Below, one piece after another: positions 1 to 64,000 of a stretch of 64,000 nucleotides of DNA. Location of the stretch: positions 101,687-165,686 of the forward strand of contig PGXU01000001.1 of the NCBI GenBank assembly GCA_002839335.1, given 5' to 3'. The notes under the pieces are model-generated. The model did not search any database. It was not told where the DNA came from and saw nothing but the letters and a program-made list of their open reading frames with translations. Each line of letters begins with the position of its first letter. The first letter of the stretch is position 1. Source of the stretch: Spirochaetae bacterium HGW-Spirochaetae-4 (GTDB lineage Bacteria; Spirochaetota; Spirochaetia; Sphaerochaetales; Sphaerochaetaceae). The translations under genes were made by a program, and so were the position numbers.

Positions 1-324
1 GACCAGTCCCAGGATGCCGGCCATTGCGAACAGACCGAGGGATATGGCGAGCGCGATCTTCGGATCCACACCTTCGTGGACTAAAACCTTGTCACGCTCA
101 TGGTTGTATTCGGCCTTGTCGGTTCCGCTGGTGAAGTCGAAATAGCTGTTGAATCCGGTTGTTCCCATGTCGACCAGGAGTACAGCGAATGCCATGACCA
201 CAAACCGTGGCCATGACCAGGTTCCTGTGGCGACAGCGGCGAAGAGGCTGGCACTGAGAAAGGTGCCCATGCTGATTATCTTGGTGCGGATTTCGACTAT
301 GCGGTTGAACTGGGTGATTGTCAT
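1..324 (-). CDS. UbiA-family prenyltransferase (MenA-like), truncated at window edge
   Basis: Reverse-strand translation from ATG at 324: MTITQFNRIVEIRTKIISMGTFLSASLFAAVATGTWSWPRFVVMAFAVLLVDMGTTGFNSYFDFTSGTDKAEYNHERDKVLVHEG..., open through base 1; GFNSYFDF..GTD is UbiA/MenA-like. Not in the ORF track because it runs off the edge. Confidence 0.75.
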   Translation of the reverse strand, partial: MTITQFNRIVEIRTKIISMGTFLSASLFAAVATGTWSWPRFVVMAFAVLLVDMGTTGFNSYFDFTSGTDKAEYNHERDKVLVHEGVDPKIALAISLGLFAMAGILGLV

Positions 325-451
325 GACAAACACTATATCGCAAAGCTTGGTGTTTGCAACCTATCTGCACCACCTTTTTTCACCCGGATCGACAAACGGA
401 CTGCTCCTCGCAAGAAGCAGTCCGTGGTTTACGGAAATCACATCAACTAGA

Positions 452-1714
452 TCAGAAGTACCAGCGAAGCGACACATAGGCGAGGGAGTTGTCGGAATAT
501 GTTCCGAAGGTCCCGTCCTCGTCGCCGACAAACAGTTCCACTCCTCCTTCTATCGATACGCCGTCCTCGATGCTCCAGCTGAGCGACGGGCGGACCAAGG
601 CATTCAACGGTTCGGGCTCGAGGTACACGAAGATCTTTGCGGTCAACCGGTCCGAGATATAGGTGTCCTGCATCCGAAACGTGAAGGTGTGCTTGAATTC
701 TTCGACCGGACGGCCAAGCTCCATGAGTGTCGCATTGTGGTCATGCACATAGGAGAGGATATACTGGCCCGACATGGACACTCCCCACAGGTTCCAATCG
801 ACACCGAGCAGGGACTGGACCTGGTGATGCTTTTCCACCTCGACTGTTGGACTCGGCATGGCAGGAGTGACCGACGAGAACGGCTTGTCGAGGTACAAGG
901 CGGCTTCCCCACGGACAACCGTCGGACCGAGTGGCATGCTGAAACTGCCACCGACGACCGCGAAGCGGCCATACTCTTGTGTTGCCGTAGCCGTCGGGCC
1001 ATCGATATTGGTGACATGCGGTTCATCGGTCCACGCGTATCCGCCCATGACTTCCCAGCTGAGACTCGATCCGAAACGGCTGATCTTGCCGAATACCTCG
1101 CTGTCCTCGAAAGTGGTGCCGACTTCGGTTATGCTCGGAGCTATAGGGGTGCCGTTGGGCAATGTCATCTCTTGTGCCCAGAGGCCGTCCGAGGCGGGGA
1201 GGCTGCTGGGAACAAACCGGGGTATCCAGATTCCTTCGAACGTGTAGTCGCCCAGGTAGTAGTCCGCTTTCAATGCAGGGATTCCCATGCGGATCTCGGT
1301 GAAATCGGCAAGGATGAACGAACGCATATCCCTGGGACTCACGATATCGGTGATGAACGCACCCTCTGCCTGTCCCCAGACTATCGCCTGCTTACCGATA
1401 CGCACATCCATGGATTCGAAGAACAAATCCACATACGCTTCCCTGATGCCAATCTCCGGTTCGGAATCCAGGCCGACATAGGCGTAGGGATTCACGACCA
1501 GTCGGGTCATGTCACCCCATCCTTCCAATTTCAGGTCGATGGTCTGTTCATTGATCGCCAAATCGGCATCGGCTAGCGTCATGGCGTTGTAGCTGCGCAC
1601 CATACCGCGAAGATCGACGTCCTTCGCTCCAAGGGTGGCCATTGCAAGCAGCACAAGCGCGCCGACAAGCAGAGCGGTCTTCAAACTATTGTCTCTAGTA
1701 TTGTATCTTCCCAT
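452..1714 (-). CDS. DUF1302-like beta-barrel/outer-membrane protein associated with RND/MMPL exporter
   Basis: Signal peptide (MGRYNTRDNSLKTALLVGALVLLAMATLGAKD), beta-rich sequence ending in YVSLRWYF (terminal aromatic typical of OMPs); downstream of LolA-like and MMPL genes. Start moved to 1714. Confidence 0.7.
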   Translation of the reverse strand: MGRYNTRDNSLKTALLVGALVLLAMATLGAKDVDLRGMVRSYNAMTLADADLAINEQTIDLKLEGWGDMTRLVVNPYAYVGLDSEPEIGIREAYVDLFFESMDVRIGKQAIVWGQAEGAFITDIVSPRDMRSFILADFTEIRMGIPALKADYYLGDYTFEGIWIPRFVPSSLPASDGLWAQEMTLPNGTPIAPSITEVGTTFEDSEVFGKISRFGSSLSWEVMGGYAWTDEPHVTNIDGPTATATQEYGRFAVVGGSFSMPLGPTVVRGEAALYLDKPFSSVTPAMPSPTVEVEKHHQVQSLLGVDWNLWGVSMSGQYILSYVHDHNATLMELGRPVEEFKHTFTFRMQDTYISDRLTAKIFVYLEPEPLNALVRPSLSWSIEDGVSIEGGVELFVGDEDGTFGTYSDNSLAYVSLRWYF

Positions 1715-1740
1715 AATCTTGTTTCCTCCTACAGGTCGTA

Positions 1741-2529
1741 TCAGGTCCGGGGTCCAATGCGCATTTGCCGTTCTGAGAAGAAGCTGTCGGCCAGCTCGTT
1801 GTTGAAGGAAACGTCCTTCATCTGGATGCGGGTCGATGTATTCTTCTGCACATTGGCCATGGTCATATCGGTGATAACCCAAATATCGTCGATTTTCTCA
1901 AAAGCATCGATTCCCAACGTTTTTCCGAGTTTTCCATCGGCGGTGTAGAACTCCTTTTTCAGTCCGATCCACTCACCATCGACTATCCAAGAAACAGTCC
2001 GGGTGTAGGTTTCCTTCGGATCCACAGGAATGCTCTCGACCACGAGGACATCCCATCCGTCGATAGTCTCCTGGCGGAGGACCGTGTGCCGATCCTCGGA
2101 AGGGTGTCGCTCCCCCATGTCGTCATAGGTGAAATCGGATCCCATGAACGAGTCGCCCGTATTGTCGCTTGCGATCCGCTTCACCCGCTTGAGGGCAGGC
2201 AGATAGATCCATTGGTCGTCGCTGCGGCCGTCCGAATAGCTGAAGTTCAGGAAGCTGGTGTCCCTGACATCGGCAGGAGCGGTGAAAAACATGAGCTTCT
2301 TCTCTGTGGCACCGTCATCCTGCCTGAATTGGACGATGCTCCGCTCCCGGGTCGATCCCCGGTTGTTGGTCAATGTCATGATCAGATTTGCCGACATGTT
2401 GTTCCCGTTCGGTCTGGTATACACCTGTTGCATCACTTCATTGCCGGTCATGGTAGCTCCCACAGGGGCCAGGACAACGGCGCCCAAACAAGCCAATCCG
2501 ACGATAATTTTTTTCAAACTGTGTTTCAT
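1741..2529 (-). CDS. Outer membrane lipoprotein-sorting protein (LolA-like)
   Basis: Signal peptide; TGNEVMQQVYTRPNGNNMSANLIMTLTNNRGSTRERSI and YLPALKRVKRIASDNTGDSFMGSDFTYDDM are typical of the family next to MMPL transporters. Confidence 0.85.
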   Translation of the reverse strand: MKHSLKKIIVGLACLGAVVLAPVGATMTGNEVMQQVYTRPNGNNMSANLIMTLTNNRGSTRERSIVQFRQDDGATEKKLMFFTAPADVRDTSFLNFSYSDGRSDDQWIYLPALKRVKRIASDNTGDSFMGSDFTYDDMGERHPSEDRHTVLRQETIDGWDVLVVESIPVDPKETYTRTVSWIVDGEWIGLKKEFYTADGKLGKTLGIDAFEKIDDIWVITDMTMANVQKNTSTRIQMKDVSFNNELADSFFSERQMRIGPRT

Positions 2530-4865
2530 GATAATTTCTCCTTCAATCCTGACGTGGATTTTATTCGTATGAACTTGCCTTTCCTGTCCAATGCCACGAT
2601 TGCGACGAGCAGGATGGAAAGCGTTCCAATGGCACTTGTCGCCATATTCAACACAATGAGTCCGCCGACTTGACGGTTTGGCGGGAATACACTGAACATG
2701 AGGACCGCAAAGCCTCCCATGACAGCCACCGCATTGTAGATGATCGCCCGACCGGTATGTGCAAGGGTCTCGAATGCGGCGTCGTGGATCGAGACATCCT
2801 CCAACCTGCGGTTGCGGTAGTGCTCGATCAGGTGGATGGCATAGTCGACTCCGATTCCAACCGCGATGCTCGAAATGAGTGCGGTGGCGGAACTGAGTGG
2901 AATATTGAGCAATCCCATGACGCCGAAGTTGACCACTGCTGTGATTGCTATGGGAATCGTACCCACAATGCCGATGAGCAGGTTCTTGAAGAGCAGGGCA
3001 AGCAGCAGGGCGACAATAACGAACGAGAGCGCGATGCTGATGATCTGGCCTTCGAGCAGCAGTTCGGAGAACACGAATGCCTTGTATCCGCTGCCGGCGT
3101 ATCGGAGCGTGACACCAAGTTCGGTCATGGCCGCCTCATGGACCGCAACCATGTCGATGACTTCGCTCATGACCGCCGAGCTATCGCTCTTCAATTGGAA
3201 GGTGATATTGGCGTTCTGGTAATCGTAATCGACTACTTTCGCAAGTGTTTCGGGATCCCCCGAGAACTCGTACAGCAGCAGGTATTGGGCGACGAGGTCC
3301 TGGTTGTCCGGAATGGTATCGTAGGCCGGATCATTGTCGAACATGACCTTGTTCATACGTTTGATGAAATCGGCGATCGAGAAACTGGTGCCCACCAGGG
3401 TATGGGTCTCCACATCGGTCTGCAGGGTATCCATGGCCTTGAGGACCTCTGGATCCTTGAAGGTGTCTGGATCGTCGGCGGACAACACGACGTTGAGCGA
3501 GGAGGTTCCCCCGAACCTGGTATTCACGAAATTGTCGGTGATGACGATATCGCTTCCCTTCTCGAAGTTGGCGAGAAAGCTGGTATCGATCCATACATTG
3601 GTCGTTCCCAGGATACCGAGGACAACGACGATCGCGGCGATTGCGACAACCCGCAATGGACGACGCATCATGGCAGATCCCCAGGCCCCGTCCTTTCTGG
3701 AGACGTTGCCCGATTTATTGCCGCCACCGTCCGTCAACCGCTTCGGAGCTATCTTCGGCGGACCGAACAGATAGATGGATGCGGGGAAGAGTATGAGCGC
3801 CAAAACCATTTCGGTCATGACGCCGACCGATGCGAACAACCCGAAGTATCGGACCGGCAGCACCTGGCTGGTCATGAGTGCCATGAAGCCGATCGCTGTG
3901 GTGATCGCGGCCATGGACACCGGACGGATCATGGCGGTAAGGACCTCCTTGACCAATTGCTGTTTCGAGATCCCGGGATTTGTCTGGACACTATGGTGGA
4001 TGCTGTTGTGCATATGTATGCCGTACGCAACACCTATTGCTATGAGCATGACGGGTATCATGGTATCTACTGCATAGATGGGGACTCCCAGTACCGCCAT
4101 GGCTCCGAATGGGACTATCGTTCCGAACAGGACTATGACCAGGTTGATCACCGTGTCGCGGATACTGCGCAGCAATAGCAGCAGCAGGATGATCATGACG
4201 ACCATGACAATGGGAACCATGCGGGTCATGTCGGCCGGTCCGAGCTCGGCCATGGCCCCCTCCACTATCGGTCTGCCGGCGATGTAGAGTGTCTCGGGTC
4301 CTTCGAATGAAGCCGCGTAGGCTTCAAGACGCACATGCAGGTCGGCCGCATCGGCATCCGGATCGATTTCCGCGAGAATCAGAGTAGCTTTCGAATCGAG
4401 GCTGACATTGCGGCCGAACACCATTTCGTTCGATTCCACACGACGCTGCAATGCAAGCAACTCCTCTGCCGTCCGGGGGATCTCCTCGTAGAACGGTTCG
4501 ACTTCCAGATCTCCATCCGTACCGGTGATGTTGTCTGCGGTATACAGGGATGTTATGCCTTCAGCATATACTTCCGGGAATAGCCCGGGCAGGTCCTCGG
4601 TGATCGTCTTGATCTTCTCCAGGGTTCCGGCATTGAAAATCGTATCGGGGTGTTCGATGGCTATGAGCACCGAATCCTTGATGCTGAACATCTCCTCTGC
4701 CTGGTCGCTGAAGACGAAGGCCGGGTGGGTTGCCGGCATGTATTCGTCCAGATCCGTCTCCAAGCTTGCGTTTTGGGCAATACTGGAGATCAACAATATG
4801 CTGACACCCAAAATGAACAGTACGATCAGCAACGGTTCTTTTGCAATTCTTGCTATGAGATCCAT
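2526..4865 (-). CDS. RND/MMPL-superfamily transporter
   Basis: 779 aa, two TM repeats, DxDAADLHV loop, GVGVDYAIHLIEHYR and GVAYGIHMHNSIHH motifs; 4-nt overlap with the LolA-like gene. Confidence 0.9.
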   Translation of the reverse strand: MDLIARIAKEPLLIVLFILGVSILLISSIAQNASLETDLDEYMPATHPAFVFSDQAEEMFSIKDSVLIAIEHPDTIFNAGTLEKIKTITEDLPGLFPEVYAEGITSLYTADNITGTDGDLEVEPFYEEIPRTAEELLALQRRVESNEMVFGRNVSLDSKATLILAEIDPDADAADLHVRLEAYAASFEGPETLYIAGRPIVEGAMAELGPADMTRMVPIVMVVMIILLLLLLRSIRDTVINLVIVLFGTIVPFGAMAVLGVPIYAVDTMIPVMLIAIGVAYGIHMHNSIHHSVQTNPGISKQQLVKEVLTAMIRPVSMAAITTAIGFMALMTSQVLPVRYFGLFASVGVMTEMVLALILFPASIYLFGPPKIAPKRLTDGGGNKSGNVSRKDGAWGSAMMRRPLRVVAIAAIVVVLGILGTTNVWIDTSFLANFEKGSDIVITDNFVNTRFGGTSSLNVVLSADDPDTFKDPEVLKAMDTLQTDVETHTLVGTSFSIADFIKRMNKVMFDNDPAYDTIPDNQDLVAQYLLLYEFSGDPETLAKVVDYDYQNANITFQLKSDSSAVMSEVIDMVAVHEAAMTELGVTLRYAGSGYKAFVFSELLLEGQIISIALSFVIVALLLALLFKNLLIGIVGTIPIAITAVVNFGVMGLLNIPLSSATALISSIAVGIGVDYAIHLIEHYRNRRLEDVSIHDAAFETLAHTGRAIIYNAVAVMGGFAVLMFSVFPPNRQVGGLIVLNMATSAIGTLSILLVAIVALDRKGKFIRIKSTSGLKEKLS

Positions 4866-4881
4866 AGAAGCTCCTTGTGTA

Positions 4882-4899
4882 TTAGTTAACGATAACTAA
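4882..4899. promoter_or_regulatory. Candidate TetR operator O1 (TTAGTTA-ACGA-TAACTAA)
   Basis: Perfect 7-bp inverted repeat, 4-nt spacer, directly upstream of the MMPL gene; matches O2 at 5543-5558. Confidence 0.6.
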
Positions 4900-4942
4900 C
4901 GATTCGGTCATACGATATATATGCTCACTGGGAACGTGTCGG

Positions 4943-5524
4943 TCATACTGAGGAGAAGAGGGTAGCCATGCTCGCCGCGAGTGGGGCCGCCTGGGTTTCC
5001 AGTGGAGTTTCTCCACCTTGCAGATGCCAATGGGTTACCGTGAGGCGGATCGTTCCCAGCAGGGTCATGGCAATGTGCCGGGCCGAGAGGTCTGTCCGGC
5101 ATTTGTTGGCAGCCTGGGCTTTTTGCATGAGTCCCTCCATCAACGAGATCATGTCCGTGAGCATGCGTGATAGCAGCGGCCGGAGTTCCTCGTCGGCATG
5201 GAAGGCTTCCTCGGTGAATACGAATAGGGCGAAAGCCGGATTCGCTTCGATACGGGAGAACAGCGAATGGAAAAGGTCGGTGAACAGCCTGTCGAGCGTG
5301 CCGGTATTCCCTTTCGCTTCGAGGAAAACCGGAAGAATCGATTGCTGGAGGGTCTCCAACAGACTCACCATCAGGGCATGCTTGCTTTCGAAATGCCGAT
5401 ACACAGCCGGTTCAGTTACCCCGATAGCCATGGCTACATTCCGTATGGTCAGTTTCTGTGTTCCCTGCCCGACGATGATATCCATTGCCGCATTGATGAT
5501 TTCCTGTTGCCGATCGGTAAGCAT
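4943..5524 (-). CDS. TetR/AcrR family transcriptional regulator
   Basis: N-terminal HTH: RQQEIINAAMDIIVGQGTQKLTIRNVAMAIGVTEPAVYRHFESKHALM. Confidence 0.92.
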   Translation of the reverse strand: MLTDRQQEIINAAMDIIVGQGTQKLTIRNVAMAIGVTEPAVYRHFESKHALMVSLLETLQQSILPVFLEAKGNTGTLDRLFTDLFHSLFSRIEANPAFALFVFTEEAFHADEELRPLLSRMLTDMISLMEGLMQKAQAANKCRTDLSARHIAMTLLGTIRLTVTHWHLQGGETPLETQAAPLAASMATLFSSV

Positions 5525-5542
5525 GGCTTGTCTCCTATAAAC

Positions 5543-5558
5543 TAGTTATCGCTAACTA
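5543..5558. promoter_or_regulatory. Candidate TetR operator O2 (TAGTTA-TCGC-TAACTA)
   Basis: 6-bp inverted repeat with 4-nt spacer just upstream of tetR; same core as O1 in the opposite orientation. Confidence 0.6.
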
Positions 5559-5633
5559 ACATACATCCGATTGGAAGGTTTGGCAATAGGTCGGTACGCA
5601 TTTTTGAAAAATATGAATGTGGGTTTCCGTTTC

Positions 5634-5676
5634 CACTCTCCCGAGCGAGTGCAGGCAACGTGAGGTTCCATACCTC
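5634..5676. repeat. Dispersed intergenic repeat, copy A
   Basis: cactctcccgagcgagtgcaggcaacgtgaggttccatacctc; 41/43 identical to 52861-52903; contains perfect hairpin gtgaggt-tccat-acctcac. Confidence 0.7.
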
Positions 5677-5795
5677 ACAGGCCACTTGGGTGGACAGATC
5701 GTCAGGAGTGTTGAAATCTTTCATTTACATCCGGAATGCCAACACCTATACTTGGACAACAGACATCCCCCTTGTTGCACAATGGAGTGACGACT

Positions 5796-8678
5796 ATGCG
5801 ACGTTGGATATTCCTAGCGCTACTCATTGCATCCACCATGGGCTCCCTTTGTGCAGAGCAGTCTTTTTCACTGACCGAATCGGAGCGATCGTTCATCCAA
5901 TCGAATCCCACGATCCGTTTGGGAATCGACCCTGCTTTCGTGCCATTCGAATTCATAGGAACAGACGGGACATACCAAGGCATATCTGCCGATGTCGTAC
6001 GGATCGTCTCGCAGCGAACCGGTCTGCGCTTCGATGTGGATACGGACCTTTCCTGGCAGGAGGTGGCAAACCTTGCCTCGACAGGAGAGATCGATGTCTT
6101 GGCCGCGGTGGGAAAGACTGCCGATCGGGAACAGTACCTGCTCTTCTCGAAACCCTATATCACGTTCCAACGGGTTATCGTGGTTAAGAACACCAACCAG
6201 AGCATCGATTCCTTTACCGATCTCGAGGGCCGACAAGTCGCTGTACAGGCCAACAGTTCCCACCAGGGATTGCTCAAGACATATCCGGCAATCGGCATCC
6301 GCGAATACGATACCGTGGAAGCTGCGTTGCGTGCCGTGAACCAAGGTGATGAAATCGCATTCGTGGGCAACGAGGCGACCACAAGCTATATCGCCCGGGC
6401 CAACGGGATGACCGAACTGAGTTTCATCCCCATCGATACGGGAGGAGTCCTCCAGCTCCACTTCGCTGTACGCAACGATTGGCCCGAACTGATCGCTATC
6501 ATCGATAAGGCGTTGGCTTCGATCTCGGAAGCCGAATTTTCCCTCATCTACAACCGGTGGATTTCATTCGAGCAACGGATCGACACGACACCTTTCATCG
6601 CCGCGGGCATCGGGTTGGTGGCGTTGCTGCTTGTCGTGTTCATTGTCTCGGGATTCTGGATTGTCCGACTGAGACGGGAGGTCGCTGCCAAGGCCGCAGC
6701 CCAGCGGGATATGGAGCAGGCCAAGAGCCAGGCCGAGTCGGCCGACCACGAGAAGAGCCGTTTCATGGCCCGCATGTCACATGAAATCCGTACCCCCCTG
6801 AACGGAATCAACGGAATGACCTACCTGCTCGAAGGAACAGCATTGGATGCAACGCAAAAACGGTATGTATCCACCATTGGGCAGGCATCGAAAAACATGT
6901 TGATGATCATAAACGATATCATCGACTATTCCCGAATCGAGGAGCGGAGCATTCCGTTGGAACGGGCTCCCTTCAAGTTGGACGAGGTTCTCCAGCATGT
7001 CCTTTCACTCGACGGGTATCTGGTGAAGCAGAAGAAGCTGAACCTGCAGTTCGAGTGGGACCCTGCGCTTCCCGTCAATGTGGTGGGCGATGCGAATCGA
7101 TTCGGACAGATTGTGACGAACCTGTTGCACAACGCGATAAAATTCACCGAGACAGGTACGGTGGGTCTCCGTGTGACCAGCCGGGAACAGTTCGGTCATA
7201 CCTGTCGAATCCAATTCGAGGTACGCGATACCGGTATCGGAATGTCGCCTGAAGTGCTCGAGAACCTGTTCAAGCCGTTCAGCCAAGCCGATGCGAGCAC
7301 CGCAAGGAAATATGGCGGTTCCGGTTTGGGACTTTCGATTGTCAAGAGTCTGGTCGAGATGATGGGTGGTTCTATCACCGTCGAGAGCGAAACGGGCAAG
7401 GGATCGGTCTTCACTGTGGAACTTCCATTCGATCTCGATATCGAGGGAGCTCTCGAGGATACCCGCAAACTCTCATCGGTCGATTTTTCCGCACTCAACA
7501 TCCTGGTGATCGCAAAGGAGGAGGAGACCCGGAAATCGATCGAGGTTGCCCTCCGGCGGTTCGGTTCCCCTGGCGATTATATCGGATCCTCGCGCATGGC
7601 CCGGACACTTTTACACAATGACTCGGAAAAGGGCATCCCCCGCTATCGGTTGATCATGATAGATTCATCGGTTGACGGGACGGTACAGGATCTGCTGAAG
7701 GATGTGCAGGAGTCGTATCCTCCCGACACCCGTCCGAAATCGGTGGTGTTCGTCGAACAGGATACCGGGGAAGTCGGGCAGCACTTCAGGAATTCGGGTG
7801 CCGATCTGGTCATCCCCAAGCCGGTTTTACCGTCGCTCATGTTCAACAGTATGCTCGAGCTGTTCAGCGAGAGCGTTGTGGATAGGACGCTTTCCAATCC
7901 GAGACAGATTGAAGCCAACGCAGGCCAGGCTTTCAGGATATTGGTTGTAGAAGACAATCCGGTGAACCAGATGATCGCCAAGGAGGTGTTGGCCCAGGCG
8001 GGGTTTGTTCCCACGATAGCCGAGAACGGGAAGGCTGGATGCGAGCTTTTCGAGGCAGAGGGAAATGCGATCGACCTGATCCTCATGGATCTGCACATGG
8101 ATGTCATGGACGGTTTCGAGGCGACCCGGATCATCAGGAGTATGGACACATCGATTCCAATTTTTGCCACAACCGCCGATGTTGTCGGGGATATCGACCA
8201 ACGGTGCCGGCAGGCGGGATTCTCACGTATCGTCCCGAAGCCCTACGATCCGAAGCAACTGGTGGAGACCATTTTGCAGGCATTGCAGGGGACGGTACCC
8301 AAGGCAGATGGATCGCAGGGAAAACGGAAGGACTCGCAAGTCCAGCCGGTGCTGGATGCAGGTAAAGGGCTTGGGCAGGTAGGGGGAAACGGAGCATTGT
8401 ACCGCAAGGTATTGGAAACGTTCCTTGCCGAGCATACCGGCACGGTACGGATGGTACGTGAAGCCATGGATAGGCGGGATTGGACAGTAGTGGAAGATCT
8501 CTCCCATAAGGTGAAGGGTAGCAGCGCGACTATTGGAGCTGCAGCGGTTTCGGCGATCGCCGCTGAAATGCAACGGGCGGCGACAGGAGATCCCGGAACC
8601 TTGGCTGGGATCTTCGACCGTTTCTCAGGAGTTTTTGGTGAATTGGAGCGGGAAATCAAGACATTTTTACATACTTGA
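5796..8678 (+). CDS. Hybrid sensor histidine kinase: periplasmic SBP_bac_3-like sensor, HisKA, HATPase, two receivers, Hpt (BvgS-like)
   Basis: Signal peptide then SBP_bac_3-like [34 protein letters not shown]; HATPase [32 protein letters not shown]...[13 protein letters not shown]; Hpt [13 protein letters not shown]. Start at ATG 5796 with ggag RBS. Confidence 0.9.
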
Positions 8679-8769
8679 GGCATCAAGAGGGCATTTTGGA
8701 GGTGCCGTTATCGCGTAAACATGGTATGGTTAGAGTACCAAATACCGAAATGGTTCGGAAGGAGGCTTC

Positions 8770-10254
8770 ATGAAGAATTACAAGAATTTCATACCCCTGG
8801 TTGGGGCAAAGGTTGACCCCGTCGCATATGGGGTATATCCGCTATCGATCAATACTGTCGATGGCGGTACTGTTTTTATGGCGGAGGATGCCGGCGAGAC
8901 ACTTATTGTCGCAGTCGGTAAGGATTGGGATTTCAACGGGGTTGAATTCGATGTCGACGGCGTCGAATGTGTCGCGGCTCCCACGACACACGCGAATGCG
9001 AACGTGCTGCGTAAGTTGTTTCCGTTCACTGCTCCCGTGCGGGTCTTGCAGAAGGACCGGACAGTTGGGGTGGGCGACCGCCTCGGTATCGCGGCTCCGG
9101 GCCATATCAGGGTGTTCCAGGAATACGATGCGTATCCCATCCTTGCCCAGCAGTCGATCCGCGAATTGAACCTGACCCAGCGTACCTATGAGGATGTCTT
9201 GGATGCTGCGACCTTCGCCGTGTACCGCGACGGCTATCGCAAGGGTTTTGGGGCAGACGGCGACCATTTGAAGAAGCCCGAAGAAGTCGCCATGGCGCTC
9301 AAGCTCGGATTCACCATGATCACGCTGGACTGCAGCGAACATATGCACAATGAGTTCGAATCCATGTCTGTTGCGGAATTGAACAAGCGCTATGTTCCGA
9401 ATGTCGAGCTGGAGAAGAAGTATATCGGCAAGACCTTTGATCTTGGTGAGAACGTTTCGGTCAGTTTCGATGAACAGTCGTTCAAGCGGATGTCCATGGT
9501 CTACGGAGAGGTGCTCGATTTCGCCACTTCCATCTACACCACATTCTTTGCCGATGGAACCTACGATGCCGATTTCGAAATCTCGATCGACGAGACGACC
9601 ACGCCGACCTCTCCATTGGAACACTTCTTCGTCGCCAACGAATTGACCGCTCGCGGTGTGAAGTTCGCGACAATCGCTCCCCGGTTCTGCGGTGAGTTCC
9701 AGAAGGGTGTCGACTATATCGGAGATATCAAGCAGTTCGAAGCCGAGTTGGTCGACCATGCTGCAATTTCCCGCTATTTCGGATACAAGATCAGCCTCCA
9801 CTCCGGATCGGACAAGTTCATGGTGTTCCCGATCTTCGGTCGGTTGACCAAGGGGCGGTTCCATGTGAAGACTGCGGGAACCAACTGGCTCGAAGCCATG
9901 AAGGTCGTTGCCATGGTCGATCCGAAACTCTATAGGGAAATCCATGCGTTTGCCCTCTCGAAGTTCGACGAGGTCACCAAGTACTACCACGTGACGACCG
10001 ATATTACCAGGATTCCCGATCTGGATACCCTGTCCGACAAGGCTCTGTTGAAATTGTTCGAGCACAACGATGCCAGGCAATTGATACACATCACCTACGG
10101 ACCGATCCTCTCCACAAAGGATGCGAAGGGCGAGTATGTGTACAAGGATCGCCTCTACCGGTTGTGGAAACTTCATGAAAAGCAGTATTCCGACCTGCTG
10201 TTCCACCATATCGGACGGCACATGGAAGAGTTGTACAAACACATGCGAGGGTAG
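8770..10254 (+). CDS. uxaE: Tagaturonate epimerase family protein
   Basis: Full-length similarity from memory to TM0440/UxaE family (KPEEVAMALKLGFTMITLDCSEHMHN, HSGSDKFMVFPIFGRLTKGRFHVKTAGTNWLEAM); good RBS. Confidence 0.8.
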   Translation: MKNYKNFIPLVGAKVDPVAYGVYPLSINTVDGGTVFMAEDAGETLIVAVGKDWDFNGVEFDVDGVECVAAPTTHANANVLRKLFPFTAPVRVLQKDRTVGVGDRLGIAAPGHIRVFQEYDAYPILAQQSIRELNLTQRTYEDVLDAATFAVYRDGYRKGFGADGDHLKKPEEVAMALKLGFTMITLDCSEHMHNEFESMSVAELNKRYVPNVELEKKYIGKTFDLGENVSVSFDEQSFKRMSMVYGEVLDFATSIYTTFFADGTYDADFEISIDETTTPTSPLEHFFVANELTARGVKFATIAPRFCGEFQKGVDYIGDIKQFEAELVDHAAISRYFGYKISLHSGSDKFMVFPIFGRLTKGRFHVKTAGTNWLEAMKVVAMVDPKLYREIHAFALSKFDEVTKYYHVTTDITRIPDLDTLSDKALLKLFEHNDARQLIHITYGPILSTKDAKGEYVYKDRLYRLWKLHEKQYSDLLFHHIGRHMEELYKHMRG

Positions 10255-10257
10255 TGG

Positions 10258-10812
10258 ATGGCAATTGTCATTGCTTCGGATATACATGGGTCCGCGCTCT
10301 GGACCCGACGTCTTTTGGATGCATGCGAGGCCGAACAGGCCTCGCAGTTGATTCTTCTGGGAGACCTGTTGTACCACGGTCCACGCAATCCGCTGCCCGA
10401 CGGGTATGATCCGAAGGCAGTGGTCGAGTTGCTCAACGCCCAATCCGAACGGATCATCGCTATTCGTGGGAATTGCGATTCCGAGGTCGATTCCATGGTG
10501 TTGCGCTTCCCGTTGGCCGAATCGGCTTGGATTGTGGTGGATGGGCATCGGTTCTACTGTTCCCATGGGCATCGCTTTCATGACGGGAATCCGCCTCCCA
10601 TGGCATCGGGAGACACCCTGCTGTTCGGCCATACCCATATCCATCTTCTGCAAGAGCGCGATGGAGTCTATTTCATGAATCCTGGTTCCGTCTCGTTGCC
10701 GAAACAGGATCGGGCACATACCTTTATGGTCTATAGTGCGAACGAGTGTCGCATAAAGGATTTCGATGGAGTCGTACTCGATTCAATTTCTTTTCCAAAT
10801 AGTGCCAGATGA
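10258..10812 (+). CDS. yfcE: Phosphodiesterase, YfcE/MJ0936 metallophosphatase family
   Basis: IVIASDIHGS, LGDLLYHGPRNPLPDGYDP, RGNCDSEVD, FGHTHIHLL, NPGSVSLPK. Confidence 0.9.
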   Translation: MAIVIASDIHGSALWTRRLLDACEAEQASQLILLGDLLYHGPRNPLPDGYDPKAVVELLNAQSERIIAIRGNCDSEVDSMVLRFPLAESAWIVVDGHRFYCSHGHRFHDGNPPPMASGDTLLFGHTHIHLLQERDGVYFMNPGSVSLPKQDRAHTFMVYSANECRIKDFDGVVLDSISFPNSAR

Positions 10813-10902
10813 AAAATGGGGAAGGGTCAAGCATGGTGACAGATTCCGTTATAACAGGGCTTGATAATAAAAGGTGGCCGCATTACTATTGATATACCAT
10901 TT

Positions 10903-10912
10903 ATGTATACAT
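10903..10912. promoter_or_regulatory. ATGTATACAT palindrome upstream of GntR gene, possible autoregulatory site
   Basis: Perfect 10-bp palindrome about 11 bp upstream of the GntR start. Confidence 0.35.
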
Positions 10913-10922
10913 ACGGGGTAAA

Positions 10923-11672
10923 ATGATGCAATTGAAGTACCAATCGGTTTTTATGGATATCCAAAACAAGATTTTGTCCGGGTATTGGCCCGAGGATGCG
11001 ATGATTCCGACCGAACTTGAACTATGCAAGAAGCATGACGTGAGCAGGATCACCGTGCGGAGGGCACTCGACGACTTGGTACAGATGGGATTGATCCGTC
11101 GTGCCCGTGGAAAGGGATCCTTTGTCTGCAAGACCAAACAGTATTCGGAGTACCGCAACGGGTTGGTAAGCCAAGACGGTGTCGAATACGATACACGGAT
11201 TTTCAACCGTATACTCGAGGATGCGACCTACGGTCCCAAGACCGAATTGGCGAAGACCATGCTGCCGTTGTTCAAGCGGAACCTGGAGAGCGGGGAAGGA
11301 ATAGTCAGGATACGGCTGTTGCGCCTGGTCGACGACCACCCGTACGCCGTCATGAGCATCTTCATGCCGGAGAGTATCTCCAATATCATAGACAGGGACA
11401 TGTTGGTCAGACGGTCCTTCCTGGATGTGTACGAGTTGTGCACCGGGGTCAAGATCGTGACGTTGCACCGTTCGGTGTCGGCGGTGATTCCCGATGACGA
11501 GCAGTGCAATCTCCTCGGAGCACGCAATGGGACTGCCCATTTGTGGATGAAGAATACCGCATGCCTGAAGGACGAGACACCGGTCGCGATCAACTATGCG
11601 CTCTACAACGGCAATCTCTTCGACTTTGCCGTAAGCATAGACTTGGACAATCCCCCGAAGGCTGCATTATAG
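10923..11672 (+). CDS. GntR family regulator with UTRA ligand domain
   Basis: LKYQSVFMDIQNKILSGYWPEDAMIPTELELCKKHDVSRITVRRALDDLVQMGLIRRARGKGSFV followed by UTRA-type region. Confidence 0.92.
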   Translation: MMQLKYQSVFMDIQNKILSGYWPEDAMIPTELELCKKHDVSRITVRRALDDLVQMGLIRRARGKGSFVCKTKQYSEYRNGLVSQDGVEYDTRIFNRILEDATYGPKTELAKTMLPLFKRNLESGEGIVRIRLLRLVDDHPYAVMSIFMPESISNIIDRDMLVRRSFLDVYELCTGVKIVTLHRSVSAVIPDDEQCNLLGARNGTAHLWMKNTACLKDETPVAINYALYNGNLFDFAVSIDLDNPPKAAL

Positions 11673-11767
11673 AAAATGTAAGGTGCGATACTTTACCCAT
11701 TGGGGGCAGTTTGGAAAACAGAGGCTAATTAAAACTTGGTTTGCTCTGGAATTTGATACCTTTTATT

Positions 11768-11795
11768 TTGACAATGCCCTTTTTTGTGTTAAAAT
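11768..11795 (+). promoter_or_regulatory. Promoter of acyl-CoA ligase gene (TTGACA-N16-TAAAAT)
   Basis: TTGACA 11768-11773, 16-bp spacer, TAAAAT 11790-11795. Confidence 0.6.
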
Positions 11796-11858
11796 TCTCA
11801 CCGAGAGGACACACGCCACCCAAGGCGTGTGTTGTCCTGTATCACAAGGAGTGAGACG

Positions 11859-13793
11859 ATGAGAACAATCATACGGATGCTACACGAGGCGGCCCAACGG
11901 TTTCCGTCGCGCGCTTATGCGACCAAGAAGACCGATGCCGGGTGGACCCCCTATTCGTATTGCCAGGTCGACAACGACTCGGACAAGATTGCGGCATATT
12001 GCATTGCAAAGGGGATAGAGCCCGAGTCTACCTTCGGGGTTCTGGCTGAAGGTCGTCCGGAATGGATTATCGCCGAGCTGGGTGTTATCAAGGCCCGTTG
12101 CATTTCGGTCCCACTCTCCATCAAGTTGAATCCGGAGGAGATTGCGTTCCGTCTTACCCATAGCGAAGCCAAGGGAATCGTGGCCAGTTCCAATACGCTG
12201 GACAATGTCTGCAAGGCTATCGCCACCATGGAGAACAAGCCGGTACTGTACTATCTCGATTCGCCCGATGACCGTTTGCAACGGCAAATCGAGGAGAACG
12301 GATGGAAAGAGGGTGTCGACTATGTCACCTGGGATGTCCTGACCGCGTCCGGTGAAGACATCCTCATTCGGGTTCCCGATATGGTCGACTCGGTCGTGGC
12401 GAAGATTGATGAGAACGATACGGTCAATATCTGCTACACCTCGGGTACGACCGGGAATCCCAAGGGCATCATGTTGACGCATCTGAACTATTGGGCCAAC
12501 AGCCACGATGCCGTTGAATTGTTCAAGCTTCCCGAAGAAACCTTCGAGACACTGATCGTGTTGCCGGTGGACCACTCCTTCGCACACACGGTCGGTATAT
12601 ACACTTCGATGCTCAAGGGCATCACCCTCCACTTCGTGGATGCGCGGGGGAGCAACGCCGCCATCATCCGCAATTTTCCGAAGAATCTGGGCGAAGTGAA
12701 TCCGGTATTCCTTATGACCGTTCCCTCGATCAGCGGTAATTTCATGAAGAAGATGACCCAGGGAATCGCGGAGAAGGGTCCGTTCATCGACGGCATTTTC
12801 CAACGCGGGCTGCAAGCCGGCATCAAACGCAATGGCGACGGGTTCAACAAACCCCCGCTCGGAGTCCAGTTGGCCACCTTCGTGCCCTATTCGATAGCCT
12901 CGTTGCTGGTGTTTCCCAAACTCCGCAAGGTATTCGGCAACCGCATCAAGTATTGTGTCGGGGGAGGAGCATTGCTCGAAGCCCGCCAACAGCATTTCTT
13001 CGCTGCAATCGGCGTACCGGTGTACCAAGGCTACGGCTTGACCGAGGCCGCACCCATAATCAGCTCCAACTCGCCCGAACGCTACAAGTTCGGAACTTCG
13101 GGTTCGGTCGCCCCCACGGTAACCTGCCGCATCATGAAAAGCGACACCGAGGAGGCGAAGGTCGGGGAGCGCGGGGAGATCGTCATCAAGGGCGACAATG
13201 TGATGAAGGGGTACTTCAAGAATCCAAAGGCGACAGCTGAAGTATTGCGCGAGGAGAACGGGGAGACCTGGTTGTGGACGGGTGACCTCGGTTATTACGA
13301 CGAGGACGGGTTCCTGGTGGTCACCGGTAGGGCAAAAGCCCTGTTGATCGGCAAGGATGGCGAGAAGTATTCACCGGAAGAGGTAGAGGAGGTCATGGTC
13401 AACCATACCGAGATGCTCAACCAGCTGCTGGTCTACAACGACCACAAGCCGACGACATCGGCATTGGTCACCCTGCAGGAAGATCTGGTGAGGAAGTTGA
13501 TCGCTGAAGAGCATCTGCAGACTCCCGAAGCAACATTGAGACGGATTCTCGACGTCTTGCGTGCATATGAACCGATAGCTATGAAGAGTATCCCGTCGCA
13601 GTGGATTCCATCACGGTTCGCACTGATCGCCAAGCCGTTCAGTGAAGCCGACGGTCTGGTCAACTCGACCATGAAGCTGGTCCGCTACAAGACAATCGAG
13701 TTCTACAAGAAGCGGATCGACGAGATGTATGAGAGCGAGCAGCTCAACGAACAGCGGAATCTTGAGGTGGTCAAGGAATTGTTCTTCTCCTAA
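11859..13793 (+). CDS. AMP-binding protein / long-chain acyl-CoA synthetase-like
   Basis: AMP-binding motif ICYTSGTTGNPKGIMLTHLNY; GYGLTEAAPIIS; WTGDLGYYDEDGFLVVTGR. Start at 11859 with ggag RBS. Confidence 0.88.
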   Translation: MRTIIRMLHEAAQRFPSRAYATKKTDAGWTPYSYCQVDNDSDKIAAYCIAKGIEPESTFGVLAEGRPEWIIAELGVIKARCISVPLSIKLNPEEIAFRLTHSEAKGIVASSNTLDNVCKAIATMENKPVLYYLDSPDDRLQRQIEENGWKEGVDYVTWDVLTASGEDILIRVPDMVDSVVAKIDENDTVNICYTSGTTGNPKGIMLTHLNYWANSHDAVELFKLPEETFETLIVLPVDHSFAHTVGIYTSMLKGITLHFVDARGSNAAIIRNFPKNLGEVNPVFLMTVPSISGNFMKKMTQGIAEKGPFIDGIFQRGLQAGIKRNGDGFNKPPLGVQLATFVPYSIASLLVFPKLRKVFGNRIKYCVGGGALLEARQQHFFAAIGVPVYQGYGLTEAAPIISSNSPERYKFGTSGSVAPTVTCRIMKSDTEEAKVGERGEIVIKGDNVMKGYFKNPKATAEVLREENGETWLWTGDLGYYDEDGFLVVTGRAKALLIGKDGEKYSPEEVEEVMVNHTEMLNQLLVYNDHKPTTSALVTLQEDLVRKLIAEEHLQTPEATLRRILDVLRAYEPIAMKSIPSQWIPSRFALIAKPFSEADGLVNSTMKLVRYKTIEFYKKRIDEMYESEQLNEQRNLEVVKELFFS

Positions 13794-13806
13794 CCACCAA
13801 CCATGG

Positions 13807-14196
13807 TCAACGGGAGGCTGTTGCCGAACAGTCCGCGCAGATGCCTTTGAGCACGATGCCATGTTCGGAAACGGTGAACCCCGTCTCATTGTGCAACCTG
13901 GTGTCGATCGCGGCGAACATGCCGAGGTCGACATCTGTTATGTTGCCGCAGGAAGAGCAGATCAGATGGCAATGCTCGTCGTTGCGTCCATCGTATCGGA
14001 TTTTTGCTGATCCCGTTGCCTCGAGCTTGCGCACGTTCCCCAGTTCGACAAGAAGACCGAGATTCCGGTAGACGGTGCCCAGGCTGATGCTGGGCATGTG
14101 CTTCTTTACGGCTACATACACTTCTTCGGCGGTCGGGTGGACTTCGGATCTTCTCAAGGTCTCAAGAATCAATTCCCGTTGGCGCGAGTATTTCAT
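13807..14196 (-). CDS. Fur family regulator (PerR-like)
   Basis: YSRQRELILETLRRSEVHPTAEEVYVAVKKHMPSISLGTVYRNLGLLVELG; HCHLICSSCGNITDVD. Confidence 0.9.
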   Translation of the reverse strand: MKYSRQRELILETLRRSEVHPTAEEVYVAVKKHMPSISLGTVYRNLGLLVELGNVRKLEATGSAKIRYDGRNDEHCHLICSSCGNITDVDLGMFAAIDTRLHNETGFTVSEHGIVLKGICADCSATASR

Positions 14197-14590
14197 CGGG
14201 TTTCTCCTTTTGGGTTTTGATAAGTATCAAATGGATGGTGACGATAGTTCCGATTGTTCCCAATACGATAATGACAAGCGGGGTTCGGACCAATGCCGCC
14301 GAAATACCCAGGCCGAGCCACAACCAGATGATTGCCCTGATCTTCGTCTTGCGGGGCACGCCTTCATGTGTCCTCCAGTGGCGCAGATAGCTGCCGAACA
14401 ACCTGCTCTCCTCCAACCTCTTCGCCATGCGCGGGCTGGAGAGGGAAAAGCATGCCGCCGACAGCAATACGAACGGGGTTGTAGGGAGTATAGGCAAAAT
14501 TATACCTATTGCTCCAAGCAGCAGGCTTATGCTGCCCGCTATGGACAAGGCGATACGCTTTACGGTTCCTTTCTTCTTGATCTTTTTCAT
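14162..14590 (-). CDS. DUF454/YbaN family small membrane protein
   Basis: LGAIGIILPILPTTPFVLLSAACFSLSSPRMAKRL, typical YbaN; overlaps Fur start by 35 nt. Confidence 0.85.
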   Translation of the reverse strand: MKKIKKKGTVKRIALSIAGSISLLLGAIGIILPILPTTPFVLLSAACFSLSSPRMAKRLEESRLFGSYLRHWRTHEGVPRKTKIRAIIWLWLGLGISAALVRTPLVIIVLGTIGTIVTIHLILIKTQKEKPDEILAPTGIDS

Positions 14591-14829
14591 AGTCCTCAAC
14601 TAATAATGGTTACTATTTCGAAATAGCATGTTTTTAATTGTCATGTCAACAATATGGTGTTACATTTGCAACCTACAGGTGTTTATGTGGTAGTTGTAGT
14701 GGAAAAATTCAAATTTACATCACGCGATATGACGAATATATGTGTAAAATGAAGCTTCCACTAGTCGAATGTTATAAAATTGTATACCCTGTAGCTAGGG
14801 GAGATACCCTTTTTCAAGGAGGACCAAGT

Positions 14830-16146
14830 ATGAGAATGAGAAAATTGGCGTTCCTATTAGTACCGATTCTATTAATCACCATCGTTTCGTGTGATGGGGA
14901 TATTTTTGGCAATCTAAGTGATTTCATGGGCCAGACTGGCACAAATATCTATGCGGAGAATGGACTCGTAACCATAGACACCTCGCAAGGTGCGGCTGTG
15001 GTCGATGCTACCGGTAGCATTTTGGATTTGGAAGAGCCTACGGCTCCTGTTGATCCCTTGAATCCTACGGTTGACGAGACGGCTGCTATCGAGGCGTATG
15101 AAGAAGCCTATGAGGCTGAAGTCGAGACAGTGAAGACCACAATCACCGAGGCTCTTACCTCGCCACAAAAGACCGAAGCCTTGGTTGAAGCCTTGGAGAC
15201 TCCGCTTACCGATCCAACCGATATTCCTACCAAGGTGACCGACGTCATTACAGAGATGGAAACCGAATTGGGGATAACCATTGCCGATCCGGTGACCGAA
15301 GGCGATCTTGTCACGTTGATCCTGATCACCGATCTCTATGAATCCGCCGCCCCACTTGTGGCTCTATTGGATGATGGAGACGATACCAATGATCCTACTG
15401 AAGAGGAGTTGTTGCAGCTCGTTTCCGATGCGCTGCAGGTTGTGGATATAGTCAATACGGTTTCTCCCACAGGAGCCATCAGCCTGGATGATATCCTTTC
15501 CAACTTGATCGACGATCCGGAACTCTTGGATCAGATCATGGGCAGGTCCTCCACAACATCGCGGGATGTGCCACCGGTTGAAGACGGCGATGATCCGATG
15601 ACCTTCATAGAGCCTATCTTCGCGACAGTCATCAATTCGATCGGGACCACCGGTACTGGTGATACGGAAGTCATTATATCTGCAAATCTGCAGAGTGCTG
15701 TGAGAAGCTTCGCCATCATCCGCTCCTCCTATGAGCAGATGGCTCCGGCGATTGCCGCCAGCGGTGCCGAGCTTGAACTCACCGATGTCATCAACTATGT
15801 ATTGAGTGTCGTGTTCACCGAGGCGGATGCGTTCTTCCAGACCGTTCCAGGATCGATTACCTTTGAACAGGCCCTCAACGATGTCATTTTCTGGATGAAC
15901 CAGGATGCAACGTATCAAGATACGAACAAGCCTGCATTTGTCGATGCTATTACCGACTGGGAAGTGGAGTTTGAGGAGTACCGTGCATTGTACCCGGCCA
16001 AATTTGGTGACGATGATACCATACCACGTACAGTAGGTTCGATCGAACGGACTTTGGATGCTTTGATCGAAGCCCTACCTGGTGACAACACACTCATAAC
16101 CGATGCCATCGATGATCTCTTTGGCACCGACGAGCCGACGGTTTAA
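14830..16146 (+). CDS. Putative lipoprotein, acidic, unknown function
   Basis: Strong RBS (aaggagga), signal peptide with lipobox MRMRKLAFLLVPILLITIVSC; start corrected from 14638. Confidence 0.75.
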   Translation: MRMRKLAFLLVPILLITIVSCDGDIFGNLSDFMGQTGTNIYAENGLVTIDTSQGAAVVDATGSILDLEEPTAPVDPLNPTVDETAAIEAYEEAYEAEVETVKTTITEALTSPQKTEALVEALETPLTDPTDIPTKVTDVITEMETELGITIADPVTEGDLVTLILITDLYESAAPLVALLDDGDDTNDPTEEELLQLVSDALQVVDIVNTVSPTGAISLDDILSNLIDDPELLDQIMGRSSTTSRDVPPVEDGDDPMTFIEPIFATVINSIGTTGTGDTEVIISANLQSAVRSFAIIRSSYEQMAPAIAASGAELELTDVINYVLSVVFTEADAFFQTVPGSITFEQALNDVIFWMNQDATYQDTNKPAFVDAITDWEVEFEEYRALYPAKFGDDDTIPRTVGSIERTLDALIEALPGDNTLITDAIDDLFGTDEPTV

Positions 16147-16157
16147 GGAGGCGGAAT

Positions 16158-17414
16158 ATGAAAAAGAAATTGATTATCAGTCTGTTGGTATTGCTTCTGG
16201 TCGGTTCAAGCCTCTTTGCCTATACCTTTCCAGACTTCTATTATCCCTTGACCTCCTTCCGGCCGATCAGTGCCAGGACGGAAGCCATGGGCGGAGCCGG
16301 TCTTTCGACCGCCTCCGGTGCGGATGCGTTCTTCATGAACCCGGCGAATCTTGCCTCGCGCAGATTCAGCCTCTATCTTCCCGCTGTTTCGGTGACAGTC
16401 TTCAACCCGAAGGCAATCATCGACTCCGGAATCATCGAGGATATCCAGGAGAATGAGGATCCCGATACCCTTGCCACCACAGTGGTGAACAAGTACATGG
16501 GGATTGTGAGCGCAGGAAGGGGTGAAGTAGTGACCACCGATGTGGCCATGTCCTTTACCGGCGGTGGATTCGGAATCGGTATGCAGGTGCAGGAACAATT
16601 GCACACCTACAGTACCGACGGCCAGTTGACCTCCGACAAGATCATTGCCGAGATCAACGCAGCGGCTTCGGTCGGATTCGGTTTCAGGCTGGACTTCATT
16701 CCTGAAATCCTGTCGGTCGATGTCGGAGCTACGGCAAGACCCACATACAAAGCCTATTCGAACAAGATCGGTGCGAACGAGATCATCAATATCGCCGATG
16801 ACGACGACCCCGCGCAGAAGTTCATGTCGGAGTACCCGGTGGCAGCCGGTTGGGCAGTTCCCGTCGATGTCGGTGTGAATGTGAACCTTCCTGTCGGCCT
16901 GCGGGTCTCTGCGGTAGCGCGGAACCTCAACGGCAAGTACACCATGACCCAGTACGATGTTTCAGGTGATTGGGTCAACGAGATGATGGAATTCATGGGG
17001 TCGGACCCTGCATATACAGGGACCCCGGGAACAACGACCGAATACGAGTACACGGTTCCGTGGACCCTCGATTTCGGATTCGGCTGGATTCCCGAACTTG
17101 GCGGACTTGGCAGACTCCTGAGACCTTCATTCGCTTTCGATCTGGTCGATGTTGTCACCCTTGCCGAAAGCATGGAAACCGATGAGGATGCATACCTGAA
17201 CCACCTTCGCTTCGGTGCCGAAGCCAAGCTGTTCTCCATGGTCGATGTCCGAGCCGGTATCAACCAGGGCTACCTCTCGCTCGGTGTCGGACTGGACTTG
17301 TTCGTCATCCATATCGATGCCTCGTACTACTGGCGTGAGTACGGTGCTGAAATCGGAGACAAACCGATCGATGCGCTGACCGTCAGGTTCAACCTGGGTG
17401 TCGACGGAAGATAG
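16158..17414 (+). CDS. Outer-membrane beta-barrel protein (FadL/UPF0164-like)
   Basis: Signal peptide MKKKLIISLLVLLLVGSSLFA; RPISARTEAMGGAGLSTASGADAFFMNPANLA; C-terminal barrel strands. Confidence 0.7.
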   Translation: MKKKLIISLLVLLLVGSSLFAYTFPDFYYPLTSFRPISARTEAMGGAGLSTASGADAFFMNPANLASRRFSLYLPAVSVTVFNPKAIIDSGIIEDIQENEDPDTLATTVVNKYMGIVSAGRGEVVTTDVAMSFTGGGFGIGMQVQEQLHTYSTDGQLTSDKIIAEINAAASVGFGFRLDFIPEILSVDVGATARPTYKAYSNKIGANEIINIADDDDPAQKFMSEYPVAAGWAVPVDVGVNVNLPVGLRVSAVARNLNGKYTMTQYDVSGDWVNEMMEFMGSDPAYTGTPGTTTEYEYTVPWTLDFGFGWIPELGGLGRLLRPSFAFDLVDVVTLAESMETDEDAYLNHLRFGAEAKLFSMVDVRAGINQGYLSLGVGLDLFVIHIDASYYWREYGAEIGDKPIDALTVRFNLGVDGR

Positions 17415-17436
17415 TACCTTTCAATTCACGGAATAC

Positions 17437-17465
17437 GACCTCTCCTTCGGGGGAGGTCTTTTTTT
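17437..17465 (+). terminator. Rho-independent terminator
   Basis: gacctctcc-ttcg-ggggaggtc followed by ttttttt. Confidence 0.9.
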
Positions 17466-17617
17466 CGCGATTCGGAATTTCAGGATGTTATTGAGGTAAC
17501 TACAGTGCTACTTATACGAACACAATGTAAAATTATTACTGTACCTGTGCATATACATATGGTATGCTCTCCAGTGGAAAATACTTGCCGTCGGGCAAAA
17601 TCAAGGGAGCGTATACT

Positions 17618-19234
17618 ATGACGGATTTTGGACTTTGGGGACTCATTCCCCCAGTTCTCACTATCGCATTGGCGTTCATCACCAAGGATGTCGTCATCTC
17701 ATTGTTTCTCGGAATCCTTTCGGGGACACTCATCGTCGCGGGAGGAAACCCGTTTGCCGCACTCGTCAACCTTTCGGACGTGGTTGCCGGCTCACTGAAC
17801 GATGGATGGAATATCCGCATCTTCCTCTTCTGTGCATTGTTGGGAGGACTGGTCGGACTCCTTTCCAAGACAGGGGCAGCCAAAGCCTTCGGCCGTTGGG
17901 CAGCCTCCAGGGTCCGTACCGGAAAAGCCAGCCTGCTCATGACCTGGGTGTTCGGTCTGATCATCTTTATCGACGACTACTTCAACAGTCTCGCGGTCGG
18001 AACCGTCATGCGGCCGATCACCGACAAGAACGGTATCCCCCGTGCCAAGCTCGCCTATATCCTCGATTCGACTGCCGCCCCCGTGTGCATCATCGCGCCG
18101 GTGTCCAGTTGGGTCATCACCGTCATGTCGATCGTGAAGGGCTCCGAGGGTTTCGAGCAGTTGGGAATCACCGAGTTCGAATTCTTCATCCGATCGATTC
18201 CCTATAATATCTACGCACTACTTACCATCATCATGGTGTTGGTCATTATCCTGACCAGCCGGGACTTCGGACCCATGGCAGCCTCCAACCGCTACCACGA
18301 GACCACCGGCAGCCTCTACAATGAAGCCTATGGCGACGCACCCGGAGAAGTCGCTGAAATCGGTGGCAATGACCGGGCCAAACCGATGGACATGTTGTTT
18401 CCGATTGTCGTCCTTATCATCTCGGCCGTCGTATTCTTCCCTGTCACCACATGGCTCGGATCCATCGATGGGGAAAGCATCACCAGCATGTCCCAGGCTA
18501 TGGGAAGCATGTCCTTTGGAGATGCGTTCGCCAATACCGACGCATCGTACGCCTTGTTCTATTCGGTCATCTTCACGCTGACCATCACCTTCATCTACTA
18601 TTTCGCGCGTCGCTTGTTTACCATCAAGGAAGCCTCCGAAGCGCTCAAGGAAGGAATCGGTTCCATGGTTCCCGCGTTGCTGATCCTCACCATGGCCTGG
18701 ACCATCGGAAGCATCATCAAGTCTTCTCCTGAGGACGGAGGTCTCGGATTGGCCTCGTTCCTCTCCGAAGCTGTGGTCTCTGGTGGATTCCCCCTCGCAT
18801 TGGTTCCTATGATCGTCTTCGGTCTTTCGGCACTCATCGCGTTCTCCACAGGTACATCCTGGGGCACCTTCGCCATCATGATTCCGATCACCATGCCAAT
18901 CATCGCTGGTCTCGCCAAAGCCAAGGGTCTTCCTGTGGAAGGCATGTCGCACGCCATGTTCCTTGGTGTCAGTGCAGTGTTGGGAGGGTCTGTATTCGGT
19001 GACCATGCATCACCCATTTCGGATACGACGATCCTCTCTTCGACCGGTGCGAGCTGTCCCCACCTCGAGCACGTCAGCACCCAGATGCCCTATGCCCTGT
19101 TCGTTGCGGTGTGTTCCCTGGTAGGCTTCCTGTTGGGAGGCCTGTTCCTGAACGCCATCGTCGCTTGGATCGGTGCGATTGCGTTGTTCATCGTCGGAAT
19201 GGTCTTTTTGCCTCGTATCTATCGCAAGGCATGA
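17618..19234 (+). CDS. Na+/H+ antiporter NhaC family protein
   Basis: MTDFGLWGLIPPVLTIALAFITKDVVISLFLGILSG; GLIIFIDDYFNSLAVGTVMRPITDKNGIPRAKLAYILDSTAAPVCIIAPVSSW; GSVFGDHASPISDTTILSS. Confidence 0.9.
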   Translation: MTDFGLWGLIPPVLTIALAFITKDVVISLFLGILSGTLIVAGGNPFAALVNLSDVVAGSLNDGWNIRIFLFCALLGGLVGLLSKTGAAKAFGRWAASRVRTGKASLLMTWVFGLIIFIDDYFNSLAVGTVMRPITDKNGIPRAKLAYILDSTAAPVCIIAPVSSWVITVMSIVKGSEGFEQLGITEFEFFIRSIPYNIYALLTIIMVLVIILTSRDFGPMAASNRYHETTGSLYNEAYGDAPGEVAEIGGNDRAKPMDMLFPIVVLIISAVVFFPVTTWLGSIDGESITSMSQAMGSMSFGDAFANTDASYALFYSVIFTLTITFIYYFARRLFTIKEASEALKEGIGSMVPALLILTMAWTIGSIIKSSPEDGGLGLASFLSEAVVSGGFPLALVPMIVFGLSALIAFSTGTSWGTFAIMIPITMPIIAGLAKAKGLPVEGMSHAMFLGVSAVLGGSVFGDHASPISDTTILSSTGASCPHLEHVSTQMPYALFVAVCSLVGFLLGGLFLNAIVAWIGAIALFIVGMVFLPRIYRKA

Positions 19235-19254
19235 TACCGTGGTAGTATAGCTCT

Positions 19255-20487
19255 ATGAAAACGCCCATGGAGTTATCTGTGAACATGGTAAAGATCACAC
19301 CAAAGGTCCAGCCTTACCCATGGGGGGATGATTCGTTCATCCCCTCGTTGCTTGGAAAGAAGCCCGATGGGAAACCCCAGGCCGAATTGTGGTTTGGGAC
19401 CCATCCCGGTGGAGAGTCCGCATTGCCCGACAGCGAACCGCTGGGAGATTTTCTACGGGACCACGACAAGGAGTTCTTGGGAGAAGAGCAGGTGAAACGG
19501 CACGGGAAGGAACTTCCGTTCCTTCTGAAAGTGCTTGCGATTGCCCAGCCATTGTCTTTGCAGGTTCACCCGAGTGCCGAGCAGGCGTTGCATGGGTATA
19601 CCGAAGAGTTGCCGCGGCATGTGGATATCCCCCAGGACCAATGGAACTACAAGGATGGTCGCCAGAAGGCCGAGGTGCTCTACGCGCTTACGCCGGTGAC
19701 GGCCATGTGCGGGTTCCTACCGATCGCGAAGTTGTCGGCAAACCTCTTGCGATTGCTGCCATACCAGTTTCCCCTGGTGTTCCCTTTCCTTCAGGAACCG
19801 GAGGAAAAGGACGAGGCTCGGTTGCTTCAGCGGTTCTTCACCACGCTCTATACCTTGGAACAGGAACAACGGAAGCTGCTGTTGACGGAGTTCAAGGAGA
19901 ATCTCGAGCTCCTTCAAGAAGATTCCTACACCGTCGACGGGAATTGGCTGACACCTGGCGGAATCGCCCGGTTGTGCCTGGAGTCGTACCCCGATGATCC
20001 GGGTGTGTTCGCACCGTTCTTCCTGCATGTCCTGCATCTCAAACCAGGTGAAGCGGTGTACCTCGAACCCAGGACCCTCCATGCGTATGTCCGGGGGCAT
20101 GGAATCGAACTCATGTCGAACAGCGACAATGTCTTGCGGGGCGGATTGACGAACAAGAAGGTCGATGTTCCCGAATTGTTGCAGACACTCGCATTCAAGG
20201 CCTACAACGCCGGACTGTGTCCGCAGATCAGGGATACGAACAATCGCCTGAATATCCTTGCTCCGACCGACGATTTCCTCCTTGGAGTATATGAGCGGGG
20301 GACCTATCATGTGGGCAATCGGTTTTCGATCGAATTCCTCCTCTGCAGTGAAGGTACGGCGGAGGTCGTGAAGGACAATCAGACCCACAAACTTGCACAA
20401 GGGGAGTGTCTTGTTGTCGCCTCTTCGGTCGATTCGTATAGGATCACTGTCAAGGGAAAGGTGTTCAGCGCTTCGGTTCCCGGTTGA
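19255..20487 (+). CDS. manA: Mannose-6-phosphate isomerase, class I
   Basis: PYPWGDDSFIPSLLGKK, AELWFGTHPGG, LSLQVHPSAEQA, PRTLHAYVRGHGIELMSNSDNVLRGGLTNKKVDV. Start could be 19285. Confidence 0.9.
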   Translation: MKTPMELSVNMVKITPKVQPYPWGDDSFIPSLLGKKPDGKPQAELWFGTHPGGESALPDSEPLGDFLRDHDKEFLGEEQVKRHGKELPFLLKVLAIAQPLSLQVHPSAEQALHGYTEELPRHVDIPQDQWNYKDGRQKAEVLYALTPVTAMCGFLPIAKLSANLLRLLPYQFPLVFPFLQEPEEKDEARLLQRFFTTLYTLEQEQRKLLLTEFKENLELLQEDSYTVDGNWLTPGGIARLCLESYPDDPGVFAPFFLHVLHLKPGEAVYLEPRTLHAYVRGHGIELMSNSDNVLRGGLTNKKVDVPELLQTLAFKAYNAGLCPQIRDTNNRLNILAPTDDFLLGVYERGTYHVGNRFSIEFLLCSEGTAEVVKDNQTHKLAQGECLVVASSVDSYRITVKGKVFSASVPG

Positions 20488-20532
20488 CCATCACGATGGA
20501 GCAATCGCACCGAATCGTGGTATACTCGCCGT

Positions 20533-21843
20533 ATGGATGCACAGCAGTTTTTACAGCTTCTTAAGAAAGAGTTGATGATCGCCATGGGATGCACCGAGCC
20601 GGCGGCAGCCGCATTGGCCGGTGCCAAGGCACGCCTGTTGCTCGGTGAGCCGATCGTCCGGTTGGAAGTCCGAGCCAGCCGGGACATGGTCAAGAATGCC
20701 ATGGGTGTGGGTCTTCCCAATTGTACCCTCCGGGGTATACAGGCCGCCGTCGCTTTGGGAGCCGCCGGGGGAGATGTCGACAACGGGCTTGGGATCCTTT
20801 CGGAAATCTCCGAGGATCAGAAGCGTATCGCCACACGGTTCGCCGCCGAGAATACGGTTACCCTTGCATTGGCTGACGATGTTCCGCCTGTCTACATCGG
20901 GGTAACGGCCTTCGGTGCTTCCCATGTGGCTGAGGCGGTCATAAGCGGGGAACACAACCGGTTTGCCAGACTACGGCGCGACCAGAAGGTGCTCGGGGAA
21001 CTTCCCCTGGTCTCCTCCAACCACCAGGAGTCCGAAAACGATGTCACCAGCGATATGATCGCCCACCTTTCCCTGTCTGAAATCGCAGAAGCGGTATCCA
21101 AGATAGATACGTCCGATTTCGATTTCGTGCTTCATGGTGCCGAAACCAACCTGGCGATCGCCAAACATGCGATGGTCACCGATTTCGGTCTTTCCGTAGG
21201 CAAGACCATGGGTGAGGGCTTGCCCGAGCATCCGACTTCGCTCAACGAAGCGTATGCTTTGGGTGCCGCTTATGCCGCGGCCGCCTCCGATGCGCGAATG
21301 GCCGGTTGCCCCCTGCCGGTTGTCATAAACAGTGGGAGCGGAAACCAGGGCATAACCGTGTCTGTTCCGCTACTGGTCATGGCCCGATTTCTGGATACCG
21401 GTACGGACCACCTTGTCCGTGCCCTTTGTACAAGTCACCTGGTGGCATTGGTCCTCACCGCCAAGAAGGACCGGCTGTCGGCACTCTGCGGCGCCTTCAC
21501 CGCCGCCATCGGAACCGCTTGTGGTCTGGTATACTTGCAAGGTGGCAGTGTGGAAGCCATGGACCGTGCGGTGAACACCATGGTGGGGAACCTCACCGGT
21601 ATCATTTGCGACGGGGCGAAAGGGACCTGTGCCCTCAAGATATACTCCAGTGTTGAGGCGGCGGCGATCAGCAGCCGGTTGGCGCTGAAGGGCATATCTC
21701 CCAGCGATGAATCGGGAATCGTAGGAAAGGATGCATTGCAGAGTTTTTCCTATTTGACGCAAATAAGCCATGAGGGTATGGAACAGACAGACCGGACGAT
21801 ACTTGCTATCATGATGGGAAAACAGGAGCTTTGCACGAGATGA
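20533..21843 (+). CDS. UPF0597 / L-cysteine desulfidase family protein (YhaM/CyuA-like)
   Basis: MGCTEPAAAALAGAKA; VVINSGSGNQGITVSVPL; GTACGLVYLQGGS; MVGNLTGIICDGAKGTCALK. Confidence 0.88.
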   Translation: MDAQQFLQLLKKELMIAMGCTEPAAAALAGAKARLLLGEPIVRLEVRASRDMVKNAMGVGLPNCTLRGIQAAVALGAAGGDVDNGLGILSEISEDQKRIATRFAAENTVTLALADDVPPVYIGVTAFGASHVAEAVISGEHNRFARLRRDQKVLGELPLVSSNHQESENDVTSDMIAHLSLSEIAEAVSKIDTSDFDFVLHGAETNLAIAKHAMVTDFGLSVGKTMGEGLPEHPTSLNEAYALGAAYAAAASDARMAGCPLPVVINSGSGNQGITVSVPLLVMARFLDTGTDHLVRALCTSHLVALVLTAKKDRLSALCGAFTAAIGTACGLVYLQGGSVEAMDRAVNTMVGNLTGIICDGAKGTCALKIYSSVEAAAISSRLALKGISPSDESGIVGKDALQSFSYLTQISHEGMEQTDRTILAIMMGKQELCTR

Positions 21844-22445
21844 GATATGTCGCTATAGATTTTGAAACCGCAAACAATGACCCGATCAGCGCTTGTTCGG
21901 TTGGACTGGCGAAGATGGAGAATGGAAGGGTCGTCGATTCCTATTACACCTTGATCAACCCGCCTTCGTCCTATTTTTCCCCCATGAACATTTCGATCCA
22001 CGGTATTCGCCCCGAGCATGTCGCCGATGCCCCGGCCTTCGATACCTTGTGGCCCGACATGCTCATGTTCATCGGAGACGACCTGCTCATAGCGCACAAC
22101 GCGCCGTTCGATATCGGGATTTTGAGGGCAATGTTGACCTGGTACGGGCTACCTATCCCTTCGATCCGCTATACGTGTACGGTACGGATTTCGAGAAAGG
22201 TGTGGCCCGAATTGCCCAGCCACAAGTTGACCGACTTGTCGCGCCATTTCGGATTCGATTATCAGGCCCACCATGCTCTGGAAGACGCCGTGAACTGTGC
22301 GTTGGTATTCCACAAGGCCTGCCCCTGTCCCACGGAAACCGAGGCTGTGGAGTATCTTATGGAGAAGGGGATACGGTTCCAGCGTATGACCGGTGGACTG
22401 GCACCACTCGAACCACCACCGCAGCAGGGGGGATTCCTACTATAA
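21840..22445 (+). CDS. 3'-5' exonuclease, DnaQ/DEDDh family
   Basis: RYVAIDFETANNDPISACSVGLAKM, IAHNAPFDIGIL, HHALEDAVNCALV. Confidence 0.92.
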   Translation: MRYVAIDFETANNDPISACSVGLAKMENGRVVDSYYTLINPPSSYFSPMNISIHGIRPEHVADAPAFDTLWPDMLMFIGDDLLIAHNAPFDIGILRAMLTWYGLPIPSIRYTCTVRISRKVWPELPSHKLTDLSRHFGFDYQAHHALEDAVNCALVFHKACPCPTETEAVEYLMEKGIRFQRMTGGLAPLEPPPQQGGFLL

Positions 22446-22535
22446 AGATTCTGATACTCCTTGCGGATAATTGCGAGCGATGGTATCATAATTTGTAATC
22501 AATTCAGAGAAATTATCATAGTAGTGGAGGCACAC

Positions 22536-23078
22536 ATGGAACTCAAAGGATCAAAAACCGAGAAGAACCTGCACGATGCGTTTGCAGGCGAATCGATGGC
22601 CCGCAACAAATATACCTACTGGGCAAGCAAGGCGCGCAAGGAAGGGTATGAGCAGATCGCAAAACTGTTCGAGGAGACAGCCGACAATGAACGGATGCAC
22701 GCCAAGCTGTGGTTCAAGGCGCTTCAGGAGAATGGCGATATCGCCGATACCGCGACCAACCTGAAAATGGCGGCCGAAGGCGAGCACTACGAGTGGACCG
22801 ACATGTATGCAGGTTTCGCCGAAGTTGCCCGTGAGGAAGGCTTCAAGAAGATCGCCGCACTGTTCGAAGGCGTGGCCAAGATCGAGAAAGAGCACGAGGC
22901 CCGCTACCTTGCCCTGTTGAAGAACGTGGAAGAGGGCGTGGTATTCTCACGCGATGGCGAGCAGATCTGGAAGTGCGGTGTTTGTGGACATATCCATGTC
23001 GGCAAGAAGGCTCCCGAAGTTTGCCCGGTGTGCGCACACTCCAAGGCCCACTTCGAAATCGCTGCCCGCAACTATTAG
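22536..23078 (+). CDS. Rubrerythrin
   Basis: [36 protein letters not shown]-terminal rubredoxin domain [30 protein letters not shown]. Confidence 0.95.
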
Positions 23079-23102
23079 ACTAGTCCTCCGTTGCGAACAT
23101 GT

Positions 23103-23126
23103 AGGGGCGTTCCAAACGCCCCTTTG
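23103..23126 (+). terminator. Rho-independent terminator after rubrerythrin
   Basis: aggggcgt-ttcca-acgcccct then ttt. Confidence 0.7.
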
Positions 23127-23210
23127 TCATATCCTGAAGTTCGAAACCGTTGGATACAAAGGAAGACGATCCGTCGTGGACCGTCTTCCAACCAATAATC
23201 GAGTACAGAC

Positions 23211-24506
23211 TTACATCATATTCGGAAGTGTCATGGTGAGACCGGGCCAGAAGGTGACCAGCATGAGTGTCACGATCATTGCCGCATAGAAGGGTAGCAT
23301 GGCCTTGGTAGCCTTCTCGATCGAAATCTTACCGATCGCACTACCCACGAAAAGGGCCGAACCAACCGGTGGCGTACACAACCCGATTGCCAGGTTCAAG
23401 ATCAACATGATACCGAATTGGATGGGATCCATGCCCATTTGTCCCACGACAACGGGATAGAGGATCGGCGTGACGATGATGATCAAGGGAGCCATGTCCA
23501 TGATAGCCCCGAGCACCAGCAGCATGACGTTGATCAGCAGCAGCAGTACGACCGGGTTGTGCGAAATACCCAACAGGAACGTGGTGACAGCCTGGGGGAT
23601 ACGAAGGTAGGCGAGCAACCAACCGAATGCGCTTGCCGCGGCGATCAGACTCATGACCATGGCCAAGGTCCGAAGCGAATGCAGCAGTATCTTGGGAATC
23701 TCCTTTATCGAGATTTCGCGATACACCAGGAACGTGATGATGAATGCGTAGACGACAGCCACGGAGGCCGATTCGGTCGCGGTGAACACACCCGAAACGA
23801 CACCACCAATGATGATCACGACCGTAAGCAAGCCCAACACAGCGTCACGGGAGACTTTCAAGGTCCTTTTGAGACCGTATCGCTCTTCCTTGGGATATCC
23901 CCGCTTCACCGCGATTATATAACTGACAATCATGAGGGCCACTCCCAATAGGATGCCCGGAACGATTCCCCCCATGAACAGCTTGCCGACGGATACGCCA
24001 CCACCTGCAGCCAATGAGAATATGATCATATTGTGGCTTGGCGGTATGATGACACCTTGGCAGGAACTGGTTACGGTTACGGCTACCGAATAGTCGTCGT
24101 CGTATCCCTTGTCGACCATCATGGGAATCAGCATGGTACCGATCGACGAGACATCGGCAACCGCGGACCCCGAGATTCCTCCAAAGAACATGGAGGCCAG
24201 AACATTGACCTGGGCAAGGCCACCTTGCACACGGCCGACCAACGCGTTGGAGAACTCGACCAGGCGCCGGGAGATTCCTCCGCGCCCCATGATCTCGCCC
24301 GCAAGAATGAAGAACGGGATTGCCAGCAACGAGAATGAATTCACACCGCTGACGGTCCGTTGCACGATCGACATCAACGGTATGTTCAGGTATAGGGCGG
24401 TGAACACGGATGATATGAATAATGTGAAGGTGATGGGGAACTTCAGCAACAATAGGATTACGAAGGAGCCCATCAGTATGGCGGTTGCCGTTGTTGGATC
24501 AGACAT
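23211..24506 (-). CDS. dctM: TRAP transporter large permease
   Basis: FFGGISGSAVADVSSIGTMLIPMMVDKGYDDDYSVAVTVTSSCQGVIIPPSHNMIIFSLAAGGGVSVGKLFMGGIVPG. Confidence 0.95.
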   Translation of the reverse strand: MSDPTTATAILMGSFVILLLLKFPITFTLFISSVFTALYLNIPLMSIVQRTVSGVNSFSLLAIPFFILAGEIMGRGGISRRLVEFSNALVGRVQGGLAQVNVLASMFFGGISGSAVADVSSIGTMLIPMMVDKGYDDDYSVAVTVTSSCQGVIIPPSHNMIIFSLAAGGGVSVGKLFMGGIVPGILLGVALMIVSYIIAVKRGYPKEERYGLKRTLKVSRDAVLGLLTVVIIIGGVVSGVFTATESASVAVVYAFIITFLVYREISIKEIPKILLHSLRTLAMVMSLIAAASAFGWLLAYLRIPQAVTTFLLGISHNPVVLLLLINVMLLVLGAIMDMAPLIIIVTPILYPVVVGQMGMDPIQFGIMLILNLAIGLCTPPVGSALFVGSAIGKISIEKATKAMLPFYAAMIVTLMLVTFWPGLTMTLPNMM

Positions 24507-25026
24507 GTGATGCACCTCCCGTCGTATCGGATTTCTTCGCTTTGGCCACACGCCGCAAGTCGGCGATGGCGACATAGAGGAAATAGGCGGCATACAGGAT
24601 GATGAATACAGATGCGATTGGAACTATTATGTAGTTGACCGCATTGGACATGCCGGTTGCCGGCAACTTCGAACGTCCCGCATTCTGTGTCAATCCGATT
24701 CCGAAATACAACAGGACTATCCCGATAAAGATTTCCAGGATGTATTTGATCAGATTCAGCGAATCGTTGAACACACGGGGTAGTTTCTTGGGCAGGACCG
24801 TGATGTTGATATGCAGATTCTCCTTCACCCCCAAAGCCATGGCAATGAAAGTGAACCAGATCACGATGACAAGCGATACTTCCTCAGCCCAACGTATACC
24901 CGAGTTGAAGCCGTACCGCATGACTACATTCATGAACACGATAATCACCATGGCAACAAGCAGGACCATGGCAAGAATCAGCGCCCAATTGAACACCCGA
25001 TCCAGATACTTCTTGAACACTTTCAT
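24499..25026 (-). CDS. dctQ: TRAP transporter small permease
   Basis: Four-TM DctQ-like; GIRWAEEVSLVIVIWFTFIAMALGVKENLHINI; RBS aaggaggt 7 nt before ATG 25026. Confidence 0.92.
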   Translation of the reverse strand: MKVFKKYLDRVFNWALILAMVLLVAMVIIVFMNVVMRYGFNSGIRWAEEVSLVIVIWFTFIAMALGVKENLHINITVLPKKLPRVFNDSLNLIKYILEIFIGIVLLYFGIGLTQNAGRSKLPATGMSNAVNYIIVPIASVFIILYAAYFLYVAIADLRRVAKAKKSDTTGGASHV

Positions 25027-25061
25027 GTCCGGCACCTCCTTGGTAGCCTTCTAAGCATGGA

Positions 25062-25090
25062 AGAGGGGTATTCCCTGCGGAATCCCCTCT
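25062..25090 (-). other. Intercistronic hairpin between dctP and dctQ
   Basis: agagggg(t)attcc-ctgc-ggaatcccctct: 12-bp stem with one bulge, no U-run on the minus strand. Confidence 0.7.
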
Positions 25091-25123
25091 CCATGATACA
25101 CGACGGATTCAGTATTTCACAAG

Positions 25124-26122
25124 CTATTTGACAGCCTGGATCTTCTTCACCCACTCCTTGCCTTCAGCATTGAGGAAGCTGTCGTACAGAGGTTGCATCG
25201 CGGCTGCGAACTCGGCCTGGTTGTTGATCGCATTGATCTTCGATCCTGCTGCGACAACCTTGGCTTCCGACTTCTTCTCGAAATCCGCCCACGATTTGAT
25301 CTGTGCTGGAGCGGAATCCCTTGCGGCCTGCTTGATCAGTTCCTGATCTGCTGCGGAAAGCTTGTCCATGGTGACCTTGGAAGCGACAATCATCTCGGGA
25401 ACGCGGGTGTGCTGGTCGAGGGAGTAGAACTTCGCGACTTCGAAGTGGCTGGAGGTGTCGTAGGAAGGCCAGTTGTTCTCTGCGCCATCGATGACGTTGG
25501 TCTGCAATGCACTGTAGACATCACCATACGGAAGCGGTGTGGGAACAGCACCGAGAGCGGAGACGAGACCCATCATCAAGGATGATTCCTGGACGCGGAT
25601 CTTCATACCCTTGAGGTCTGCGACCGAGTAGATCGGCTTGACCGAGTTGTAGAAGTTGCGGGCGCCGCTATCGTAGTACACGAGACCGACAAAACCATGG
25701 TCGGTCATGGAATTGAGGAAATACTCACCGATTTCTCCGTTGAGCACTTTCCACATGTGGTCGGCATCGCGGTAGAGATACGGCATCTGCAGGGCATTGA
25801 GCAGGGGGTTGAAGTTCGAGAGCGGGGAAATCGATACACGGGTGAAGTCGATTCCACCGAACTGGACCTGTTCGATCGCAGACTTTTCGTCACCGAGCTG
25901 TCCGTTGTTGTACACTTCGATCTTTATCCGACCATTCGAACGTTCGGCAACCAAACGGGCAAATTCGAGGTCTCCTACGACTGTAGGATAATTGTCGGGC
26001 TGGTTGTCTGCGAGTCTAAGCACGATCGGCTTGGCTGCGGTAGCACCTTCAGCTTGTCCTTGGGCGAACAACGGAACTACCAACAGGCTGACCATGAGCA
26101 TGGCGAGCAATACTTTTTTCAT
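25124..26122 (-). CDS. dctP: TRAP transporter substrate-binding protein
   Basis: Signal peptide MKKVLLAMLMVSLLVVPLFAQG; RLADNQPDNYPTVVGDLEFARLVAERSNGRIKIEVYNNGQLGDEKSAIEQVQFGGIDFTRVS. Confidence 0.95.
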   Translation of the reverse strand: MKKVLLAMLMVSLLVVPLFAQGQAEGATAAKPIVLRLADNQPDNYPTVVGDLEFARLVAERSNGRIKIEVYNNGQLGDEKSAIEQVQFGGIDFTRVSISPLSNFNPLLNALQMPYLYRDADHMWKVLNGEIGEYFLNSMTDHGFVGLVYYDSGARNFYNSVKPIYSVADLKGMKIRVQESSLMMGLVSALGAVPTPLPYGDVYSALQTNVIDGAENNWPSYDTSSHFEVAKFYSLDQHTRVPEMIVASKVTMDKLSAADQELIKQAARDSAPAQIKSWADFEKKSEAKVVAAGSKINAINNQAEFAAAMQPLYDSFLNAEGKEWVKKIQAVK

Positions 26123-26251
26123 ATTTTTCCTCCTGGAAATCATTGTGATGTCCAAAGTATACGGTGGTGGTTTTCAAGCCGATAGATAGACAATCGTATG
26201 ATTGGAGGAAATTTTCGCAAGATAATCCAAGTTTTGTAATTATTTCAGGAA

Positions 26252-27754
26252 TTATGTTGGAATTTTATGTTCCTGCTGGAATTCCCGAGGGGACAACCCC
26301 ACGGTATTTCTGAACACACGGGAAAAATAGCTGTAATCCGAGAATCCTGTCAGCGTCGAGACCTCCTGGATCTTCATGCCGGTCCGGATCATCTGTTTCG
26401 CTACGCGCATGCGGATCTCGGTAAGGTGGTCGGTGAAGGAGGAACCGATATAGTCCCTGAACAGTTTGCTGAAGTAGGAGGGGCTGAGGTTGGCGAATTC
26501 GGCCATTTGTTCCAACGAGATCGGCTGGGCATACTGGGCGTTCATATAGTCGTCGACTTCCTTGAACAAACGGACATACTTGTCTTTCCTATCCATTTCC
26601 ACAACCGTACAAGCCGCATCAAGAAAATCCATGAAATATCGCTCGAGTTCCATGAGCGAGCTCTTGTATACCGGCTCATGGCTAAAGTGTGCGATCCTTC
26701 CCTTGATAGTCCGTGTCACCACCAACACCATCTCGTAGGTCCGGTCCAGAACCAACTGCTGGTCTTCCCCATACGTGAAGGCCAGCATGTCCTGGATCCG
26801 GTGTGCGAGCCTGCGTGCGTCGGGCAGCCTGGCATCCATGACAGCTTCCGCAAGCTCCCGCTCATGCTGCTCGATCTCCGAATCCGAGGCAAAGGAACGC
26901 TGGATTTCCAAATCGTCGAATCCGACCAACGGCTTGTTGTTCCGGATCGCAAGATAATAGGCCTGCGAGGCTTGGCGGAGCGCCCGGGGAATAGTTTCAA
27001 GGGAGTCGAAGGGGCGTCCGACACCGACATGGCACAACGGGCAGGAAACAAGGATATCTTCAGGATTGAACCTGGCTGACAATGCTTCGGCCTTGGTGGA
27101 GAAGAGCAGTACGCTGATACGGTCGACAGACGGGAAGTAGCAAGCCTTGAACGGAGTGGAGGGCACACTCCTTTCGAGCAACGGCAACAGCTCCTGGTCG
27201 TCGATACCATCGAAGATCAATGCTATTCCCTGCTCCTCATGGATTCCTTCCAATGCAAAGTAGGCATGCATCGCTTCGGCGGATACCATACCGTACTTCA
27301 GGGAAGCAAAGAAGCTCCGGTTGAACTGTTTGAGGATCTTACGGATATCCTCCACTCCCCGGGCGGCGGTATTATCGGCAGCCCGTCCGATCTCGGAAAC
27401 AAGTCGGGTGAGCAGTGCGACGACTTCTCCTGCCGATGCGGGTTTGACCAGATAGTCCTTCGCACCGAGCCGTATCGCCTCCTGGGCGAAATCGAAGGTG
27501 TTCCAGGCTGTCAGGAACACCACACGGCAATCGGGCGCGATCTCGGCTATGCGCCGTGCGGCCTCGATGCCCGAAAGTCCCGGCATCCTGATATCGAGCA
27601 AGGCGATGTCGACCTTTGTGGACTGTACGGTCTCGACTGCTTCCCTTCCGTTGCGCACCTTGATGGTATGCAATGCCAAGGCACTCTTCTTTACCAACAG
27701 GTCTATGGCGTCCCGCTCCAACTGTTCGTCGTCGGCAATGAGCAACGTATACAT
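26252..27754 (-). CDS. Response regulator with AraC-type DNA-binding domain (YesN-like)
   Basis: REC: LLIADDEQLERDAIDLLV..DIALLDIRMPGLSGIEAAR; C-terminal AraC HTH ISLEQMAEFANLSPSYFSKLFRDYIGSSFTDHLTEIRMRVAKQMI. Confidence 0.93.
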   Translation of the reverse strand: MYTLLIADDEQLERDAIDLLVKKSALALHTIKVRNGREAVETVQSTKVDIALLDIRMPGLSGIEAARRIAEIAPDCRVVFLTAWNTFDFAQEAIRLGAKDYLVKPASAGEVVALLTRLVSEIGRAADNTAARGVEDIRKILKQFNRSFFASLKYGMVSAEAMHAYFALEGIHEEQGIALIFDGIDDQELLPLLERSVPSTPFKACYFPSVDRISVLLFSTKAEALSARFNPEDILVSCPLCHVGVGRPFDSLETIPRALRQASQAYYLAIRNNKPLVGFDDLEIQRSFASDSEIEQHERELAEAVMDARLPDARRLAHRIQDMLAFTYGEDQQLVLDRTYEMVLVVTRTIKGRIAHFSHEPVYKSSLMELERYFMDFLDAACTVVEMDRKDKYVRLFKEVDDYMNAQYAQPISLEQMAEFANLSPSYFSKLFRDYIGSSFTDHLTEIRMRVAKQMIRTGMKIQEVSTLTGFSDYSYFSRVFRNTVGLSPREFQQEHKIPT

Positions 27755-27755
27755 G

Positions 27756-29261
27756 TCACATCGCTCCCAACCGGTCCTGCTTGCGGATCGGCAAGGTCAG
27801 GAGGATAACCGTCCCGCTCGGTTCGCGGGGTCTGACCTCCATATGGGACGTACTGCCGTAATACAGCTTGATGCGTTCCAACACATTCGCCATCCCGATA
27901 TGGGTGTTGTCGTTCGCCCCCTGTGGTCCCAGCGCGATCTCGCGCTGTGCATCGGCAATACCGACTCCCGTGTCCTCGATGGTGATGAAGAGTTTCCGTT
28001 TGATGCTTTCTATGGCGATACGCACGGTCCCACCATCCTCCAACGGTTCAAGCCCATGGATAATCGCATTCTCGACGAACGGTTGGATGATCAATGGCGG
28101 GATCAGTATGGAGTGCAGGTCTTCGGGACACTCGAGTGCGTATTCGAGGCGTTCGCCGAACCGGATCTTCTGGATCTTCAGATATTTTCCAATGAACTCC
28201 AGTTCCTCACGCAAGGATACCGTTGTGCGTTGGTCCAACATGTAGCGGAATATTCCGGCAAGGTCGGTCACCAGCTCGGCCGTATCCTCGGCATCCTCGA
28301 AGAGGGCGGTACGCGAGATGGTGTTCATGGCGTTGAATAGGAAGTGGGGGTTTATCTGGGCCTGGAGTGTCAGCAACCGGGCACGGTCGAGTTCCCGCTT
28401 CACCTTCACCTGCTGCAGTTCCTGCACATGTATCCGCTTTTCAAGTTTGGCATTCTCATCCAAGGTTTCGATCCGTTCCTTGAGGCTGGCTTTCATGGAG
28501 TTCAGGCTCTGTTCCAGAAAGCGGATCTCGCTAGGCCCGACCGCCGGTAAATCGGGGGTCTCCAAGTTGCCCTTCGTGATCTCGCGTGCGGTATCGACCA
28601 TCGACCGTACCGGCTGCACCAACGACCGTACGATCATGACAATCGCAAAGGTGTAGATGACGGCGAACAGCAAGACCAGCAGCATGGCCAGGGTCCTGAT
28701 ATGGGAAATCGAGGCTTGCATGCGCTCGACCGCTTCGGCATCCTGGGTGACCGCACTCGAAAGGAATCGGGCGTACACGTAATTGTCCAGGTAGTTGAAT
28801 GTCGTGTCGATCATGTAGTATCGGGTATAGCCGGCGACATCGAGCGGCAGGTTGTCCAACACCAACGGTTTCTGTTGGGAGATGAAATCGAGGCCGTTGC
28901 GGATACCCCTGAGAAGAAAATACTGGTCAGGACTCACATCGAAGGCAATCTCCAGGCGTTGGAGCATCAACCGGGCCCTGATCTCGGCTCCGGACAAGTC
29001 GCTCAAGGCCTTGATCTTCTGCTCTTCGGTGGTGGTGTTGAACACCAGGCGGTTGAAAGCTTCCCGCTGCTCGGACAGGTGCGAGGCCAATTGCATGACC
29101 GTCGCATACCGGGAAGTCTGTTGCTGGACCGTGGAAAGCTGCGCGAAGATAATGGCGAACAGGATTGCTCCCAATACGAGCAATGTGGTCACCATCAGCA
29201 CGCTGTAGGTGACCAGAAGTTGTCCGAAACTGTGCACACGTTTGTGCTTGCCCTCCGCCAT
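27756..29261 (-). CDS. Sensor histidine kinase, LytS/YesM type
   Basis: Two TMs, HAMP, LQAQINPHFLFNAMNTISR, PPLIIQPFVENAIIHGL, IEDTGVGI. Confidence 0.93.
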   Translation of the reverse strand: MAEGKHKRVHSFGQLLVTYSVLMVTTLLVLGAILFAIIFAQLSTVQQQTSRYATVMQLASHLSEQREAFNRLVFNTTTEEQKIKALSDLSGAEIRARLMLQRLEIAFDVSPDQYFLLRGIRNGLDFISQQKPLVLDNLPLDVAGYTRYYMIDTTFNYLDNYVYARFLSSAVTQDAEAVERMQASISHIRTLAMLLVLLFAVIYTFAIVMIVRSLVQPVRSMVDTAREITKGNLETPDLPAVGPSEIRFLEQSLNSMKASLKERIETLDENAKLEKRIHVQELQQVKVKRELDRARLLTLQAQINPHFLFNAMNTISRTALFEDAEDTAELVTDLAGIFRYMLDQRTTVSLREELEFIGKYLKIQKIRFGERLEYALECPEDLHSILIPPLIIQPFVENAIIHGLEPLEDGGTVRIAIESIKRKLFITIEDTGVGIADAQREIALGPQGANDNTHIGMANVLERIKLYYGSTSHMEVRPREPSGTVILLTLPIRKQDRLGAM

Positions 29262-29272
29262 ATCGTACCGAC

Positions 29273-30382
29273 CTATTGCCTACTCGCGTTGGCGATATAC
29301 TCCAAACGCTCGATAATGGGCAGCTTTTGCGTACACAAGGGCTCGCATTGGCCGCATGCGATACATTTTGCCGCGAGTTTGGGGTCGACACCCCAATGGT
29401 TCTTCATGCGGACAAACATCTGCTGGTCGTCTCCACCGCTCAGAATGTGCATGTTGTAGGAATCGAGCAGTTTGGGAATAGGAACTTCCTCAGGGCAGGA
29501 ATCGCAATAGGCACACGTCGTGCAAAGCGAATTGAGTTCGCTGGTCAGGTGGGCCGCCATTTCCTCCAGATACCCCTCGGGAACCGGTTGCAGGTCCTGT
29601 GCCGCAAGGACATTCTCCTCGACCTCTTCAACGGTACTGAAACCGGGTATGGCCAGCGTCGCCTTGTTCTGGGAGAGTATGAACTGCAACGCCGAGACGG
29701 CAAGGGAGGATTCCCCTCGCTTTAGGAAGGAGAAGTAGTCGGGGTGGGCGGGGATGATACCCCCTCCCAGGGGGTTCATGGTCACTATACCCAGTCCAGC
29801 ATCGTGGCAGGCATCGATTCCCTTCTGCCGGTAGGCGAAGTTGATCGCATTGTAGCCGAGGGTCACCGCTTCGAATATGCCGTCGTGGGCTACTTTGGCG
29901 ATATCCTCGCCATTGAGGTGGGTGGTGAAGCAGATATGGGTGATCAGCCCCTCGCGTTGGGCCTCCAGCGCCCCTTCATACACGCCTCCCTTCTTCAGGT
30001 ATTCCCGGTAATCATCCAGGGTCTTCACCGACCACATGTTGTAGAAGTCGATAGTGCCGACACCAAGCCGTTCGAGCGACTGGTCGATCATCTTGCGCCC
30101 TTCCTTGGCGGTCCGGGCGTTCCAGAGTCCGCATTTGGTCGACACATGGTAGGTGGAGCGGTCCATGGTCTTGAATGCCTCACCATAGATCTTCTCGCTG
30201 GTATCGTCGCAGTACCCCGGAGCAGTATCGAAATAGTTGATCCCCAACTCATGGGCCTTGTGCACGACTGCCACGGCTCGCGTGTAGTCGCCTTGTGCAT
30301 AATCCTCTTTCTTGAACCGCATGCCGCCCATGCCGATCACCGATACCGATTTTCCGGTCTTGCCAAAGGGCCTATAGATCAT
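29273..30382 (-). CDS. Aldo/keto reductase with C-terminal Fe-S-like cysteine motifs
   Basis: MIYRPFGKTGKSVSVIGMGGMRF; NYFDTAPGY; FYNMWSVKTLDDY; C-terminal CTTCAYCDSCP and CIACGQCEPLC. Start corrected to 30382. Confidence 0.9.
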   Translation of the reverse strand: MIYRPFGKTGKSVSVIGMGGMRFKKEDYAQGDYTRAVAVVHKAHELGINYFDTAPGYCDDTSEKIYGEAFKTMDRSTYHVSTKCGLWNARTAKEGRKMIDQSLERLGVGTIDFYNMWSVKTLDDYREYLKKGGVYEGALEAQREGLITHICFTTHLNGEDIAKVAHDGIFEAVTLGYNAINFAYRQKGIDACHDAGLGIVTMNPLGGGIIPAHPDYFSFLKRGESSLAVSALQFILSQNKATLAIPGFSTVEEVEENVLAAQDLQPVPEGYLEEMAAHLTSELNSLCTTCAYCDSCPEEVPIPKLLDSYNMHILSGGDDQQMFVRMKNHWGVDPKLAAKCIACGQCEPLCTQKLPIIERLEYIANASRQ

Positions 30383-30476
30383 TCGAAGATACCTCCCGGG
30401 ATAATTTGGCAAAAAGGGGAGACCCGATCGGGACTCCCCATGGTTGCGCCGAATGTGCAGTATACCACACGGAAAA

Positions 30477-32963
30477 TCAGATGAACAGGTTGACTCCACT
30501 TTCCGAGGCAGCTTCCATGTAGGTCGCCACGCCACCGATCTCGACTCCATCAAGCAATTCGACCGCTGGGATACCCATGATATCCATGGACATCTGGCAG
30601 GCTACCATGCGAACCCCCGCCATGCGGGCTTGGGTATACATGGAACGCAGTTGGTCGACATGCTTCTGACGCATCCGCCGCTTCATCAACTTGGGACCCA
30701 TTCCGGCGAAGTTGATCTGCGAGAGGGACAGGTCGTCCATTCCCTTCGGCAACATCATGCCGAACATCCTGCCCATGAAATCCTTCTTCACCTTGCCTGT
30801 TTTGCGGGTCCGCAATACGGTGAGACCCCAGAAGGTGAAGAACATGGTCACTTTGCGTCCGGTCGCGGCCGCACCGTTGGCGAGGACGAACGCCGCAAGT
30901 ACACGGTCCATATCATTCGAGAATACGATGATCGATGCACCATCCTGGACGGGGGCTGTGGTTGTGTTCGAGGCATGGCCGACAGCACTACCCTGGCCCT
31001 TCTCCAATACGGCTTCTATCGTACCATCCTTGGTTTCCAACGAAACCAGGCGGTTGCCCGTCAGCCGGGCCCAGGATTGGACGTCCTTGGTGAACCCCGG
31101 ATCGGTTGCCAGCACGCGCAGGAAATCTCCCCGGGTCAGGGCATCCATGGATTTCTTCATGGTCAAGATGGGTCCCGGACACTGCAAGCCACAGGCATCG
31201 ACCAGTGTGATCGACTCGGATTGCGGGGAACGGGGACTGCCATCCTCCTCGCCGACACTGGTGGTGAACAATGCCACCTGGGCCTCTTGCGGGTGCAGCA
31301 AGGCATCCCGTTCATTGTCGACAGCATGCCAGGTGCGATACCCGCCGGTGAGGTTGTATATGTCGGCAAATCCGTGTTGGCGAAGCATCCGCTCGGCCAG
31401 ATACCCACGCAGGCCAATGGCACAGTAGACGACGATCGGCCGGTCCTTTGGAATCTCGGACAGGCGGCTGCGGATTTCCGTATGGGGAATATTCACAGCG
31501 CCCGGTATGGCTCCGAGGTCGAATTCCTCGGCGGTACGGACATCGAGGAAAACCGCCTGGTTCGCGCGAAGCTCTTCGATCGCTTCCCACGTAGTCAACC
31601 GGCTTATGCCATCCATGGCGTTTTGGGCAACGAATCCCACCATGTTCAACGGATCCTTTGCACTGGAATAGGGTGGTGCGTAGGCTTGTTCGAATTCGGT
31701 AAGGTCCGCAATGGTTCCGCCCTTCTTGATATAGGCGGCAAGGACATCGATACGTTTGTCGACTCCGTCATAGCCGACCGATTGTCCACCATACAATGTT
31801 CCGGATTGTGGATCGTAGAGGATTTTCACCGCCAGTTGGAGGGAGTTGGGGTAATAGCCGGCGTGACTGCCCGCATGCGTGGTCACTTCGGCATAGGGTA
31901 TCTCAGCCATCTTCAACTGTTTGCCGGTCATTCCTGTGGAGGCTGCGGTGAGTTCGAATATCTTTGCGATGCTTGTCGCTATGGTGCCGGTGTAGGGTTT
32001 GCAGCTACCGTGCACAATCGCCTCTGCGCAGAGTCTGGCCTGCTTGTTGGCAGGACCGGCAAGAGGCACGGTGACTGGTTTTGCGGTGAATGGGCTGGGG
32101 AATTCGATCGCATCGCCGACTGCCTTGATATGGGGGTCGCTGGTGGTGAACTGGTCGTCGACGGAGATTGCGCCGCTGGTTCCCAGCCTCAGGCCGGCAT
32201 CGTGGGCGATCTTGGTGTCGGGACGGACACCGATCGAGAGGATGACCATATCGGTGGCGATCACCGTACCCGAGGCCAAGGTGACCAGTATCTCGCCCTT
32301 CTGGCGTTCGAAACTCTTCACTCCGTCCTTGAGGTACAAGTGGATGCCCTTGTCCCGCAAATGTTGCTGGACTATGGCGGCCATGTCGTAATCGATCACA
32401 TTCATGACCTGCTCGAGCGCTTCCACAAGGGTAACCTTTATCTGGCGCTCCTTGAGGTTCTCGGCCATTTCGAGGCCGATGAAGCCGCCTCCGACAACCA
32501 CGGCGCGGGTTGTCTGCGAGTTCTCGAGCTTCTGGACGATTGCATCGACATCGCTCACCGAACGCAGGGAGTAGATGGCGGGATCGTCGATACCGGGAAT
32601 CCTGGGACGGATCGGTGCGGCTCCGGGGCTGAGCACCAACGTATCATAGTACTGGTCGAACTCACTTCCTGTCTGGAGATCCTTGACCCGGACGAACTGC
32701 TCCTCCTTGTGGATCGAGACGACTTCATGGCGAGTCTTGACTTCGACTCCGAACACTTCGTTGAAACGTTCGGCGGTCACGACAAACAGGCGTGAACGTT
32801 CGGTGATGGTTCCTCCCGCATAATACGGCAATCCACAATTCGCATAACTGATATGTTCGCCACGCTCGAACATGATGATGTGTGCCTGCTCGTCGAGTCG
32901 GCGCAACCGTGCTGCGGTTCCTGCACCGCCGGCGACACCGCCGACGATAACGTACGTCTTCAT
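30477..32963 (-). CDS. CoA-disulfide reductase-like FAD oxidoreductase fused to rhodanese, TusA and DsrE-like domains
   Basis: N-term VIVGGVAGGAGTAARLRRLDEQAHIIMFERGEHISYANCGLPYY; rhodanese VYCAIGLRGYLAERML; TusA DACGLQCPGPILTMKKSMDAL; C-terminal DsrE-like IIVFSNDMDRVLAAFVLANGAAATGRKVTMFFTFWGLTVLR. Confidence 0.92.
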   Translation of the reverse strand: MKTYVIVGGVAGGAGTAARLRRLDEQAHIIMFERGEHISYANCGLPYYAGGTITERSRLFVVTAERFNEVFGVEVKTRHEVVSIHKEEQFVRVKDLQTGSEFDQYYDTLVLSPGAAPIRPRIPGIDDPAIYSLRSVSDVDAIVQKLENSQTTRAVVVGGGFIGLEMAENLKERQIKVTLVEALEQVMNVIDYDMAAIVQQHLRDKGIHLYLKDGVKSFERQKGEILVTLASGTVIATDMVILSIGVRPDTKIAHDAGLRLGTSGAISVDDQFTTSDPHIKAVGDAIEFPSPFTAKPVTVPLAGPANKQARLCAEAIVHGSCKPYTGTIATSIAKIFELTAASTGMTGKQLKMAEIPYAEVTTHAGSHAGYYPNSLQLAVKILYDPQSGTLYGGQSVGYDGVDKRIDVLAAYIKKGGTIADLTEFEQAYAPPYSSAKDPLNMVGFVAQNAMDGISRLTTWEAIEELRANQAVFLDVRTAEEFDLGAIPGAVNIPHTEIRSRLSEIPKDRPIVVYCAIGLRGYLAERMLRQHGFADIYNLTGGYRTWHAVDNERDALLHPQEAQVALFTTSVGEEDGSPRSPQSESITLVDACGLQCPGPILTMKKSMDALTRGDFLRVLATDPGFTKDVQSWARLTGNRLVSLETKDGTIEAVLEKGQGSAVGHASNTTTAPVQDGASIIVFSNDMDRVLAAFVLANGAAATGRKVTMFFTFWGLTVLRTRKTGKVKKDFMGRMFGMMLPKGMDDLSLSQINFAGMGPKLMKRRMRQKHVDQLRSMYTQARMAGVRMVACQMSMDIMGIPAVELLDGVEIGGVATYMEAASESGVNLFI

Positions 32964-33361
32964 ATGGTTTCTCCTGGCTGCACGCTGTTCGCATGCAGTA
33001 TTTCGATTGCTTCCTCAAGATGGTGGGGAATGGCGATGTCCGTACAGCGCAGTGTCGCCACCAACTGCGCTCCCGCTTCGGTGAGATGGATTGATACCGC
33101 ACGACGATCGTCGGGGGACATCGTCCGAGTCAAGAGTCCCCGCCTCTCCAGGGAGTCGAGGATTCGGCTCAAACGAGATGGGGAAAGTTCCAATTCCTCC
33201 GAGAGGCTACCCGGATCCCCTTTGCCTTTACCGGTTTGGCACAGGCAGAGTGCTTCGTTGAGCGAGAGGGCGGTGGTATCCTTCAGGGTTTGTTCAAAAT
33301 GGCGGAGGTCCAGGACCAGCCGGCGTAGATCGCATAAATCGTACAAGACGGACTCCTTCAT
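32960..33361 (-). CDS. MarR family transcriptional regulator
   Basis: SLSEELELSPSRLSRILDSLERRGLLTRTMSPDDRRAVSIHLTEAG; ATGA overlap with the oxidoreductase; start corrected to 33361. Confidence 0.88.
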   Translation of the reverse strand: MKESVLYDLCDLRRLVLDLRHFEQTLKDTTALSLNEALCLCQTGKGKGDPGSLSEELELSPSRLSRILDSLERRGLLTRTMSPDDRRAVSIHLTEAGAQLVATLRCTDIAIPHHLEEAIEILHANSVQPGETI

Positions 33362-33400
33362 ATTCTTTTCTTTTGCGCTTAGCAATATTTTCCAATGGCA

Positions 33401-33429
33401 ATAATAGGGAAGTTCGGGTAGTGCGTCAA
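33401..33429 (-). promoter_or_regulatory. Promoter for marR-oxidoreductase operon (TTGACG-N17-TATTAT)
   Basis: Minus strand: TTGACG (33429-33424), 17-bp spacer, TATTAT (33406-33401). Confidence 0.65.
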
Positions 33430-33457
33430 TATATCGATGAATTTTTCTCGATTCGAG

Positions 33458-33513
33458 GTACCTGGTACGCATTTACGTTTTTGTATACAAAATTCGAATT
33501 CGGTACCTGGTAC
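33458..33513. promoter_or_regulatory. Symmetric operator cluster: GTACCTGGTAC x2 flanking TTTTGTATACAAAA
   Basis: GTACCTGGTAC at 33458-33468 and 33503-33513; perfect 14-bp palindrome at 33479-33492 centred exactly midway. Confidence 0.65.
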
Positions 33514-33521
33514 GGTATGTT

Positions 33522-33550
33522 TTGCCAATTGGGGGAAAAAGCAGTATATT
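33522..33550 (+). promoter_or_regulatory. Promoter for ferritin (TTGCCA-N17-TATATT)
   Basis: TTGCCA 33522-33527, 17-bp spacer, TATATT 33545-33550. Confidence 0.65.
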
Positions 33551-33599
33551 TGGATAAAATACAAAAAAGGCACCTTCCTGTGCCGATGGAGAATGTGAA

Positions 33600-34112
33600 A
33601 TGTTGCAGAAAAGCGTAGTGGAACTATTGAACTCACAGATCAACAAGGAGTTGTTTTCGGCGTACCTATACTTGGATATGGCCGATTTTTATGCGAGCGC
33701 CGGTCTTGAGGGCTTCGAGAACTGGTTCAAGATCCAAGCCCAAGAGGAACGTGACCATGCCCTGTTGTTCCGCCAGTATATATTGAACAATGGCCACAAG
33801 GTCACCCTGGGTGCGATTGCAGATCCTTCACGCGACTACAAGGACTACAAGGCTCCGCTTGAGGGTGCGCTCGAACATGAGCGTTTCGTGACCGAATCGA
33901 TCAACACGATCTATACCGAAGCCTTGAAGGTCAAGGATTACCGGACCGTGCAATTCCTCGAATGGTTTGTGAAGGAGCAGGGCGAGGAAGAGAAGAACGC
34001 GGAGGACAATATCCGCAAATACGAATTGTTCGGCGATGGCAAGGGGCTATTCATGCTCGACCAGAGCTTCATGGCCCGCGTATACGCGGCACCTTCGCTT
34101 ATCCTCGAATAA
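33600..34112 (+). CDS. Ferritin
   Basis: LLNSQINKELFSAYLYLDMADFYASAGLEGFENWFKIQAQEERDHALLFRQYI, typical FtnA-like. Confidence 0.95.
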   Translation: MLQKSVVELLNSQINKELFSAYLYLDMADFYASAGLEGFENWFKIQAQEERDHALLFRQYILNNGHKVTLGAIADPSRDYKDYKAPLEGALEHERFVTESINTIYTEALKVKDYRTVQFLEWFVKEQGEEEKNAEDNIRKYELFGDGKGLFMLDQSFMARVYAAPSLILE

Positions 34113-34135
34113 TCGAATTCTCGTGAGCATACTAG

Positions 34136-34169
34136 AACGCCGGCAAGTGTTTCCACTGGCCGGCGTTTT
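34136..34169. terminator. Terminator between ferritin and desulfoferrodoxin
   Basis: aacgccggc...gccggcgtt then tt; inner agtg-tttc-cact pairing; lies between convergent genes. Confidence 0.7.
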
Positions 34170-34189
34170 CACTGTCTGGTGAAAGGATC

Positions 34190-34564
34190 CTAGAGATCCA
34201 CTTTCCAGAGGCCGTGGAGATTGCAGTACTCGTAGAACGCGATCACCTTGCCAAGGCAGGAGAAGGTAACCTCGGGCTTGTCCCCGGGTTTCAGGGCCTT
34301 CCGATAGATTCCGCTGTCGGTGACTGCGGCGATCCATTGGATGTAGTGCTCCTCTGTCATCGGATGGGCCACTGAACCGACCTTCACCACCATGTTGTCG
34401 CCTTTCTTCTCGACAACCGGCACGTGTTTTTCCGTTGCGGCATCGGTTGTATTGGCTTTCAACTCAACCATGGGTTTGCCACAGCAGACCAGTTCTCCGC
34501 CACCGTTGTGGACCAACTCCACAATGTTTCCGCATTCTTTGCATCGATAGAATTTTACACTCAT
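34190..34564 (-). CDS. Desulfoferrodoxin (superoxide reductase)
   Basis: FYRCKECGNIVELVHNGGGELVCCGKPM; HVPVVEKKGDNMVVKVGSVAHPMTEEHYIQWI; CNLHGLW. Confidence 0.95.
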   Translation of the reverse strand: MSVKFYRCKECGNIVELVHNGGGELVCCGKPMVELKANTTDAATEKHVPVVEKKGDNMVVKVGSVAHPMTEEHYIQWIAAVTDSGIYRKALKPGDKPEVTFSCLGKVIAFYEYCNLHGLWKVDL

Positions 34565-34704
34565 GAAACAATACCTCCTGATATTCTTTGGATTCGTTTC
34601 AAGTATAGTCTATCCAATCTTTGCCCAAATTGAAAGGGCAAATACAATTTCCCGAGGTGTGATGAAGGGAAAGGCATGCTATACTGGCCGAAACGGAGGC
34701 TTGC

Positions 34705-35541
34705 ATGAGTATAAGAACTGTACGCAAGATCGTCGGTGGCGCGGTCCAGTATGACGGCGCTGGAGTCAAGCTGGTACGGGTGGTCGGCCATTCGGACGTT
34801 GATGATTTCGACCCGTTCCTCTTGTTGGATGCATTCGATTCGACCGATCCCGCCGACTACGTGAAGGGGTTCCCTTGGCATCCCCATCGGGGAATCGAAA
34901 CGGTGACGTACCTGATCCATGGTGATATCGAGCATGGCGACTCCTTGGGAAACCAAGGGAGCATACTCGACGGGTGCTGCCAATGGATGACAGCCGGCCG
35001 TGGAATCATACACCAGGAGATGCCACAGGCGGTGGACCGTATCCTCGGGGCCCAGCTTTGGATCAACTTGCCTGCAAAGGACAAGATGACAGAACCGGCA
35101 TACCGCGACATCACCAACGATATGATACCCGAGATTTCCGACAGCACAGCTGTGGTACGTGTCATCAGCGGCCGCTATCGTGAAAAGGTTGGACCGGTGC
35201 AAGGCGACTATGTGAAGACCCTCTACCTCGATGTCCAGGTACAACCGAATTCCGAATGGCGTTTGCCGGTCGATCCTGAGGCGACGGTGTTCTGCTACCT
35301 GGTTGCAGGTACGGGGCGGTTCGACGAGACTTCGGAAAGCATTCCCTCCCACCGTGCCGCATTGTTGGCCGATGGCGATGAAGTGGTGGTGAATACCGCC
35401 AAGGACGGAGTGCGGTTCCTGTTGATCGCAGGTCGACCATTGAAGGAGCCGATTGCGTGGGGTGGTCCGATTGTCATGAATACCCGTACCGAATTGCACC
35501 AGGCCTTCAAGGAACTGGATGAAGGGACATTCATCAAATGA
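34705..35541 (+). CDS. Pirin family protein
   Basis: DPFLLLDAF, GFPWHPHRGIETVTYLIHGDIEHGDSLGNQGSI, WMTAGRGIIHQEMP. Confidence 0.93.
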   Translation: MSIRTVRKIVGGAVQYDGAGVKLVRVVGHSDVDDFDPFLLLDAFDSTDPADYVKGFPWHPHRGIETVTYLIHGDIEHGDSLGNQGSILDGCCQWMTAGRGIIHQEMPQAVDRILGAQLWINLPAKDKMTEPAYRDITNDMIPEISDSTAVVRVISGRYREKVGPVQGDYVKTLYLDVQVQPNSEWRLPVDPEATVFCYLVAGTGRFDETSESIPSHRAALLADGDEVVVNTAKDGVRFLLIAGRPLKEPIAWGGPIVMNTRTELHQAFKELDEGTFIK

Positions 35542-36299
35542 TGCCCGTATTGTTCGTAGGCCACGGTTCTCCAATGAATGCCATCGGCGAGAACCATATA
35601 ACCCAAGGGTGGCGTTCGATGGTCGTATCGTGCGATACGCCCACTGCGATCCTCTGCATTTCCGCACATTGGTACACCAAGGGGACGCGGGTGTTATCCT
35701 CGGAGCTTCCGAGGACTATCCATGATTTCTATGGATTTCCACGAGAATTGTATGCCCTTTCCTATCCTGCTCCCGGGGATGTCGGACTGGCAAGACGTAT
35801 CGGGAAGCTGTTGGGAAAATCGGTGACAGCCGACGATTCATGGGGATTGGACCATGGCACCTGGAGTGTGCTCCGGCACCTGTATCCCGAAGCCGATATC
35901 CCGGTGGTCCAACTCTCCATCGACGCCCATGCCTCCGCCCAGGCCCTGTACGACCAGGGGATGAAGCTGGGTGCTTTGCGTGACGAGGGAGTACTGGTTG
36001 TCGGTTCGGGAAATATCGTGCACAACCTCGCGTTGGTGGATATGGACATGGCGGGTGGTTTTCCCTGGGCGATCGAGTTCGATGCCTATATCCGCGACAA
36101 CATCGTCGGGCATCGGCATGAGGGGGTCTTAGACTACCGGCAGGCTGGAGCGTGTGCCGAGGATGCCTTCTGGACACGTGAACACTTCGACCCGCTGTTG
36201 GTGGCCTTGGGTGCCGCCGGTTGTGATGGTGCGGTTGCCATCTACAACGAGGTTTTCTTCGCAGGTTCGGTGTCCATGACCTCCTATAGGTTCGGATAG
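35538..36299 (+). CDS. 4,5-DOPA dioxygenase extradiol family (YgiD-like)
   Basis: PVLFVGHGSPMNAI, LCISAHWYT, IHDFYGFPRELYALSYPAPG, DHGTWSVLRHLYPEADIPVVQLSID. Confidence 0.92.
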   Translation: MMPVLFVGHGSPMNAIGENHITQGWRSMVVSCDTPTAILCISAHWYTKGTRVLSSELPRTIHDFYGFPRELYALSYPAPGDVGLARRIGKLLGKSVTADDSWGLDHGTWSVLRHLYPEADIPVVQLSIDAHASAQALYDQGMKLGALRDEGVLVVGSGNIVHNLALVDMDMAGGFPWAIEFDAYIRDNIVGHRHEGVLDYRQAGACAEDAFWTREHFDPLLVALGAAGCDGAVAIYNEVFFAGSVSMTSYRFG

Positions 36300-36445
36300 T
36301 CAATTATACTAGCTTTAATAATAAAGCATAGTATTTTTTCACCGGCTATTCTCCTGAAGCGAAAACAGCCCCTCTGGTCAATTCATGCCATTGTTTTTCC
36401 CTATGGTCTTGCCTAAGCTTTACACAACCTGGAGGGAAAGTTGCC

Positions 36446-37147
36446 ATGAATAGGGAAATACGGAAGATACGGGTATTCGGAGATTCTATCTTGAAAGGTG
36501 TGGTGTATCGGGAGGACGACGACCGGTATGTCCCCATCGGGCACAATGGGTTCGACCGGTTGGGACGGTATCTCGGTATCGAGTTCCAGAACAATGCCAT
36601 GTTCGGTTGTACGGTTACCAAGGGAATGCAGATGCTCCAGAAAGCAATTGCCAAAGGCATTGGATGCGACAGTGTCCTGCTGGAGTACGGCGGCAACGAT
36701 TGTGATTTCCTGTGGGATGAAGTCGCGGCCCAACCTGATATCGACCATTTACCCAAGACTCCATTGGAGAACTTCGAGAGCACCTTGAAGGATATGATCG
36801 CGCAACTCAAGTCGATCCATGTGGTTCCCGTGCTCATGACACTTCCCCCGATCGATTCGGTCCGCTACCTCTACCATATCTGCCGGAAGGGGTTGGATCG
36901 TGCCAATATCATCAAATGGTTGGGCGATATCCACAACATCGAGCGACGTCAGGAACTCTACTCCCTGAGGGTCGCAACCGTCGCTTTGGAAACACACACC
37001 CAATTGATCGATATCCGCAGCGGATTCCTTGCCAGAAAGGATTGCTCGTCGCTCATATGTGCGGATGGCATCCATCCGAACGCGAAGGGGCATGCATTGA
37101 TCATGGAACTGTTGGCAGACCACCATGTCGTGAAGATTCCGGCGTAG
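36446..37147 (+). CDS. SGNH/GDSL-type hydrolase
   Basis: IRVFGDSILKGVV, LLEYGGNDCDFLWDE, ADGIHPNAKGHALIMELL. Confidence 0.88.
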   Translation: MNREIRKIRVFGDSILKGVVYREDDDRYVPIGHNGFDRLGRYLGIEFQNNAMFGCTVTKGMQMLQKAIAKGIGCDSVLLEYGGNDCDFLWDEVAAQPDIDHLPKTPLENFESTLKDMIAQLKSIHVVPVLMTLPPIDSVRYLYHICRKGLDRANIIKWLGDIHNIERRQELYSLRVATVALETHTQLIDIRSGFLARKDCSSLICADGIHPNAKGHALIMELLADHHVVKIPA

Positions 37148-37151
37148 TGCA

Positions 37152-38366
37152 TCACCCGCCGACGAACTGGTTCCGCCCGTTTTGTTTTGCGGTATAGAGA
37201 TTCAGGTCCACTTCACGGAGTATATCCCTGATCGATTCCTTCCCGTTGCCAAAGGCATAACCACTTGAAATACGCACATTGAGGTCCGCGACTCCCAATC
37301 TGGCAGCCCAGTCATACGTTGCCACGGCGGTATGGATCCGTTGGATAAGCTTGGCTGCCTCGTCGGACGATACATTCCGTACGATGAAGAAGAATTCATC
37401 GCCACCCCACCTGCCTACCTGATCATGTTCACGAATCAAGCTGGAAAAGATATTCGCCAGGTGGATAAGTACCGAATCTCCCGTCTCATGACCGTAGGTA
37501 TCGTTGATGCTCTTGAAATCATCCACATCCACCATGTTCACCATACAGCGGTTCGGCTCTTCCCCCTGGTCCATTAGTAGTTCCAAATAGGTTTCCAGCG
37601 TACTCCTGTTGAGAATCCCGGTGAGTCCGTCATGCTCGGCGAGAACCTTGAGCTCCCCCATGATCCTATCCTTGTCCCGACCATCCTTGGCCAGATCGCT
37701 GAGCAAGCTGTTGTTTGTCAGCATAAGGATACTAAAGTTGACACCGACGAGGAGTCCGAGTGTAAGGAATTGGCTTATCCGCAACAACGGTGAATCGAAC
37801 GTTTGGAGCAAATCCCCTTTGACCAGGGACGTGATGTCAGAGGCAATCCTGAGACAGTAGAAGAGTGTCAGGATGCTATAGATTGCCAGGAGCAAACGGA
37901 AGGGTCGGACAAACCAGGGATTCAGATCCCGATTCTTCCACAACAGCGACAGGTATCTGGTGGAGATGAACAGGACGGCAAGTCCATAGATAAGGGAGCG
38001 AATATAGCCATTGTTGGCGAAATTCACGCTCCAGACGATAACAATGCCCATGACCGCGAGAAAGGCATAGTAGAATCTCCTGTGTATGCGGGTGTGTGTG
38101 AATGCTGCCAGTCCAAAATAGAAGAAGATGGCGCCTATGCTGGATAAAAGGTATCCGATAGTAGTGGCAAGCTGACCATTCCGGACGATGCCCGATATCG
38201 CGATACCCTTTCCCACGACTTGCAACACAAGGTTGATGGTCCAGTACCCCAAACCAGCGACATGGTCACGGTTTCCTAGCCAGAGGGTGAAAAAGAATAT
38301 TGCGAACATTCCGTAGAAAAACAGACTGAAGAAGGAAATAGTCGATTGATCGTAGGGAAACATCAT
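37152..38366 (-). CDS. Membrane GGDEF diguanylate cyclase
   Basis: Multiple N-terminal TMs; DGLTGILNRSTLETYLE, DVDDFKSINDTYGHETGDSVL, GRWGGDEFFFIV. Confidence 0.93.
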   Translation of the reverse strand: MMFPYDQSTISFFSLFFYGMFAIFFFTLWLGNRDHVAGLGYWTINLVLQVVGKGIAISGIVRNGQLATTIGYLLSSIGAIFFYFGLAAFTHTRIHRRFYYAFLAVMGIVIVWSVNFANNGYIRSLIYGLAVLFISTRYLSLLWKNRDLNPWFVRPFRLLLAIYSILTLFYCLRIASDITSLVKGDLLQTFDSPLLRISQFLTLGLLVGVNFSILMLTNNSLLSDLAKDGRDKDRIMGELKVLAEHDGLTGILNRSTLETYLELLMDQGEEPNRCMVNMVDVDDFKSINDTYGHETGDSVLIHLANIFSSLIREHDQVGRWGGDEFFFIVRNVSSDEAAKLIQRIHTAVATYDWAARLGVADLNVRISSGYAFGNGKESIRDILREVDLNLYTAKQNGRNQFVGG

Positions 38367-38545
38367 AGGAGGATTACCTCTCGGAATGCATTGCTACCCG
38401 TCAATATAGGTGATTCCCCCAACCAAGTAAAGCCTGCCGGAACGGTAGGCATGTTCGTTGGACATAAGAAAGACCGTACGTTCCCTCTCCCCCGATAGGA
38501 AACACACGGTCTACAGAACAATGACCCGGAACCAAGAACATCCAG

Positions 38546-38582
38546 ATACTTGGACTATACCGTGGATTGTGACATAGGTCAA
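38546..38582 (-). promoter_or_regulatory. Promoter of GGDEF gene leader (TTGACC-N17-TATAGT)
   Basis: Minus strand TTGACC (38582-38577), 17-bp spacer, TATAGT (38559-38554). Confidence 0.6.
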
Positions 38583-38691
38583 TCGCAATGTATTCAATTG
38601 GTAATATATTACAGGGAAGGACATGTGAAATTCCGCTATGGACCACACATCGAACACCACTTGACGAAGTGGTATGAGCGGGAGTAGGCTA

Positions 38692-38717
38692 TTAATGTTA
38701 GCAATAGCTAACATTAA
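38692..38717. promoter_or_regulatory. 26-bp palindromic operator upstream of flavodoxin
   Basis: TTAATGTTAGC-AATA-GCTAACATTAA, perfect 11-bp arms. Confidence 0.65.
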
Positions 38718-38728
38718 GGAGTTGTCCT

Positions 38729-39151
38729 ATGCGTATCGCAATCATATATTGGAGCGGGACCGGAAACACCGAGTCCATGGCAACGTTGATAGCAGAGGGG
38801 GCACGGGAGGACGGTGCCGAAGTGGAGGTGCTGCCGGTATCCCAATGCGACGCCGATATTCTCACCAAATACGACCGGTTTGCCTTCGGATGTCCATCGA
38901 TGGGGGACGAGGAGCTTGAGGATATGGAGTTCGAACCTTTCTTCGCGGGCATCGAATCGGGCTTGGCAGGAAAACACGTGGCCTTGTTCGGTTCCTACGG
39001 TTGGGGAGACGGACAATGGATGCGCGACTGGGAACAACGCGTCATTGCCAACGGTGCGAAACTTTTCGAGGAGGGGCTGGCGATCCAGGAAGATCCTAGT
39101 GACGAAGCCGACGACTGCAGGGCCTTCGGATCGCGTTTCTCGGCTGTATGA
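38729..39151 (+). CDS. Flavodoxin
   Basis: IAIIYWSGTGNTESMATLIAEGA, FGCPSMGDEELEDMEFEPFF, ALFGSYGWGDGQWMRDWEQR. Confidence 0.95.
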   Translation: MRIAIIYWSGTGNTESMATLIAEGAREDGAEVEVLPVSQCDADILTKYDRFAFGCPSMGDEELEDMEFEPFFAGIESGLAGKHVALFGSYGWGDGQWMRDWEQRVIANGAKLFEEGLAIQEDPSDEADDCRAFGSRFSAV

Positions 39152-39154
39152 CCG

Positions 39155-39640
39155 TCAACCCTTTGTTGCGAGGACCGATCGTTCCAGATCGAGCAGCCGC
39201 TTCTTGAGGGCGAGCCCACCACCATAGCCCACGAGGGAACCGTCCGCTCCGATGACACGGTGGCAGGGAATGATGAATGAGATGGGATTGTGGTGGTTTG
39301 CCATGCCCACGGCCCGTACTGCCTTGGGATTTCCTATGGCGATCGCGATATCCTTGTAGCTGCACGTTTGTCCATAGGGAATCTGCGTGAGTGCCTTCCA
39401 CACCGATTGCTGGAAGGCCGTTCCGTGCGGTGCCAACGGGAGGGTGAAGGTTTGCCGCTGACCACGCAGGTATTGCCGCATCTGGTCAGCCGCTTGGGCT
39501 ATGAGGGGAGTCTCCTCCTCCCGTGCCTGGAAGGTGACAGGTGCGTCCGGTCCCGTGAAGACATCGGTAATGGCCCCGTTCTCCTCGGCAATCACCAGAT
39601 CCCCGATATCCGTTGTATAGACTGCATAACGTTTTTCCAT
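39155..39640 (-). CDS. ogt: Methylated-DNA--protein-cysteine methyltransferase
   Basis: GTAFQQSVWKALTQIPYGQTCSYKDIA, ANHHNPISFIIPCHRVIGADGSLVGYGGGLALKKRLL. Confidence 0.95.
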   Translation of the reverse strand: MEKRYAVYTTDIGDLVIAEENGAITDVFTGPDAPVTFQAREEETPLIAQAADQMRQYLRGQRQTFTLPLAPHGTAFQQSVWKALTQIPYGQTCSYKDIAIAIGNPKAVRAVGMANHHNPISFIIPCHRVIGADGSLVGYGGGLALKKRLLDLERSVLATKG

Positions 39641-39655
39641 GATAGAAACGTATCA

Positions 39656-40573
39656 TCAAGTGCGGTGGTTGTATAGCCTTGTACCCCGTTCCGCCAAACG
39701 GTGCCGGTTGTTGAACAGGATCACTCCGAACAGGATCGTCGCACCCCCGACAATCGTCCCGGTATCGGGAACATCCCCGATGAGCAGGATCTCGAGGAAT
39801 GTGGACAGCAGTGGCGTCACGAACATGAAATTGGTCACATCGCCGATATGGTGTGCGATGGAGAGTGCGCGTGTCCACAACATGAATCCGATCGCACTGG
39901 GAAAGACGCCCATGAACACGACAGCGGCGATTGGTTGCCAAGGAGCCGTGGCGAGTGTCTGGACCGCTTCGGGTAGGAACGGCATCAGCAGCAACGTCGA
40001 GGCTACAATGCTATAGACCGTCGATTGCAGGGGCGTGTACTTTTTGGTCGAGAACCGTTGGATGAGGTTGTAGGCGGCGAAACTGACGGCGGCCGCGAGC
40101 ATCCATGCAAGACCCCACCCGATGGAGACTTCCCGTTCCCACAGGGTGAGCATGAGGATACCCGAGAACTCCACCACGACAGCGATCCATCCGATTCCCC
40201 CCAAGTGCTCCTTGAAGAGTATCGTCGCGAAGAGGGCCGCGATAACCGGTACCGTAGCGGTGACGACACTTGCCGTAGCCGCCGAAATGGTGGTCATGGC
40301 AATATTGAACAGGATCTGGTACAAGGCGAAGCCCAGCGCTCCCAATCCAAGGAATTGTGGCACGTCCCTGAGCCGTGGAAGTCCTATGCGTTTCACGAAT
40401 CCGATGATGATGAGGACAATGGCCGCAAAACCATATCTGAGCAGTCCCAACGGTAGCGGTGCGATGTGACGGACCGCTATGCGCGTGAATACGAACCCAG
40501 TCGACCAGAGCATGACGGTCGAGAAGGCGAGTATCAGTGCAGTGCGGTTGGGAGAATCCTGTGTATGTTGCAT
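39656..40573 (-). CDS. DMT superfamily (EamA) transporter
   Basis: Ten-TM; LWSTGFVFTRIAVRHIAPLPLGLLRYGFA; AATASVVTATVPVIAALFATILFKEHLG. Confidence 0.92.
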   Translation of the reverse strand: MQHTQDSPNRTALILAFSTVMLWSTGFVFTRIAVRHIAPLPLGLLRYGFAAIVLIIIGFVKRIGLPRLRDVPQFLGLGALGFALYQILFNIAMTTISAATASVVTATVPVIAALFATILFKEHLGGIGWIAVVVEFSGILMLTLWEREVSIGWGLAWMLAAAVSFAAYNLIQRFSTKKYTPLQSTVYSIVASTLLLMPFLPEAVQTLATAPWQPIAAVVFMGVFPSAIGFMLWTRALSIAHHIGDVTNFMFVTPLLSTFLEILLIGDVPDTGTIVGGATILFGVILFNNRHRLAERGTRLYNHRT

Positions 40574-40640
40574 CAAGGTGTACTCTAGAGCTTTTCCTTT
40601 CGGCAATCAATAGCTGGACAAGGCGGCACGATGCTGTATT

Positions 40641-41618
40641 ATGGTACGGATGAAAGTGAAATATAGCGCTGGCTTCTACTGCATTGTGCTCCTGCTGTCT
40701 ATTGCTTCCCTTTCGGCACGAGGTACTCATGAAGACGGATTCGTTCCGACCAGGTCTGTGGAAGTCGTGGTCCCGGCCGCCGAAGGTGGTGGGAGCGACT
40801 TGCTGGCCACAACCATCGTGGATATTGTTCAGCAACACCACTTGACCGAAGTACCGTTGACCATTGCACACAGACCGGGAGGTTCCGGTTCCGCGGGATT
40901 CGCCTACGCCAACAGTCGGCCTGATCCCGACCATACCCTGATGGTGGTGAATACCCCGCATCTGCTGGTATTGCACGATGGTGGAAGGAACCGACACCTG
41001 GTACCGATCGCACGGCTTGCCGTGGACCCGATCCTGTTTGTCGTTCCTTCCGATAGTCCATATCGCGAATTCAACGATCTGTGCACCCAAACCGGAGGCT
41101 TGGACCTGTTGGTCGGCACTGCCGATAGCTTCGACCGCTATTGTGTATTGCAGCTGAACGCCAAGCTTGCCGGCAACCTGAGGACAATCTATTACAACAG
41201 TTCCTCGTTCATCGTCACCGGCATGACCCACGGGCAGCTCGACGCAGGTATCCTCAATCCGTCGGAGGCTGTGGAAGGTATCGCTTCAGGCAAACTCAGG
41301 GTGTTGGCGGCTTTCACACCCATCGTTCCATCGGATATGGTTCCCGCGGTGCCGACATTGGCCGAATTGGGAATCGATGGGCTCGATTACGAGATATCAC
41401 GGTATGTGATGGGCTCTCCTGCAATGAGTAACGAGGCGAGGGCCTATTGGCATGGGGTTTTCTCCAACCTTGTGCAAGAGCCCGACTGGATCGATGGATA
41501 TGTCCGGGCCAATTTGCTCTCCGAGGCTTTCTTGGATATGGATGAAACGCAAACGTATCTGGTGGACATCGAGTTGCCATGGGTACGGGAAATCTGGGAG
41601 AGCGGGTTCCTGCAGTAG
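40641..41618 (+). CDS. Tripartite tricarboxylate transporter substrate-binding protein (Bug/TctC family)
   Basis: Signal peptide; VEVVVPAAEGGGSDLLATTIVDIV...IAHRPGGSGSAGFAYANS; DAGILNPSEAVEGIASGKLRVLAAF. Confidence 0.85.
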   Translation: MVRMKVKYSAGFYCIVLLLSIASLSARGTHEDGFVPTRSVEVVVPAAEGGGSDLLATTIVDIVQQHHLTEVPLTIAHRPGGSGSAGFAYANSRPDPDHTLMVVNTPHLLVLHDGGRNRHLVPIARLAVDPILFVVPSDSPYREFNDLCTQTGGLDLLVGTADSFDRYCVLQLNAKLAGNLRTIYYNSSSFIVTGMTHGQLDAGILNPSEAVEGIASGKLRVLAAFTPIVPSDMVPAVPTLAELGIDGLDYEISRYVMGSPAMSNEARAYWHGVFSNLVQEPDWIDGYVRANLLSEAFLDMDETQTYLVDIELPWVREIWESGFLQ

Positions 41619-41626
41619 AAATAAAA

Positions 41627-41652
41627 CAGGTGTTCCTCCGCGGAACACCCGT
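41627..41652. terminator. Bidirectional terminator between convergent genes
   Basis: ggtgttcc-tccgc-ggaacacc; minus side followed by tgttttattt. Confidence 0.7.
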
Positions 41653-41682
41653 TGTTGTTCGATCGAACCGATCTGTACCCGA

Positions 41683-41913
41683 TTAGTGTTTGAGTGCTTG
41701 GTCGATTGCCGCGCGGTCGAAACCGACAATGATCTTGCCATTCACATCCAGGACGGGAACTCCCATCTGCCCGGATTTGCGGACCATTTCCTGTGCCTTC
41801 TCGGAATTCGAAGCGACGTTGTACTCGGTGTAGGGAACGTTGTTGTTCTGCAAGTAACTCTTTGCCATCCGGCAAAATCCACAGGTCGGTGTGCTATACA
41901 ATGTGACAGCCAT
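41683..41913 (-). CDS. Glutaredoxin-like protein
   Basis: MAVTLYSTPTCGFCRMAKSYLQNNNVPYTEYNVASNSEKAQEMVRKSGQMGVPVLDVNGKIIVGFD; start corrected to 41913. Confidence 0.92.
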   Translation of the reverse strand: MAVTLYSTPTCGFCRMAKSYLQNNNVPYTEYNVASNSEKAQEMVRKSGQMGVPVLDVNGKIIVGFDRAAIDQALKH

Positions 41914-42056
41914 GATAGGCCTCCTTAATTTGGTTTCTGTTTTATGCACATAACATACCTAGTCCTCCATGGTTCGGTCAACAAAAGAGTTGGTGACAAC
42001 ATCACCGAGCGGTGGTAGCATACTGGTAAGCTGTATATATAAAGGAGGAGCACCCC

Positions 42057-42509
42057 ATGGAATACAAGGAACCCCATACGAACGGAGCCTTGGCGGCAAT
42101 CTGCACCAACTTGTCGAAGGCTTGCGACAAGCAGATGCGTCCGACCGAAGCCGGACTGTTCGACAAGCTCGCCTCATATTTCAGTCAAAGCGCTGGAGTC
42201 GCCGGACCGGTCTCGATCAACGATTTGGATGCCAATATCGCGGCCGATACCGAAAGTGGCTACATTGCGGTGGAAAGCCGTGCCCAGCAAGTCGGCGACC
42301 GGGGAGCGCTCCGCTGCGTGACGTGGGGAAAAAAGGTGACCGCGATCCACAAATCGGTGCTGGTCCGTTATGCGAAACAGGGTGATGCCTTGATGGAGGG
42401 CAGCAATCTCTACGTGTGCGAAGCGTGCGGGTTCATTGCGATAGCCAAGGAAGTGCCCGGGCTTTGTCCGATTTGCAAAGCTCCAGCATCACGTTTCACC
42501 AAAATCTAA
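42057..42509 (+). CDS. Rubredoxin-like-domain protein
   Basis: C-terminal YVCEACGFIAIAKEVPGLCPICKAPASRFTKI; N-terminal helical domain. Confidence 0.8.
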   Translation: MEYKEPHTNGALAAICTNLSKACDKQMRPTEAGLFDKLASYFSQSAGVAGPVSINDLDANIAADTESGYIAVESRAQQVGDRGALRCVTWGKKVTAIHKSVLVRYAKQGDALMEGSNLYVCEACGFIAIAKEVPGLCPICKAPASRFTKI

Positions 42510-42521
42510 TTGGAGGTTGCC

Positions 42522-43001
42522 ATGCACGCCGCAAGAAATATTGCATTATGTACCAAGGATTGCCTGTGCCTGTTCGTCTGTCCGACCGGCGCGACCGATA
42601 CGGAAAATGGACAGATAGACTTTTCCAGATGTCTCGACGGCTGCCGTCTCTGTGTCGATGCTTGTCCGTCGCATGCCCTCTATCTGGTATTCGACCGGTA
42701 CCCGGTGAAACCACAGAAGGATGCGGTCGTCGCCTCGGCCCTCGACAACCTGTTGGAGAGCAAGGTGAAGCAGGAATTGATAGGGACGGCTCTGGCCCAA
42801 GGAGAGAACGGAGGAGCCAAATTGGCCAAGGCGATCGCACATTCGAATCGCGTCTTGGCCGAAGACTGCGCGCGGGAGGCCAGGTATATACTTCCACAGG
42901 GCAGTGAAACACGCAAACTGCTCACCGAACTGCTCGGACGGAGAGGGGATCCCGGATTTCCCGTGGATGCTGTCGAACAGTTGCTGGAGCTCCTCCAATA
43001 G
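42522..43001 (+). CDS. 4Fe-4S ferredoxin-like protein
   Basis: CTKDCLCLFVCPTGA and CLDGCRLCVDACPSHAL; ggagg RBS before ATG 42522. Confidence 0.82.
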   Translation: MHAARNIALCTKDCLCLFVCPTGATDTENGQIDFSRCLDGCRLCVDACPSHALYLVFDRYPVKPQKDAVVASALDNLLESKVKQELIGTALAQGENGGAKLAKAIAHSNRVLAEDCAREARYILPQGSETRKLLTELLGRRGDPGFPVDAVEQLLELLQ

Positions 43002-43009
43002 GGGCCCGG

Positions 43010-43504
43010 CTACTGTTGGAGCGTGTCCTCGCGGTAGAATTCGCACCTATCCTTGAACTCGCACCTCGGACAGGCCGAGCCGGGGCACTGCTTGAAATTC
43101 GAATCGACCGACTCCAATTGCTCGACATGCCAGGTGAGATCCTGGATCAAGGCCTGGATATCCTTGAGATGCTGCATTTCCTTGCTCAATAGCTTCCGAT
43201 ATTGTTTGAGCAGCTCCAACCGGCGTTTCTCTCCGGTCGAGTCCTCATTGCCGAGGCGTATGATCTCGGCGATCTCATCGAGCGACATGCCATAGTTCTT
43301 CAACTGTATGATCCTGGTGAGATAGACCAGGTCCTCGTCGGTATAATGGCGTTGGCTGCCGTCGGCCCGGTCCTGGGTCTTCAGCAGTCCGAGCGATTCA
43401 TAGTAGCGGACGGTACGGGTCGTCACATTGGCTTTCCTCGCCAGCTCTCCAATACGATATTGCTTCTTTTCCACGCTACCACCTGCATCTGTCGTTTTCT
43501 CCAT
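43010..43504 (-). CDS. MerR family regulator with C-terminal cysteine cluster
   Basis: YRIGELARKANVTTRTVRYYESLGLLKTQDRADGSQRHYTDEDLVYLTRIIQLKNYGMSLDEIAEI; C-term CPGSACPRCEFKDRC. GTG start at 43474 also possible. Confidence 0.9.
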   Translation of the reverse strand: MEKTTDAGGSVEKKQYRIGELARKANVTTRTVRYYESLGLLKTQDRADGSQRHYTDEDLVYLTRIIQLKNYGMSLDEIAEIIRLGNEDSTGEKRRLELLKQYRKLLSKEMQHLKDIQALIQDLTWHVEQLESVDSNFKQCPGSACPRCEFKDRCEFYREDTLQQ

Positions 43505-43626
43505 GATACCACAGCAGGATATCCTGTTCCAGAAGTTTCCCCTTGACAGATGGGAAGATCGGCTGCACACTGTCGTTAAGTTAAAATTAACGTTAAACGT
43601 AAACTTTACAGACAAAGAGGCCGTGC

Positions 43627-44652
43627 ATGAGAAGCGTATACCTGACCGAACCGAGAAAGCTGGAGATCCGACAGGAGGAGACTCCGGTCCCACGGGACCA
43701 TGAATTGCTGGTCAAGATCGCGTATTGCGGTATCTGTACCTTGGAACAGCGCCTCTATGATGGCGAACGTAAGATATACTACCCCATAATCCCCGGCCAC
43801 GAAGCCAGTGGTACTGTTGTCGCTGTCGGTTCCGAAGTCATGACCAGCGTGAAGGTGGGCGACCATGTGGTGCTCGACCTGGTGAACCGCTGCCACTCCT
43901 GCCCTGCGTGCCTGTCGGGCAATTCGAACCTCTGCGAGAATCGCTTCAAGAAGGGCCAGCGTGTGTTGGGCGCCTTTTCCGAATATATGGTTGTCAAACC
44001 TGAACAGGTGCAGGTGATTCCCGACGAATTGCCGCTGGACCAGGCCGCTTTCGCCGAACCGCTCTCCTGTTGCATCCGGTCCTTGCGCAAAGCCAAGGCC
44101 GGACTCGGGGACACGGTACTGGTCAGTGGAGCGGGAACCATGGGATTGCTGCACGTGAAGGCCGCTTTGGCCATGGGTGTGCGCGTCATTGTCACCGATA
44201 TCGCGAAATCGCGATTGGACGATGCATTGGCCATGGGAGCCGATTTCGCACTCGATGCCTCCGACAGCCAGGTGTTCGTCGATACGTTAAGGAGCCTTAC
44301 CCATGGGAGGGGAGTGGATAGTTGCATTATCACCACTCCCTCGGTCTGCGCCGTGGAAACGGCCGCCAAGGTGCTCGCTCCCGGTGGGACGCTGAACATC
44401 TATACCTCCTACGGGGACAAACCGGTCTTGCCGATCGACATGAATACCATCCACCGAAATGAATTCGTCATCACCGGATCGGAGGGTCGCAGCGAGTACG
44501 ATTTCAACACATCCGTCAGAGCTCTCGCAAATGGGAAGGTTGTGGTTGATGATTTGATCAGTCGGATATATCCTTTGGACCAGGCCGCACAGGCCGTCGA
44601 GGCGGCACTGTCCGGCAAGACCTATCGAGTGCTGTTGAAAATGGAGGAATAG
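43627..44652 (+). CDS. Zinc-dependent alcohol/polyol dehydrogenase (MDR family)
   Basis: YCGICTLEQRL, PGHEASGTVVAVG, CHSCPACLSGNSNLCENR, VSGAGTMGLLHVKAALAMGVRVIVTDI. Confidence 0.92.
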   Translation: MRSVYLTEPRKLEIRQEETPVPRDHELLVKIAYCGICTLEQRLYDGERKIYYPIIPGHEASGTVVAVGSEVMTSVKVGDHVVLDLVNRCHSCPACLSGNSNLCENRFKKGQRVLGAFSEYMVVKPEQVQVIPDELPLDQAAFAEPLSCCIRSLRKAKAGLGDTVLVSGAGTMGLLHVKAALAMGVRVIVTDIAKSRLDDALAMGADFALDASDSQVFVDTLRSLTHGRGVDSCIITTPSVCAVETAAKVLAPGGTLNIYTSYGDKPVLPIDMNTIHRNEFVITGSEGRSEYDFNTSVRALANGKVVVDDLISRIYPLDQAAQAVEAALSGKTYRVLLKMEE

Positions 44653-46089
44653 ATGGTTCTGGCGATCGATATCGGAACAACGACATGCAAGGCCGCTCTG
44701 TTTGACCGCTTCGGGAACCTGCAACAGTTGGCGAAGGTTCCCGTGGCGATCCATTCCGATTCGAACGGGGCCCAGGAAACCGCTCCACGGTATTGGTCGG
44801 CGGCAGTCGCTTCCCTATGCGACGAGCTGCAATCCAAAGGGACCGTGCGATCGGTCGTTGTCAGTGGAAACGGGCCGACTGTGGTTCCCGTATTCGCCGA
44901 ACCTACGCTCTTCGACGGATTGTTGCATGCCCAAACGGGGATGGCACGTCTCTGGCTCGATCGGAGGGCTGTAGCCGAAGCAACCGAAATCTCAAAGATG
45001 ACAGGCAGTTTCGTCGATGCCAGTTTCGTGCTTCCCCAGGTACTCCACCTGTCCCGCACAGAACCGGCCACCTACGCCAAGACCCGGACCTTCCTTTCCT
45101 CGTGCGAATATGTGAATTACCTGCTCACTGGCGAAGTCCGGGCGATATTGCATGCCGACGACGCCTTGCGTTGGTACTGGACCGATGCGGTGCTCGACCA
45201 TTTCGGGCTCGACAAGGACAAGTTTCCCGAATTCTGTCGACCGGGAGATCTGGTCGGCGAAGTGACCGCGCATGCATCGCGGGCCCTCGGGTTGCCCCAG
45301 GGTATTCCCGTATTCGCCGCGGGGCCCGATTTCCTGGTCTCGATACTCGGTTGTGCTGTGGTGGAACCCGGCATGGTCTGCGACCGCTCGGGGACAAGCG
45401 AGGGGATCAACCTCTGTACCAACGCACCGTTGGGTGACGACCGGTTGATGACATATCTCCATCCGGTCAAGCCGTTCTATAATATTTCGGGCATCATCTC
45501 GACCTCCGGAAAAGCCATCGGGTGGGCGAAATCGTTGCTTGGGATGGAGCGGCTCCCGTTCGACGACATGTATGCCGCCATGGCGAAAGCTCCTGCGGGA
45601 AGTGGTGGCCTGGTCTTCCTTCCCTACCTGACCGGCGAACGGGCTCCATTGTGGGATCCCGATGCCAAGGGAGTATTCTCGGGCCTTACCCTCTCTACCG
45701 GCAGGGAATCGTTGTTGCGCGCGGTGGCCGAAGGTGTCTGCCTCGCCATGCGTGATGTCATTACGGTCATGGAGGAACTGGGGGGAAAGGTGGAGGCGTT
45801 GCGCATCACAGGCGGTCCCTCGGAGAGCAGGTTCCTCAATCAATTGAAAGCCGATGTGACCGGACGACCGGTTGCCGTCCCACTGATAGGTGATGCCGAA
45901 CTGGTGGGATCCATGGTGATCGCACGGACAGCCCTGGGCGATTATCCCTCCTTTGCGGATGCTGCCAGGCAACTGGTGACCATAGGGGAGAGCTACGATC
46001 CCGATACTACGCTGGGCGGTCTCTATGCGGACCTGTTCGAACGGTATCGGGCGACATATCGGAATTTACGGGAAACTTGGAGGAAATAG
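44653..46089 (+). CDS. FGGY-family carbohydrate kinase
   Basis: LAIDIGTTTCKAALFD; LPYLTGERAPLWDPDAKGVFSGLTL; LRITGGPSESRFLNQLKADVTGRPVAVP. Confidence 0.93.
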   Translation: MVLAIDIGTTTCKAALFDRFGNLQQLAKVPVAIHSDSNGAQETAPRYWSAAVASLCDELQSKGTVRSVVVSGNGPTVVPVFAEPTLFDGLLHAQTGMARLWLDRRAVAEATEISKMTGSFVDASFVLPQVLHLSRTEPATYAKTRTFLSSCEYVNYLLTGEVRAILHADDALRWYWTDAVLDHFGLDKDKFPEFCRPGDLVGEVTAHASRALGLPQGIPVFAAGPDFLVSILGCAVVEPGMVCDRSGTSEGINLCTNAPLGDDRLMTYLHPVKPFYNISGIISTSGKAIGWAKSLLGMERLPFDDMYAAMAKAPAGSGGLVFLPYLTGERAPLWDPDAKGVFSGLTLSTGRESLLRAVAEGVCLAMRDVITVMEELGGKVEALRITGGPSESRFLNQLKADVTGRPVAVPLIGDAELVGSMVIARTALGDYPSFADAARQLVTIGESYDPDTTLGGLYADLFERYRATYRNLRETWRK

Positions 46090-46091
46090 GT

Positions 46092-46904
46092 ATGAATGCT
46101 GGTTTGGTGCTGCGCAGGAATGCGCTTTTCGACAAGAGGGACGGCCGGTCGGTGGTGATCGCCATGGATCATGCGGCGATCGCGGGACCGATTCCCGGTA
46201 TCGTGGACCCGAACGGGATTGTCGCCGCCTGTGTGGCAGCGAAGGTCGACGGGATCCTGACGACAAAAGGGTTCGTGGACAACGCCCTTGGTGCATGGGA
46301 TCGCTCAACGGCTCTGGTGTTGCGAATAACCGGAGGCTTTACGGTATTGGGTGGCAAGTTCGAGGAAGAGTTGGTCATCGAGCCCGAGACGGCCTTGGCC
46401 TACGGTGCATCGTGCGCAGCCATCACCGTGAAATTCGGCCATGAATACGAAGGTAAGTTTATCAGGCAGGCTTCGTTGGCGATAGACCGTTGCCATATGC
46501 TCGGACTGCCGGTTATGCTCGAGGCAATGGCGAAAGGGACGGTGAAGGGCGAGAAGCTTGCATCGAACGACCCCGAGGGTATCCGCATGGCGGCCCGCAT
46601 GGCAGCCGAACTTGGCGCGGACGTGGTCAAGACCTATTATACCGGGAGCGTCGATTCCTTCGCGAAGGTGGTCGAAGGGTGTCCGGTTCCCATAGTGATA
46701 CTTGGCGGAGCGAAGACCGATTCCATACGGCAAGTGTTCCAGGATATCCACGATTCGCTGGTGGCGGGAGGCCGGGGAATAGCGGTGGGAAGGAATATCT
46801 GGGAGCATGGGAATGTGGATAGGATGCTGCAGGCGGTCAATGGATTGGTCCATGGCCACTGGAGCGTAGAACAGGCATGTGATACAGTCGGTCTAGTCAA
46901 CTAG
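46092..46904 (+). CDS. DeoC/LacD/FbaB-type class I aldolase family protein
   Basis: SVVIAMDHAAIAGPIPGIVDP; AADVVKTYYTG-like ELGADVVKTYYTGSVDSFAKVVEGCPVPIVILGG; GGRGIAVGRNIWEHGN. Confidence 0.85.
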   Translation: MNAGLVLRRNALFDKRDGRSVVIAMDHAAIAGPIPGIVDPNGIVAACVAAKVDGILTTKGFVDNALGAWDRSTALVLRITGGFTVLGGKFEEELVIEPETALAYGASCAAITVKFGHEYEGKFIRQASLAIDRCHMLGLPVMLEAMAKGTVKGEKLASNDPEGIRMAARMAAELGADVVKTYYTGSVDSFAKVVEGCPVPIVILGGAKTDSIRQVFQDIHDSLVAGGRGIAVGRNIWEHGNVDRMLQAVNGLVHGHWSVEQACDTVGLVN

Positions 46905-46931
46905 AACAGGCCGGCTGAAAAGGAGGATCAT

Positions 46932-47981
46932 ATGAGAAAAGGAAGTGTACTCGTATTGGTATTGGTAGCCATGCTATTGGCATCATCGGTATCGATCTTT
47001 GCCGCAGGCAGTACCGAACAGGTCCCTACGGAGCAGAAATCGTTGTCGGTGCTGGTATATATCACCGGCGTCATGGCCGGTAGTCCGCCGTACACCGCAT
47101 TGGCCGAGGGGGCGCAGGAATTCGCCGCCGCCAATGAGAACGTCACGGTGAAGATCTACGAAGCCGGGTTCAACCAGGCACAGTGGGAAGAACAGCTCAC
47201 ATCGCTCGTCGCCACAGGTGAATACGATGTCGTGTTGGGTTCCAACCCCTCGTTGCCGGAAATCTGTGAACGGGTCGGCGCAAAGTTTCCCAAGCAGAAG
47301 TTCATAATCACCGATGCCCAAAAGGCTGGAAACAGCCAGATGCGCACCTACCTCTACAACCAGTATGAACAGTCGCTGTATCTCGGCTATCTGGCTGGAC
47401 TGGTGACCACCAGCTCCATGCAGCATGCCAACAGCGCGCTCAAGATTGGTTTCATCGCAGCCCAGGAATATCCGTTGTTGAACAAGCACATGGTGCCTGG
47501 GTTCCTTGCCGGGGCACGCATGGTCAATCCGGCGATCGAGCTCGATTTCCGTATCGTTGGCAACTGGTTCGATGCAAACAAGGCCGCAGATTTGGCTTCC
47601 AGCATGAAAACAGCGGGCGTCGATGTGTTTGCGGCTATCGCTGGGGGAGCCGCCCAAGGTTTGTTCAAGGTAGCGCAGGAGCAGGGCGCATATATCGTCT
47701 ACCACAATACCAACGAGTACAAGGCTGCTCCAGGATATGTGGTGGGGTGTGGTTCCATGGAACAGAAGAAGCTGGTCAAGGAGATCCTCGTCGATGTCCT
47801 GGCTGGTACTGTCCAATACGGAACCGCCTCGGTGGTTGGAGCCAAAGAGGGGTACCTGGGCTTCTTCTTCGACGATCCCGCGTATGCGGCGAATCTCCCC
47901 GCGGATATCCGGACAAAATTCGAGGCATTCATGGCTGACGTACAGGCTGGAAAGATCGCCTATACGCTTCCTCCGCTTTGA
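46932..47981 (+). CDS. BMP family ABC transporter substrate-binding protein
   Basis: Signal peptide; VLVYITGVMAGSPPYTALAEGAQEFAAANENVTVKIYEAG; VATGEYDVVLGSNPSLPEIC; YLGYLAGLVTTSS. Confidence 0.9.
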   Translation: MRKGSVLVLVLVAMLLASSVSIFAAGSTEQVPTEQKSLSVLVYITGVMAGSPPYTALAEGAQEFAAANENVTVKIYEAGFNQAQWEEQLTSLVATGEYDVVLGSNPSLPEICERVGAKFPKQKFIITDAQKAGNSQMRTYLYNQYEQSLYLGYLAGLVTTSSMQHANSALKIGFIAAQEYPLLNKHMVPGFLAGARMVNPAIELDFRIVGNWFDANKAADLASSMKTAGVDVFAAIAGGAAQGLFKVAQEQGAYIVYHNTNEYKAAPGYVVGCGSMEQKKLVKEILVDVLAGTVQYGTASVVGAKEGYLGFFFDDPAYAANLPADIRTKFEAFMADVQAGKIAYTLPPL

Positions 47982-48058
47982 TCCACCACATATGATCGTG
48001 CGGTCCCGGATGTATTGTCCGGGACTGCCTTGTCGTTCGAAAAGGAGTAGTGGAACGG

Positions 48059-49600
48059 ATGGAACATGCGGTCGAGATGCGCGGCATAGTGAAGATATAT
48101 CCAGAGACCGGGTTGCGGGCCAACGACGGTGTCGACCTCACGTTGAACAAGGGGCAGATATTGTGTCTGGCCGGAGAGAACGGTGCGGGTAAGACGACAC
48201 TCATGAAAGTCCTGTACGGGCTTGAGAAACCGGACGCCGGAACCATTTCGGTCATGGGAAATCCGGTCTCGATCACCTCGCCCCTACAAGCCAACCGGCT
48301 TGGCATAGGTATGGTCCACCAGCACTTCATGTTGGTCGACGACTTCACGGTCGCCCAGAACGTCACACTGGGAAAGGAACCGCTGAAGGGCAGGTTCTCG
48401 TATGATCTCAAAGGTGCCGCCGATGCGGTCGATGCGGTGATCCGCAAGCACCGGTTTTCCATCGATGCCACCAAGCGTGTCGGTAGCCTCACCGTGGGGC
48501 AGAAGCAGCAGGTCGAGATTGTGAAGATGCTGTACCGCGATGTCGATATCCTGATCCTGGACGAGCCGACAGCGGTCTTGACCGAGCAGGAGATCGAGTC
48601 GCTGTTCATCACCTTGCGGGCATTGGCCGAACACGGAACATCGTTGATCCTGATCACGCACAAGTTGCATGAGATCACCACCATTTCCGACCGGGTGGCG
48701 ATCATGCGCCAGGGTGCGATGGTAGGCGATTTTCCGACCGATTCGGTGGACGGAAAGCAGATTTCCCGGCTCATGATGGGCCAAAGCGTCTCCCTGGTCG
48801 TCGATCGGCTTCCCTATACTCCTGTGCAGCATCCGGTCTTGCGTTTCGACAATGTGTCGGTCCTGAAACGCAACCAGCAGCGGCCGTTGCTCAACGGCGT
48901 CTCGTTCACCGCGCGTTCCGGTGAGATATTGGGATTCGCCGGTGTCGGTGGCAATGGATTGGGCGTGCTGGAAGCTGTCCTTGGAGGATTCCTTCCCATT
49001 TCATCGGGAGCCATTGTCCACAAGGACGAGGATATTTCCCGTTTGGATTCCCATGCATTGCGCAAACGCGGGTTGGCATATGTTCCCGCCGACCGTCTGC
49101 AGGTGGGCAGTGCGCTCCAGGCAGCGGTGTCCGAGAACCTGATCGTGGATGCGCGCAACGAGTTCTCCCGCCATGGGGTGATGCAACGCAAGAAGATCGA
49201 ACAGCATGCACAGTCGCTGTTGAAGACCTATTCGGTCAAGGGCAGTCCTTCCATGCCGATCGGGACGCTTTCGGGTGGGAATATCCAAAAGGTAATCCTT
49301 GCCCGCGAGATCACCCAATACCAGGACTATATCGTGTTCAGCGAACCGACGTGGGGTCTCGATATCGCCAGCAGCCGTTTTGTCTATGAACGGATGGTGC
49401 AACTGCGTGACGAGGGCGCCGCCGTCCTGCTGATCAGCAGCAACCTGGACGAGATACTGGCTGTTTCCGATAGGGTCATCGTGATGTATCGGGGAACGAT
49501 TGTCGCTGTGTTGGAATCCGAAGAGCTCCGGCACGTAACCAAAGAGGATATGGGCGCCTACATGTTGGGATTGCGGCAGCAGGAGGCACCACATGGTTGA
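48059..49600 (+). CDS. ABC transporter ATP-binding protein, duplicated NBDs (nucleoside/sugar type)
   Basis: MRGIVKIYPETGLRANDGVDLTLNKGQILCLAGENGAGKTTLMKVLYG; LTVGQKQQVEIVKMLYRDVDILILDEPTAVLTEQE; second domain LSGGNIQKVILAREI. Confidence 0.95.
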   Translation: MEHAVEMRGIVKIYPETGLRANDGVDLTLNKGQILCLAGENGAGKTTLMKVLYGLEKPDAGTISVMGNPVSITSPLQANRLGIGMVHQHFMLVDDFTVAQNVTLGKEPLKGRFSYDLKGAADAVDAVIRKHRFSIDATKRVGSLTVGQKQQVEIVKMLYRDVDILILDEPTAVLTEQEIESLFITLRALAEHGTSLILITHKLHEITTISDRVAIMRQGAMVGDFPTDSVDGKQISRLMMGQSVSLVVDRLPYTPVQHPVLRFDNVSVLKRNQQRPLLNGVSFTARSGEILGFAGVGGNGLGVLEAVLGGFLPISSGAIVHKDEDISRLDSHALRKRGLAYVPADRLQVGSALQAAVSENLIVDARNEFSRHGVMQRKKIEQHAQSLLKTYSVKGSPSMPIGTLSGGNIQKVILAREITQYQDYIVFSEPTWGLDIASSRFVYERMVQLRDEGAAVLLISSNLDEILAVSDRVIVMYRGTIVAVLESEELRHVTKEDMGAYMLGLRQQEAPHG

Positions 49601-50654
49601 TCGTATGGAAAAGAGACGTGTTACGATTGTGGCGACACTACGCAATTCCATTGGAGCTGTGGTGATTGTCGGCATCGCACTCGCCGCGTTGGTGGTGCTG
49701 TCGCTGTTGCTGAGTGAGACTCCCATGAAGACCCTGCGCTACTTTTTCCTCGGTCCGGTGCAGAATACCTACTACTTCGGCAACATGCTGAATATGGCGA
49801 TTCCCCTGATCTTCGGGGGGTTGGGTGTATCGCTGGCCATGCGCTCGGGCAGTTTCAACCTGGGTGGGGAAGGTCAGCTGTACAGTGGGGCCTTTGTGGC
49901 CACGATCAGCGCATTGGCGTTGGCCCGATGGGGGAGTGCCGGTGTGGTGGTCGCCCTGCTGCTCGGTACTTGTACCGGTGGGCTGTTGGCAGCCTTGTCG
50001 GGGGTGCTGCGGATGAAATGGAATACCAGCGAGCTCATTACCTCGTTCCTGGTTTCCAATGCGGTGGTGTTGGTCGTCAGTTATCTCATAGCAGGTCCGT
50101 TCATGGACCCGGCGACGAACCTGATCGCCACGCGGATGATTCCCGAGAGTTTCCGTTTTACACGGATCCTGGAACCTTCGAATCTCAGTTCGGCGCTGTT
50201 CGCCGCGGTGATCGCGGTCCTGGTGGTTCACCTGTACCTCTACAAGACGAAAAGTGGATACGAATTGCGGCTGTTCGGGCTCAATCCCCGGTTCGCGGCA
50301 TATGGGGGCATCAGGACCAAGTGGTACCAGGTATGGCCCATGTTCCTCAGCGGTGCCTTCTATGGTCTGGGGGGAGGAATGGCTATTTTCGGTACCTACT
50401 ATGCCTGTATGAAGGAATTCTCGACGGGGATGGGATGGAACGGCCTTGCTGTCGCATTGATCGCACGGCATCGGCCTGGTGCGGTCATACCAGCTGCGCT
50501 GTTCTTCGCCTACATCGAATCGGGAGCGCGCAATGCCATGCTCCACTCCGATGTCACGTTCGAGATCGCATCGATCGTACAATCGGTGGTGTTCTTCCTG
50601 GTCACCAGCGCGGTGTTGCAGAAGATCGGATCGGTACAGAGGAGGAGCGTATGA
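49593..50654 (+). CDS. ABC transporter permease (BMP/nucleoside type)
   Basis: NMLNMAIPLIFGGLGVSLAMRSGSFNLGGEGQLYSGAFVAT; GFNPRFAAYGG-like motif. Confidence 0.93.
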   Translation: MVDRMEKRRVTIVATLRNSIGAVVIVGIALAALVVLSLLLSETPMKTLRYFFLGPVQNTYYFGNMLNMAIPLIFGGLGVSLAMRSGSFNLGGEGQLYSGAFVATISALALARWGSAGVVVALLLGTCTGGLLAALSGVLRMKWNTSELITSFLVSNAVVLVVSYLIAGPFMDPATNLIATRMIPESFRFTRILEPSNLSSALFAAVIAVLVVHLYLYKTKSGYELRLFGLNPRFAAYGGIRTKWYQVWPMFLSGAFYGLGGGMAIFGTYYACMKEFSTGMGWNGLAVALIARHRPGAVIPAALFFAYIESGARNAMLHSDVTFEIASIVQSVVFFLVTSAVLQKIGSVQRRSV

Positions 50655-51553
50655 ATCCTGTTGCGATCCCGGTCCTGCATAGTGCCGTGGCAATCATGAC
50701 CCCCCTGTTGCTTGCCGCCATGGGCGGGTTGTTCACCGAGCTGTCCGGAATGTTGAACATCGCATTGGAAGGTCTCATGCTCATGGGAGCGTTCGCATCG
50801 ATCGTGTTCACCCATTTCACCGGAAACATGGTTGTCGGTATAGCTCTTGGTGTGCTTGCCTCCATGTTGTTGGCGGCAATTCTGGGAACGGTCACGTTGC
50901 ATTTGAAGTCGAATGTGTTCATTACGGCTTTGGCAGCCAACCTGTTCGCCTCAGGTCTGACAGTAGTGCTTTCGTTCAAATTGTTCGGGAACAAGGGCGT
51001 GGTGGTGTTCGATGGGATCGCCAGTCTTCCACGCTTGGATATTCCGGTATTGGCGAAGATTCCGGTGTTCGGGGATATCTTCATCGGACACAACATATTC
51101 GTGTATATGAGTTGGGTCCTGCTGGCATTGTGTGCATGGGTGCTCTACCGTACTCCGTTCGGATTCCGGTTGCGGGCCACGGGAATACACGAGCAGGCGA
51201 TGGTTTCGTTGGGGATGCGTCCCTCGCGGTACCGGTTCATCGCGTTCCTGGTTTCCGGGTTCACCTGCGCGCTCGGTGGTGCGATGCTCACGTTGAATCT
51301 GGGCGCATTCGTGCCGAACATCACCAGCGGGAAGGGGTGGATTGCCCTCGTGGTGATTTTCCTCGGCCAGAAGAAACCTATCGGTCTGCTGTTCGCCGCC
51401 CTGGTGTTCGGTTTCGCCGATGCGTTCTCCAACTATGCGCAGGGGGCATGGAATGTGCCTGCCGACTTCATTCTTGCGATTCCCTATGTGTTCACGCTGG
51501 TCGCCATGGTGCTGTTCTCGATCTATACGAGCCGCAAGAACCGCGTCGAGTAG
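50651..51553 (+). CDS. ABC transporter permease (BMP/nucleoside type)
   Basis: MTPLLLAAMGGLFTELSGMLNIALEGLMLMGAFASIVFTHFTGN; FRLRATGIHEQAMVSLGM; start 50651 (ATGA overlap), track ORF began at 49928. Confidence 0.93.
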   Translation: MNPVAIPVLHSAVAIMTPLLLAAMGGLFTELSGMLNIALEGLMLMGAFASIVFTHFTGNMVVGIALGVLASMLLAAILGTVTLHLKSNVFITALAANLFASGLTVVLSFKLFGNKGVVVFDGIASLPRLDIPVLAKIPVFGDIFIGHNIFVYMSWVLLALCAWVLYRTPFGFRLRATGIHEQAMVSLGMRPSRYRFIAFLVSGFTCALGGAMLTLNLGAFVPNITSGKGWIALVVIFLGQKKPIGLLFAALVFGFADAFSNYAQGAWNVPADFILAIPYVFTLVAMVLFSIYTSRKNRVE

Positions 51554-51641
51554 GTAATTATTGACAGTACAGCCGTAGTGGACAGAAATCTGGAACCATA
51601 TCTTTTTTGTACTCATTTTAGTAAATATTTGCCAATTTTAT

Positions 51642-51670
51642 TTGACTGGTAATTTAAAACCATGTAGAAT
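51642..51670 (+). promoter_or_regulatory. Promoter of first tandem lipoprotein (TTGACT-N17-TAGAAT)
   Basis: TTGACT 51642-51647, 17-bp spacer, TAGAAT 51665-51670. Confidence 0.6.
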
Positions 51671-51702
51671 ATTAGGCATATACCAACAAAAAGGATAGTC
51701 TA

Positions 51703-52167
51703 ATGAAGAGAAACATTTTCCTCGTTGTAGTTTTGTGTGCCCTTGGATTCCTATTGGTCGGATGCGCCGATAGATACTCGAATCCCGAGAGTCGGGAACT
51801 GGTAGTGTTCAATGATACGACAGATCAAGAGCTCAGCTATGTCTCAATACAGACGTACGTATCTACAGAGAGGGCTGCGATGCCCCCCAATTCATTGGCT
51901 GATGGAGAAACAATACTGCCAGGGGCGAAAATGTCCTTCTACCTGCCTCCGTTTCCTGATAAAACGTATATTATGATCAATTCATCTGCAACTGAAGGAA
52001 GTGAAGAAGGTTCTGAGTCTACAACTATATTTCGGGAAAATTTCATTCTGGACGATGGAGTCTCTGTCGAGGCACGATATTACTATGATGCGTCAAATGA
52101 AGCAATTGGGGATGGGTACCTGATTGAGCTTGGTGGCAACGGCTACGAACCTCTTTTTGATGAATAA
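51703..52167 (+). CDS. Small putative lipoprotein, tandem paralog 1
   Basis: MKRNIFLVVVLCALGFLLVGCADRYSNPESRELVVFNDTTDQ...YLPPFPD; lipobox LVGC. Confidence 0.82.
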   Translation: MKRNIFLVVVLCALGFLLVGCADRYSNPESRELVVFNDTTDQELSYVSIQTYVSTERAAMPPNSLADGETILPGAKMSFYLPPFPDKTYIMINSSATEGSEEGSESTTIFRENFILDDGVSVEARYYYDASNEAIGDGYLIELGGNGYEPLFDE

Positions 52168-52180
52168 ATCCTCTGATACC

Positions 52181-52209
52181 GGTCTCTCAAGACAACTTTC
52201 TGGGAGGCC
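52181..52209 (+). terminator. Hairpin H1 after lipoprotein 1
   Basis: ggtctctcaaga-caact-ttctgggaggcc, 11/12 pairs counting wobbles. Confidence 0.5.
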
Positions 52210-52361
52210 GACAAGGTATCTACCAACCAGTGGGAAATTACACGGTCTGTGGAAATCGAAAAGATTCTTGTGCTTGCGAGTGCGACTGAACACATTTGAT
52301 ACATGTAAGACAAATGGGATATTCCATAATTGAAATGAAAAGGTTTAGAAAAGGTGATTTT

Positions 52362-52802
52362 ATGAAAAAGGCTACACTGTTGGTTTCTGTGCTGTGTGTT
52401 CTGGTTTTCCTGTTTGTGGGATGCGCCGAAGGATATCGGAATCCCAAGAGTAAGGAACTGGTGGTTGTGAATGACAGCGATTCCGGTATCGTTAGTATCG
52501 GTCTTTCGGCATATATCGAGGAAGGGGATATGCGAGTGACTACGCCACCGGTAATTATACCTCCAGGAGCTCAAGAATCCTACTATTTGCCACCATATGC
52601 GGATGCGATTCGCTTGGGTATCGATACGGAATCGGGAGGATATGGCTCCATTCGTTTCACGTACGACTACAAGGTGGATGGCCGGAATGAAACGATTACT
52701 GCCACCTACACGGAAACGTTTGTGACTGAAGGGACGTACAGCTACTATGATGGGAATATTGAGCTCGAGGGAAGCAATACCACCGAGGTGGATATAAAAT
52801 AG
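52362..52802 (+). CDS. Small putative lipoprotein, tandem paralog 2
   Basis: MKKATLLVSVLCVLVFLFVGCAEGYRNPKSKELVVVNDSDSG...PPGAQESYYLPPYAD; start corrected to 52362. Confidence 0.8.
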   Translation: MKKATLLVSVLCVLVFLFVGCAEGYRNPKSKELVVVNDSDSGIVSIGLSAYIEEGDMRVTTPPVIIPPGAQESYYLPPYADAIRLGIDTESGGYGSIRFTYDYKVDGRNETITATYTETFVTEGTYSYYDGNIELEGSNTTEVDIK

Positions 52803-52816
52803 CACTAGTAGGATCG

Positions 52817-52843
52817 GCCTCGCAAGCCAACTTCTTGCGAGGC
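52817..52843 (+). terminator. Hairpin H2 after lipoprotein 2
   Basis: gcctcgcaag-ccaactt-cttgcgaggc perfect 10-bp stem, then aagtgttttg. Confidence 0.65.
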
Positions 52844-52860
52844 AAGTGTTTTGTATGGTA

Positions 52861-52903
52861 CACTCTCCCGAGCGAGTGCAGGCAACGTAAGGATCCATAC
52901 CTC
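52861..52903. repeat. Dispersed intergenic repeat, copy B
   Basis: cactctcccgagcgagtgcaggcaacgtaaggatccatacctc; 41/43 identical to 5634-5676. Confidence 0.7.
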
Positions 52904-53093
52904 GCCCCTTGGGACGGGAAAGGAGGCAAAGCCTCCACTTTCCAGGGCTTGTCCTGGGGGCATTGATACCTTTCATTCTCAGAGTCCCAAACATCGAAAC
53001 GATCTCTCGGGCGATAAGCATAAGGCACTATAATGTAATCCATTATTAGATTATGTCTCAAAGATGGCACGGTATTACATTTAGGATGGTTAC

Positions 53094-53537
53094 ATGAAGA
53101 AGTTCTTTTTCTTGATCTTGGCTACATGTGTTTTTGGTCTATTGTTTGTCGGTTGCGCCGATAGGTACGCGAACCCTGAGAGCAGGGAATTGGTGGTTTT
53201 CAATGATACGACGGATCAGATAATTGATAATGTTGCGATTAGTTCATACCTTTCGCCACCACGGGCAATTTCATCCAATGCCTTGGCAGAGGGCGAGACG
53301 ATACAGCCTGGGGAAAGAAAGGCTTTTTATCTGCCGCCATATCCAGACTATACGACTATCCGTGTAGATTCTTCTCCTGAAGACAATTCAGTCGATAATT
53401 ATGCCAATGACAGTCTGTACATGGAAAATTATGTTCTTGATAAAGGGGCGGTTGTCGAAGCAGGATATTACTATGATACCGGTTCAAGTTCTTTTAAGAT
53501 TGAATTCGGTGGAGATGGCTACCAAATCGCAAAATAA
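53094..53537 (+). CDS. Small putative lipoprotein, tandem paralog 3
   Basis: MKKFFFLILATCVFGLLFVGCADRYANPESRELVVFNDTTDQ...YLPPYPD; closest to paralog 1. Confidence 0.82.
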   Translation: MKKFFFLILATCVFGLLFVGCADRYANPESRELVVFNDTTDQIIDNVAISSYLSPPRAISSNALAEGETIQPGERKAFYLPPYPDYTTIRVDSSPEDNSVDNYANDSLYMENYVLDKGAVVEAGYYYDTGSSSFKIEFGGDGYQIAK

Positions 53538-53549
53538 TTGTATTGGGGA

Positions 53550-53580
53550 CGGCCTCACTGGACAACCTCCTGTGAGGCCG
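53550..53580 (+). terminator. Hairpin H3 after lipoprotein 3
   Basis: cggcctcac...gtgaggccg 9-bp perfect stem, inner gg/cc pairs. Confidence 0.55.
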
Positions 53581-53587
53581 ACTGGTC

Positions 53588-54361
53588 TTATGCTGTTGTT
53601 TTCACCATCTTCTTGTGCTTTCGTGTGAGAATCAAAGCGAAGACCAAAAAGAGGGTCAGTATCTCTACGAAACCAAGTGTCGCGATCAGAGGTAACTCCA
53701 GTCCTTCCTTGGCGACCGTGATCAACTGTCCCATCGGTTGGAAAACCGGCCAGAGGATGAATATGTTGCGTGTCAGCATGAAGGCCGCGCAGAACATGAG
53801 TCCGATAAAGAATAAGAATACCATTTCTGAACCGGTCATGCCATAGCCGATATGGAACATGGCATATAAGGCGGAGCCGAAGAGCATCCCCGGAACAATA
53901 CCGAACGCCGACTCGAGCTTCTGGAACAGCCACCCTCTCCAAAACACCGCCTCGAAGAACCCTATGGCCAACGAAAGTGCTACCAGCGGAACAATCCGTT
54001 CCCAAGGTTTTCCCTGTAGGGTACGCATCAGCTCCCCCTGGATGAAGAGTACGAATATGGCCTGCAGCAACAGGCTCCACCATATGCGTTTCCTTGTGAT
54101 ACCCAGAGTTGCCAACGATTTGCGCTCGACGAACAGCGTCCACAAGAAGGGTGTTGCTATTCCCGCGATACCGGCACATGCGACAGCATACAAAAGGAAA
54201 TAGTACATGCCGTGGGCAGGTGTGGCGACATAGGTTGCCATCGATAGGAATCCGATTACCGCCAGATAGGAAATAGCTACGGCAATCAGGGATTTGTTTG
54301 GTTTGAATCGGAACAACGCGTCGAGGTGTATCCGATATCCATTGGTTGGGTTGGATTTCAT
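53588..54361 (-). CDS. CPBP family intramembrane protease-like protein
   Basis: Multi-TM; GFFEAVFWRGWLFQKLE and YAMFHIGYGMTG correspond to CPBP motifs. Confidence 0.8.
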   Translation of the reverse strand: MKSNPTNGYRIHLDALFRFKPNKSLIAVAISYLAVIGFLSMATYVATPAHGMYYFLLYAVACAGIAGIATPFLWTLFVERKSLATLGITRKRIWWSLLLQAIFVLFIQGELMRTLQGKPWERIVPLVALSLAIGFFEAVFWRGWLFQKLESAFGIVPGMLFGSALYAMFHIGYGMTGSEMVFLFFIGLMFCAAFMLTRNIFILWPVFQPMGQLITVAKEGLELPLIATLGFVEILTLFLVFALILTRKHKKMVKTTA

Positions 54362-54413
54362 ATAAGTGTCCTTCCTTTACATAGTTCCACACTCTCGGTT
54401 GAGCGTGTTTGTT

Positions 54414-54995
54414 TCAATTGCTCCCGGCGATGAAGTACTGCCAGCTGTCTGTCTGTTCGATTTCGGCAATCAATTCGTATGTCAATTGCAGCTCGGCTTC
54501 CTTCAGCAACCGGTTGTGCCGAACGAGCATGGATCCTATGAATGGGATGCCCGGATTCTGCTTGACTGCTTGCGTCTGAGCCTCGTTGCGTTGGATATCC
54601 CGCTTCAGGCGTGCAATCCTCTCCTGCAACAGGGGCAAGACCGTCTCCTTTTGCAGGTGGCAGACAAACAGCATGCCCACATCGAACGCCGCATTGTTGG
54701 CATCCTCGGATTCCAGGCATCTGCGCAGGTTGTCTTCCAACGCTGCAGTGCCGGCGGCGGTTATGGAGAAAATGGTCTTTTCCGGCATGTTGCCCTGCTT
54801 GACCTGCTCTCCCTGTATCAGATTGCGTTTCTCCAGTGTCTTGACCATGGTGTAGATGGAAGAGGGTGAGACGGCGAGCCACCGTTCAAAGTTTGTCTTT
54901 TCCAGGATTCCCACCATGTCGTAGGCGCCCATGGGCTTTTCGCTGACCAGGGCGAGCAATGTGGTGGCTATATTCGAGAGTGTGGTTTCTTTCAT
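54414..54995 (-). CDS. PadR family transcriptional regulator
   Basis: TLLALVSEKPMGAYDMVGILEKTNFERWLAVSPSSIYTMVKTLEKRNLIQGE. Confidence 0.9.
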   Translation of the reverse strand: MKETTLSNIATTLLALVSEKPMGAYDMVGILEKTNFERWLAVSPSSIYTMVKTLEKRNLIQGEQVKQGNMPEKTIFSITAAGTAALEDNLRRCLESEDANNAAFDVGMLFVCHLQKETVLPLLQERIARLKRDIQRNEAQTQAVKQNPGIPFIGSMLVRHNRLLKEAELQLTYELIAEIEQTDSWQYFIAGSN

Positions 54996-55006
54996 ATACT
55001 ATATAC

Positions 55007-55044
55007 CTCGACTACTTTATATATGTAGTAGTCGAGTATGTCAA
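55007..55044 (-). promoter_or_regulatory. padR promoter (TTGACA-N17-TATAAA) with 9-bp inverted-repeat operator
   Basis: Minus strand TTGACA 55044-55039, TATAAA 55021-55016; ctcgactac 55007-55015 / gtagtcgag 55028-55036. Confidence 0.7.
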
Positions 55045-55147
55045 TATGTTTCCGACCTATTTTTCATGGAATTCTGTTCGATGATGCAGTGGAGGAGGTG
55101 GTATGGATCGGTTGCTGCAACCAATAATTAGTGTGCAACCACTAGAT

Positions 55148-55771
55148 TCAGCTGCACAGATCCAGCAGCAAGCGGGCAAAGTCGATACAAAACTGCATGT
55201 CTTTGATTCCCAGGTTGGCTTTATAATAGTGTCTGGCTTCATTCACATCCGATACTCTTCCAAGCAATGAAGCCGCCTCGGCGTGTGCGACATCGGACAC
55301 TGACTTGTATCCAGCTTCATAAAAAGCTTTTGCGGCAACCGGGCCTACACCATTGATTCTCACCAGATCGGATAAACCGGACAGCTCATCTCCCTCAACC
55401 CTATTGCTTTCAAAATAGTCCTTTGAATTATCTATCCCCTCATCATGTAGCTTCTCCAGCACGGAAGGAGCGATACCAGGGAAACTTGACAATGGCACAG
55501 GTTTTTGCTCGAGGCTGTGTATTTCCCGTCTCAAGATGACCAGATATGCTTCCGGTATCCCACTGGTTGCTGCAAATGATGAAATCTTCTGGGGAGATGA
55601 AAGCGATTTCCCAAGCTGGGAAATAGTTGAAATATCCATATTCTCGAGCAATTGGAAATTCTCATCGATATGTTGCAAAAGGATTCTCCTACTTGGCAAC
55701 AGGTTTTGCTTCTTGAGGATTTCCTTGTACTGGTGGACAGAGAGACTGGCCAGGTCAAGATTGTATTTCAT
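55148..55771 (-). CDS. DUF4332/helix-hairpin-helix-like protein
   Basis: SFPGIAPSVLEKLHDEGIDNSKDYFE and LVRINGVGPVAAKAFYEAGYKSVSDVA HhH-type repeats. Confidence 0.7.
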   Translation of the reverse strand: MKYNLDLASLSVHQYKEILKKQNLLPSRRILLQHIDENFQLLENMDISTISQLGKSLSSPQKISSFAATSGIPEAYLVILRREIHSLEQKPVPLSSFPGIAPSVLEKLHDEGIDNSKDYFESNRVEGDELSGLSDLVRINGVGPVAAKAFYEAGYKSVSDVAHAEAASLLGRVSDVNEARHYYKANLGIKDMQFCIDFARLLLDLCS

Positions 55772-55885
55772 ACCTCATCTCCATGTACAAAAATGAAATC
55801 ACCTGGGAATTGTCTTGTCAATATCTAGAGAACCATTGCATCCCGCCAGCACCTGTAGCTGGCAGGAAATGTTCCGGTAGTCGTT

Positions 55886-56638
55886 CTAGAACTTCCTGAC
55901 TGGCCGGATATAATACGAAGTGTCCGAATAGGATCCCCCGACTGCCCCGATCCAGAAGTTCACCTTAGTGCCGCTCCTATCGTTTTCTTTGCTTGAGCTC
56001 CAATACAAATCGGCTTGGAACGAACCCAGATCATTCTTGTAGAGGTTGTTGCGTATGAGCACCAGTTCGTCTCGGGATGGCAGGTACCAGTCGTCGAATC
56101 CGTTGATCACTGCATCCAGACAGACCTCGGCCGCTACCGTTCCGTCATGCAAAGAAGAGAATACCCGCTCCCCTTCGGGCAATTGATCATAGATCTCGCG
56201 GTTGGCTTGGATGTGCCTGTTATAGATGGTGATATGCTCCGAGTTCTCCAGCCCTGTCCCAAAGCCGGTACCCAGTTGTGCTCCATTCATGGTGAAGGGG
56301 AATGCACCCCATTGGGCCTTGGGATCGTAGGGTGAACCCGACCAACGCTCCGGTGCCGCTTCCAGATACCTCCACCCGTCGCTGTACTCACCCTTGTCGT
56401 AGAACACCAGGCCGCTTGCAGGACCCCTTGCGCCAACCTCAAACACCCGCTGGACCGGCACGTCGACCTCCGGTTCCTCGACCACTGGAGGAGCGGGGGG
56501 TGCATCGGTCGACGCCGGAGCAGAAGTGGCAGTCTGCATCTCCCAATCGGCCAGCAGCGAATAGCACCCCGTCAACAGGACAAGACTTATGCCCAGCAAT
56601 ACTGCGCACACCAGTTTTCCATACCCTTTGTGTTTCAT
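55886..56638 (-). CDS. Putative lipoprotein with DUF1566-like C-terminal domain
   Basis: Lipobox LVLLTGC; DGWRYLEAAP, DDWYLPSRDELVLIRNNL, YWSSSKEN...YIRPVRKF. Start corrected to 56638. Confidence 0.75.
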   Translation of the reverse strand: MKHKGYGKLVCAVLLGISLVLLTGCYSLLADWEMQTATSAPASTDAPPAPPVVEEPEVDVPVQRVFEVGARGPASGLVFYDKGEYSDGWRYLEAAPERWSGSPYDPKAQWGAFPFTMNGAQLGTGFGTGLENSEHITIYNRHIQANREIYDQLPEGERVFSSLHDGTVAAEVCLDAVINGFDDWYLPSRDELVLIRNNLYKNDLGSFQADLYWSSSKENDRSGTKVNFWIGAVGGSYSDTSYYIRPVRKF

Positions 56639-56753
56639 GTGGATAACCCCATACTTTTTTTCCATACTACGGGGGTATTCACCATAGCGCAAGGTTTTAT
56701 CTGAAAAAAAATTCCAGAGCCGCGCAAAGGGTTGTGAAAAATATACTCGTATA

Positions 56754-57362
56754 TCAGCGCAACGCTTTCTGTTGCCAATAGTAGATGGCTAGTTGCGTAC
56801 GGTCCCTGAGTTGCAGCTTTTCCAGGATGATCGTGATGGTGTTTCGGACCGTCCCTTCGGTAATGAACAGCTGGGCGGCGATCTCCTTGTTGGACAGGCC
56901 GTTGGCGATGGCAAAGAGGATCTCGTTCTCGCGTGGGGACAACACGGTCTCCTGTACCGGCTGGGCATAGTTGTGCAATGCGTGTTCGCTGATTACCGGC
57001 AGTCCAGCATCGACAGCCCTGATCGTCATGATCTGCTTCTGCACATCGTCCGATTTCAGGACAAACCCGGAGGCTCCCACTTGCAGTGACCGGTGGATGC
57101 TTTGGTAATCGCCGAAGGTGGTCAACATGATGATCTTCACCTGCGGGAACTCATCGTGGATGATCTTGGCCGCCGCTATGCCATCCATCCCCGGCATCTG
57201 GATATCCATGAGTACCATATCCACCGGATGCTCCCGCACAAACTGCACCGCATCACCCCCCGAATTCGCCTTTCCGGTTATACACAGGTCGTTTTCGGTG
57301 GAAAGGAGTATTTCCAGACTCTCGATAACCAGCGAGTCGTCGTCTACCAACAGTATCTGCAT
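56754..57362 (-). CDS. NarL/LuxR family response regulator
   Basis: ILLVDDDSLVIESLEILL, MVLMDIQMPGMDGIAA, LSPRENEILFAIANGLSNKEIAAQLFITEGTVRNTITIILEKL. Confidence 0.95.
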   Translation of the reverse strand: MQILLVDDDSLVIESLEILLSTENDLCITGKANSGGDAVQFVREHPVDMVLMDIQMPGMDGIAAAKIIHDEFPQVKIIMLTTFGDYQSIHRSLQVGASGFVLKSDDVQKQIMTIRAVDAGLPVISEHALHNYAQPVQETVLSPRENEILFAIANGLSNKEIAAQLFITEGTVRNTITIILEKLQLRDRTQLAIYYWQQKALR

Positions 57363-57371
57363 ATGCGGTCC

Positions 57372-58457
57372 CTATTCCTTCAACGGTAGGATCATGATCA
57401 GACGAAAGGTCTCGCCTTTCTGGATACTCAAGCTTCCATTGATCGCTTCGATCCGCCGGCGCATGTAGCGCAGCCCGCTGCCGAAAGCCGTCGGTTCTCC
57501 GGTGGCCAGTCCATCGTTCTCGATCACCGCCCGGACAATCGCCTGGGTGATTTCAAGCGATAGGGTGATGGTGGTAGGCTGGGCATGCTTGCTGATGTTC
57601 GTCAACGCCTCCTGCAACGATACGAACAGCAACTGGCGGACATAGGCCGGTAGCAAGGCCATATCCCCGTTGCAGGAGAATTGCACGGGGTAGACGAACG
57701 ACTCGACCAGGTTCGTGATCCTCCCCAGGTCGGTTGCCCCTTGGGGTTCTATCTGGCGAACCGCAGTCTTCAGTTGCGTCATGGCGTTTGCCAGGCGTCC
57801 CTCAGCCTTCTGTTGCGACTCCAGGGCCTTGTCGAACTGGTGTTGGGTCAGGAGCGTACCGGCGGCCTTGACGCTCAATAGGGCGGCTGTCAATTCGAAG
57901 CCGAGATTGTCGTGCAGGATTTCGGCGATCCGTTGCCGTTCGAGGAGCCGCGAGACCTGTTCGGTCGCGTACTGGTCGGTAAGCAGGTGTTCCTCCGTCT
58001 GGGTCATTTCGTGCAGGTGTTGGCGTAGTGAATCGACCTCATTTTCCAACCGCACCCGCTGCTTCTCCCACAGGAACAGCAAGTAACCCGAAACGATAGC
58101 GAGGGCAGTCAGCCACCAGCTGAAGTTCGAACCGTAGCGTGCGAGCATCACCAGGGCCACAATGGTGAAGGCCGGTTTGTTGTGGACGCAGAAGTAGAAG
58201 ACGAAGATGGGAAGGAATATTACATTCGACGGCGCGAACAGCGAGGCTACGATCACCACGGCCATATCCGCAAGCATCGTGGTCGGAGAGAGCGGGAACC
58301 GCCAGCGCAGTATGAGGCTGAAGATGGTGAACAGGTACAACAGGATGGCGAAAGGCCCGGTTCGAGGCATCACCTGGGATGCGACCGACGCCAACAATAC
58401 GCCGAGCAAGACCCAATAGACGTGACGGGGACGGATATCGGGTCTCGGTTTGGACAC
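57372..58457 (-). CDS. Sensor histidine kinase (NarX/DesK type)
   Basis: N-terminal TMs; RQRIAEILHDNLGFELTAALLSVKAAG; SLQEALTNISKHAQPTTITLSLE. Confidence 0.9.
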   Translation of the reverse strand: MSKPRPDIRPRHVYWVLLGVLLASVASQVMPRTGPFAILLYLFTIFSLILRWRFPLSPTTMLADMAVVIVASLFAPSNVIFLPIFVFYFCVHNKPAFTIVALVMLARYGSNFSWWLTALAIVSGYLLFLWEKQRVRLENEVDSLRQHLHEMTQTEEHLLTDQYATEQVSRLLERQRIAEILHDNLGFELTAALLSVKAAGTLLTQHQFDKALESQQKAEGRLANAMTQLKTAVRQIEPQGATDLGRITNLVESFVYPVQFSCNGDMALLPAYVRQLLFVSLQEALTNISKHAQPTTITLSLEITQAIVRAVIENDGLATGEPTAFGSGLRYMRRRIEAINGSLSIQKGETFRLIMILPLKE

Positions 58458-58459
58458 TC

Positions 58460-59137
58460 CTACAATCTCCTCTTGCTGCCTACCAACAGGAATATCACGG
58501 CATAAAAGAGCAACACCGCATGCGCGACAAGCATTCCTGCGCTGTCACCTTCATAAATGGCAAGCAAACCATGCGGGAGCCAGTATGTCGGCAAAAACAT
58601 GATATATCCGATCAGTGAACGGGGCAAGAGGAACAATGGGATGGAAATGCCGCTGGCCAGGCACATGATCGAGGCGACACCCGAGAATACCCCGAAGGAG
58701 AGGTTGAACGTCCTGAACAACGAGTTCCATGCCAAGGAGAATGCGATGCACATGATGCTGAAGGAGAAGTAGAGGGCGAATATGAGCAGCCTGTCGAATA
58801 CCGCATCGCCGTATATGACAAGGCTCCCGATCAGAAACAATACGATCTGCACCGTAATCAGGGTCAGGTATGCCAGCAGGTGGTTGGACAGGTACCGGAA
58901 GGTTCCCAATGGCGAGGCTGCGATCCGGACGACGATTCCCTTCATGCGGTCCTCGACGACAGGTCTGGTCAACAGGAAGGTCGAGTAGACCAGGACCAGG
59001 CCATAGAGGCTGATTCCCATGGGAAATCCGTCCGCGTTGGCGGGAATGAACAGGAGGGAGAAGGGTATCAGCAGGATAAGCAGGATGTTCAACGGCTGGC
59101 GGATATCCTCGCGTATGGCAAATAGGTAGAGATTCAT
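58460..59137 (-). CDS. ABC-2 type permease
   Basis: Six-TM; VYSTFLLTRPVVEDRMKGIVVRIAASPLGTFRYLSNHLLAYL. Confidence 0.85.
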   Translation of the reverse strand: MNLYLFAIREDIRQPLNILLILLIPFSLLFIPANADGFPMGISLYGLVLVYSTFLLTRPVVEDRMKGIVVRIAASPLGTFRYLSNHLLAYLTLITVQIVLFLIGSLVIYGDAVFDRLLIFALYFSFSIMCIAFSLAWNSLFRTFNLSFGVFSGVASIMCLASGISIPLFLLPRSLIGYIMFLPTYWLPHGLLAIYEGDSAGMLVAHAVLLFYAVIFLLVGSKRRL

Positions 59138-59865
59138 GATGTCACCTTTCCGATCAACGGTCGTATGAGGAAAAAGAGTCCGATGGTGAGGGCAAGCAGG
59201 GGGAGTGTGCCTGCGAGCGCTTGTCCGATATTGTTTTCGAATATTCCAAGGATCGCTGTCTTGCCCAAGGCCATGGGGGTAAGGTATTTCTCGACTGCGA
59301 TGATCACGGGGGTGTCGGGGAGGGGGAAATAGAGGCCGGCGAGCATCGGTGCGATCGAACCGTAGGTGCTGATTATGATATTCGCGGTCTTAACCGAACC
59401 CGATGCCAACATGATCACAGATCCGAGCAGTTGGTGGAACACGATCGAGAGTATCATGACCACCAGGACAAGCGGTAGTGACGGCAACGTTGCACCCAAG
59501 ACGAACTTGGCAAACAGCAGGACCACAATGGTCTGCAGGAAACTGACCAGCACCGATGTTGTCAATATGGAGAGGATCAGGCTGCGCGGATTGCAGGGCG
59601 AGGCGAACAGGCGGTCGCGCATGGGGGAGAAGAAATCGGATCCCATGGTCTCGAAGCTCAAGGAGGCCCCATAGATTTGGAAGGTGAGTGCGAACCCCAC
59701 GGTCAATACCGTGAGATAGGGGATGGGGGATCCGTTGATTTCCGAGACGAAGGCTGTTCCTTTGAAGATGAAGTTGAAGAATGCGATGAGCAGCACGGGA
59801 AAGGCTATGAGGATCAGGTGGGCGAATATGTCGCGGGAACTGCGGATAAGGTTGAATTTGAACAT
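59134..59865 (-). CDS. ABC-2 type permease
   Basis: Six-TM; SLSFETMGSDFFSPMRDRLFASPCNPRSLILS; 4-nt overlap with neighbour. Confidence 0.85.
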   Translation of the reverse strand: MFKFNLIRSSRDIFAHLILIAFPVLLIAFFNFIFKGTAFVSEINGSPIPYLTVLTVGFALTFQIYGASLSFETMGSDFFSPMRDRLFASPCNPRSLILSILTTSVLVSFLQTIVVLLFAKFVLGATLPSLPLVLVVMILSIVFHQLLGSVIMLASGSVKTANIIISTYGSIAPMLAGLYFPLPDTPVIIAVEKYLTPMALGKTAILGIFENNIGQALAGTLPLLALTIGLFFLIRPLIGKVTS

Positions 59866-59866
59866 G

Positions 59867-60799
59867 TCAGGCCTCGTCGCGGAGTTGTTTCCCGGTAAGT
59901 GTCAGAAAGACATCCTCCAGGTTCGGTTGCTTCGAGTTTATGTTTACGATCGTCTGGTCGGCGAGCACGGCGATGATCTTGTCGATGATGGTGATGCCTC
60001 CCGGAACGATTATGTGGTACTGGTTGTTTTCCAATGCGACTTCCTTGATTTCCGGAATTGCGCGCAATGCCTTCAGTTTTTCTTCCGATGCGATACGCAC
60101 GTCTATGAGCATGTGCGCATCACCTTTGATCCGCGCGATGAGTTCGGGCAAGGTGCCGCTTGCGATCGTGTGGCCCTGGTCCATGATGCAGATGCTGGAG
60201 GCCACCGCTTCGACTTCCTCGATGTAGTGGGACGTGTAGAGGATGGTTGTTCCTTTCGATGCCAGCTGCTTGACGAATTCGAGGATGAAGTTGCGCGACT
60301 GGGGGTCGATGCCGACGGTCGGTTCGTCCATGATGATCAGTTCGGGATCGTGCATGAGCGAGCACCCGATATTCAACCGCCGCTTCATACCTCCGCTGAA
60401 GTGTTTGGTCTTTTCCCGCAGGCGTCCTTCCAGGCCGATGATCTTGGCGACTTCGAGGCTTCTTGTCGCCAGCTGCTCCTTCGTCATGCCGTAGAGGCTT
60501 CCGAAGAATTCGAGGTTCTCCTTCGCGGTCATCTCCTCATAGATCGTCAGTTCCTGTGTCACATACCCGATGCGACGTTTGATTTCCTTGTTCTTTCCAT
60601 CCTGGTGGATGCCGAACACCGATATTTCCCCGTCGTCTATCGGGATCAGGCCGATTATGGCGCGTATACAGGTGGTTTTTCCAGCTCCGTTCGGTCCGAG
60701 CAATCCGATTACTTCGCCTTTCCTCATGTCCAGGCTGAAGGTATCGAGCGCCAGGTTGTTTCCGAATCGTTTCATGACATTTTCAATGTGGATGATCAT
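59867..60799 (-). CDS. ABC transporter ATP-binding protein (ABC-2/daunorubicin-type)
   Basis: MIIHIENVMKRFGNNLALDTFSLDMRKGEVIGLLGPNGAGKTTCIRAIIGL; HFSGGMKRRLNIGCSLMHDPELIIMDEPTVGIDPQSR. Start corrected to 60799. Confidence 0.93.
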   Translation of the reverse strand: MIIHIENVMKRFGNNLALDTFSLDMRKGEVIGLLGPNGAGKTTCIRAIIGLIPIDDGEISVFGIHQDGKNKEIKRRIGYVTQELTIYEEMTAKENLEFFGSLYGMTKEQLATRSLEVAKIIGLEGRLREKTKHFSGGMKRRLNIGCSLMHDPELIIMDEPTVGIDPQSRNFILEFVKQLASKGTTILYTSHYIEEVEAVASSICIMDQGHTIASGTLPELIARIKGDAHMLIDVRIASEEKLKALRAIPEIKEVALENNQYHIIVPGGITIIDKIIAVLADQTIVNINSKQPNLEDVFLTLTGKQLRDEA

Positions 60800-60884
60800 T
60801 TGCAGTACCTCGAGTCCCAGTATAGGCAAGGCCCATGGATCGGGATAGTGACAATTGTAATGTTTGGAAGGGGATTCGCTTTGG

Positions 60885-61244
60885 TTAGATGAATCTTCCT
60901 GCATCAACGGAGAATAGCGCGGCGAGTCGCTTGGCCATTTGTCGACTGATGGGCTTGTAGTCCCGCTCCATGTCGGAGATGAACTGCTTGGCTACACCAA
61001 GTTTCTCGGCAAGCTGGATTTGCGTGAGATTTTGCATCGTGCGGTAAAACCGCAGGTTCTTGCCGGGGGAATCCTCACCTTGCAGGTTCTTGTACCAAAC
61101 CATTTCTTCCACAGGCATCAGATTGCCATCATCCTCAATGCTCATGGCGTCCCCATACTCCAGCTTGAGAGAATCGATCAGTGTGCAAGGGATATTTCCT
61201 TCTACGCGGAATTCAATAGGGTGCTTTTTCACGACTACCAACAT
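60885..61244 (-). CDS. XRE-family HTH antitoxin (HigA-like)
   Basis: LRFYRTMQNLTQIQLAEKLGVAKQFISDMERDYKPISRQMAKRLAALFSV; downstream of a RelE/HigB-like ORF. Confidence 0.8.
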   Translation of the reverse strand: MLVVVKKHPIEFRVEGNIPCTLIDSLKLEYGDAMSIEDDGNLMPVEEMVWYKNLQGEDSPGKNLRFYRTMQNLTQIQLAEKLGVAKQFISDMERDYKPISRQMAKRLAALFSVDAGRFI

Positions 61245-61480
61245 AATACACCTCCACGATGTACTGATCCTCTACCTTTTTCCAGCACGCTACCCAACGA
61301 TAAGCAAGATGACAATGAAACGTGTTGCTGCCCAGCTTGCTGTATTTTTTTGTATCCTGGCTGGGCGGGTCCTGAAAGTCTGATATCATCAACCAACTTC
61401 TTCAGGGTAATCTGTGCATTCCTTGGCATTTCCCTGATAATCCGCTCAAACTTTGATGACATCACCACAGCATAGTTCAT
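61213..61480 (-). pseudogene. RelE/HigB-like toxin, frameshifted at a 7-A homopolymer
   Basis: Track ORF 61235..61480 loses similarity after QPGYKK; removing one A gives ...GYKKYSKLGSNTFHCHLAYRWVACWKKVEDQYIVEVYYVGSREKAPY*, ending at 61213. Confidence 0.75.
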
Positions 61481-61486
61481 GCGTTA

Positions 61487-61509
61487 AAGTACTACAATAT
61501 ATAGTACTT
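61487..61509. promoter_or_regulatory. Toxin-antitoxin operator candidate (AAGTACT-N9-AGTACTT)
   Basis: Perfect 7-bp inverted repeat immediately upstream of the toxin ORF, abutting TTGACA on the minus strand (61514-61509). Confidence 0.55.
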
Positions 61510-61637
61510 GTCAAGGTTTCGATTCGATAGAGAAAAAATCCTGTCTAAAAGAGACCAGGTGTCTTAGATACTATTTGATAACCTATAGCAATTTATAACC
61601 TACCGTAATCATATTGTGTTAGAATGAGTGAAATAAA

Positions 61638-63830
61638 ATGATAAAAAGTAAGGGATTAATTACTTCATCATTATTTCTTGCTCTTCTAGTCTCAATTCTA
61701 AGTTGTGTACAAACCCAGGAAGTTGATCCAATTTCTCCATATAGTGAGCCAATAGTTACCGACTCGGTTGAACAGAACGCAATTGCGAGTCTTGATGAAG
61801 AGGTGCTCTCCACTGAGACCAAAGAAGAACAGAATAAAGCTTTGGACTTCACCAAAAGTAAAGATATAGGAGATGAAGAATCTCAGGCAGATGTGAACAT
61901 TATTGCAAGTCATGCCGAATCCAATGAAATCCTGGATGAAGTAACACAAAGTGAAATTGTTGTTCCTTCTGGAGAGCCAGTATTAATATTGGTAGAATCA
62001 AGGCCAGCCTCAGAACTTACTGAACAACCTTCGGAGAATCTGCATAAATCATTGCTAGTCAAAGAAGAATCATCAGTTGCTTCAGTTCCTGATTCTCCTC
62101 TCCAAGCAGAAATACCAACGTTTGCAACTTCCCTGCAAGAGCCAGTTGTGGAAGAAAATGAACTAACTAATTTGGAGAGTACAGAGGGGGCGCAAATGCC
62201 AAATTCACTTATATTGCCCATTCTATTTATTATATCAGTTGTTATTCTAACTATTCTTTTCATATTACTAAAAGCGGCGAAAACCAAATTGAAGAATACC
62301 AATCAAAATTTCAAATACTTGGGAGAAGAGCTTGATGAAGCGAGACAAATGCTTGTTGAAACAAAAAATGAGTTATCAGAAAAGCGTGAACGTCTTCGAT
62401 ACTCAGAAGAAGAATTGAGTAATGCAAGCAGAAGGATCCTTGAACTTGGCATTACTGATATCGAATCTGCAAAGAGCATAATGGAGGGGTTTCAGAAGGA
62501 AATACAAACATTGGAGGCCGAAGTCGCGAATCTTTATACTTATCAAGTTGAATTGAAAGGAAAGAATATTAATCTTAGCCAGGAACTTCAAAAACTAGAT
62601 ACAAGGATTGCCAATCAATCAAGGAAACTTATTAGAGCCCGAGAATTATCTTCCGCAGTAGAGCATGCGGTCGAAAGATTCTTTAGGATTGATATCCCAA
62701 CGGAATACTACAGACCTTTGACAGATGAAGAAAAAGTAGATATCGATTCTATCGCTCCTTCGGTTATGTTGAACCTCAATTATATGAATTACCAGGAACT
62801 CCGGAAGGAATTTAGAGCGAACCAGAAACAGATAGAGTCACTTCTCGAAGAATATGCGCAGCGTTATACAACAAAGGCAAACCAATCCATCTACAAGCTA
62901 ATGGTAATTGCATTACGCTCAGAATTACAGAATATTCTGTATAATCTGAAACATGAGAAGCTTGACAATGCATTGTTCCAAGTTCAATCGTTGATATCGA
63001 AATACCTGGTGATTGTTTCCGATGGTAATCAACAAATTGCTGGGACTATGCGTAAATTTATCGGAGAGTTGGAACACTTGTTCGACAGTTCTGTTAGAAT
63101 TGAATATGAGTACTACATAAAGAAAGAACAGGCACGGCAAGAACAGCTTGCCCTACGTCAGCAAATGCGAGAGGAAGCGGAAGAACGGAAGCGTTTGGAG
63201 GAACAGAAGAAGCAGGTGGCTCTTGAAGAGTCGAAGTATCAGGCTGAGATTGAGAAGATTCAGGACTTGTTGGCTCAGGAGCCGGAAGATTCTGAAAGAA
63301 GGGCAGACATAGAAGCGAAACTTCAGGAGCTCAATGTTCAGCTTGATCTTGTTGAAGAGAAAAAGGAAGAAATCACCAAACTTCAAAATGGCAAGGCCGG
63401 TAATGTGTATATCATCAGCAATCTCGGTTCGTTCGGAGACAAAGTATTCAAGGTCGGTATGACCAGACGTTTGGACCCTCAAGAAAGAGTTGATGAGCTC
63501 GGCAGCGCGAGTGTTCCATTCAAGTTCGATGTGCATAGTTTTATCTTTTCTGAAGATGCTGTCGGTTTAGAAAACGAAATGCACAATCGATTACGTGCAA
63601 GACGATTGAATAAAGTTAATCTTCGGAAAGAATTCTTTGAAGTCTCTTTGGATGAACTTGAGCAGATAGTACTTGATATCAACCCGACAGCCGCTTTTAA
63701 CAGGACTATGCTTGCAGAGGATTACAAGCAATCGCTCTCCTTGGGAGAAGAGGAAATTCCACTTTCCAACTCCGATGATACTATTGAACAATCCGATGAA
63801 GATGATCCAGATAATGGTGAAAACGATTAG
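61638..63830 (+). CDS. Membrane-anchored DUF4041-like coiled-coil protein with C-terminal T5orf172/GIY-YIG-like domain and N-terminal lipoprotein signal
   Basis: MIKSKGLITSSLFLALLVSILSC lipobox; TM ~190-212; MNYQELRKEFRANQKQIESLLEEYAQRYTTKANQSIYKLMVIALRSELQNILYNLKHEKLD (DUF4041-like); GNVYIISNLGSFGDKVFKVGMTRRLDPQERVDELGSASVPFKFDVHSFIFSEDAVGLENEMHNRLRARRLNKVNLRKEFFEV (T5orf172-like). Confidence 0.85.
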   Translation: MIKSKGLITSSLFLALLVSILSCVQTQEVDPISPYSEPIVTDSVEQNAIASLDEEVLSTETKEEQNKALDFTKSKDIGDEESQADVNIIASHAESNEILDEVTQSEIVVPSGEPVLILVESRPASELTEQPSENLHKSLLVKEESSVASVPDSPLQAEIPTFATSLQEPVVEENELTNLESTEGAQMPNSLILPILFIISVVILTILFILLKAAKTKLKNTNQNFKYLGEELDEARQMLVETKNELSEKRERLRYSEEELSNASRRILELGITDIESAKSIMEGFQKEIQTLEAEVANLYTYQVELKGKNINLSQELQKLDTRIANQSRKLIRARELSSAVEHAVERFFRIDIPTEYYRPLTDEEKVDIDSIAPSVMLNLNYMNYQELRKEFRANQKQIESLLEEYAQRYTTKANQSIYKLMVIALRSELQNILYNLKHEKLDNALFQVQSLISKYLVIVSDGNQQIAGTMRKFIGELEHLFDSSVRIEYEYYIKKEQARQEQLALRQQMREEAEERKRLEEQKKQVALEESKYQAEIEKIQDLLAQEPEDSERRADIEAKLQELNVQLDLVEEKKEEITKLQNGKAGNVYIISNLGSFGDKVFKVGMTRRLDPQERVDELGSASVPFKFDVHSFIFSEDAVGLENEMHNRLRARRLNKVNLRKEFFEVSLDELEQIVLDINPTAAFNRTMLAEDYKQSLSLGEEEIPLSNSDDTIEQSDEDDPDNGEND

Positions 63831-63901
63831 ACAGCATGTACCCGATCATAAAAATCTAGAAAGTTGGAATTCAAAAATTTTGAATACAAAGTGTAAAACA
63901 C

Positions 63902-64000
63902 GGGCTCTTCCGCAAAACGTGTGGTCAAGTGGTGAAAGGAGGGGCGTGTGCGCGGAGGGGACGGCAGGAGGATCGCGGTTGCAAAAAGGGACGGAATTCC
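63902..64000 (+). mobile_element. Possible insertion-sequence end (ISL3-like terminal sequence)
   Basis: gggctcttccgcaaaacgtgtgg resembles ISL3-family ends as remembered; composition changes abruptly here. No transposase visible in the window. Confidence 0.25.

Follow-up and report, generated by a model that had tools for sequence, protein, structure and literature searches.

The right end of the 64,000-nucleotide stretch of the Spirochaetae bacterium HGW-Spirochaetae-4 contig analysed here (the window) carries a gene whose predicted product has a lipoprotein-type signal peptide, an acidic segment, a transmembrane helix and a GIY-YIG nuclease domain in a single chain. This raises the questions of which family the protein belongs to, how a lipoprotein leader came to precede a membrane-anchored nuclease, and whether the gene specifies one protein or two. 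The family and its main mechanism are already published; what is new is the N-terminal lipoprotein extension together with a conserved internal start. From comparison of the homologous sequences we think it likely that this one gene yields two forms of an anti-phage nuclease of the SNIPE family, the canonical form and a long form with a periplasmic tail. The features referred to below are as follows.

61617–61625, + strand: TGTTAGAAT, a promoter-like extended -10 element 12 nt upstream of the first ATG, recognized by homologue comparison
61638–63830, + strand: long ORF, 730 aa, lipoprotein-extended SNIPE (PADLOC PD-Lambda-1, E 9e-76)
61638–61703, + strand: predicted lipoprotein-type signal peptide, residues 1–22, with the spirochaete-like lipobox ILS-C (hydropathy; Cys ends the hydrophobic stretch in 8/8 homologues)
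61704–61706, + strand: Cys23, predicted to be lipidated, the only Cys of the protein
61707–62195, + strand: acidic, disordered, predicted periplasmic segment, residues 24–186 (composition; pLDDT < 50 at 23–194)
62184–62189, + strand: internal Shine-Dalgarno hexamer GAGGGG with a 6-nt spacer to the ATG, an arrangement kept in 8/8
62196–63830, + strand: nested short ORF from Met187, 544 aa, with canonical single-TM SNIPE architecture (start-site comparison; equivalent to the start of paralogue G124b)
62208–62276, + strand: predicted transmembrane helix, residues ~191–213, followed on the inside by a K-rich, acid-free stretch (hydropathy)
62280–62681, + strand: coiled coil, residues 215–348 (AlphaFold2 model)
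62715–63137, + strand: DUF4041-type helical domain, residues ~360–500 (hhalign to DUF4041 proteins)
63399–63680, + strand: GIY-YIG (T5orf172/MUG113) nuclease domain, residues 588–681 (Pfam)
63570–63572, + strand: Glu645, equivalent of the catalytic Glu414 of Escherichia coli SNIPE (alignment; role of E414 from PMC13190303)
63903–64000, + strand: end of a dispersed element (GGCTCTTCCGCAAAACG...) and of the contig; two further contigs end in the same sequence behind unrelated left flanks

Membership of the SNIPE family

The window protein is matched by the PADLOC PD-Lambda-1 models (E 9e-76 and 3e-73), by PHROG 1847 over residues 196–705 (E 7e-90) and by Pfam T5orf172/MUG113 at residues 589–680 (E 2e-15 and 9e-18), the last in the place where an initial annotation, made from the sequence alone, had put a T5orf172 domain (~588–680). 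The PD-Lambda-1 profile is matched in one full-length stretch in the homologues of G029 and G083, and in G029 the match spans 9–478 of 491, transmembrane helix included. SNIPE is the name given to PD-lambda-1 in a Nature paper of 2026, and the E. coli protein is an inner-membrane nuclease with its N-terminus out and its C-terminus in that cuts phage DNA during injection (PMC13190303). Glu414, the catalytic residue mutated in that study (PMC13190303), aligns in the E. coli protein on phage PhiR26_1 (L044) with Glu645 of the window protein.

The middle domain is less easily assigned. Pfam DUF4041 (PF13250) matches the E. coli, Leptospira and G096 proteins but has no match in the window protein, nor in its G029, Clostridium, G431 and prophage L010 relatives, and a profile–profile comparison was therefore needed. 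With hhalign, residues 313–712 align to DUF4041 proteins of E. coli, Leptospira, Vibrio and Sphaerochaetaceae with a probability of 100, and by this comparison the domain is homologous to DUF4041 proteins and has diverged beyond the Pfam model. The coiled coil and DUF4041-like region of the initial annotation thus stand as a coiled coil and as homology at the profile level, and not as a Pfam match. Judged by these similarities, the window protein is a SNIPE of a diverged branch whose closest kin outside the group are Bacillota and prophage proteins.

An AlphaFold2 model built with 54 homologues has pLDDT < 50 at residues 23–194 and a helix from residue 193 that continues into the coiled coil; a helical middle domain follows, joined by a long helical linker to an alpha/beta nuclease domain. 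The acidic segment seen earlier before the membrane helix is borne out, with 22% D+E, 4% K+R and a net charge of -30 over residues 24–190. A Foldseek search of the PDB with the whole model returned coiled-coil noise only (best E 0.06), a PDB sequence search with the window protein returned coiled coils and other chance matches only, and there is no Rfam match within 61200–64000.

The transmembrane helix, placed previously at ~190–212, is found at ~191–213, with acidic sequence on its N-terminal side and, after it, 15 residues with four Lys and no acidic residue. This charge pattern and the topology of E. coli SNIPE (PMC13190303) both agree with the N-out/C-in orientation predicted in the initial annotation, and a cytosolic nuclease was rejected on account of the predicted helix. 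The accompanying view that DUF4041–T5orf172 proteins are usually cytosolic does not hold, as 66% of SNIPE homologues have a predicted transmembrane helix, lying in such cases within the first 70 residues (PMC13190303). In the window the helix begins at residue 191 of the long form, and occupies residues 5–27 of the short form from Met187. The suggestion of a membrane-stationed nuclease acting on incoming DNA fits the family, but it is no novelty, this mechanism having already been shown for E. coli SNIPE; plasmid transformation is not blocked by SNIPE, so DNA uptake in general is not the target (PMC13190303). The N-terminal region of SNIPE proteins is variable and has been proposed to be an adapter setting phage specificity (PMC13190303).

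Among prophage-borne relatives at 12 viral loci (L062, L065, L067–L069, L071, L072, L075–L078 and L086), the transmembrane helix is replaced by an N-terminal four-cysteine (CxxC...CxxC) zinc-ribbon-like segment, which is perhaps the DUF4428-like N-terminus mentioned in PMC13190303.

The lipoprotein-type extension in the Sphaerochaetaceae

Homologues are found in 10 of 139 Sphaerochaetaceae genomes and are absent from both other genomes of the source genus. Eight ORFs are extended (those of the window, G029, G110, G093, G103, G092, G124a and G083); these are related to one another, and counts over them are not of independent events. All eight have a common N-terminal design with a signal of 21–25 residues, made up of a basic n-region and a hydrophobic core and ending in Cys, an acidic segment, a transmembrane helix and then positive charge, so that the lipobox-plus-helix architecture for which a homologue survey had been suggested is present throughout this group. 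Hydropathy and the invariant Cys likewise uphold the lipoprotein signal first noted in the window protein. The residue before the Cys (-1) is G or S in 8/8, and position +2 is V, T or D, with D solely in G083 (no Asp in 7/8). At -2 the window protein has Leu, which is atypical of lipoboxes outside spirochaetes and fits only the relaxed spirochaete rule. On these sequence features the N-terminus is probably lipidated at Cys23.

Between the Cys and the membrane helix lie 135–194 acidic, disordered residues nearly free of aromatics in all eight proteins. The acidic segments are only 11–24% identical to that of the window protein, as against 77–86% in the nuclease, and the frame is nonetheless open without stops in every case; a chance ORF extension was rejected in view of this conservation across homologues. 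In a tree a single clade (SH-aLRT 95) unites the eight and also contains the second copy of G124, which is without the extension and represents one nested loss. The two SNIPE genes of G124 (L035:4046-6070 and L035:17659-19260) are ~12 kb apart, one with and one without the extension, and form a natural comparison of the extended and unextended forms.

None of 66 comparable viral-contig homologues has the extension, their transmembrane helix being near the start or missing, and none was found among the Bacillota and prophage homologues examined; in other spirochaete families the homologues have open frames of only 444–544 codons. Over the published survey and the homologues covered here, from viral contigs, a small number of Bacillota loci and other spirochaetes, the lipoprotein-type extension is new for SNIPE. 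Beyond the clade, the closest relatives carry one N-terminal transmembrane helix or none at all, and fusion to a lipoprotein leader is therefore the likely origin of the extension.

Two candidate translation starts

Each of the eight genes has an in-frame ATG just before the transmembrane helix. In the window this is at 62196 and encodes Met187, the sole Met between residue 1 and the helix; in G093 the Shine-Dalgarno-preceded Met was chosen over another Met two residues upstream. The ATG is preceded, with a spacer of exactly six bases, by GAGAGG in four genes and by GAGGGG, GAGGGA, GAGGAG and GTGAGG in the others. Among all ATGs of the eight genes the G-rich hexamer-N6-ATG pattern occurs once per gene and only at the pre-TM ATG, compared with 1.08 matches summed over all eight in codon-shuffled genes (maximum 5 in 2,000 trials), although the pattern was derived from these same genes and its exclusivity is thus a description and not a blind test. 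A pattern-free measure, the free energy of pairing with the 16S tail, gives -5.8 to -11.1 at the internal ATGs, where typical gene starts in the same DNA have about -6 and random ATGs about -1 to -2.4. Against a synonymous-codon null the combined p is 4e-4 with genes treated as independent, and the per-gene values are modest (0.016 to 0.42). Paralogue G124b, without the extension, starts at an equivalent AAGAGG-N6-ATG, upstream of which lies a TGGTATACT box resembling the one in its long sister.

We read these observations as pointing to a functional internal start that would give a 544-residue protein of the E. coli SNIPE architecture. The initial annotation had recognized that an internal start removing the signal peptide and the membrane helix would count against its reading, and had missed this site; a start at Met187 does remove the signal peptide, but it keeps the helix. 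The long form might also be the only one made, with the pre-TM Met and its purine-rich hexamer an unused relic of an ancestral single-TM SNIPE start, a history that the outside relatives with one N-terminal helix or none would suit. A relic out of use should decay like its flanks, however, and when the sequences are aligned on the internal Met, identity averages ~10% over columns -40 to -5 while the hexamer Glu is at 75%; the start site alone is conserved in the region, with hexamer, six-base spacer and ATG persisting in 8/8 through biased codons. We consider such a relic unlikely, and retain the internal start as a candidate functional one.

Upstream of the first ATG, an extended -10 box, TGNTANNNT, ends 11–12 nt before the ATG in 7/8 homologues, G083 having no such pattern there, and in 20,000 shuffles of the upstream regions TGNTANNNT is found at a common distance in at most 3/8. 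A consensus promoter scan gave no excess over chance (9 versus 6.2 +/- 2.6), and the -10 assignment is therefore based on homologue comparison. The first ATG has a weak Shine-Dalgarno sequence in most homologues, which is explained by a box at this distance, since the leader would be only about five bases long.

The weak ribosome-binding site and the existence of G124b without the extension are also what might be expected if the short form alone mattered, the extension being an incidental open frame on an ordinary single-TM SNIPE. Such a frame would hardly hold a signal peptide, its terminal Cys and an acidic composition open in 8/8 through indels and near-saturated divergence, or keep a -10 box 11–12 nt from the first ATG in 7/8, and we regard this account as improbable. 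Were it not translated, a long frame would not have stayed open through indels in eight genes this diverged, and the first start also looks real on this comparison. Our preference thus remains with the use of both starts.

Genomic context and proposed role

The AT-richness of the gene noted at the outset is confirmed (GC 0.40 against a background of ~0.53), and the copies in G093, G103 and G124a are likewise AT-rich relative to their surroundings, which fits horizontal transfer. Upstream lies a clear HTH_3 antitoxin-like gene (60885–61244, - strand), as expected of the toxin–antitoxin locus proposed earlier, but the adjoining 81-aa ORF (61235–61480, - strand) matches no family, and 60885–61480 is possibly a toxin–antitoxin pair with a degraded partner. 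The suspected IS end downstream is real in kind: an element beginning GGCTCTTCCGCAAAACGTGTGGTCAAGTGG starts 73 bases past the SNIPE stop codon and ends three contigs (the window, G000 C16 and G000 C103) whose left flanks differ. The contig ends within it, and it is probably a mobile element collapsed in assembly; its end resembles the ISL3 type, but no ISL3 transposase was found in the assembly. Elsewhere in the window (51703–53537, + strand) are three tandem paralogous small lipoproteins (..GCADRYxNPESRELVVxNDT..) of no clear Pfam family.

The window's own neighbourhood has no certain defence gene. Defence genes do lie near the homologues in three genomes: G092 has AbiL genes, G029 has PDC-S01 and G093 has a SoFic-like Fic protein. 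In G092 (L040:1-1724 and L040:11577-12848), AbiLi/AbiLii adjoin the SNIPE gene and a second AbiLi is ~7.6 kb downstream, forming a small defence island. Several copies are surrounded by chromosomal genes of ordinary kinds and have no evident defence gene next to them, which would suit a GIY-YIG enzyme that is membrane-bound but serves the host, for example in chromosome or envelope maintenance. Sporadic occurrence in the family, low GC against the background, the full-length PD-Lambda-1 match and the defence neighbours in three genomes all speak against that, and there is little chance that the nuclease is not anti-phage.

Taken as an anti-phage system, the gene would probably work as follows, and we infer translation from both starts, lipidation, phage defence and a role for the tail. 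A promoter abutting the first ATG would drive a transcript on which two starts lie in the same frame. Translation from the first, which has next to no leader and a weak Shine-Dalgarno sequence, would yield the long form. The N-terminus of this form would be exported and probably lipidated at Cys23, and ~165 acidic, disordered residues would lie in the periplasm ahead of the point where the chain passes inwards through the inner membrane. The Met187 ATG, with its strong Shine-Dalgarno sequence, would yield canonical single-TM SNIPE. Both forms would hold the DUF4041-type domain and the GIY-YIG nuclease on the cytoplasmic side of the inner membrane and there, by analogy with SNIPE, would cut phage DNA on entry, and the tail of the long form may be an adapter contacting phage or host.

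More speculatively, and with considerable doubt on our part, the two forms could co-assemble, with abundant canonical protein and a minor long form whose lipid-anchored tail reaches, or is held at, the outer membrane. The tail length of 135–194 aa is enough to cross a periplasm, and 7/8 proteins have no Asp at +2. If this were true, the tail would bridge the envelope as a tether, sensing or gripping the injection apparatus of a phage ahead of the arrival of its DNA at the inner membrane. To our knowledge, no phages of these spirochaetes have been described.

If these readings are right, this is a spirochaete lineage in which the SNIPE adapter is a lipoprotein-type periplasmic tail and the standard effector is apparently kept alongside it via an internal start, giving a defence effector with two translational isoforms. 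With two starts in one gene, adapter and nuclease could be separated and the adapter idea made directly testable, and annotation from the longest ORF can mask the canonical form of such a protein.

The nearest characterized system, E. coli SNIPE, shares the N-out/C-in transmembrane helix, the coiled coil, the DUF4041-type domain and the GIY-YIG nuclease with its catalytic Glu, and its form of about 500 aa corresponds to the short ORF of the window (PMC13190303). It differs in having a short N-terminus with the helix at ~5–25 (PMC13190303), where the window protein has a lipoprotein-type signal and ~165 disordered residues first. The spirochaete gene also has a conserved internal start that would regenerate the short form, and a middle domain beyond Pfam DUF4041. 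The Bacillota and prophage relatives (for example Clostridium L005 and IMG/VR L047–L087) are the closest homologues of the core, 45–60% identical and with the same diverged middle domain, and have no transmembrane helix, one N-terminal helix or an N-terminal zinc-ribbon-like CxxC segment. An N-terminal lipid and an inner-membrane helix are combined in one chain in, for example, SctJ/PrgK of type III secretion, but these lipoproteins have structured periplasmic domains, no nuclease and no homology to SNIPE. Cas11 is a precedent for a defence gene with a second, N-terminally shortened product made from an internal ribosome-binding site (PMC11899642). In that case a small subunit is made from inside a large Cas gene (PMC11899642), whereas from the spirochaete SNIPE gene, whose protein is unrelated, the short product would be the complete effector and the long product would bear the addition.
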